Part shown: one piece after another, positions 1 to 25,861 of the stretch
How the letters are laid out: every line of letters begins with the position of its first letter
Numbering within the stretch: the first letter of the stretch is position 1
Source: a virus
DNA: 25,861 nucleotides
IMG/VR virus record: IMGVR_UViG_3300025120_000484
Location: 1 to 25,861 of that record
Strand: one strand, 5' to 3'
The notes under the pieces: model-generated
Database searches by the model: none
Told to the model about the DNA's origin: nothing
The model's input: the letters and a program-made list of their open reading frames with translations, nothing else
Program-made: the position numbers and the translations under genes

Positions 1-1412
1 TCATTAGCTATACTAATTTTATTTCGTAAAGCTTTTACTATTTTTTCATCTACAGTTTTTTCTGTTATTAAGTCTACATAGGTTACAACATTCTTTTGAC
101 CAATTCTGTGAGCTCTATCTTCTGATTGTAGTCTTTTTTCTAAGTCATAATTGTTAGAATAATAGATTACTGTGTTTGCAGCAGTTAAAGTGATTCCATA
201 GCCCCCGGTTTGAGTGTTTCCAACAAAAAACCTTGTAGGGCTGTTTTCAGACTGATACAAAGCAATGTTTTTTTGACGTGTGTTTGTATCAATTGCACCA
301 TAGTATGCTACTGTAGAGTCCTCTCCGTAGGTTTTTTTTAAGGCTTCAACTATCTTTTCTATATCATAGATGTAATTTGCCCAAATAATCGCTTTTCCGT
401 CCACTTCTTCTAAAACTGACATCAATTCATTAATACGATTACTTTTTACCTCAACCATGGACCCATCATCCATCTTCACATGGCCACAAACTATTTGCTG
501 CATTCTCATTAATTGTGTCATGGCATTTGTAGTACTTGTAATTTTACCTTTAGACTCTGCCAAGGCCGTTTGTTTCATCATTGTATACATTTTGATTTGT
601 TCATCAGTCAAATCTACAATTCTTTTAGTGTAAGTTTTTTCTGGTAAGTCAAGACAATCTTTTTTAAGAACTCGATAAGAAAATTTATCTATAATACCTG
701 TTAGTTCATCTAGTCTTCTATAACTAGATATCAATTGAACTCTACGTCCACCAAAATTTCTTTCAATCATATTGGCGTATCGAGATCTAAAAGAATAATA
801 AGAACCATAACCTAGATGATACTCATCTAGAAATTTACATTGAGAATACAAGTCAAGTGGTGACTTGGTAACTGGAGACCCTGTTAAGATTCTACGGTAT
901 TTCGCTAACTCCCCTATTTTTAAAATGTTTTTTGTTCGCTTAGCTGTGGGATTTTTGATTGTCGTAGACTCATCAATTCCTATTAGGCTAGGTCCTACAG
1001 TATTATTTAGAAATTTTTCTGCAAAAGCAACACCTTTTAATGTAGAAAAAGATTCTACATTCATAATCAATATTTTTAATTTGCCATCGTTTTCAAATAA
1101 AGTATCTAACTCATTTTGTTTTCTCTTAGTGATGTTTGCTTCCCATAAAACCATTGTATTTTCAACGTGTTCAGCTAAATGAACTGGTATTTCTATGTCG
1201 TGCCAATTTTTATAGACACCTTTAGGAGCTACAATCAAAGCAGTTTTAATACCACCCTTGTCGTATAAAATAGATATGTTATCTACTAATACTTTAGATT
1301 TACCGGTGCCCATTTCCATAAAAAGAGCAAATGTTTTTTTATTCCAAGATGCTTGTAATGCATCTAATTGGTGACTATATGGCTTAGTCTTAAACTTATA
1401 GTGTTCTATCAT
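1..1412 (-). CDS. SNF2-like DEAD/DEAH helicase (C-terminal end beyond window)
   Basis: A superfamily 2 helicase or translocase of the SNF2/DEXD type, likely acting on phage DNA in replication or recombination. Reading leftwards from an ATG at 1412, the protein shows a Walker A motif MGTGKS around residues 34-39, a DEST version of the DExx box at about 147-150, and motif VI with QSEDRAHRIGQ near the left edge, which is characteristic of SNF2-like proteins. The frame is still open at base 1, so the last residues lie outside the window. An AGAAAGAAG stretch upstream of the ATG could serve as ribosome binding site. It is divergent from the gene at 1482. The family is clear; the exact substrate is not visible. 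Confidence 0.9.
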   Translation of the reverse strand, partial: MIEHYKFKTKPYSHQLDALQASWNKKTFALFMEMGTGKSKVLVDNISILYDKGGIKTALIVAPKGVYKNWHDIEIPVHLAEHVENTMVLWEANITKRKQNELDTLFENDGKLKILIMNVESFSTLKGVAFAEKFLNNTVGPSLIGIDESTTIKNPTAKRTKNILKIGELAKYRRILTGSPVTKSPLDLYSQCKFLDEYHLGYGSYYSFRSRYANMIERNFGGRRVQLISSYRRLDELTGIIDKFSYRVLKKDCLDLPEKTYTKRIVDLTDEQIKMYTMMKQTALAESKGKITSTTNAMTQLMRMQQIVCGHVKMDDGSMVEVKSNRINELMSVLEEVDGKAIIWANYIYDIEKIVEALKKTYGEDSTVAYYGAIDTNTRQKNIALYQSENSPTRFFVGNTQTGGYGITLTAANTVIYYSNNYDLEKRLQSEDRAHRIGQKNVVTYVDLITEKTVDEKIVKALRNKISIAN

Positions 1413-1433
1413 AACTTTTATCTTCTTTCTTAC

Positions 1434-1461
1434 TTGTAATTTATATAGGAATAATTATATT
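1434..1461 (+). promoter_or_regulatory. Putative sigma70-like promoter in divergent intergenic region
   Basis: TTGTAA (1434-1439) and TATATT (1456-1461) are separated by 16 bases and point rightwards to the gene at 1482. The 69-base gap between the divergent starts must hold promoters for both directions. The leftward one is not distinct. Confidence 0.4.
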
Positions 1462-1481
1462 TATGTCAAGAAAGAAAACAA

Positions 1482-1898
1482 ATGAGAAAAGAAGTATTTG
1501 AATTATACAAAAAAGATAGTTTAGGAAAATTCTTAGATACGTTAAAGAATGAACCTGAACAAAAGTTTGTGTATGTTTTACAGCATCCACCAACTAATAT
1601 GAATATATTAAGCGCTGGTGATTTCGGTCAACTAGTTATTTGCTTACCTATGTTATCTCAAATAGTTTTTAGTTCCTCACCTTTTATTTTTAAGATGAGA
1701 AAAAACTTAAGAGATTTTAGAAAGCAAGATTATATTCTATGTTTAGGTGACCCGGCAATTATTGGATTATCCACAGCCATAGTCAGCGAAACAACTAACG
1801 GTATGTTTAATTTATTGAAGTGGGATAAAAGAGAATATAAATATTATCCCTTATCAATTGATTTGTATCAGAAAGATGATAACATAGCCATAGACTAA
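1482..1898 (+). CDS. Hypothetical protein, 138 aa
   Basis: Family not recognised. The ATG lies 14-20 bases behind a plausible promoter and follows a purine-rich stretch (AAGAAAGAAAA). The protein has a charged N-terminal part and a more hydrophobic middle (around residues 47-68) that could be a buried strand-helix or a weak membrane segment. It is the first gene of the rightward early-type operon that also holds the genes at 1930 and 2508, so a role in early infection or DNA metabolism is a guess from position only. No catalytic motif is visible. Confidence 0.7.
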   Translation: MRKEVFELYKKDSLGKFLDTLKNEPEQKFVYVLQHPPTNMNILSAGDFGQLVICLPMLSQIVFSSSPFIFKMRKNLRDFRKQDYILCLGDPAIIGLSTAIVSETTNGMFNLLKWDKREYKYYPLSIDLYQKDDNIAID

Positions 1899-1929
1899 TA
1901 ACCTAATAGAAAGAATACAGAGGTACAAA

Positions 1930-2493
1930 ATGAACGACAACAATACAATTAACTTTGAAGAAGACCAACAAGAGATAATTGAAAAAACTGATTTAGATAT
2001 ATTATCTCAACAGTGTTATAAACTTCAATCTTTAGAAAACGAGATTGATAAACAAGAAAAGTTAATTAAGAAATTAAAAGAACAACACGATAATTTAAGT
2101 TCTGAAATAATTCCAGATATACTTGCAGAGCAAGGTATTACATCTATAAAATTATCTGATGGATCAATGATTGAAATCAGAAAAGTATTTAGCTGCACCC
2201 TACCCAAAGACGTAAATAAAAGGGAAGCATGCTATCAATGGCTTCGCCAAAACGATCTAGGTGATATTGTTAAAAACAGTGTTAGTGTAGATTTCGGTAA
2301 AGGTGAGGATAACAGAGCTAAGGATTTCTTTGGCTCTGCAGTGGATCAAGGTTTGGAACCTTCTCAATCTAGTAAGGTTGAGAGTTCTACTTTGAGAGCA
2401 CTATATAGAGAGCGTGTTGAGGCCGGCCTCGACATGCCCTCTGATCTTTTTCATACATATGTTAAAGATCAAACTAAAATCAGTCGGAAATAA
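1930..2493 (+). CDS. Hypothetical phage protein with N-terminal coiled coil, 187 aa
   Basis: A strongly helical, Lys/Glu-rich stretch over about residues 20-62 predicts a coiled coil. It is followed by a compact domain with the pattern SIKLSDGSMIEI and ends with a region containing MPSDLFHTYVKDQ. This arrangement (coiled coil, then a short beta motif, then a C-terminal PxDLF-type tail) is common in phage proteins beside replication genes, but I know no proven function. GAGG at 1919-1922 is a good ribosome binding site. It sits 14 bases before the gene at 2508 and is probably co-transcribed with it. Confidence 0.8.
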   Translation: MNDNNTINFEEDQQEIIEKTDLDILSQQCYKLQSLENEIDKQEKLIKKLKEQHDNLSSEIIPDILAEQGITSIKLSDGSMIEIRKVFSCTLPKDVNKREACYQWLRQNDLGDIVKNSVSVDFGKGEDNRAKDFFGSAVDQGLEPSQSSKVESSTLRALYRERVEAGLDMPSDLFHTYVKDQTKISRK

Positions 2494-2507
2494 TAGGAGA
2501 ACGAAAA

Positions 2508-3296
2508 ATGAATGACGAAACGAAAACAAAGATAGCTGAAAAAAGCAAGACGGAAGTAGTACCTGCTTCTCTTTTCGAAGAGGATGCTAAAGGAGGATTT
2601 GAGAATATGTCATCCGATGACTATGCTCTACCCTTCTTAAGAATATTGGGTCAATTATCACCACAGTGTAATAAACGTGACTCAAAATATGTAGACGGTG
2701 CCGAACCTGGTATGATCTACAACACTGTAACAAGTGAACTCTACGATGGTGAAAAGGGTATTAACTTAATACCTTGTTACTACAAAAGAGAATTTGTTGA
2801 GTGGACCGATAGAGGTGAAGGTACAGCAGCACCTGTAGCAATACATCCTGTTAGTAGTCCGGTTGTAAGTACAGCCAAAAGAGATGCTACTTATAAGGAT
2901 AGATTGCCAAGTGGTAATTACATTGAAAACACTGCGTCATACTTTGTAACTATAGTAAAAGACGATGGTTCAAGTGAAACTGCTTTAATTACCATGAAAT
3001 CTACACAACTAAAAACTAGTAGAACATGGAACTCTATGATGAACACTATAAAGTTAAAAGGTGCTAACGGACATTTTACACCACAACCTTATAGTCATGT
3101 TTACAATCTCAAAACAGTGCCACAATCAAATGACAAGGGAACTTGGTTTGGTTGGAGTATTTCTAAAGTAGGTCCTGTTCAAGATAAAGAACTATATGCT
3201 CAAGCAAAAACTTTTAAAGAAAGTATTGCTAAAGGTGATGTTCAAACAAGTCATGGTGAAGAAGAAGACAAAGCTAAGTCAGCAGCTAACTATTAA
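2508..3296 (+). CDS. Conserved phage protein, possible nucleic-acid-binding role, 262 aa
   Basis: Begins after a clear AGGAG site. The N-terminal 25 residues are polar and probably disordered; residues 40-230 look like a folded alpha/beta domain (DYALPFLRILGQLSP, then KGINLIPCYYKREFVEWTDRG); the C-terminus is acidic and Lys/Glu-rich, a layout also seen in phage single-stranded-DNA-binding proteins with acidic tails. I recognise this type from phage genomes, where it is usually unannotated, so single-stranded DNA binding is only an inference from the acidic tail and the nearby replication genes. It is the last gene before a strong terminator, consistent with a separate, abundantly transcribed unit. 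Confidence 0.8.
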   Translation: MNDETKTKIAEKSKTEVVPASLFEEDAKGGFENMSSDDYALPFLRILGQLSPQCNKRDSKYVDGAEPGMIYNTVTSELYDGEKGINLIPCYYKREFVEWTDRGEGTAAPVAIHPVSSPVVSTAKRDATYKDRLPSGNYIENTASYFVTIVKDDGSSETALITMKSTQLKTSRTWNSMMNTIKLKGANGHFTPQPYSHVYNLKTVPQSNDKGTWFGWSISKVGPVQDKELYAQAKTFKESIAKGDVQTSHGEEEDKAKSAANY

Positions 3297-3302
3297 TATA
3301 TT

Positions 3303-3327
3303 AGGGGGCTTCGGCCCCCTTTTTTTT
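3303..3327 (+). terminator. Strong Rho-independent terminator
   Basis: A perfect 7-bp stem, AGGGGGC (3303-3309) with GCCCCCT (3314-3320), closed by a stable TTCG tetraloop and followed by eight T residues (3320-3327). It ends the operon of the gene at 2508. The next gene starts only 13 bases later, so the replication operon needs readthrough, antitermination or another promoter. Confidence 0.95.
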
Positions 3328-3340
3328 GCAAGGAACATTT

Positions 3341-3547
3341 ATGTATAGAATAAAAAGATTTTATAAAGGGAAACTAATTAGAGAAAACAAAGCACCATTA
3401 TATCCAGACGAACTAATAGATTTAGATGAAAAAGATAAATACAAAGCTTGGAATGTAACTAAGGATAATAAAGGTAGAACTATTGAAGCAACTTACACAC
3501 CAACAATATGGAGAATAACAGTAGAAAATATAGACGATGAGAAATAA
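3341..3547 (+). CDS. Hypothetical protein, 68 aa
   Basis: The ATG at 3341 has an AAGGA site (3330-3334) with good spacing. An in-frame TTG at 3326 would place the start inside the terminator T-run and is less likely. The protein is charged, with a basic N-terminus (MYRIKRFYKGK) and a beta-rich C-terminus (TIWRITVENI). No family recognised. It opens the replication operon and its 3' end overlaps the small membrane gene at 3537 by 11 bases. Confidence 0.65.
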   Translation: MYRIKRFYKGKLIRENKAPLYPDELIDLDEKDKYKAWNVTKDNKGRTIEATYTPTIWRITVENIDDEK

Positions 3548-3638
3548 ACTTAGAAAGATTTTTTTTAAATACGAGTTTCAAATTTGGACTGTATGGTTTT
3601 GGGGACCTATACTTTTATTTTTTTGGATAATAGCATGA
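3537..3638 (+). CDS. Small membrane protein, 33 aa
   Basis: A 33-codon frame bridging two genes: its ATG overlaps the end of the upstream gene by 11 bases and its stop forms an ATGA overlap with the primase start at 3635. The first 14 residues are basic (MRNKLRKIFFKYEF) and the rest is a single hydrophobic, Trp-rich segment (WTVWFWGPILLFFWIIA), so it should insert in the inner membrane with the N-terminus inside. The nested coupling on both sides argues for a real gene despite its size. No family recognised. Confidence 0.6.
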   Translation: MRNKLRKIFFKYEFQIWTVWFWGPILLFFWIIA

Positions 3639-5149
3639 GATTTAAAGAAATATTTCAAGGCATGCAAAGTGCCTACGGTCAATATGTTATTGGTGAACAA
3701 GCTACTAACGGTAACAAACAAGACGGTAAAGCTTTTATAAAAAGAAAACAAGTAACAGATGATTTGTGGCAAGATCATTTAGACGGTAAAGATCCTGCGC
3801 TAGGTATTATACCTATTAATGAAGAGAACAAATGTAAATGGGGTTGTATTGATGTAGACAAATACAACCTAGACCATAAAAAAATAATTGAAACTATTAG
3901 AAAGAATAACTTACCTTTAATATTATTTAGATCAAAGTCCGGGGGAGCACATATATTTTTATTTTGTAATACATTTATCTCAGCAGCTCTCATGCAATCT
4001 AAATTAAAACAAATAGCTGAACTACTAGGTTACATGGATTGTGAAATCTTTCCTAAACAAACAGAGGTTCTTGTAGAACGTGGTGATACAGGAAACTTTT
4101 TAAATCTACCTTACCACAATCACATGAAGGGATTAAGATATGCTTTTAACGATAATGGCACCGCTGCTACACTTGAAGAATTTTTTGAGCTCTATGATAT
4201 TTATGTTCAAGAAGAAATTGGTATTGATGAAATCAAAGTTGAAAAACCAAAACAAGAAGAAGTCTTCAAAGACGGACCACCTTGTTTAAATAAATTAGCT
4301 AACGATGGGTTTGGTGAGGGTGGTAGAAACAATGCTTTATTTAACATAGCTATGTTTTACAAACAGGCTGAACCAGATAAGTGGGAAGATTTAGTTGAAG
4401 ACGCTAATATAAATTACATGAGTCCACCTTTAAGATCTAGTGAAGTTCAACAACTTCTTAAATCAATAGGTAAAAAAGGTTATGATAAGTATAGGTGTAA
4501 ACAAGCGCCTATTAATTCTGTTTGTAATTCTGGTTTATGTAGACTTAAAAAATTTGGTGTAGGTTTTGATGAAGAAGAAATGCCACCGTTAAATGATTTA
4601 ACAAAGATTACTTCAGATCCTCCACAATGGTTTTTAAATGTAGAAGGAAAGAGATTAAAATTTACTACAGAACAATTACATAGTGCTCACATGTTTTCTA
4701 TAGCATGTATGTCTCAAGCTAGTTTGATTGTACCTATACCTAAATCAAATGATTGGAGAAGTCTTTTAAAAGAATTAATGAAGTCTATTCAAGAAATAGA
4801 ACCTATGGAATCCTTAAGTGCTGTCAATCAATTAGAAAATTTATTGTATGAGTTTACAGTAAACAGGGCACAAGCAAGAACAAAAGAAGACATACTGAAT
4901 AAAACACCGTGGACCGATGAGGGTTATACTTATTTTAAAATGGATGACTTTTATAATTGGTCAAAGAAAAACAATTGGGAACTTGATAAAACAAAGACAG
5001 GAAATTTAATGATGGAATTATCTTGTTACGAGGGTGAAGTAAGAAGTCTTAGTATCAAAGGTACTAATCCTAGAATAACTAAAATTAAATCTTTAAAAAT
5101 TATTAAACCAAGTGTTAGTGATAGGCCTTACAAAGAAACGAATTACTAA
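3635..5149 (+). CDS. Archaeo-eukaryotic-type (AEP) DNA primase, 504 aa
   Basis: Primes DNA synthesis for the phage replisome. Features seen: a CIDVDKY segment with the metal-binding D-x-D at residues 73 and 75, then the S-x-H motif in SKSGGAH (H106), both diagnostic of AEP primases, close to the TOTE-system type. Residues 228-245 contain GGRNNALFNIAMFYKQ, a helical region typical of primase C-terminal (PriCT-like) domains. Four cysteines at about 217, 288, 297 and 302 form a likely Zn or Fe-S site. The last ~190 residues look like extra helical/winged-helix domains. The ATG at 3635 overlaps the preceding stop (ATGA); an in-frame TTG upstream is inferior. The stop overlaps the helicase start by one base (TAATG). 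Confidence 0.88.
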   Translation: MRFKEIFQGMQSAYGQYVIGEQATNGNKQDGKAFIKRKQVTDDLWQDHLDGKDPALGIIPINEENKCKWGCIDVDKYNLDHKKIIETIRKNNLPLILFRSKSGGAHIFLFCNTFISAALMQSKLKQIAELLGYMDCEIFPKQTEVLVERGDTGNFLNLPYHNHMKGLRYAFNDNGTAATLEEFFELYDIYVQEEIGIDEIKVEKPKQEEVFKDGPPCLNKLANDGFGEGGRNNALFNIAMFYKQAEPDKWEDLVEDANINYMSPPLRSSEVQQLLKSIGKKGYDKYRCKQAPINSVCNSGLCRLKKFGVGFDEEEMPPLNDLTKITSDPPQWFLNVEGKRLKFTTEQLHSAHMFSIACMSQASLIVPIPKSNDWRSLLKELMKSIQEIEPMESLSAVNQLENLLYEFTVNRAQARTKEDILNKTPWTDEGYTYFKMDDFYNWSKKNNWELDKTKTGNLMMELSCYEGEVRSLSIKGTNPRITKIKSLKIIKPSVSDRPYKETNY

Positions 5150-6657
5150 TGAAAACAATTATCCTTGGTCCCCCCGGTACAGGAAAGACAACTACTTTAT
5201 TAGATTTAGTTGATCAGTTTATACAACAAGGTGTTCGACCAAAACAAATAGGATATTTTTCTTTTACAAAGAAGGCTGTTAATGAGGCTATCTCTAGAGC
5301 TTCAAACAAATTTAATTTAGACCCTAAAGAAGATTTAAAATTTTTTAGAACTCTTCATTCTTTTGCATTTAGATTACTAGGTACAAGTAAAGAACAAATG
5401 ATGAGTAATAGAGATTACTTAGAGTTTGGTAAGAAAAATGGTTTGATTATTAAAGGTACATCTTATTCAGAAGATGACGGTATCTTTAATTCTGATTGTG
5501 AAGAATTAAAAATTATAGAACGAGCAAGGATTAAAGGTATTTCTTTGGAAGAAGAATACGACATGAATCAACATCTTACAGACGTGGAGCGAGGAACGCT
5601 GATCTTGTTAGATCAAGAATTAAAAAAATATAAAAAAGAAAATGGCATGAAAGATTTTACAGATCTCATAGAAGATTTTATTGAACAAGGTAACACACCA
5701 CCGTTTAAAGTTTTGTTTATAGATGAGGCTCAAGATTTAAATAGACTACAATGGAAAATGGTTCAAAGCATATGGCAAAAATCAGAGAAAACTTATATTG
5801 CAGGAGATGATGATCAAGCAATATTTAAATGGGCAGGGGCTGACATAGATCACTTCATTGCATTAAAAGATGAAGTAGATGAAATTAAAACATTAAAACA
5901 ATCTTACAGAATACCTGGTGGACCTATACATGAACTGTCACAAAGAATAATTAAGAATGTAGAAAATAGATTTGATAAATCATATAAGTCAAAAGAAGAA
6001 CAAGGTATTTTAAAATATTATTCTGATGTAACTCAAGTAGATATGTCTCAAGGTGAATGGTTGGTTTTATCTACAGCACATCATTTTTTAAGTGATGTTA
6101 AAGAGCTGTGTGAATTACAAGGTTGGTACTATCAACATAAGAATAAAAATTCTGTAGACATAGGACTTTTACTTGCCATTAGTAATTGGGAAGCATGGAG
6201 AAAAGGTAGTGAATTCAATCACTTAGAGATAAAAAATATGTACGCTTATTTAGGTGAGAATATTATGCCGGGATATAGAGACGCTAAAACTTTGTTGAGT
6301 GATAAAAAATATAGTTTGAAAGATTGTATGAAAGATCACGGCCTACAAGTTGACAATGTTTGGTTTGAAGCTTTTGATAAATTAGATCCTGTCACAGAAA
6401 ATTATATTAGAAACATGAGAGCTAATGGTGAAAAAATAAATAGAACACCTAGAATATTATTATCAACAATACATGGAGCCAAAGGTGGTGAAGCTGACAA
6501 TGTTTTAATTATGTCGGACTTAACTATCAAAGCTGTAAAACATAAAGAAAAAAATCCAGACGACTTTCATAGATTGTTTTATGTTGCAGTGACTAGACCA
6601 AGAAAAGAATTACATATTGTAGATCCAAGAAATTATGAGAAGGCATATATATTATGA
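5149..6657 (+). CDS. UvrD/Rep-type superfamily 1 DNA helicase, 502 aa
   Basis: An ATP-driven 3'-5' DNA helicase, probably the replicative or recombination helicase partnered with the adjacent primase. All SF1 motifs are visible: Walker A GPPGTGKTT (7-15), motif Ia region FSFTKKAVNEA (37-47), DEAQD box (192-196), motif III GDDDQAIF (219-226), motif IV QSYR (251-254), motif V TIHGAKGGEADN (440-451) and motif VI VAVTRPRKEL (479-488). At 502 residues it is shorter than UvrD (about 720), so the 1B/2B accessory domains are reduced. It is translationally coupled to the primase (TAATG) and to the next gene (ATGA). Confidence 0.93.
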   Translation: MKTIILGPPGTGKTTTLLDLVDQFIQQGVRPKQIGYFSFTKKAVNEAISRASNKFNLDPKEDLKFFRTLHSFAFRLLGTSKEQMMSNRDYLEFGKKNGLIIKGTSYSEDDGIFNSDCEELKIIERARIKGISLEEEYDMNQHLTDVERGTLILLDQELKKYKKENGMKDFTDLIEDFIEQGNTPPFKVLFIDEAQDLNRLQWKMVQSIWQKSEKTYIAGDDDQAIFKWAGADIDHFIALKDEVDEIKTLKQSYRIPGGPIHELSQRIIKNVENRFDKSYKSKEEQGILKYYSDVTQVDMSQGEWLVLSTAHHFLSDVKELCELQGWYYQHKNKNSVDIGLLLAISNWEAWRKGSEFNHLEIKNMYAYLGENIMPGYRDAKTLLSDKKYSLKDCMKDHGLQVDNVWFEAFDKLDPVTENYIRNMRANGEKINRTPRILLSTIHGAKGGEADNVLIMSDLTIKAVKHKEKNPDDFHRLFYVAVTRPRKELHIVDPRNYEKAYIL

Positions 6658-6977
6658 GTTGTTTATCTTTTTTAATTGCTATGTCTTTACATGTAGGATT
6701 AGAAAATAATTATAACAGCATACATCCTCATGCACGTTGTACTTTAGATGATAATATTTTTGGTGCTTATTATAATAGTGAAAGTAATATTAGTATTTAC
6801 ACAGGAAAAAAATTTAATTTTTATAACAGTGATTTAGAAATAGGATTAGTTACAGGTTATTCAGGTTTGGATATAGCTCCGATGATTAGATTAAAAAAGA
6901 ATTATTGGTTTATATCACCTGCTTATGAAACCACAGGAAACTTAGGGTTTGTAATAGGAGTAGAATATAAACTATGA
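6654..6977 (+). CDS. Small beta-rich protein, possibly exported, 107 aa
   Basis: The ATG overlaps the helicase stop (ATGA) and the stop overlaps the next ATG. The N-terminus (SCLSFLIAMSLHVGL) is hydrophobic but lacks a basic n-region, so it is an atypical signal. The rest alternates aromatic and Gly residues in short strands (IGLVTGYSGLDIAP, YWFISPAYE, GFVIGVEYKL), ending in a hydrophobic/aromatic strand like small outer-membrane barrels. Whether it is exported or a cytosolic beta-barrel is unclear. Its place between helicase and polymerase genes is surprising for an envelope protein. Confidence 0.65.
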   Translation: MSCLSFLIAMSLHVGLENNYNSIHPHARCTLDDNIFGAYYNSESNISIYTGKKFNFYNSDLEIGLVTGYSGLDIAPMIRLKKNYWFISPAYETTGNLGFVIGVEYKL

Positions 6978-7153
6978 GAATTATGTATCAAGACGGTAAA
7001 TTATATTATAGTATAACTAGGGACGAATATAAGAATATCGAAGTTGGAAAACCGACCGAGATAGATGTTGCATGGTTACCACATTTGGTAAAAGATATAT
7101 CAGAAGCTAACTACCAACATTGGAAAAAAGAATTAGAAAAGAATAATAAGTAA
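6974..7153 (+). CDS. Hypothetical protein, 59 aa
   Basis: A short gene fitted between its neighbours: the ATG overlaps the upstream stop (ATGA) and the TAA is one base before the polymerase ATG. The protein starts with a small beta motif (MRIMYQDGKLYYSITRDEY) and ends with a charged helix (HWKKELEKNNK). No family recognised. The tight coupling on both sides supports it being real. Confidence 0.65.
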   Translation: MRIMYQDGKLYYSITRDEYKNIEVGKPTEIDVAWLPHLVKDISEANYQHWKKELEKNNK

Positions 7154-7154
7154 T

Positions 7155-9005
7155 ATGCAAATACCTTTATTGTTTAAACCTCAAACAGAATGGTTACCTC
7201 CAACTGAATTAAAAGATTTATCTGACGCTAAAGAAATAGCTATTGATTTAGAAACATGTGATCCTAGTTTAACAATACTTGGATCCGGTGCTATTACAGG
7301 TAAAGGATTTGTTGTTGGTATTGCTGTGGCTGTAGACGGTTGGTCTGGGTATTATCCTATTGCTCATGAGGGTGGTGGTAACTTAGATAAAAGAATAGTT
7401 TTAGATTGGTTCCAGGATATTCTTAACACTAACGCTAACAAAATATTTCATAACGCTATGTATGATGTGACTTGGATAAAGGCCATGGGTTTAAATATCA
7501 ATGGTCGTATCATTGATACAATGATTGCTGGGTCCTTAATTAATGAAAATAGATTTAGTTACACATTAGATTCTATGGGTAAAGAGTATGTAGGGTTTGG
7601 TAAGAATGAAACAAATTTAAAAGATGCAGCTAGAGATTGGAACATAGATCCTAAGAAAGATATGTGGAGATTACCTGCCATGGAAGTAGGAACTTATGCA
7701 GAAAAAGATGCAGAACTTACACTGAAACTTTGGCAACGATTACAACAAGAACTTACATCACAAGATCTTTGGACTGTCTTTACATTGGAAACAGATTTGT
7801 TTCCTTGTTTGATTGATATGAAATTTAAAGGTGTTCGTGTTAATATGCAAAGAGCATCAGACATAAAAGAAGAATTAATTAAAAAAGAAAAAATAGCACT
7901 ACAAAATATTAAAAAACAAGTAGGGTTTGATGTAGAAATATGGGCAGCAGCAAGCTGTGCAAAAGCATTTGATAAAGTAAAACTACCTTATGACAAAACA
8001 GATAAAGGTAATCCTAGCTTTACAAAAAACTTTCTAGCAACTCATCCTCATCCTTTGGCCAAAAGTATTACACAAGCAAGAGAACTTAATAAGGCTCATA
8101 CGACATTTATAGATACAATTATTAGATATGAACATCGAGGTAGAATTCATGCTGACATCAATCAAATACGTTCCGATCAAGGTGGTACAGTAACAGGAAG
8201 ATTTAGTTACAGTAATCCAAACTTACAACAAGTCCCAGCAAGGAACAAGGATCTTGGACCGATGATTCGATCTATCTTTATTCCAGAAGAAAAATGTGAT
8301 TGGGGTTGCTTTGATTACTCACAACAAGAACCAAGAATATTAGTACACTACGCAAGCTTAGATAATTTTAGATCGGTTGATACTATCATAGAGAGTTATA
8401 AAAATGCAGACGCAGACTTTCATCAAGCTGTAGCTGATATGGCTAACATTGAAAGAAAACAAGCTAAGACAATTAACTTAGGTTTAATGTATGGTATGGG
8501 TAAAAATAAACTCATGGCTGAACTTGGATTACAAGTTGAAGCTGCCGAAAAACTTATAAAAAAATATCATGAGAATGCTCCTTTTGTTAAACAACTTATG
8601 GATAGTGTATCGAGAAGAGCTCAAGATAGTGGGCGCATAAGAACAATTGGAGGTCGTGTATGTCACTTTGATCTATGGGAACCTACAACTTTTGGTGTAC
8701 ATAAATCTCTACCACACGCACAAGCATTAAGGGAATACGGACCGGGGATTAAAAGAGCGTTTACATACAAAGCATTAAATAAATTAATTCAAGGTAGTGC
8801 AGCAGACATGACAAAGACTTCTATGTTAGCTTTATATAAAGAGGGTATTGTGCCTCACATACAGGTACATGATGAGTTAGATATATCAGTACAAAATCCA
8901 GAGCAAGCGTCAAAAATTATTGAAATTATGGAAGCAGCAGTTGACCTACAAGTACCCAATAAGGTAGACTACGAGAAAGGAAAAAATTGGGGAGAAATAA
9001 AATAA
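7155..9005 (+). CDS. polA: Family A DNA polymerase with 3'-5' exonuclease domain, 616 aa
   Basis: The replicative DNA polymerase of the phage. The N-terminal proofreading domain has Exo I D31-x-E33 in IDLETCD, Exo II N100-x3-D104 in HNAMYD and Exo III Y181-x3-D185 in YAEKDAEL. The polymerase domain has motif A with D387 in FDYSQQEPR, motif B RKQAKTINLGLMYG (434-447) and motif C VHDE (571-574, D573 catalytic). There is no 5'-3' exonuclease domain, as usual for phage enzymes. The residue equivalent to E. coli Pol I Phe762 is Leu442, which viral ecology work has associated with slower or temperate replication styles. It follows the helicase and primase in one operon. Confidence 0.96.
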   Translation: MQIPLLFKPQTEWLPPTELKDLSDAKEIAIDLETCDPSLTILGSGAITGKGFVVGIAVAVDGWSGYYPIAHEGGGNLDKRIVLDWFQDILNTNANKIFHNAMYDVTWIKAMGLNINGRIIDTMIAGSLINENRFSYTLDSMGKEYVGFGKNETNLKDAARDWNIDPKKDMWRLPAMEVGTYAEKDAELTLKLWQRLQQELTSQDLWTVFTLETDLFPCLIDMKFKGVRVNMQRASDIKEELIKKEKIALQNIKKQVGFDVEIWAAASCAKAFDKVKLPYDKTDKGNPSFTKNFLATHPHPLAKSITQARELNKAHTTFIDTIIRYEHRGRIHADINQIRSDQGGTVTGRFSYSNPNLQQVPARNKDLGPMIRSIFIPEEKCDWGCFDYSQQEPRILVHYASLDNFRSVDTIIESYKNADADFHQAVADMANIERKQAKTINLGLMYGMGKNKLMAELGLQVEAAEKLIKKYHENAPFVKQLMDSVSRRAQDSGRIRTIGGRVCHFDLWEPTTFGVHKSLPHAQALREYGPGIKRAFTYKALNKLIQGSAADMTKTSMLALYKEGIVPHIQVHDELDISVQNPEQASKIIEIMEAAVDLQVPNKVDYEKGKNWGEIK

Positions 9006-9644
9006 ATGTCATATCTAAATCATAACCTACCACCCTTTAGTGCCTACATTAGAAATGAATATTTATTCGACCACGAAAAGGGTCATGGTGAATATACGTT
9101 TACTGATGTGCATACAGTAAATAGTTTAGAGAGAAGAGCCTTATTATTTGAATGTTTACTACCTAATGGAGTAAACTGGACAAGAAGACCTATTCATGCT
9201 TTCTGTTGGAAGAAAGATGCACCTAAACATAATTTAAATATACATCAATACTGGGATTGTTTCTCACCTTATGTTGATGTACAAAGAAGAAATAGATTAG
9301 CAAACTGTAGAGCAGAACTTGTAGACTATAAAGGTGTTAAAAGAAAAGGCACCTATATGTTTACTATAGATTGGGCATGGGAAAATAAAGCAGGTATGTT
9401 AGATACAAACTTTAGTGAAGACCCTGAACACAAATGTGCTCATATGTTTAGAATGGATGATGGTAACTTTTTTGCATACCCCAACAATAGAACTATTTGG
9501 TATGACGATGCTTTCATGGAAGAAAGATTAACAAAAAATCCAGGATATAAGATAGACCAAAATTTTTATACAGTAGAAAATACTAGAGAAGAAGATACGA
9601 CAACTGATGATTCATACATGACTCAGTTTGAACGTCCTGAGTGA
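9006..9644 (+). CDS. Conserved phage hypothetical protein, 212 aa
   Basis: Starts directly after the polymerase stop with no gap and overlaps the next GTG start (GTGA). It is rich in aromatic residues, His and Trp, with segments such as HQYWDCFSPYVDVQRRNRLANCRAELVDY and an acidic Thr/Asp-rich tail. It looks like a soluble globular protein. I recognise the type as common beside polymerase genes in uncultured marine phages but know no function, and I see no catalytic signature. Position suggests a replication accessory role. Confidence 0.75.
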   Translation: MSYLNHNLPPFSAYIRNEYLFDHEKGHGEYTFTDVHTVNSLERRALLFECLLPNGVNWTRRPIHAFCWKKDAPKHNLNIHQYWDCFSPYVDVQRRNRLANCRAELVDYKGVKRKGTYMFTIDWAWENKAGMLDTNFSEDPEHKCAHMFRMDDGNFFAYPNNRTIWYDDAFMEERLTKNPGYKIDQNFYTVENTREEDTTTDDSYMTQFERPE

Positions 9645-10402
9645 AATTATTCTTTGACCACATCACAGGAAAGCTAACGAACTACGATTTAATTTACTCT
9701 CTAGCTCTAGCAGAGTTCGAAAATAACGAATATGAATATGCTTTTGAAAACGGATGGATTCCTTTATCATGGTATTACACAGAATTAAAAAACTTAACTT
9801 GGATAAATGCTAGGAACACAAGATTAGTTTTAGATAAAGTAGAGTTTAGTAAAAAACAAAAGTATGTTCTTCGTAAAAAAGATATTAAAGTTAAAATATT
9901 AAATAGTTTTGATTATGATTTACTCTCAACAATATATAAAAAATATATTAAGTATAGAAACTTTTATGAAAAAGGTTTTGAAAATGACAGTGAAGTATTT
10001 GAAAAGAAAGATTATATAGATTGGAAATATTTTATTTACTCTTACAAAGATACTCCTGTTGCTTTTACAGAGTTTAAAGTTTTTGATAACAAGCATGTTC
10101 TATCAGGACAATTTGCATGGGATTATGAAAATCCAAAACTAGGATTAGGAACATACGCAACACTTTATGAAATTGATTGGTCTATCAAAAACAAATATAA
10201 AAATTATTACTTGTCTTATGGTTATGAAACAACTAGTAAATACAAATCTAAATATAAAGGGTTTGAATTTTGGAATGGCAAAGAATGGATAAACAATAAA
10301 TCTATGTATAATACATTATGTGATAATGATTCTAACATAAAAACCATTAAAGATTTAAATGTATATCAAAGAGATTATTTTTATGATATCAAAGATAAAT
10401 GA
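9641..10402 (+). CDS. GNAT-fold protein resembling aminoacyl-tRNA-protein transferase (Ate1/Bpt C-terminal domain), 253 aa
   Basis: The C-terminal half contains LGLGTYATLYEIDWSI (167-182) followed by YYLSYGYETTSKYKSKYKGFEFW (189-211). This matches the order and spacing of the conserved C-terminal motifs of arginyl/leucyl-tRNA-protein transferases (LGTYSALREI, then a YY-containing strand and a YKG motif), which have a GNAT fold and add an amino acid from tRNA to protein N-termini. The N-terminal Cys-rich Ate1 domain is absent, so substrate and activity may differ. The GTG start is chosen because it overlaps the upstream stop (GTGA). The gene is very AT-rich with many Lys, Tyr and Asn. Similarity is read by eye. 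Confidence 0.6.
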   Translation: MKLFFDHITGKLTNYDLIYSLALAEFENNEYEYAFENGWIPLSWYYTELKNLTWINARNTRLVLDKVEFSKKQKYVLRKKDIKVKILNSFDYDLLSTIYKKYIKYRNFYEKGFENDSEVFEKKDYIDWKYFIYSYKDTPVAFTEFKVFDNKHVLSGQFAWDYENPKLGLGTYATLYEIDWSIKNKYKNYYLSYGYETTSKYKSKYKGFEFWNGKEWINNKSMYNTLCDNDSNIKTIKDLNVYQRDYFYDIKDK

Positions 10403-10647
10403 TTGTAGTGTTAGGAATTTGTCACACTTGCTCTGAATACACACCCTTAGTTAAACAAGATATCAGAGATAAATTAGTTTATAAATGTTTTCATTGTCAT
10501 TCACAATATGAACAAATGATTAATGGTAAAATTTTATTTCAATTTATAGATCAACCTGAAGAATTAGAAAAAGAAGCTCAAAAAATAGTTAAAAAACTTA
10601 AAGAAAAAGAAGAAGAATTAGAAATAGACGTAGAACTAGAAGATTAG
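10399..10647 (+). CDS. Zinc-ribbon protein with coiled-coil tail, 82 aa
   Basis: Two CxxC knuckles, CHTC (8-11) and CFHC (30-33), about 20 residues apart form a treble-clef or zinc-ribbon fold. The last 35 residues are a Lys/Glu-rich helix that could form a coiled coil. Such small ribbons often bind nucleic acid or RNA polymerase, but no partner can be named. The start overlaps the upstream stop (ATGA). It is the last gene of the replication operon before the promoter at 10724. Confidence 0.75.
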   Translation: MIVVLGICHTCSEYTPLVKQDIRDKLVYKCFHCHSQYEQMINGKILFQFIDQPEELEKEAQKIVKKLKEKEEELEIDVELED

Positions 10648-10651
10648 CTGC

Positions 10652-10693
10652 TCACCTGGCTTCAGAATAAAGCTCAGATGAGCATAAAGGTGA
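10652..10693. other. Nested inverted repeats upstream of the ribbon-helix-helix operon
   Basis: TCACCT (10652-10657) and AGGTGA (10688-10693) are perfect complements and enclose a second palindrome, GCTCA (10672-10676) with TGAGC (10679-10683). No T-run follows, so it is a poor intrinsic terminator. It may be an operator or a 3'-end RNA structure of the upstream operon. Confidence 0.4.
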
Positions 10694-10723
10694 AGATTTA
10701 TTATCTTATTCACAATTATTTTC

Positions 10724-10752
10724 TTGTCAATACCTTCTTGGCATGGTATAAA
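10724..10752 (+). promoter_or_regulatory. Sigma70-like promoter for the ribbon-helix-helix operon
   Basis: TTGTCA (10724-10729), a 17-base spacer and TATAAA (10747-10752) form a near-consensus promoter. It is followed at once by ATCCCATATAATA (10753-10765), a copy of the recurrent TCCCATA motif, then the AGGAGA ribosome site and the ATG at 10778. The transcription start would fall in or next to the motif, as expected for an operator. Confidence 0.75.
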
Positions 10753-10777
10753 ATCCCATATAATAGGAGAAATAAAA

Positions 10778-10951
10778 ATGCCGAACACAAATAAATACAA
10801 ATCAGTATCAGTTCACATAGATACACATAATATGCTAAATAAAATTAGTAAGTCTTTATTAGACAATACTCAACTTAGTATATCGAAAACAATAGAACTG
10901 TTAGCAAACGAGAAAGCAAAAAAACTTAATGGCAAACTCTCAGGACGATAA
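10778..10951 (+). CDS. Ribbon-helix-helix (Arc/CopG-like) DNA-binding protein, 57 aa
   Basis: A strand with alternating residues (KSVSVHID, residues 8-15) is followed by two helices (HNMLNKISKSLL and SISKTIELLANEKAKKL), the layout of a ribbon-helix-helix repressor that binds DNA as a dimer. The ATG at 10778 has a good AGGAGA site; in-frame upstream codons overlap the promoter and are not used. As first gene behind a strong promoter carrying a TCCCATA motif, it is a candidate autoregulator of the phage (inference). The 3' end overlaps the next gene by 23 bases. Confidence 0.7.
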   Translation: MPNTNKYKSVSVHIDTHNMLNKISKSLLDNTQLSISKTIELLANEKAKKLNGKLSGR

Positions 10952-11117
10952 AAATATTTGCCCTGTATGTATGGGTAATGGATTTTTATTAGTAGACAGC
11001 AATTGGAATAATTTTTTTCAATGTGAGTTTTGTCTTAGTGAAGGTGAAGTTAGTTCTGAAGAATTAAAAAAGATAGAAGAAAGGAAAAATAATGGAAAAG
11101 AAACCACACGCATTTAG
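10929..11117 (+). CDS. DnaJ-type zinc-finger protein, 62 aa
   Basis: Contains CPVCMGNGF (11-19) and CEFCLSEGE (32-40), a pair of CxxCxxG repeats as in the central zinc-binding region of DnaJ, where they coordinate one zinc and bind unfolded protein. The J-domain and substrate domains are absent. A stand-alone finger of this type may bind protein or RNA; no partner is evident. The N-terminus overlaps the ribbon-helix-helix gene by 23 bases and the C-terminus overlaps the next gene by 26. Confidence 0.7.
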   Translation: MANSQDDKNICPVCMGNGFLLVDSNWNNFFQCEFCLSEGEVSSEELKKIEERKNNGKETTRI

Positions 11118-11289
11118 AGATTGGACCATTGAAGAATCTAATGAAATAGAATTACCTGGTGGAACAAAACTAAAAATTAAAAATAAGGATTTTTGTAAAG
11201 CTACAAAAGAACTTTTAGAAGGAAAAGAAATAACTGTACTACAGAGAAAGAAGAACAATGGAAAAACTATTAGACCTAAAAAAACTTAA
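11092..11289 (+). CDS. Hypothetical protein, 65 aa
   Basis: A small basic protein with a beta-like middle (EIELPGGTKLKIKNKDF, residues 17-33) and a Lys-rich C-terminus. AAGGAAAAA upstream gives a ribosome site. It overlaps both neighbours by 26 and 32 bases in different frames, which is typical for this gene chain. No family recognised. Confidence 0.6.
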   Translation: MEKKPHAFRDWTIEESNEIELPGGTKLKIKNKDFCKATKELLEGKEITVLQRKKNNGKTIRPKKT

Positions 11290-11428
11290 AGAGATAACAA
11301 GTAAAATGCCAAGAGATAAAGTGGAAGAACTTCTCATGGCTAGTCTCGAAGAAGTAAAACGTTTACTCAAACTTCTAAAAGATCATGGTTATGAAGACGA
11401 AGACATTGACGATAGGACCATAAACTAA
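11258..11428 (+). CDS. Small helical protein, 56 aa
   Basis: Starts at an ATG inside the upstream gene behind AGAAAGAAG and ends with TAA overlapping the next ATG by one base. The protein is almost all charged amphipathic helix (MEKLLDLKKLKEITSKM, then DKVEELLMASLEEVKRLLKLL) with an acidic tail. No family recognised; a small binding or anti-host protein is possible but unproven. Confidence 0.6.
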   Translation: MEKLLDLKKLKEITSKMPRDKVEELLMASLEEVKRLLKLLKDHGYEDEDIDDRTIN

Positions 11429-11724
11429 TGATAAGTAAAACAGATTTAGCTATTAAGCGTCATAAATTAAAAAATATTTTAGTTAAGTTAAAAGCTCAAG
11501 ACGATACAGTTAAATGGCTACAAAAAAAGATCGAATACCTACAAAAAGATAATCCTGAAAACATAATTGAAGAAATTCAAAAATGGATTATTGCAGGAAT
11601 TGAAGTTAGGGCAGAGAAAAGAAAAGAGATTAATGAGACGTTAGATAATTTACCAACAGTAAATTCAATATCAATCAATCATCCAGACAGAAAGAGAGTA
11701 AAGAATGACTACTTTAGTAGATAG
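11428..11724 (+). CDS. Helical protein, 98 aa
   Basis: Begins in a TAATG overlap with the previous gene. Residues 8-75 are a near-continuous, Lys/Glu-rich amphipathic helix (KRHKLKNILVKLKAQDDTVK onward), suggesting a coiled-coil dimer; the last 25 residues are polar. No family recognised. The 3' end overlaps the next start by 20 bases. Confidence 0.65.
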   Translation: MISKTDLAIKRHKLKNILVKLKAQDDTVKWLQKKIEYLQKDNPENIIEEIQKWIIAGIEVRAEKRKEINETLDNLPTVNSISINHPDRKRVKNDYFSR

Positions 11725-11872
11725 AAAAAAATTAATATGGTTAGAAGAAGAGGAAGTAATAAAGTCAATAAAAGATCTTCTTAATTATTGTAAAAATAAA
11801 CGTGTTAAAAATTTAAAAGCTTCAATTTTATTAATTGAATTATTTCTTCAAATGAAAATAGAAAGAGAGTAA
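11705..11872 (+). CDS. Small helical protein, 55 aa
   Basis: The ATG lies within the end of the previous gene behind an AGAGAGTAAAG ribosome-binding region. It has a charged N-terminal helix (KLIWLEEEEVIKSIKDLL) and a hydrophobic second helix (ASILLIELFLQM). No family recognised. The stop is three bases before the next ATG, preserving the tight chain. Confidence 0.55.
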   Translation: MTTLVDRKKLIWLEEEEVIKSIKDLLNYCKNKRVKNLKASILLIELFLQMKIERE

Positions 11873-11875
11873 CGA

Positions 11876-12013
11876 ATGAAATATAAATACGATCACATTA
11901 TTAAGATATTAAAAGAAAGATATAATTGGACAAAGATACCTCTTATTGATCCAAAGACACAAGACGATAAATGGTGGGAAAAAATTCCTCACGGACCGAG
12001 TATGGGAGAATAG
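11876..12013 (+). CDS. Small hypothetical protein, 45 aa
   Basis: An ATG preceded by AGAGAG leads to a 45-residue protein with a basic N-terminal helix (YKYDHIIKILKERYNW) and a Trp/Pro-rich C-terminus (DDKWWEKIPHGPSMGE). It ends one base before the next ATG. No family recognised, but the spacing with neighbours and lack of any competing frame support it. Confidence 0.55.
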   Translation: MKYKYDHIIKILKERYNWTKIPLIDPKTQDDKWWEKIPHGPSMGE

Positions 12014-12014
12014 A

Positions 12015-12251
12015 ATGCCACAACTTAAAAAAGAAAATCTAAGTGCAGAAGAAGAGAAAATATTAAAGGTTTGGACTAAATTAAGTCAAAAAGAAAAAGA
12101 CAATTTATTTTTAGACATTGTTCAACGTGTAATTAGACTAGAAAAAAAGATAAGAAGTTACGCAGAACTACGATATACTCCAGCTGCGAAAAAAGAATTA
12201 AGGGAATATATTGTTTGGTCAGTTAAACAAAGAGAAAAAGGTCGTGGTTAA
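12015..12251 (+). CDS. Helical hypothetical protein, 78 aa
   Basis: The ATG at 12015 is preferred over an upstream in-frame TTG because it has a GGGAGAA site just before and does not overlap the 45-residue gene. The protein is helical and highly charged (SAEEEKILKVWTKLSQKEKDN, then RVIRLEKKIRSYAEL) with a basic end. No family recognised. Its stop overlaps the GTG start of the next nuclease gene by 8 bases. Confidence 0.6.
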   Translation: MPQLKKENLSAEEEKILKVWTKLSQKEKDNLFLDIVQRVIRLEKKIRSYAELRYTPAAKKELREYIVWSVKQREKGRG

Positions 12252-12519
12252 AAAATCCGCAAAGGGAGCTCTAGGTGAGTTGACCGTGGCTATTGAATAC
12301 ATGAAAAAGGGATATTGGGTTGCCTTATCGGTTGACCCTCAATGTCCCTTTGATTTAGTTGTTGTTGATGACCAGGGGAGATGTCAGTTAATAGACTCTA
12401 AATGTAATTCTATTCGAACGACCGGGAAAAGAAAAGGAAGTCGGATTAATAGATTACTAAATAAGAAACAGAAAGAAATGGGAGTAAGATTAAAATATGT
12501 CGATTGCGATAAACAGTAA
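12244..12519 (+). CDS. PD-(D/E)XK-type nuclease, small, 91 aa
   Basis: Contains KGALGELTVAIEYMKKGYWV (Glu in the first helix), then CPFDLVVVDDQGRCQLIDSK. These give the ordered E, D and D-x-K catalytic residues of small PD-(D/E)XK endonucleases (the PDDEXK_5 / Holliday-junction-resolvase-like group). It probably cuts branched or foreign DNA. The start is uncertain: GTG at 12244, overlapping the preceding stop, is preferred to TTG at 12211. The 3' end overlaps the larger nuclease gene by 23 bases, suggesting joint expression. Confidence 0.7.
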   Translation: MVKKSAKGALGELTVAIEYMKKGYWVALSVDPQCPFDLVVVDDQGRCQLIDSKCNSIRTTGKRKGSRINRLLNKKQKEMGVRLKYVDCDKQ

Positions 12520-13168
12520 ATTCATCTATCCAAAAACTATTCGAGAAGCTATCTTAGGTCATAGGCATTACGCTGTGGGTGAAGAAAAACTTCCGAGTGT
12601 TACAACAATACTAGGTGAGACGAAAGATAAAACTTTTTTAAAGGAATGGAAGAAGAGAGTAGGGGAACAAGAAGCAGAGAAAATTAAGAACTCTGCCTCC
12701 ACTAGAGGTAGTGTAATGCATCATATTCTAGAAGAATATATCAAAGGTAATAAACATGTGGACTTGAGCTCTATCGGAAAAAGAGCAGGAGTTATGGCTG
12801 ATATTATTATTAGAAAAGGTTTATCGAAGGTAGATTCTGTTTATGGTATTGAGGCTGTCATGCATTATCCCGGTCTTTACGCAGGTTCTGCTGATTTAGT
12901 GGGAATACACGAGGGCCAAGACGCTATTATGGATTTCAAACAAACAAACAAACCGAAGCGAGAAGAGTGGATCGAGGATTATTTTCTACAGTTAGCTGCT
13001 TACGCTATGGCTCATGACTATGTTTATGGTACTCAGATCAACAAAGGTGTTGTTATGATGTGTAGTGTTGATAGCTACTACCAAGAATTTATTGTAGAGG
13101 GTGAGAAATTAAGATATTATAAGCACGAATTTTTAAGGAGACTAGATAAATACCATGGAACTAAGTAA
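12497..13168 (+). CDS. RecB/Cas4-like PD-(D/E)XK exonuclease, 223 aa
   Basis: Degrades or processes DNA ends, probably for phage recombination. Visible motifs: RGSVMHHILEE (70-80) with the conserved His, YAGSADLVG (128-136) with metal ligand D133, IMDFKQT (144-150) giving D146-x-K148, and the QLAAYA motif (Q165 to Y169) typical of the RecB nuclease family. Length fits phage exonucleases and MGME1-like enzymes. It overlaps genes on both sides and lies with a second nuclease upstream. Confidence 0.85.
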   Translation: MSIAINSKFIYPKTIREAILGHRHYAVGEEKLPSVTTILGETKDKTFLKEWKKRVGEQEAEKIKNSASTRGSVMHHILEEYIKGNKHVDLSSIGKRAGVMADIIIRKGLSKVDSVYGIEAVMHYPGLYAGSADLVGIHEGQDAIMDFKQTNKPKREEWIEDYFLQLAAYAMAHDYVYGTQINKGVVMMCSVDSYYQEFIVEGEKLRYYKHEFLRRLDKYHGTK

Positions 13169-13349
13169 AACTGATATGATTAAAGAGATTAATCTATTAG
13201 CGCAAGGTTTATCAGAGCAAGATCTCAAGTCCTTAATGGCTATGACTGATCAAGAAGTCAAAACTATCTATACCAATGCTATGAGTAGTATGAAAAAAGC
13301 GGGTGGTGGTATGATAGACAAGGCCATTTTATATCCTCCCAGAAATTAA
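13155..13349 (+). CDS. Hypothetical protein, 64 aa
   Basis: Overlaps the exonuclease gene by 14 bases. A helical, Met-rich protein (MIKEINLLAQGLSEQDLKSL, then EVKTIYTNAMSSMKKAGGG) with a short hydrophobic C-terminus. No family recognised. Its stop directly abuts the next gene, so it is likely in the same transcript. Confidence 0.6.
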   Translation: MELSKTDMIKEINLLAQGLSEQDLKSLMAMTDQEVKTIYTNAMSSMKKAGGGMIDKAILYPPRN

Positions 13350-13556
13350 TTGTTAAAATTTTTTTTAGTAGGGTGGATTTGCATAGGTCAAGGCGTTGAA
13401 CAGAAGTGTGTACGCATGGCTTCAGAGGTTATTCACGATAGTTATGAAGATTGTAACCAATATTTCAGCGTGGTTCGTGGAGAAATGCTTGATTTAATTG
13501 ACGTAAAGCTTCAATTTACGTGTGTCGAGGCCGGATTATTAGAAGAATACCTATAA
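13350..13556 (+). CDS. Small Cys-containing, probably exported protein, 68 aa
   Basis: Starts with TTG immediately after the previous TAA; no ATG is available before residue 23. The N-terminus, KFFLVGWICIGQG, resembles a signal peptide. The mature part has Cys at about 20, 35 and 57 that could form disulphides. No family recognised. The TAA stop lies inside the left arm of the 23-bp inverted repeat at 13551. The non-ATG start and weak ribosome site lower confidence. Confidence 0.5.
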   Translation: MLKFFLVGWICIGQGVEQKCVRMASEVIHDSYEDCNQYFSVVRGEMLDLIDVKLQFTCVEAGLLEEYL

Positions 13557-13776
13557 GGAATATTAGACCCCCTATGTGTAAAAAAATATTTTTACTAGGG
13601 TAGGGTGCGGTAATGGTGGTAAATGGCTAGAATGGTTGATAAATAAGGTTAAAACAGTCAAAAAGGCTTACCAGAGTAGTGGTAAGCACTGGTAAATCTC
13701 AAACTCATTAGCCGTATGGCAATCTAATTTTTTATTTTTATATTTAAACTTGAAGGGGGTTTAATATTCCTTATAG
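13551..13776 (+). ncRNA. Candidate structured RNA closed by a 23-bp inverted repeat
   Basis: Bases 13551-13573 and 13754-13776 are inverted copies: 22 of 23 positions are Watson-Crick and the other is a G-U pair in plus-strand RNA (13566 with 13761). The 180-base interior holds hairpins: GTAAAAA/TTTTTAC (13578-13584 with 13589-13595) flanked by CCCTA/TAGGG (13570-13574 with 13596-13600), and 13623-13630 with 13708-13715 (8 bp, two G-U). GCTTACC/GGTAAGC (13666-13672 with 13681-13687) competes with TTACCAG/CTGGTAA (13668-13674 with 13689-13695). The CCCCC of the left arm can pair with the local GGG runs or the right arm. The interior has no convincing coding frame. It overlaps the stop of the upstream gene. 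A transposon-like inverted-repeat element is the alternative. Confidence 0.55.
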
Positions 13777-13783
13777 TAAAAAT

Positions 13784-13846
13784 ATGGAAGATACTTGCCC
13801 TCTATGTAAGCTTGATATAGATGAATGTGAGTGCCTTGAAGGATAA
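13784..13846 (+). CDS. Tiny zinc-knuckle peptide, 20 aa
   Basis: A 20-codon frame, MEDTCPLCKLDIDECECLEG, with a CxxC and a CxC spaced like one zinc-binding site. It starts 8 bases after the right arm of the inverted repeat and ends two bases before the next ATG; its last codons contain the AAGGA ribosome site of the next gene, so it may also act as a leader peptide. No good ribosome site of its own is seen. Confidence 0.4.
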   Translation: MEDTCPLCKLDIDECECLEG

Positions 13847-13848
13847 AA

Positions 13849-14097
13849 ATGGATATAGTTAGAGTAGTTTGGTTAGATACTAATGAGTGTAGTCTATCTA
13901 CATGGCAAACTAAAGAGGAGCTATTAGAAAGTAAACCTTGTCAAATATCTTCACTAGGATATTTAATTAAGAAAGATAATAATACAATAACAATATCAGC
14001 AGACAAAGATGATTTCGATCAAGATGATTTATTTGGTAGATCTCAAGTAATTCCTTTGGGTGTTGTTTTAAGAATAGAGCACTTAAATTTAAAGTAG
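13849..14097 (+). CDS. Hypothetical protein, 82 aa
   Basis: Begins after AAGGA at 13838-13842. The beta-rich protein contains SSLGYLIKKDNNTITISADKD and GRSQVIPLGVVLRIEHL and reads as a small soluble domain. It looks like a conserved phage protein but I cannot assign a function. A terminator-like hairpin begins 12 bases after its stop, so it probably ends the transcript. Confidence 0.7.
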   Translation: MDIVRVVWLDTNECSLSTWQTKEELLESKPCQISSLGYLIKKDNNTITISADKDDFDQDDLFGRSQVIPLGVVLRIEHLNLK

Positions 14098-14108
14098 ACA
14101 TATCTGTT

Positions 14109-14128
14109 GTGTTAATCTAACACTTTTT
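14109..14128 (+). terminator. Probable Rho-independent terminator
   Basis: GTGTTA (14109-14114) and TAACAC (14118-14123) pair around a 3-base loop and are followed by TTTTT and a further T-rich run. The stem is short and AT-rich, so it may be leaky. It lies just after the gene at 13849. Confidence 0.55.
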
Positions 14129-14158
14129 AATTTTTTAAATTCAAATAAACATTTGATT

Positions 14159-14335
14159 ATGTTTAACTTAACTAATAAATCGAAAGAATATCTATTAAAT
14201 ATATTTAATACTAAGAAAGAACCAGACGGAATAAAAGAATTTTGTAAGGCTGAGTATGGTAGTGATTGGTTGTTTGCTTATACAAGCTTTAAAACAGACG
14301 GTCGTTTCCCTAACACAACAAGAAGAAATATCTAA
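14159..14335 (+). CDS. Small hypothetical protein, 58 aa
   Basis: The ATG at 14159 is chosen over a TTG two codons earlier; neither has a good ribosome site. The protein has a basic, helical first half (NKSKEYLLNIFNTKKEP) and an aromatic second half (YGSDWLFAYTSFKTDGR). No family recognised. It lies behind a probable terminator and its last 4 bases overlap the end of the convergent small terminase gene. Confidence 0.45.
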   Translation: MFNLTNKSKEYLLNIFNTKKEPDGIKEFCKAEYGSDWLFAYTSFKTDGRFPNTTRRNI

Positions 14336-14862
14336 TCTGTAGCTTCTTCTAAAGGCTCTACTAGCTTGAGAGTTCTAGGTTTTTTAACTTTATCTTTCAT
14401 ATCTTCAAAGTCTCCGTCTTGAAGAAGTACTTTATTTTCTTCTATAATAGTTTGCATTCTTTGTTCTAGTTCTTTTTCTGTAAGATCTTCTAATTTACCA
14501 TGCTTGATTATCTTTTGTTCTATATATAATCCAGCAGCTTTACCTCTTGCGACCTCTGCATTAACGGCAGCAGACCAAGATTTTGCTTCAATAGCTTCTT
14601 GCCTGATCCTTGCTAATTCTGTTATATGTTTCTCATAAGTAATCTCATATTTCTTTTGCATTTCAGATCTAAGGTTATTTATGTATCTAACAACCAATGG
14701 AAATTTATTTGCATTTCTTAGTTCTGATGCTCTTACATGGCATGAGCCCTCTGCATATCCTGCCTCATACGCACATTCTGTAGGTGACATGCGACCTTCA
14801 TTAAATACTAATAACTCAGAAAATTTCTTTTGTTGTTCTGTTAATAATTTTGGTAATCCCAT
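14332..14862 (-). CDS. Terminase small subunit-like DNA-packaging protein, 176 aa
   Basis: Recognises phage DNA for packaging and loads the large subunit. The N-terminal LTEQQKKFSELLV (7-19), SPTECAYEAGYAEGS (26-40) and ASELRNANKFPLVVRYI (45-61) form the winged/helix-turn-helix domain typical of small terminases (Terminase_2/P27-like). A long helix follows (about 65-110), as in oligomerising TerS, then an acidic, disordered tail. It is on the minus strand at the end of a leftward gene block, while the large subunit is on the plus strand 4.7 kb away. A perfect palindrome, TCCCATATGGGA, covers the start codon. Confidence 0.8.
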   Translation of the reverse strand: MGLPKLLTEQQKKFSELLVFNEGRMSPTECAYEAGYAEGSCHVRASELRNANKFPLVVRYINNLRSEMQKKYEITYEKHITELARIRQEAIEAKSWSAAVNAEVARGKAAGLYIEQKIIKHGKLEDLTEKELEQRMQTIIEENKVLLQDGDFEDMKDKVKKPRTLKLVEPLEEATD

Positions 14863-14868
14863 ATGGGA
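14857..14868. promoter_or_regulatory. Perfect 12-bp palindrome over the small terminase start codon
   Basis: TCCCATATGGGA contains the TCCCATA motif in both orientations and overlaps the ATG of the small terminase gene (14860-14862 on the minus strand). No ordinary ribosome binding site precedes this ATG. It could be an operator for a dimeric repressor. Confidence 0.45.
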
Positions 14869-14886
14869 AGTAATAACAAGTAAATT

Positions 14887-15132
14887 TTATTTTTTCAATA
14901 CTTTTTTACGCCTGAACCTTGATGTATAATACTCAGGTCCATGATTGGGTAATAAATCTGGATGTGTTGTGCTTGAGACTTCTTGCTTGTTGCTTGAGAC
15001 TTCTTGCTTGCTGCTTGGGGCTTGTGCCTTATAGGTTATAGATTCAATACTCTCGTTATTTTCAAAAATTTCCAGGGTATACCGGGCCACATTAGCAGCC
15101 CGGAGCTCTTCTATTATTTTTTTATCTATCAT
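14887..15132 (-). CDS. Hypothetical protein with repeat-derived linker, 81 aa
   Basis: A helical N-terminal half (KKIIEELRAANVARYTLEIFE) is joined by a Ser/Lys/Gln/Glu/Val linker (SSKQEVSSNKQEVSS) to a basic tail (YTSRFRRKKVLKK). The linker is encoded by the heptamer repeat at 14971-15033, whose 21-base period gives a 7-residue protein repeat. The gene overlaps the upstream one by 11 bases. No family recognised; the repeat probably expanded inside a tolerant linker. Confidence 0.6.
   Translation of the reverse strand: MIDKKIIEELRAANVARYTLEIFENNESIESITYKAQAPSSKQEVSSNKQEVSSTTHPDLLPNHGPEYYTSRFRRKKVLKK
14971..15033. repeat. Tandem heptamer repeat, consensus GCTTGNN (nine units)
   Basis: Read in 7-base steps: GCTTGAG, ACTTCTT, GCTTGTT, GCTTGAG, ACTTCTT, GCTTGCT, GCTTGGG, GCTTGTG, CCTTATA. 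The same heptamer recurs in noncoding DNA at 16998-17025 and begins the 38-base repeats at 16941 and 19323. This copy is within a coding region. Confidence 0.8.
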
Positions 15133-15463
15133 TGACGCTTTCTAAGTGCTCAACAAAACTTTTGACGCTTGCTATAACTTCTTTTGTGCTTAGTTTATTT
15201 TGTTCTTTGTATACTTCACGCCAATTTAAAGATTTTGAAAAGGCATTTATCATATAGTTTAAATCCATATCTAGGATTGGAATATTAACGCCTTTACTTG
15301 ATGACCACCAATAATTTAAATCATCATCAGTCATATTTGAAGGTATAGCTCGTTTTGTTTTTATTTGCATAACCTCTAATAAATCTCTAACTGTTAATTG
15401 ATCACGCTGTAATATATTGGCAACGTCTAATATATCTTGAATATCTATTTTTTTCTTTTTCAT
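15122..15463 (-). CDS. Hypothetical protein, 113 aa
   Basis: The ATG follows GAGGAA that overlaps the upstream gene's stop, giving good coupling. The N-terminus is basic and helical (MKKKKIDIQDILDVANILQ), the middle contains NYWWSSSKGVNIPILDMDLNYMINAF and the end is helical. It reads as a soluble, mostly helical protein. No family recognised. Confidence 0.65.
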   Translation of the reverse strand: MKKKKIDIQDILDVANILQRDQLTVRDLLEVMQIKTKRAIPSNMTDDDLNYWWSSSKGVNIPILDMDLNYMINAFSKSLNWREVYKEQNKLSTKEVIASVKSFVEHLESVNDR

Positions 15464-16177
15464 TTATTCCTCACTTTCTAAGACAAATCCAGAATAATCC
15501 GTTTTTGCTTTTCCTTTTGCTTTTAATCCGGCAATGATATTATTACCGTCTAAAAATCTTAAATCGCTCTCGTCTGCATTTATAACCTTAAACCCCTTAA
15601 AAGTTTTAGGTAGATTAGATCTAAAAACGGCAGCAATATTGCCACCAAGTTTTAAAACGTTCATAGCTTCGTCTTTATTATCCTCCGTTAGGCTGTAAGT
15701 TAGATGATAATTGGACGGCATTTGGCCATTCACATGTTTTAAAATTCTTTTATAAACCTTGGTATAATCGTAAAATTGTACGCTTGGAAATTCTTCAAAT
15801 ATTCCTGTAGTTTCCCAAAATATATCTGAAGTTCCGTTCAATCTTACGCAAGGGATTAATTTTTTATTCTCAGCTTTAATTAAAAAAGCTTTTATTTCTT
15901 TTCTAAGTTGAATTAAAAAGCTTTCTCTCTCTTGAATATACCACCTGGTTTTGTTTATTCGACCTTGCTGTACGTTATTAAATGCGCCATGCCCTGCACT
16001 ATATAAACAAGATTTTAAGCATCCTGGACTTGCTTGAGAACAGACATTAAATCCAGATTGTGAACCAGACGCACCGTAAAAAATGGCTGTCATATATCCA
16101 AAATTTTGGCCTTTTACAGTCTTAGCATTATTATCAATATTCAAAATTTTCTTTGATTTTTTAAACTCTAAATACAT
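15464..16177 (-). CDS. DUF7227-like conserved phage protein with Cys motif, 237 aa
   Basis: I recognise the sequence type: an N-terminal FGYMTAIFYGA, then NVCSQASPGCLKSCLYSAG (44-62) with Cys at 46, 53 and 57, then RWYIQERESF (78-87), the invariant-looking VRLNGTSDI (111-119), QFYDYTK (134-140), YHLTYSLTEDN and a C-terminal LRFLDG...GLKAKGKAK. Proteins of this family (as I recall, DUF7227) occur in many phages and have no established function. The C-x6-C-x3-C cluster plus C110 suggests metal or Fe-S binding, and the repeated strand-helix segments suggest a barrel. It is coupled to its downstream neighbour. Confidence 0.75.
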   Translation of the reverse strand: MYLEFKKSKKILNIDNNAKTVKGQNFGYMTAIFYGASGSQSGFNVCSQASPGCLKSCLYSAGHGAFNNVQQGRINKTRWYIQERESFLIQLRKEIKAFLIKAENKKLIPCVRLNGTSDIFWETTGIFEEFPSVQFYDYTKVYKRILKHVNGQMPSNYHLTYSLTEDNKDEAMNVLKLGGNIAAVFRSNLPKTFKGFKVINADESDLRFLDGNNIIAGLKAKGKAKTDYSGFVLESEE

Positions 16178-16393
16178 CTAAAACGCCTCAAGTTTAAATT
16201 CGATAGGCTGATAAAAACTCGGTCTATCTTCATATTTATTTTTAATTTTTGCCGTTTGGTTTTCTAAGTCGGCCACCTTTTGCGCTTCTTCAATTGAGCT
16301 ATAGGTTTCACTTTCAAAATAATGGCTCATCCATATATAGTCATTACTTGTTTTTGATTTAGTTGTTTTTACTATTTTATATAATACTTTCAT
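16178..16393 (-). CDS. Hypothetical protein, 71 aa
   Basis: First gene of the leftward operon that runs to the small terminase. GAGAAAG lies just upstream of the ATG and a good promoter lies 25-55 bases before. The N-terminus is basic and beta-like (MKVLYKIVKTTKSKTSNDY), the middle helical (SIEEAQKVADLENQTAKI). Its stop directly precedes the next ATG. No family recognised. Confidence 0.65.
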   Translation of the reverse strand: MKVLYKIVKTTKSKTSNDYIWMSHYFESETYSSIEEAQKVADLENQTAKIKNKYEDRPSFYQPIEFKLEAF

Positions 16394-16411
16394 TTTAACT
16401 TTCTCGCTTTC

Positions 16412-16447
16412 TGTCTATTTTATATCACATAATCCCATAATAGACAA
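16412..16447 (-). promoter_or_regulatory. Leftward promoter overlapped by an inverted-repeat operator
   Basis: On the minus strand TTGTCT (16447-16442), a 17-base spacer and TATAAA (16424-16419) form a promoter for the gene at 16393. TGTCTATT (16412-16419) and AATAGACA (16439-16446) are perfect inverted repeats covering both promoter boxes, and TCCCATAA (16433-16440) lies between them. Confidence 0.65.
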
Positions 16448-16492
16448 ATAAATATTAATAGATTATATATATAATTCTATGGTGAATTTACT

Positions 16493-16852
16493 TTGAAACC
16501 TGAGTCTAAATTATGGCAAGAATTGAAAAGAAAAACGCCTTTAATATCCTGGACTAGGTTAGAAAGTTGGGCTTCTTTGGGTGTTCCTGATCTTCTTGGT
16601 TATACTGACAATAAAGGTTTTTTTACTGTAGAATTAAAAGTAATAGTTAGTAAGAAAATACGCTTTTCACCTCATCAAATATCGTTCCATATTAAACACT
16701 TTAGAAATTCTTACATCATAGCCAAGACCCTCGATCCTTTGAGCTATAAACTTTATCCAGGGTCCTCGGTCCTTGCTCTATCACAAGGTGAACCGGTTCG
16801 GGCACTAGCTGACAATTGGCCAGAAATTCAAGAAAAACTTATCCACAGTTAA
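16493..16852 (+). CDS. VRR-NUC-type nuclease, 119 aa
   Basis: A PD-(D/E)XK nuclease of the VRR-NUC family, which cleaves branched DNA such as Holliday junctions or replication intermediates. SLGVPDLLGYTDN (28-40) carries the D33 ligand, FTVELKV (44-50) gives E47-x-K49, and KIRFSPHQISFH (55-66) carries Q62. The length matches phage VRR-NUC proteins. The start is TTG, preceded by GGTGA at 16481-16485 and a TATAAT box at 16470-16475; no in-frame ATG precedes it. It is the only plus-strand gene inside the leftward block. Confidence 0.8.
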   Translation: MKPESKLWQELKRKTPLISWTRLESWASLGVPDLLGYTDNKGFFTVELKVIVSKKIRFSPHQISFHIKHFRNSYIIAKTLDPLSYKLYPGSSVLALSQGEPVRALADNWPEIQEKLIHS

Positions 16853-16875
16853 TATTATATTATCCCATTTTATAC

Positions 16876-16903
16876 TTTACTTTCCCATAATAAATGTTAT
16901 AAT
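16876..16903 (+). promoter_or_regulatory. Extended -10 promoter in front of a noncoding segment
   Basis: TGTTATAAT (16895-16903) is a perfect extended -10 box; TTTACT (16876-16881) lies 16 bases upstream as a partial -35. The spacer holds TCCCATAATA, and another TATCCCAT lies at 16861. No gene follows on this strand for over 2.6 kb, so the promoter appears to drive a noncoding transcript. Confidence 0.65.
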
Positions 16904-16940
16904 AGTAAGGGTTGGGAGGGAGGGCTAAAAGATTCCCGGT

Positions 16941-16978
16941 GCTTGCGCCTTCTGGGCCCACCCGCCCCCACCACCCCC
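16941..16978. repeat. 38-base GC-rich repeat, copy 1
   Basis: Matches 19323-19360 at 33 of 38 positions without gaps, in the same orientation. Core: TCTGGGCCCACCC followed by CCCCCACCACC. Both copies are noncoding islands of high GC in AT-rich DNA and start with the GCTTGNG heptamer. The minus strand reads as a G-quadruplex motif. Confidence 0.85.
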
Positions 16979-16997
16979 GGTTCCCCTGGTTCGTGCA

Positions 16998-17025
16998 GCT
17001 TGCTGCTTGTGGCTTGTGGATTGTT
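16998..17025. repeat. Heptamer repeat, noncoding copy (four units)
   Basis: GCTTGCT, GCTTGTG, GCTTGTG and GATTGTT in tandem, the same family as the nine-unit array at 14971-15033. Confidence 0.75.
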
Positions 17026-17078
17026 TTTTATTTTTTTTTCAGCCTTGAGCTCTGATAGCTCGTGGCCTATGTCTTAGC

Positions 17079-17113
17079 AATAAATTCACGGACCGGAATT
17101 TATTATTTTTTTT
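17079..17113 (+). terminator. Hairpin with T-run, possible terminator
   Basis: AATAAATTC (17079-17087) and GAATTTATT (17096-17104) form a perfect 9-bp stem; one A then eight T residues (17106-17113) follow. The stem is AT-rich, so efficiency may be moderate. Confidence 0.5.
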
Positions 17114-17151
17114 AACCCAGGTTTGGGCTTGTTGATCTGAAATCCAGAATG

Positions 17152-17182
17152 AAGCAAGCGCCCTAACGGGCGCTTGCTTTTT
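17152..17182 (+). terminator. Strong intrinsic terminator between the noncoding segment and the leftward operon
   Basis: AAGCAAGCGCCC (17152-17163) pairs perfectly with GGGCGCTTGCTT (17168-17179) around a TAAC loop; T residues run to 17182. In the minus direction the same stem lies just after the stop of the gene at 17187 and may also end that transcript, although its T-run is poorer there. Confidence 0.85.
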
Positions 17183-17186
17183 ATTC

Positions 17187-17591
17187 TTATTCAATCTCCG
17201 TGATCCTGTATGCGTTTTCTTTGGGGTCCTCATCCTTATAAGATACCCTCTCGACCCACCTTGTGGCTTCTTCCATGCTTTCAAATTCCATAATCTGAGT
17301 AACAAAGGAAGGTTTTGTTTTATAAGTAATTTGAAATTTCTTAGGTTTATCTTTTATGTAAAGCACAAAAGAGTCCACCTTGTCTTTATCAGCATTGTGA
17401 TAGTAAGAACCGTTTGACCTCCCATATTTTACAGTCTTATACAGTTTTCTATTAAGATACTTTCTCGCTAACTTAATAAATAAATTACCCTCTTCATCGT
17501 TTGGAATACCATAGAATTGATATTCCCCTCCACCGTTAGGATTTTTCATAATCCTCTCTTGGAATTCATTAACCAATTTTAGTTCAGTCAT
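17187..17591 (-). CDS. Hypothetical protein, 134 aa
   Basis: Last gene of the methyltransferase cassette; its ATG overlaps the methyltransferase stop by 8 bases. The protein has a helical N-terminus, a central alpha/beta region (FIKLARKYLNRKLYKTVKYG) and a C-terminal segment (SFVTQIMEFESMEEATRWVERV) that looks like a small alpha/beta domain. No family recognised. Linkage to the methyltransferase hints at an accessory role, without direct evidence. Confidence 0.65.
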   Translation of the reverse strand: MTELKLVNEFQERIMKNPNGGGEYQFYGIPNDEEGNLFIKLARKYLNRKLYKTVKYGRSNGSYYHNADKDKVDSFVLYIKDKPKKFQITYKTKPSFVTQIMEFESMEEATRWVERVSYKDEDPKENAYRITEIE

Positions 17592-18615
17592 TTGCTTTCT
17601 CTCTTTCTATATAAGCGTTATATAATTTAGGATTATTCTTTTTAATACTTGATACGGTAGCATAATCCTTTTCTTTTAGTCCGTTGAAGATGTGGGCAAT
17701 CACATCTATCGTCCAACCATCTCCAAGAATACAAGCAACTTGATTATTCGTTAATCCTTTGGTGTACCCTCTTGGAACTGTTTGACAATCTTCTCTTTCT
17801 TGTGGTGTCAGATATCTAACACCTTCATAAATAGATAAATCGATATTACTATTTTTAATATGTTTATTTATTTGTTCAGCGTTCATGTGTTTAAAATTTT
17901 CAGTATAATGATTAGCACAATCTAAATAATGCTTTTCACTTTTAAAAATTAAAGTCGTAAATCCTGTTGTAAAATATCTATGAAACATTTTAACGGGTGT
18001 GGATAATGGACGACTATCACTCTCAAGCAAACATCTTGCTTTATCCTTTTCAGCTTTACCTTTTTCTTTTCTTTTATATTTATCATTCCACCAACCATAT
18101 TCTAAAATATTATTTAAAGTTTTAGGTTTTGGTTTAACATAATAAAGAGGAATATTAGTCCAATATAATCTATTTCTGTTTTGAGGTGAAAAATAACTTG
18201 AATTAATTTTAATAGGTTCACAACCTAATTCTTTAGAAATAATATCTTGATGATCTTTTTTCATTACTACATTTTCTAATAAGAAATATTTTGGTTTCAC
18301 TTCATTCTTTAATCTTAACCACTCATAAAATAATCTACTCTTGGAACCTTCAACACCTAATCTATTTTTATTAGCACCTGAAAAATCTTGGCAAGGTGAA
18401 CCACCTATAAACAAATCTATCGTAGGGAGATCACTACCTTTAATGGTAGTGATATCACCTAATCTATTTTTTTGATCTTGAGGATAATTATTATTTGCGA
18501 CCTTGATTGCATAATCTTTGATCTCGGAACTAAAATAATTATCCACGGTCAGCCCTACCTTATCTAATGCAATACGACCACAAGACATTCCGTCAAATGC
18601 TGAAAATACATTCAT
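17584..18615 (-). CDS. DNA cytosine-5 methyltransferase, 343 aa
   Basis: Transfers a methyl group from S-adenosylmethionine to cytosine C5, probably to shield phage DNA from restriction. Motif I is FSAFDGMSCGRIAL (4-17), motif IV GGSPCQDFS (71-79) with catalytic C75, motif VI FLLENV (111-116), motif VIII SPQNRNRLYW (143-152), and motifs IX/X lie near LTPQEREDCQ and the C-terminal NNQVACILGDGW. It is complete for a phage enzyme. The ATG at 18615 follows a GGAGGT site with ideal spacing; an earlier in-frame TTG lies inside that site and is rejected. No restriction endonuclease is evident beside it. Confidence 0.95.
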   Translation of the reverse strand: MNVFSAFDGMSCGRIALDKVGLTVDNYFSSEIKDYAIKVANNNYPQDQKNRLGDITTIKGSDLPTIDLFIGGSPCQDFSGANKNRLGVEGSKSRLFYEWLRLKNEVKPKYFLLENVVMKKDHQDIISKELGCEPIKINSSYFSPQNRNRLYWTNIPLYYVKPKPKTLNNILEYGWWNDKYKRKEKGKAEKDKARCLLESDSRPLSTPVKMFHRYFTTGFTTLIFKSEKHYLDCANHYTENFKHMNAEQINKHIKNSNIDLSIYEGVRYLTPQEREDCQTVPRGYTKGLTNNQVACILGDGWTIDVIAHIFNGLKEKDYATVSSIKKNNPKLYNAYIEREKAND

Positions 18616-18616
18616 G

Positions 18617-18712
18617 TTATTTACCTCCAAAAAGTTCGTTGATAATAGTACAAACGAAAAGCAATGCGACCACCGAAGTGATCACAATGCAAATTGTGTT
18701 TAAGTCTTCCAT
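18617..18712 (-). CDS. Single-span membrane protein, 31 aa
   Basis: A tiny frame between the metallopeptidase and methyltransferase genes: its ATG overlaps the upstream stop (TAATG) and its TAA is one base before the methyltransferase ATG, whose ribosome site it contains. The protein, MEDLNTICIVITSVVALLFV onward, is one hydrophobic segment (about residues 7-24) with a short polar end. It may be a membrane anchor or partner of a neighbour; function unknown. Confidence 0.6.
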   Translation of the reverse strand: MEDLNTICIVITSVVALLFVCTIINELFGGK

Positions 18713-19098
18713 TATTTTTCTCTCTTTCTATAATAGTCACCGAATGTTTTTAAACATTCGTTTTTGCTTATTACTTCTTTTAATGTACTACACATTAAAG
18801 GACATTTCTCATCATGATCTATTCCATAAATTGCATGAAGGATCTCATGATAAACAACATTTCTTAAATAATCATCATTCTTATAGGATTGATCATCTAT
18901 CCAAATAATATTGTCATTAAGTCTAGCAACACCCAAAACACCACAAGTTTTAGATTTACCTATTCTAACATCTATTCTAGGAATATCAGAATATACATTT
19001 TTGATTTCATAAATCATGTCAATGACTTGTCTTCTTAATTTGTAGACATCATCATTCATTTTATGGTTTATAAAATCTTTTGTTGTTTTCTTTCTCAT
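18712..19098 (-). CDS. HExxH zinc metallopeptidase-like protein, 128 aa
   Basis: Contains VVYHEILHAIYGIDHDE: H84, E85 and H88 form the HExxH zinc site, and H95 after GID is a likely third ligand, giving HExxH-x3-G-x2-H, one residue longer than the metzincin spacing. A beta-rich part precedes it (RIDVRIGKSKTCGVLGVARL, then NIIWIDD), as in minimal single-domain metallopeptidases. Three Cys follow in the C-terminal part (CPLMC and C115). The ATG at 19098 is preferred; an in-frame start at 19137 lies in the promoter region. No signal peptide, so it likely acts in the cytoplasm. First gene of the leftward cassette; substrate unknown. Confidence 0.75.
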   Translation of the reverse strand: MRKKTTKDFINHKMNDDVYKLRRQVIDMIYEIKNVYSDIPRIDVRIGKSKTCGVLGVARLNDNIIWIDDQSYKNDDYLRNVVYHEILHAIYGIDHDEKCPLMCSTLKEVISKNECLKTFGDYYRKREK

Positions 19099-19137
19099 GA
19101 CTAAAAATATACCACAATTTATGGGATAAATAATCAA

Positions 19138-19558
19138 AAAAGATGCATTATTTTAGTTTAGCAATCTATCACGCTTCATGCTCCGTGGTATCTGTATGGG
19201 CTTTATAATGGGTTTTTATGGGATAATATATTATAGATACCATTTCTGGATTTCCAGGCATACTGCATCTTGTACCTACTGCATCTTGTGTTGCATTTTT
19301 GCAACACCTACTAGATATAGTGGCTTGAGACCTCTGGGCCCACCCACCCCCACCACCGCCTTCTGCTTCTCGCCCCGCTGGGGCGAGATCGGATAGAGGT
19401 ACCAAACCATGTTTCAAACTACATTTGTTTATTGGCACCCCTACCCCCCTTTTTGTATATGTAGGGATCCTAATGTACTTGTATATAGTCGGATTTGAAG
19501 ATAACATCACCTGAAATACTTATTGAAAAAATTTTTATAAAATTTTTTTCGTTTTTAA
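19138..19558. other. Noncoding region upstream of the large terminase, rich in repeats and hairpins
   Basis: No supported gene in 421 bases. It holds an inverted repeat GGTATCT/AGATACC (19187-19193 with 19235-19241) enclosing three ATGGG motifs spaced 12 and 10 bases; a 13-base direct repeat, TACTGCATCTTGT, at 19261-19273 and 19277-19289; a perfect 8-bp hairpin GTGTTGCA/TGCAACAC (19288-19307); the second copy of the 38-base repeat; a 9-bp GC hairpin TCTCGCCCC/GGGGCGAGA (19368-19388); and CCCTAC/GTAGGG flanking a C/T-rich run (19439-19466). Candidate packaging site, origin or control region. Confidence 0.6.
19323..19360. repeat. 38-base GC-rich repeat, copy 2
   Basis: Direct repeat of 16941-16978 (33/38 identical). 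Together the copies bracket the leftward cassette that carries the methyltransferase and metallopeptidase genes. Confidence 0.85.
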
Positions 19559-21025
19559 ATGTTAAAAGATATAGATCTAAGAAAGCTACCTATTGATGCC
19601 AAGAAAGACTTCATGAAGTATGCAATAAGATTGGAAGAGAAGAAAAAAGAAAAAGCTGTCTCTACTGATTTTATGTCTTTCGTAAAATATGTTTGGCCTG
19701 ATTTCATAGAGGGGTCCCACCACAAAATCATGGCTGATAAGTTTAATCAAGTGGCCGCGGGCAAGATAAAAAGATTGATTATCAATATGGCACCTCGACA
19801 TACAAAATCAGAATTTGCATCGTTCCTGCTCCCCGCTTGGATGATCGGTAGAAACCCTAAGTTAAAAATAATCCAAGCAACTTTTAATTCAGAGCTCGCT
19901 GTTCGCTTTGGTCGTAAAGCAAAACATTTAATTGATACAGACGAGTATAGAAAAATTTTTCCCACAAAATTACAAGAAGATTCTAAAGCTGCAGGTCGTT
20001 GGGAAACGAATCAAGGGGGTGAATATTTTGCGACAGGTGTGGGTGGTGCTGTGACAGGTCGTGGTGCGGATCTATTTATTATTGATGACCCTCACTCGGA
20101 GCAAGATGCGATGAACATGAATTCCTTTGAGAGAACTTGGGAATGGTATACCTCTGGTCCTCGTCAGCGTTTACAACCGGGTGGTAGAATTATTTTGGTG
20201 ATGACGAGATGGAACACAAAAGATTTAACAGGAATGCTGCTCAAAGCTCAAAGTGATCCTAAAGCAGATCAATGGGAGATTATAGAATTTCCAGCAATCC
20301 TACCAAGCAATAAACCTGTATGGCCAGAGTATTGGAAGTTGGATGAATTACAAACGGTCAAAGCTTCGCTGTCCGTGAGCAAATGGAATGCTCAGTATCA
20401 ACAAAATCCCACGGCAGAAGAGGGGTCTATCATTAAACGAGAATGGTGGAGGGTCTATGAAGGAGAAGAACTTCCTGCTCTACATCATGTGATACAAAGT
20501 TATGATACAGCTTTTATGAAGAAACAAACAGCAGACTATTCAGCTATTACAACGTGGGGAGTCTTTTATCCGACCGAGGACAGCGGACCAAACTTGATTT
20601 TGTTAGATTGTGTGAAAGATAGATTTGAGTTCCCGGAACTCAGAAGAGTGGCTAAAGATCAATATGATTATTGGAAACCTGAAACGGTGATCGTGGAAGC
20701 TAAGGCATCAGGACTGCCTTTGACATATGAATTACGAAAAATGGGAATACCGGTTTTAAACTTTACACCTAGTAAAGGAAATGATAAACATACAAGGGTG
20801 AATTCTGTAGCTCCTATCTTTGAAGCAGGACAAGTGTGGGCACCAGATAAAAAATTTGCAGATGAAGTTATAGAGGAATGTGCTTCGTTTCCTTATGGCG
20901 ACCATGACGATTTAGTAGACAGCACAACTCAAGCTGTCATGAGATTTAGACAGGGAGGATTTATTGAACACCCAGACGACCAAGAAGATGAACCCTTACC
21001 TCACCAACAAAGGACGTATTACTAA
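19559..21025 (+). CDS. terL: Terminase large subunit, 488 aa
   Basis: The motor and nuclease that packages DNA into the prohead. The ATPase domain has a Walker A-like APRHTKSE (78-85) and Walker B with acidic pair in FIIDDPHSE (173-181), then a coupling motif region around LVMTRWN (213-219). The C-terminal RNase H-like nuclease shows D316 in QSYDTAF, E380 in VIVEAKASG and the acidic cluster GDHDDLVD (447-454). Length is normal for the Terminase_6 type. The ATG has no clear ribosome site, following an A/T-rich stretch. It is coupled to the portal gene by TAATG. The small subunit gene is elsewhere on the opposite strand. Confidence 0.95.
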   Translation: MLKDIDLRKLPIDAKKDFMKYAIRLEEKKKEKAVSTDFMSFVKYVWPDFIEGSHHKIMADKFNQVAAGKIKRLIINMAPRHTKSEFASFLLPAWMIGRNPKLKIIQATFNSELAVRFGRKAKHLIDTDEYRKIFPTKLQEDSKAAGRWETNQGGEYFATGVGGAVTGRGADLFIIDDPHSEQDAMNMNSFERTWEWYTSGPRQRLQPGGRIILVMTRWNTKDLTGMLLKAQSDPKADQWEIIEFPAILPSNKPVWPEYWKLDELQTVKASLSVSKWNAQYQQNPTAEEGSIIKREWWRVYEGEELPALHHVIQSYDTAFMKKQTADYSAITTWGVFYPTEDSGPNLILLDCVKDRFEFPELRRVAKDQYDYWKPETVIVEAKASGLPLTYELRKMGIPVLNFTPSKGNDKHTRVNSVAPIFEAGQVWAPDKKFADEVIEECASFPYGDHDDLVDSTTQAVMRFRQGGFIEHPDDQEDEPLPHQQRTYY

Positions 21026-23490
21026 TGGCTGAAATAGATAAAGCATTACCAAATGAAAATTTAAATCTTGAGGAAGAAGATCAAGAAGTTTTTGTAGAAG
21101 AAACAAAAAAAGATACAGGTCCTGTTGACATCACAGAAATGGAAGATGGTGGAGCAGAAATTAATTTTGATCCGAATGCCACAGAACCCATGGATGCCGG
21201 AGAACACTTTTCTAATTTAGCAGAAGTTTTACCTGATGCAATTTTAGATCCAATTGGGTCGGAACTTTCTTCTAAGTTTGAAGATTACAAATCATCAAGA
21301 TCGGAGTGGGAAAAAGCTTACACCGATGGTTTAGATTTATTAGGATTTAAATACGAAAACAAAAGTGAACCGTTTCGTGGTGCAAGTGGAGCGACTCATC
21401 CTGTTTTAGCAGAGGCCGTAACACAATTTCAATCACTTGCTTATAAAGAATTACTACCGTCAAATGGACCTGTGAGAACACAGGTTGTCGGTAAAGATGA
21501 CATGGCAAGAAAAGATCAAGCGGAACGTGTGAAAGAATTTATGAACTATCAGATCATGCATGTCATGAAAGAGTATGAAGCAGACTTTGATCAAATGTTA
21601 TTTTACTTACCTCTTGCAGGATCTACTTTTAAAAAAGTTTACTATGATCAATTATTAAATAGAGCTGTATCAAAATTTATTCCTGCAGATGATTTAGTCG
21701 TACCTTACTCAGCAACAAGTTTAGACGAAGCAGACACAGTTATTCATGTTGTAAAGATTTCAGAGAATGATTTACGCAAGCAGCAAGTCAATGGTTTTTA
21801 TAGAGATATAGAACTTTCAACAGGTTATGATGGAGGAAGTTCAGACTTAAAAAGTAAAGAAAGAGAACTCGAAGGAGTTAAAGCAAGTGGTCAAAATGAG
21901 GACATGTATACTCTTTTAGAGTGTCATGTAAACCTAGACCTAGAAGGTTTTGAAGATATGAATCCTCAAAGTGAGGAACCTACAGGAATTAAGTTACCTT
22001 ACATCGTCACAATCGAAGAAGGTACAAATGAAGTTTTATCTATTAGAAGAAATTTTGCACAAGGAGATGTTTTAAAAAAGAAAGTTGATTACTTTGTGCA
22101 TTTTAAATTTTTACCGGGTTTAGGTTTTTATGGCTTTGGTTTAATTCATATGATCGGTGGATTGTCTCGAACTGCTACAGCAGCACTAAGACAATTACTA
22201 GACGCTGGAACTTTATCGAACTTACCTGCAGGATTTAAGATGCGTGGTATTCGAGTGAGAGATGATGCACAGCCACTACAACCTGGTGAGTTTAGAGATG
22301 TTGATGCGCCCGGAGGAAACTTAAGAGATTCTTTTATGCCATTACCCTTTAAAGAACCTTCACAAACTTTACTTACTTTAATGAGTACAGTCGTAGCTGC
22401 TGGTCAGCGTTTCGCTAGCATTGCAGACACGCAAGTGGGTGATGGTAATCAAGGCGCTGCCGTAGGAACGACAGTAGCATTATTAGAACGTGGATCTCGT
22501 GTGATGTCAGCTATTCACAAGAGACTCTATTCAAGTTTAAAACAAGAATTCAGTTTATTATCTAAAGTCTTTAGTTTGTATCTTCCTCCTGAGTACCCTT
22601 ACGATGTTGTCGGTGGACAACGCAACATCAAACAAACAGACTTTGATGATAGAGTAGACATCTTGCCAATTGCGGATCCGAATATTTTCTCCCAAACGCA
22701 GCGTATATCTATAGCTCAAACGGAACTGCAAATGGCAATGTCTAATCCTAAACTACACAACCTTTATCAAGCGTATCACAACATGTATTCTGCTTTAGGT
22801 ATTAAAGATATAAATGCTATACTACCACCCCCTGCAAAACCTACACCAATGGATCCAAGTATGGAACATATACAGGCTATGAGTCAAAAAAGTTTTCAAG
22901 CTTTTCCAAAACAAGACCATAGATCTCACATTGACGCTCACTTAAACTTTATGGCAACAAATATGGTCAAAAATAATCCGTTAATTTCTTCTTTAGTGTT
23001 TAAAAACGTGCTCGAACATATAAGTTTGATGGCACAAGAGCAAATTCAAATAGAATTTGCAGAAGATTTAATGAAATTACAACAAATGCAGATGCAAATG
23101 CAACAAAACCCACAAATGTCACAACAAATGGCGCAAAATCCTGAATTACAACGTATACAAGTGACTATTGAAGCTAGAAAAGCAGTATTAATTGCAGATA
23201 TGACTAAAGATTTTATGCAAGAAGAAAAGAAAATTGCAGATGACATGAACAAAGACCCTCTTATCAAACTAAAAGCTAGAGAAGTAGATTTAAAAGCAAA
23301 AGAAGAAGCTAGAAAAGAAAAAGAAGGGGAAGAAAAATCTGAATTAGATAGATTAAGATTAATTTCTAATAGACAACTTGCCGAAGATAAATTAGAACAG
23401 AGTGATGAACATCAAAAACTTCGAGCAGGTGTTAGTTTGGCAAAATCAGGTATTCAAAAAATGACAATGGTAGATGTAGATGGGCAGTAG
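21025..23490 (+). CDS. P22-like portal protein with long helical tail, 821 aa
   Basis: Forms the dodecameric ring at the capsid vertex through which DNA enters and leaves. The position right after terL and the segments SKFEDYKSSRSEWEKAYTDG, EPFRGASGATHPVLAEAV and QLLDAGTLSNLPAGF are of the large P22-like portal group common in marine podoviruses, as I recognise it. Residues 1-70 are acidic and likely disordered. From about residue 675 the protein is Gln/Met-rich, then a long Lys/Glu helix to near the end, compatible with the extended barrel of P22-type portals. The start overlaps the terL stop by one base. Confidence 0.88.
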   Translation: MAEIDKALPNENLNLEEEDQEVFVEETKKDTGPVDITEMEDGGAEINFDPNATEPMDAGEHFSNLAEVLPDAILDPIGSELSSKFEDYKSSRSEWEKAYTDGLDLLGFKYENKSEPFRGASGATHPVLAEAVTQFQSLAYKELLPSNGPVRTQVVGKDDMARKDQAERVKEFMNYQIMHVMKEYEADFDQMLFYLPLAGSTFKKVYYDQLLNRAVSKFIPADDLVVPYSATSLDEADTVIHVVKISENDLRKQQVNGFYRDIELSTGYDGGSSDLKSKERELEGVKASGQNEDMYTLLECHVNLDLEGFEDMNPQSEEPTGIKLPYIVTIEEGTNEVLSIRRNFAQGDVLKKKVDYFVHFKFLPGLGFYGFGLIHMIGGLSRTATAALRQLLDAGTLSNLPAGFKMRGIRVRDDAQPLQPGEFRDVDAPGGNLRDSFMPLPFKEPSQTLLTLMSTVVAAGQRFASIADTQVGDGNQGAAVGTTVALLERGSRVMSAIHKRLYSSLKQEFSLLSKVFSLYLPPEYPYDVVGGQRNIKQTDFDDRVDILPIADPNIFSQTQRISIAQTELQMAMSNPKLHNLYQAYHNMYSALGIKDINAILPPPAKPTPMDPSMEHIQAMSQKSFQAFPKQDHRSHIDAHLNFMATNMVKNNPLISSLVFKNVLEHISLMAQEQIQIEFAEDLMKLQQMQMQMQQNPQMSQQMAQNPELQRIQVTIEARKAVLIADMTKDFMQEEKKIADDMNKDPLIKLKAREVDLKAKEEARKEKEGEEKSELDRLRLISNRQLAEDKLEQSDEHQKLRAGVSLAKSGIQKMTMVDVDGQ

Positions 23491-24109
23491 AGTAGGATCA
23501 GGAGTATCACCAGGAGAATCAAGAGCAAGAACAGGAGCTGCTGTAGGTCCTGGATCCATATCAGGTTTATCAAGACCTGCTGCAAATTTAGTTATAAATA
23601 AGGCTGAAAGATTAAGAGGAGATACTTTAACTCCTGAAACAGTAAGGATAGCTTCTGAGTTTTTAGGTCTTCCTGATAGAAGTAGTCCTGGAATGAAAAG
23701 TTTTGCATTACCTCCTTCAGAGGCTATTAAAAATATTCGTCCAGATGCAGTTGATTTTTTTTCAAAGTTTCAAGAAAATTTAAATCAACCTCCTTCTATG
23801 TCAGTACCTCAACTTCCAAACACAGGAGTTCCTGGTGCGGAGTTTAACAATTTACCTAACACTAATCCATTTGAACTAACAGAGATGCCTAAAATTAATT
23901 TACCCAAAGCACCTCCTGGAACATCACTTCCTGGTCCTGGAACATCACTTCCTGGAATATTTGAAGAACTTGGGAGAGTTAAGCCTGGATTATTTGAAGT
24001 TGAAAGAGAAGCACCTCCAGCCCCTGGTGGAAATAGCTTCTCACCAGGAGGAATAGGTGGTTTATCAAGTATTATTTTAGCACGGTTAATAGAACAAGGA
24101 TTATTATAA
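23480..24109 (+). CDS. Gly/Pro/Ser-rich putative virion protein, 209 aa
   Basis: Starts inside the end of the portal gene (11-base overlap). The N-terminal 35 residues are Gly/Ser-rich; the central part is helical (KAERLRGDTLTPETVRIASE) and the second half is proline-rich with a duplicated PGTSLPG heptapeptide. This is mostly disordered and low complexity. The place between portal and another Gly-rich protein suggests a head or connector accessory protein, but there is no recognisable family. Confidence 0.65.
   Translation: MGSRVGSGVSPGESRARTGAAVGPGSISGLSRPAANLVINKAERLRGDTLTPETVRIASEFLGLPDRSSPGMKSFALPPSEAIKNIRPDAVDFFSKFQENLNQPPSMSVPQLPNTGVPGAEFNNLPNTNPFELTEMPKINLPKAPPGTSLPGPGTSLPGIFEELGRVKPGLFEVEREAPPAPGGNSFSPGGIGGLSSIILARLIEQGLL
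23915..23955. repeat. 20-base tandem duplication inside the Pro-rich gene
   Basis: CCTGGAACATCACTTCCTGG occurs at 23915-23934 and again at 23936-23955, period 21 bases, so it adds exactly seven residues in frame. Confidence 0.85.
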
Positions 24110-24110
24110 A

Positions 24111-25172
24111 ATGGGAAGTAAACCTAAAACATCACAGCAACAAGGTAAAAGAGGTAACTTCGGAATGGGACCGGGTCAGTCTATGGCCATGGCAGGTAAT
24201 ACAGGTCTTGCTGGTGTTGAACAAAAACAAGCAGAACAAATACAAAATGCAATTCGAAATATAAACAGAGCTACTGGTGATAATCAAGGTTCTTCTTTCA
24301 AAGACATTGGACAAAACATTGGAGAAGTTGGATCTAAGTATCGAAGACCTGCTGATGTAGAAAACTATGTTAAAAACTTGTCTGCTATTAATAATGCCTT
24401 AAATCAAGGTGCTAGTGTTTTTACAGGACCTGATGGAATACAAAGAGTTAATTTTAATAAGACTGGAATCAAAGATGATCAAGGTCGAACTATTTTATCA
24501 AAACAACTTCCTAATCTAAACGCAACGGCTCCTAGCTTAGGACAACTTGGTGGTGATATAGGAAGAGCCCTAACAGGTTATAACAGTTTACAATACACAG
24601 ATCCTTCTAGCAATATTCCAGAAATGGTTAACAGAGAAGGATTAGGTTCTCTTGTGGCGAAAGCTGCAATACCTGGTTCAATGGCTTTTAACCTAATGAA
24701 AGACTTATATGGAAAAGGAAAAAATTTTTTATTTCCAATAAAAGAAGAAGAAGAAAAAGAAGAAGAAAAAGATATTTATTCTAGTGCGGAGGATGCAACA
24801 GGTGAGGCTTTTATGACAAGATTTTTAGAACGAGATTTAAAAGCGTTACCTATTGACGAAGAAATAACTACTCCTGTAGCCTCTGTTTTTCCAAATTTTC
24901 AAGGTGGAGAAGGTGGTAATGATTATGATCCACCAAGTAGTCAATCAAATGATCCGCCTCCCTTTGATCCAAATAATCCTTTTGCAAATTTAGATCCTAA
25001 GTATTTTCAGTTATTAAAAGCATTTCAATCAGCAGGTGGTGGTAACCTATATTCACAACAAGATATTGTTGATTATTTTAAAAGCAGGAATTATCTTGCA
25101 TACGGTGGAACAGTAGCACCTAAAAGCGGTCCAATGTCAGAAGGTATTGGAACCTTGTATAATACAAGATAG
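24111..25172 (+). CDS. Putative virion-associated protein, 353 aa
   Basis: Begins one base after the previous stop. The N-terminus is Gly/Met/Gln-rich, the middle is mixed helical with an acidic Glu/Lys run (about 211-224), then a Pro/Asp/Asn-rich linker, and the C-terminus ends with LAYGGTVAPKSGPMSEGIG, a Gly-rich tail style I associate with marine phage structural proteins. No enzymatic motif. The C-terminal codons overlap the promoter at 25155. Structural role is inferred from position. Confidence 0.65.
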   Translation: MGSKPKTSQQQGKRGNFGMGPGQSMAMAGNTGLAGVEQKQAEQIQNAIRNINRATGDNQGSSFKDIGQNIGEVGSKYRRPADVENYVKNLSAINNALNQGASVFTGPDGIQRVNFNKTGIKDDQGRTILSKQLPNLNATAPSLGQLGGDIGRALTGYNSLQYTDPSSNIPEMVNREGLGSLVAKAAIPGSMAFNLMKDLYGKGKNFLFPIKEEEEKEEEKDIYSSAEDATGEAFMTRFLERDLKALPIDEEITTPVASVFPNFQGGEGGNDYDPPSSQSNDPPPFDPNNPFANLDPKYFQLLKAFQSAGGGNLYSQQDIVDYFKSRNYLAYGGTVAPKSGPMSEGIGTLYNTR

Positions 25173-25182
25173 TTGCTATAAT
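25155..25182 (+). promoter_or_regulatory. Extended -10 promoter for the lysis cluster
   Basis: TGCTATAAT (25174-25182) is an extended -10 box; TTGTAT (25155-25160) lies 16 bases upstream and is part of the palindrome TTGTAT-A-ATACAA (25155-25167), a possible operator. It sits in the end of the preceding gene and points to the small membrane gene at 25206. Confidence 0.55.
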
Positions 25183-25205
25183 CCTCCACACAAAAGGAGC
25201 TTAAC

Positions 25206-25319
25206 ATGATGTGGAAAGATAAAATATTATCTAAGTGGACAAACTTAAATAAAAAAGGCAAAGTTATTGTTTTAGCTGTTGCCGTTGTTGTTCTATATAT
25301 AGTAATAAAAGGAATTTAA
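25206..25319 (+). CDS. Small single-span membrane protein, 37 aa
   Basis: AGGAG lies a few bases upstream of an ATGATG start; the first ATG (25206) is given. The N-terminal half is basic (WKDKILSKWTNLNKKGK) and the rest is one membrane helix (VIVLAVAVVVLYIVIKGI). It precedes the holin-like gene by two bases and lies behind its own promoter, so a lysis role (holin partner or antiholin) is plausible but unproven. Confidence 0.65.
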   Translation: MMWKDKILSKWTNLNKKGKVIVLAVAVVVLYIVIKGI

Positions 25320-25321
25320 AA

Positions 25322-25717
25322 ATGTTTAATCTACTAGTCGGACCTCTCACTTCAATTATAGGCGATACAGTAAAAGGTTTTGTTGCAACTAAAAAAGCAA
25401 AATCAGAATTAAAACTTACTGAGATTCAAGCACAGAAGAGTTTGAAAGAACAGCAAATCGCTGGGAAAGTGGCGTGGGAGGCTTCGGCTGTAGACCAAAT
25501 GAAGGGGAGCTGGAAAGACGAATTTGTTTTACTAGCCCTAATGATTCCTGCAATTTGTAGCTTCTTGCCTTTCATGCAACCACACATAGAACGTGGGTTT
25601 GAAATTCTCTCAACTTTACCGGAGTATTATACCCATTTATTATATTTAGCCTGCTCCGTTTCTCTGGGGGTTAGGGCGGTACCAGGTATCAAAGGAATGA
25701 TTAGTAAAAAGAAATGA
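25322..25717 (+). CDS. Probable holin (GTA_holin_3TM-like), 131 aa
   Basis: Makes lethal lesions in the inner membrane at lysis, if the assignment is right. The N-terminus is weakly hydrophobic (MFNLLVGPLTSIIG); a charged helix follows (about 22-58), then the signature-like SWKDEF (63-68) directly before membrane helix 1 (69-85) and a second helix (103-120), ending in a basic tail (ISKKK). This order matches the holin family of gene-transfer agents and many phages as I know it. It is co-transcribed with the small membrane gene before it and overlaps the next gene by ATGA. Confidence 0.7.
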   Translation: MFNLLVGPLTSIIGDTVKGFVATKKAKSELKLTEIQAQKSLKEQQIAGKVAWEASAVDQMKGSWKDEFVLLALMIPAICSFLPFMQPHIERGFEILSTLPEYYTHLLYLACSVSLGVRAVPGIKGMISKKK

Positions 25718-25839
25718 AACCACAAGCAAAGAAAAAAATTAAAAAAGTAATTAAAGGTTTAGGCAAAGCAGTAAAAGCACACACAAAACAAGCAAAAACA
25801 TTACAAAGCGTAATAACAAAAAAGAAAGGCAAAAAATAA
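25714..25839 (+). CDS. Very basic small protein, 41 aa
   Basis: Starts in an ATGA overlap with the holin gene and ends in a TAATG overlap with the next. Nearly 40% Lys; about residues 6-33 form a basic amphipathic helix (KKIKKVIKGLGKAVKAHTKQ). It might bind nucleic acid or membranes. No family recognised, but similar Lys-rich mini-genes are common in marine phage late regions. Confidence 0.6.
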   Translation: MKPQAKKKIKKVIKGLGKAVKAHTKQAKTLQSVITKKKGKK

Positions 25840-25861
25840 TGACAATACTAGAAAACGAACT
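25839..25861 (+). CDS. Start of a further gene, cut by the window edge
   Basis: The ATG overlaps the previous stop (TAATG) and only MTILENE is visible. Nothing can be said about the product; an endolysin or tail gene would fit the position. Confidence 0.5.

Follow-up and report, generated by a model that had tools for sequence, protein, structure and literature searches.

What does the noncoding element between the replication genes and the terminase genes of this phage do, and does it act as RNA or as DNA? The window (the whole stretch of viral DNA analysed here, 25,861 nucleotides) gave no relevant match in a direct DNA similarity search against known phages. Its family A DNA polymerase shares 67% sequence identity with that of phage 023Pt_psg01 and 56% with that of Pelagibacter phage HTVC027P, and we therefore assigned the window to the HTVC023P-type pelagiphages, the group reported to be most abundant among known pelagiphages. 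Open reading frames, PHROGs and Pfam together define a plus-strand replication cluster comprising an archaeo-eukaryotic-type (AEP) primase with a PriCT_1 domain (3584–5149), a UvrD-like helicase (5149–6657), the family A DNA polymerase and a PD-(D/E)XK exonuclease (12497–13168), followed by the minus-strand gene for the terminase small subunit (terS, 14332–14862) and, farther on, terL. The primase matches AEP-TOTE and PriCT_1 in Pfam, and its AlphaFold model matches a Prim-Pol fold; a fold search with the predicted structure of its C-terminal domain returned no significant match. The exonuclease gene upstream and terS downstream served as synteny anchors for the element, which lies about 8.4 kb from the primase gene (7–8.5 kb for the primase and UvrD genes together). 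Cumulative GC skew tracks gene direction in the window and was uninformative as an origin marker, and a search for tRNA and tmRNA genes found none.

The first-pass annotation had described a 23-nt inverted repeat enclosing a noncoding interior with mutually exclusive hairpins, and our analysis bears out each of these features. The left arm (CTATAAGGAATATTAGACCCCCT, 13551–13573) and the right arm (AGGGGGTTTAATATTCCTTATAG, 13754–13776), both given on the plus strand, pair over 23 nt, one of the pairs being G-U, and at 79% their complementarity extends to 38 nt. No ORF of at least 50 aa crosses the interior, and the upstream ORF (13350–13556) ends with its stop codon inside the left arm. Within the element, GCTTACC (13666–13672) can pair with GGTAAGC (13681–13687), and TTACCAG (13668–13674) with CTGGTAA (13689–13695); the competing hairpins are real. 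Nearer the right arm, a short G+C hairpin (GCCGTATGGC) is followed by an A/T tract (together 13711–13748, plus strand); this segment matches the place of a GCGCGCG box and T-tract in relatives and is a candidate melting region. The gap that separates the right arm of the window from the next gene (13849–14097) holds a 20-codon ORF encoding paired cysteines (MEDTCPLCKLDIDECECLEG, 13784–13846); in L010-type relatives, the counterpart of that next gene begins immediately after the right arm.

Homologues were gathered by searching with the exonuclease and TerS protein sequences, which led to loci that have the element between these genes. Dozens of relatives carry the element at this same place, and among 118 contigs retrieved solely by a triple GGTGTCG iteron pattern, 107 carry genes of this family, namely the exonuclease, terS or a neighbour. 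Pattern scans for the central TTGGTATTA motif and for the group D arms returned zero contigs and one contig, respectively. Depending on the group, the left arm reads CTATAAGGAATATTAGACCCCCT, TGTATAGTGGAATTCTGGAGCAAA, CTATAAGGGGAGATTTGGGTAAA or TGTATATGTATG, and the right arm is largely complementary in each. In an alignment of ten sequences, 94.7% of pair cells are paired, as against 39–41% when the partner is slid by one base. Fifteen of the 23 pairs change on both sides, a number reached by none of 500 shuffles; the structure was derived from the same ten sequences, so that the contrast is in part a consequence of the method; even so, the pairs that change on both sides are numerous. They fall on 13 of the 17 arm pairs and 2 of the 6 inner-hairpin pairs, indicating that the symmetry of the arms is maintained. 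The covarying arms with variable loops that had been predicted were thus found, the arms altering their sequence yet staying complementary. Read by eye, HTVC027P (L002) and GTGTCG-type elements keep the repeats described next and have no clear outer arms.

The element contains six iterons in a fixed order, namely inverted, direct-direct, inverted, direct-direct (← →→ ← →→), at offsets (in bases, counted from the left edge) of about 5, 63/72, 122 and 135/145. A degenerate inverted copy (AATACC, 13546–13551, minus strand; TTACC in L010 and TGTGCCA in group B) abuts the left arm. Direct iteron 1 (GCGGTAA, 13607–13613), whose position is conserved, and direct iteron 2 (GTGGTAA, 13616–13622), 9 bp after it, are followed by an inverted iteron (CTTACCA, 13667–13673, minus strand) that can form a hairpin with either of the next two direct copies, iterons 3 (GTGGTAA, 13679–13685) and 4 (CTGGTAA, 13689–13695, 10 bp after iteron 3); all direct copies are on the plus strand. 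Spacing of the direct copies is 8–10 bp, and mainly 11 bp in the GTGTCG class. The iteron sequence is TGGTAA in group A, GTGGTAG in group C, GTGGCAC in group B and L057, and GTGTCA or GTGTCG in further relatives, with order and spacing kept while the sequence shifts from TGGTAA through GTGGTAG to GTGGCAC. Many elements contain more iterons than any of 300 shuffles, and most relatives lie above shuffles; for the window itself the excess is modest, its count being reached by 17 of 300. Between groups, all copies change in concert, including copies that are unpaired in any single fold, and a shared recognising factor explains this better than one fold does. The mutually exclusive hairpins arise in turn because one inverted iteron faces several near-identical direct copies.

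Which protein tracks the iterons? Primase identity to the window is 58–61% within the GTGGYA class, 41% in a relative with GTGTCA iterons (L253) and 29% in HTVC027P, and no counterpart was detectable in the GTGTCG-iteron class. UvrD identity across the same classes is 65–72%, 46%, 32% and 25–28%. In the other classes, the exonuclease (49–59% identical to the window), TerS (52–58%) and TerL (about 70%) are without such a drop, and PolA identity falls to 46% only in the most divergent (GTGTCG) class. As judged from these protein identities, uncorrected for phylogeny, across four classes, iteron class follows the primase and UvrD-helicase genes and not those for the exonuclease, TerS or TerL. TerS was also considered as the iteron partner and rejected: its type is exchanged while iterons are unchanged (phages with an MW574966-type TerS, which shares 34% identity with that of the window, have the same iterons as phages with other types), and its 52–58% identity is kept when iterons change class. 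The genomes with the swapped, ~34%-identical terS type are MW574966, L040, L042, L044, L061 and L062, in which the iteron element and neighbours are of the usual kind. Two further observations concern the primase position. A GTGTCG-iteron phage encodes there a 481-residue protein (L277:565–2007) that has no Pfam or PHROG match and whose motifs, read by eye, suggest a different Prim-Pol. In L252/L253 (contig of L082), one in-frame TAA was reported in the matched primase region, yet a 500-codon ORF is present there.

We consider the element most likely to be a cis-acting DNA site and put at roughly 0.6 the probability that it is the origin of replication at which the phage's AEP primase acts, working like the pRN1, SaPI and NrS-1 systems. 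This reading rests on the conserved position and geometry of the element, the concerted change of its iterons, the covariation of its arms and the co-segregation of iteron class with the primase and helicase genes; from these we infer protein binding, melting, priming and origin activity. The short iterons in both orientations would serve as binding or start sites for the AEP primase, with which the UvrD-like helicase possibly acts at the iterons, and the neighbouring A/T tract would open. The inverted-repeat arms would delimit this site and, once it is unwound, may fold into a stem-loop. Most iteron types here start with GTG. It is conceivable, and we propose it only tentatively, that the iterons are start signals of the AEP primase on both strands, each consisting of GTG plus a class-specific extension and lying inside a stem-loop origin, and that their sequence is rewritten whenever the primase and helicase genes are exchanged while the geometry stays fixed.

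The first-pass annotation had instead favoured a switching or large structured RNA, that is, a structured noncoding RNA or cis-acting switch in which a plus-strand transcript forms the long closing stem and alternative inner hairpins. Folding is indeed strong: the plus strand of 13545–13782 folds at -70.8 kcal/mol (z -5.1; none of 200 shuffles does as well), covariation is clear in the closing stem and in one inner hairpin, and the co-oriented upstream genes make read-through plausible. However, the minus strand folds equally well (z -5.9), and since both strands far outperform their shuffles, folding does not pick a strand. An RNA helix accepts G-U pairs and not A-C; an inverted repeat in DNA favours neither. 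In the plus-strand arms, we counted 27 G-U versus 54 A-C in 39 distinct pairs and 41 versus 66 in 43 orientation-checked pairs, among sequences that are related and include a few poorly matched pairs, so that the counts are not a formal test; with A-C in excess, they show no wobble bias of the kind expected of a plus-strand RNA. Concerted change in copies left unpaired by any single fold and the elements without clear outer arms also speak against an RNA, and Rfam gave no credible match at gathering or relaxed thresholds. With G-U not in excess and the hairpins explained by the iterons, we regard this alternative as unlikely and do not think that the element is primarily a switching RNA.

A cos or pac site, at which packaging would start upon recognition by the terminase small subunit, would fit the location of terS within about 0.6 kb of the element, and cosB-type sites also contain repeated binding sites. 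Against it stand the two TerS comparisons given above, namely a different TerS type with the same iteron sequence and a TerS that stays 52–58% identical across a change of iteron class, as well as the contig breaks, which are few in the element and scattered rather than at one base; for the same reason, we rejected an attempt to place the physical genome ends from such breaks. We hold this reading to be improbable, and we rate just as low one in which the arms are two operators for transcription control, brought together by DNA looping, with the right arm overlapping the promoter of the next gene. A promoter-like TTGAAG-N16-TATAGT (13750–13777, plus strand) does overlap the right arm and is closely followed by a start codon at 13784 (8 bases past the arm), and relatives appear similarly laid out by eye, but the region has no more promoter-like sites than chance would give, and looping operators would leave the six iterons and their link to primase type unexplained. 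The other earlier alternative, a MITE-like mobile element, accounts for terminal inverted repeats with internal repeats and finds no further support: the window holds a single copy, the element keeps the same position across deep divergence in fixed synteny, and its edges (AATAC before CTATAAGG on the left, TAAAA after CCTTATAG on the right) contain no target duplication, as had been noted. We regard a mobile element as scarcely credible.

Related phages of 55–60% GC (L254 and L255), whose primase is related to that of the window (46–48%), have a similar noncoding element near terS, where GC content falls to the lowest value, or almost the lowest, of any window across 20 kb, a point in favour of an origin. 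It carries a different repeat set but the same GCGCGCGACC and T-tract, and outer inverted repeats recur, about 235–244 bases end to end. The window itself is AT-rich, and there the element does not stand out as a peak of AT content. Separately, a palindrome (TTAGAANNNTTCTAA) occurs in 41 of 89 exonuclease–terS intervals of GTGTCG-iteron phages (L262–L379; also L051 and L074–L083), with 199 occurrences in 2.65 Mb of partly redundant loci and none in the window; we take it to resemble the Irr/ICE iron-response box of alphaproteobacteria.

Having a defined 226-bp site and a candidate protein partner opens origin use and origin–primase co-evolution to direct tests, and replication modules in these phages could be told apart by a short DNA motif. 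How does the putative origin compare with those of known systems? Plasmid pRN1, likewise an AEP-primase replicon, requires a stem-loop conserved in structure and not in sequence (PMC4234260), much as the arms here keep their pairing despite sequence change, and its primase ORF904 starts at GTG (PMC8718748). Unlike the element, the pRN1 stem-loop is about 100 nt long, has no iterons and lies directly downstream of the rep gene; the SaPI origin, too, is next to its initiator gene, whereas the element is about 8.4 kb from the primase gene; moreover, the pRN1 replication protein contains an SF3 helicase where this phage has a separate UvrD-like helicase. Because an adjacent rep gene and an SF3 helicase are two defining features of pRN1, we liken the element to such origins and do not call it a member. 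In phage P4, origin repeats are recognised by the primase-helicase alpha protein via its winged-helix domain (PMC4234260), a comparable arrangement, although alpha carries a Toprim-type primase rather than an AEP primase. The SaPI and SCCmec initiators (Rep, Cch2) also work at iterons, in an intergenic site of short direct and inverted repeats that is associated with a primase-helicase module (PMC7581432); there, a Rep-type helicase whose gene adjoins the origin serves as initiator, and the SCCmec inverted repeats can be deleted without loss of binding. Finally, the AEP primases ORF904 and NrSPol initiate at GTG, GTGG/GTGA or TTTGGTTA (PMC8718748). NrSPol is itself the replicative polymerase, unlike the primase of this phage, which encodes a separate family A polymerase, but the GTGG/GTGA and TTTGGTTA motifs of this PrimPol from the deep-sea phage NrS-1 are close to the GTGGTAA/TGGTAA iterons found here.

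Follow-up and report, generated by a model that had tools for sequence, protein, structure and literature searches.

Results and Discussion

An intergenic segment of a marine phage genome (positions 16876–17182 of the window, that is, the whole 25,861-base IMG/VR virus record that was analyzed) carries a 27-bp core motif that recurs in one orientation within an island of variable genes lying just before the gene encoding the large terminase subunit (TerL). Insertions that distinguish related islands are found in excess beside this core. We propose, with moderate confidence, that the segment is a cassette-junction element at which genes are exchanged by homologous recombination at a polar direct repeat, and a junction marking gene gain and loss is more likely than a regulatory RNA gene.

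Structure and Conservation of the Intergenic Segment

The segment sits between a plus-strand gene (16493–16852) and a convergent minus-strand gene (17591–17187). The original prediction had described a gene-free stretch with an extended −10 promoter, GGGTTGGGAGGGAGGG at the predicted start, a C-tract, hairpins, and a strong terminator. All of these elements were located (Table 1), and the only plus-strand ORFs within the segment were of 44–47 codons in low-complexity sequence, leading us to reject a coding role. The −35 element TTTACT (16876–16881) is separated by a 16-nt spacer from the −10 element TATAAT (16898–16903; TGTTATAAT, with TG before the −10), from which initiation is predicted near the first G of the G-run, at 16909. 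The layout of this promoter matches that of other island promoters (CTTGACAnnnTCCCATAAnATGCTATAAA). The C-tract is part of the repeat described below, and a role as an accessory-gene junction lay outside the original interpretation.

Table 1. Features of the segment and of the surrounding island in the window.
Feature	Positions	Strand	Remarks
Left border gene, which we take to be VRR-NUC-like	16493..16852	+	Without Pfam match; PHROG 2165 (annotated DNA helicase)
DnaA box, perfect, TTATCCACA	16839..16847	+	End of upstream VRR-NUC-like gene
Predicted sigma70-type promoter TTTACT-16-TATAAT, extended −10	16876..16903	+	TCCCATAA in spacer
G-quadruplex motif GGGTTGGGAGGGAGGG	16909..16924	+	At predicted transcription start
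Junction core, copy 1: GCTTGCGCCTTCTGGGCCCACCCGCCC	16941..16967	+	
C-tract extending core	16957..16986	−	Minus-strand quadruplex motif, group-specific
GCTTGnn heptamer tract adjoining core	16998..17018	+	Insertions break here in relatives
Serial hairpins with T-runs	17043..17127	+	17043–17062; 17079–17104 then T8; 17116–17127
Strong intrinsic terminator	17151..17180	+	Stem kept, one compensatory change
Accessory genes between two cores	17187..19137	−	134 aa unknown; C5-cytosine methyltransferase, 348 aa; metalloprotease-like, 141 aa
Junction core, copy 2: GCTTGAGACCTCTGGGCCCACCCACCC	19323..19349	+	About 210 bp before TerL
Right border gene, terminase large subunit TerL	19559..21025	+	

Only two quadruplex motifs were found in the window and both are in the segment, one at 16909 on the plus strand and one at 16986–16957 on the minus strand. 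When the whole window was dinucleotide-shuffled 200 times, no quadruplex motif with loops of 1–2 nt arose; shuffling the local kilobase 1000 times produced one in a single case.

Close relatives were 81–95% identical over the segment, mostly 91–95%. The unit formed by the promoter and the G-run is confined to about 10 of them and is missing from most phages with the island across the wider family; an exact search for the G-run among viral contigs retrieved the known relatives, further sequence of one of them, and L351 and L352, two contigs unrelated to these. Every relative with the unit had an identical G-run except L104, in which it reads GGGTGGAGGGCGGG, duplicated and weaker, and in which about 100 bp spanning the DnaA box, promoter, and G-run are repeated in tandem (4188–4400). 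CTCGC/C-rich repeats were also seen at the terminus of the L104 contig. A short predicted transcript running from this promoter to any of the serial terminators is plausible on sequence grounds and conserved in close relatives, but its two ends are not equally well kept: the terminator stem is retained, with one compensatory pair change, whereas the −10 box drifts among TATAAT, TAAAAT, TATGAT, or TATACT. In an alignment of six close sequences, four helices showed pairing in 99.4% of cells, but covariation over six such close sequences is too thin as proof of a structured RNA.

These data bear on the possibility that the segment encodes a small regulatory or antisense RNA, running from 16909 to 17180, which we consider very unlikely. 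The promoter and the terminator are suitably placed for such an RNA, and both the retained terminator stem and the high identity among close relatives are consistent with it. However, the full transcript folded only modestly better than shuffled sequences (z = −2.05), no family was matched at the gathering threshold in an Rfam search of the segment, and the sub-threshold matches were all at the terminator end. In addition, the −10 box is not kept, the wider family is devoid of the promoter–G-run unit, and most of the transcribed half consists of a DNA repeat occurring in all gene-orientation contexts and even in frame in a gene. No tRNA or tmRNA identity was found for the segment.

A 27-bp Core Motif Repeated in a Family of Phages

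The sequence 16941–16978 recurs at 19323–19360 in the same orientation with 87% identity. The consensus of 300 distinct copies, GCTTGnnnCYTnTGGGCCCACCCnCCC, has sharp edges and unconserved flanks. This apparent conservation is inflated, being partly imposed by the search pattern and drawn from contigs that were partly fetched by the motif; positions 22 and 24–26 lay outside the collection scan, although positions 22, 24, and 25 were part of the looser re-scan used for orientation counts. A strict pattern was found in 12 stretches of viral contigs and a relaxed pattern, GCTTGNNNCNNNTGGGCCCACC, in at least 120. Across 257 Gb of bacterial and archaeal genome sequence, the same relaxed pattern gave 61 hits scattered over unrelated organisms. 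As about this many are expected by chance from 16 fixed bases, a host origin of the motif was rejected. Literature searches returned nothing on the motif: no phage paper in the literature searched contained the string TGGGCCCACCC, all of whose occurrences were outside phage papers.

A set of 120 non-redundant loci contained 328 core copies, from one to nine per locus, with two to nine copies in 80 of them. Mixed orientations were looked for in the 80 multi-copy contigs and no case was found. A general quadruplex function of the core was rejected, since a canonical quadruplex was formed by only 55 of 300 copies.

In 22 contigs the core also occurs in frame toward the 3′ end of the VRR-NUC-like gene, where third codon positions were 0.86 alike within the core versus 0.68 in neighbouring codons, a difference biased by the motif-based fetching of the contigs. 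This observation, with the same bias, argues against a neutral or selfish repeat, in which a heptamer/core tract would spread by slippage and tandem duplication, keeping one polarity and having no role. Drifting heptamer tracts are indeed present in many relatives, and at the variable positions of the core the copies of one contig are slightly more alike than those of different contigs (0.60 versus 0.51), as such spreading would produce, but a sharp-edged 27-bp core with unconserved flanks is maintained across wide TerL divergence. A repeat devoid of any role thus appears doubtful to us.

Sequences Surrounding the Core

The core is bordered on either side by a strong excess of GCTTGnn heptamers. 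On its left, TTGACA on the minus strand and CCCATA on either strand show about 10-fold enrichment; TGTCAA, the minus-strand form of TTGACA, was found within 50 bp to the left of 89 of the 328 copies versus about 7 expected, and most copies are without it. Many of these TTGACA and CCCATA instances are parts of leftward-reading promoters of the CTTGACAnnnTCCCATAAnATGCTATAAA type, the strict form of which was found beside the core in 19 distinct instances.

Several other elements were noted. TCCCATAA is present in the window at 19120 and 19217 on the minus strand and at 16434 and 16884 on the plus strand, at intergenic sites and in promoter spacers of this phage group, and it may be a candidate site for a phage or host regulator. 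Between the second core and TerL, AGAGGTACCA and AGGGATCCTA are located at 19395–19404 and 19463–19472, and counterparts (AGGGGTCCCA and AGGGATCCTA) occupy the same place in many relatives, core-less ones included. GCTTGnn heptamers were also found in a coding region at 14957–15039, in the small minus-strand gene beside TerS, where they specify SSKQEVSSNKQEVSS-like repeats. In L079, L083, and other relatives with 62–66% TerL identity, other 7-base tandem tracts lie about 450 bp before TerL, with for example CCCGGCA or CCCAAGG units replacing GCTTGnn, and these relatives also have conserved GGGTCCC/TATCGGGTCA and CAAGGGCCATGTTT blocks. Finally, the ends of the assemblies L099, L104, L221, and L006 coincide with a core or its C-rich tract or are no more than about 100 bp away, a pattern anticipated for multi-copy or population-variable sequence.

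Perfect DnaA boxes were also close to the core: of the 52 found in motif-bearing contigs, 36 were no more than 200 bp from a core, nearly always to its left. This strong co-location, together with the duplication of DnaA box, promoter, and G-run as one block in L104, would fit a replication origin at which the G-cluster transcript forms an R-loop and primes synthesis with the aid of DnaA bound at 16839. The original prediction had likewise raised a replication primer, an idea to which the box at 16839–16847 and the G-cluster at the predicted start lend some weight. However, DnaA boxes adjoin only a minority of cores, several motif sites are present per genome, and the complete genome of the relative 023Pt contains no TTATCCACA, while its cumulative GC skew tracks gene direction and singles out no origin. 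An origin at this site is accordingly highly improbable in our estimation.

Location and Polarity of the Core in an Accessory-Gene Island

The only named relative retrieved by megablast was the seawater phage 023Pt_psg01, with 71.9% identity over the terminase gene. The phages are of a type with an SU10-type portal and Pam3-like early genes, and the named relative has a DNA polymerase A. In the window, three early proteins (1482–3296) matched Pfam families of cyanophage Pam3 (gp32, gp33, and gp34), and an AEP-type primase match was found at 3584–5149.

The flanks of the array are constant: TerS on the minus strand and the VRR-NUC-like gene on the plus strand are followed by cores and variable genes, then by TerL on the plus strand. 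The layout VRR> (core) genes (core) TerL> is repeated across contigs with differing gene content. In long records, all copies fall within one island of 3–4 kb extending from the VRR-NUC-like gene to TerL. The complete 023Pt genome has five GGGCCCACC sites, all on the plus strand, at 15431–17839, just before TerL; a 55.5-kb record has seven copies within 27.8–31.3 kb, and a 55.9-kb record has two copies 2.8 kb apart. Of the proteins scanned, the methyltransferase was the sole PADLOC match, and for most others the libraries used gave nothing; a defence or counter-defence load was therefore rejected for the scanned proteins.

Core polarity was the same as TerL polarity in 65 of 68 contigs, and two of the three exceptions involved distant terminases. 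The genes flanking a core were on the strands +− in 64 cases, −− in 57, −+ in 53, and ++ in 40. Because all four gene-orientation contexts occur, we rejected the idea that the core acts as promoter or terminator for a particular gene. Moreover, gene families such as 1, 2, 5, and 11 are found on both strands while core polarity is constant; the core is thus not a fixed gene end that travels with its gene, and its polarity is possibly tied to another function.

Polarity that tracks the genome and not the genes is the strongest open point for the junction reading. It is the main argument for regarding the core as a polar, protein-read DNA site placed on the genome axis for recombination, replication, or packaging in the manner of Chi, KOPS, or a pac site, with the junctions merely tolerating its presence. 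The alignment with TerL (65 to 3) and not with the genes, the presence of a copy usually 113–300 bp before TerL, and core position 23, where C is found in only 4 of 300 copies, would all agree with such a site. On the other hand, the copy number varies from one to nine, and direct duplication would give polarity too. Several TerL relatives at 74–78% identity are without a core in the 450-bp stretch preceding TerL, and a universal packaging (pac/cos) site was rejected for this reason; the sequence of this stretch is also varied in these core-less lineages, which weakens the junction reading. We consider a polar protein-read site unlikely.

Proposed Gene Exchange at the Junctions

Insertion junctions within islands provide the evidence for gene gain and loss at the core. 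Thirty of 63 such junctions, taken from compared pairs that are not independent, fell between −40 and +110 of a core versus 13.7 expected by length, and about half were away from the core. In L012, a single gene missing from its relatives lies between direct repeats of about 100 bp that start at the core. In the pairs L195/L223, L204/L189, and L237/L280, the insertion breakpoints are located in the heptamers or close to a core, and the insertions add another core.

These results suggest that many accessory-gene junctions share a short direct repeat made up of the core and its GCTTGnn heptamers, and that modules may enter or leave by homologous or microhomology recombination between the repeats. 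The uniform polarity of the core would be accounted for, since recombination of this type acts between direct repeats. The phage's own RecE/Cas4-like exonuclease, in combination with strand annealing, is the probable machinery: the exonuclease family phrog_298 (RecE/Cas4-like) was matched in all seven records searched, and the exonuclease of the window gave weaker matches to RecE-like and CRISPR-associated exonuclease families. In contrast to this family, the enzymes of the integron, serine recombinase, and Y1 transposase mechanisms were absent from the seven records, and these mechanisms were rejected. Tyrosine recombinase (PF00589) was matched in none of the seven, some of which are fragments, with a positive control of 14 out of 14 genomes; likewise, no match to serine recombinase/resolvase (PF00239) or Y1 HUH transposase (PF01797) was found in them.

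In the group to which the window belongs, the promoter ahead of the first junction may add a further step. A transcript running from the G-run to the serial terminators could open the DNA through a quadruplex or an R-loop and thereby favour recombination, and the terminators would shield the convergent genes.

A bolder proposal is that the core is the dedicated polar cis-acting site of an undescribed integrase-free gene-capture system, read one-way by a phage or host protein that drives recombination there, and with its first site boosted by a transcribed G-quadruplex in one group. We regard this as improbable; if true, such a system would build accessory-gene arrays without a classical integrase.

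Comparison with Known Systems

Integrons are cassette arrays that rely on the tyrosine recombinase IntI, carry a GTTRRRY box in attC, and have ORF orientation tied to attC. The island resembles them in its small, mostly unknown genes, its repeats all the same way round, and its one fixed border. It differs in that the seven records contain no tyrosine recombinase, the consensus of 300 core copies is without the attC GTTRRRY box, and gene orientation is independent of the repeat. REP/RAYT or IS200/IS605-like elements differ from the present one by their Y1 HUH transposase, which the seven records do not have. The boundary or linker sequences of lambdoid phages are short, conserved, located at module borders, and permit exchange, and usually differ between borders; the core is similarly a short conserved border sequence that may permit exchange, but it is the same at many borders within a single island.

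The nearest described kind appears to be the PeSLs of T4-type phages, repeated promoter/stem-loop junctions for which module shuffling was proposed (Arbiol 2010; Comeau 2014, cited in PMC4503421); our comparison draws on that citation. As far as PeSLs are described there, both are repeated noncoding junctions between accessory genes associated with module gain or loss, observed here as the excess of insertion junctions near the core (30 of 63 versus 13.7) and in L012. The element reported here differs in its conserved part, polarity, and lineage. Its conserved part is a 27-bp core without an evident promoter or terminator role; a composite of early promoter and terminator was not found at each junction, a promoter being beside some copies only; the core is fixed to the genome axis; and the phage lineage is not T4-type.

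A further resemblance is with the G4-associated sRNA of Neisseria gonorrhoeae pilE, for which a promoter drives a transcript starting in a G-quadruplex beside a recombination site (PMC3547852). For the segment, too, the promoter is predicted to initiate within a quadruplex sequence, next to a site of probable recombination. However, the unit is present here in about 10 relatives, and the exchanged units are accessory genes, not silent gene copies. We take this resemblance as a lead and make no claim of membership.

The loading and swapping of accessory genes are poorly understood in phages other than T4-like and lambdoid ones. One recognisable junction sequence in a widespread group of uncultured marine phages offers a handle with which their accessory genes can be listed, and it also allows exchange to be tracked in populations and the cause of the repeat polarity to be tested.
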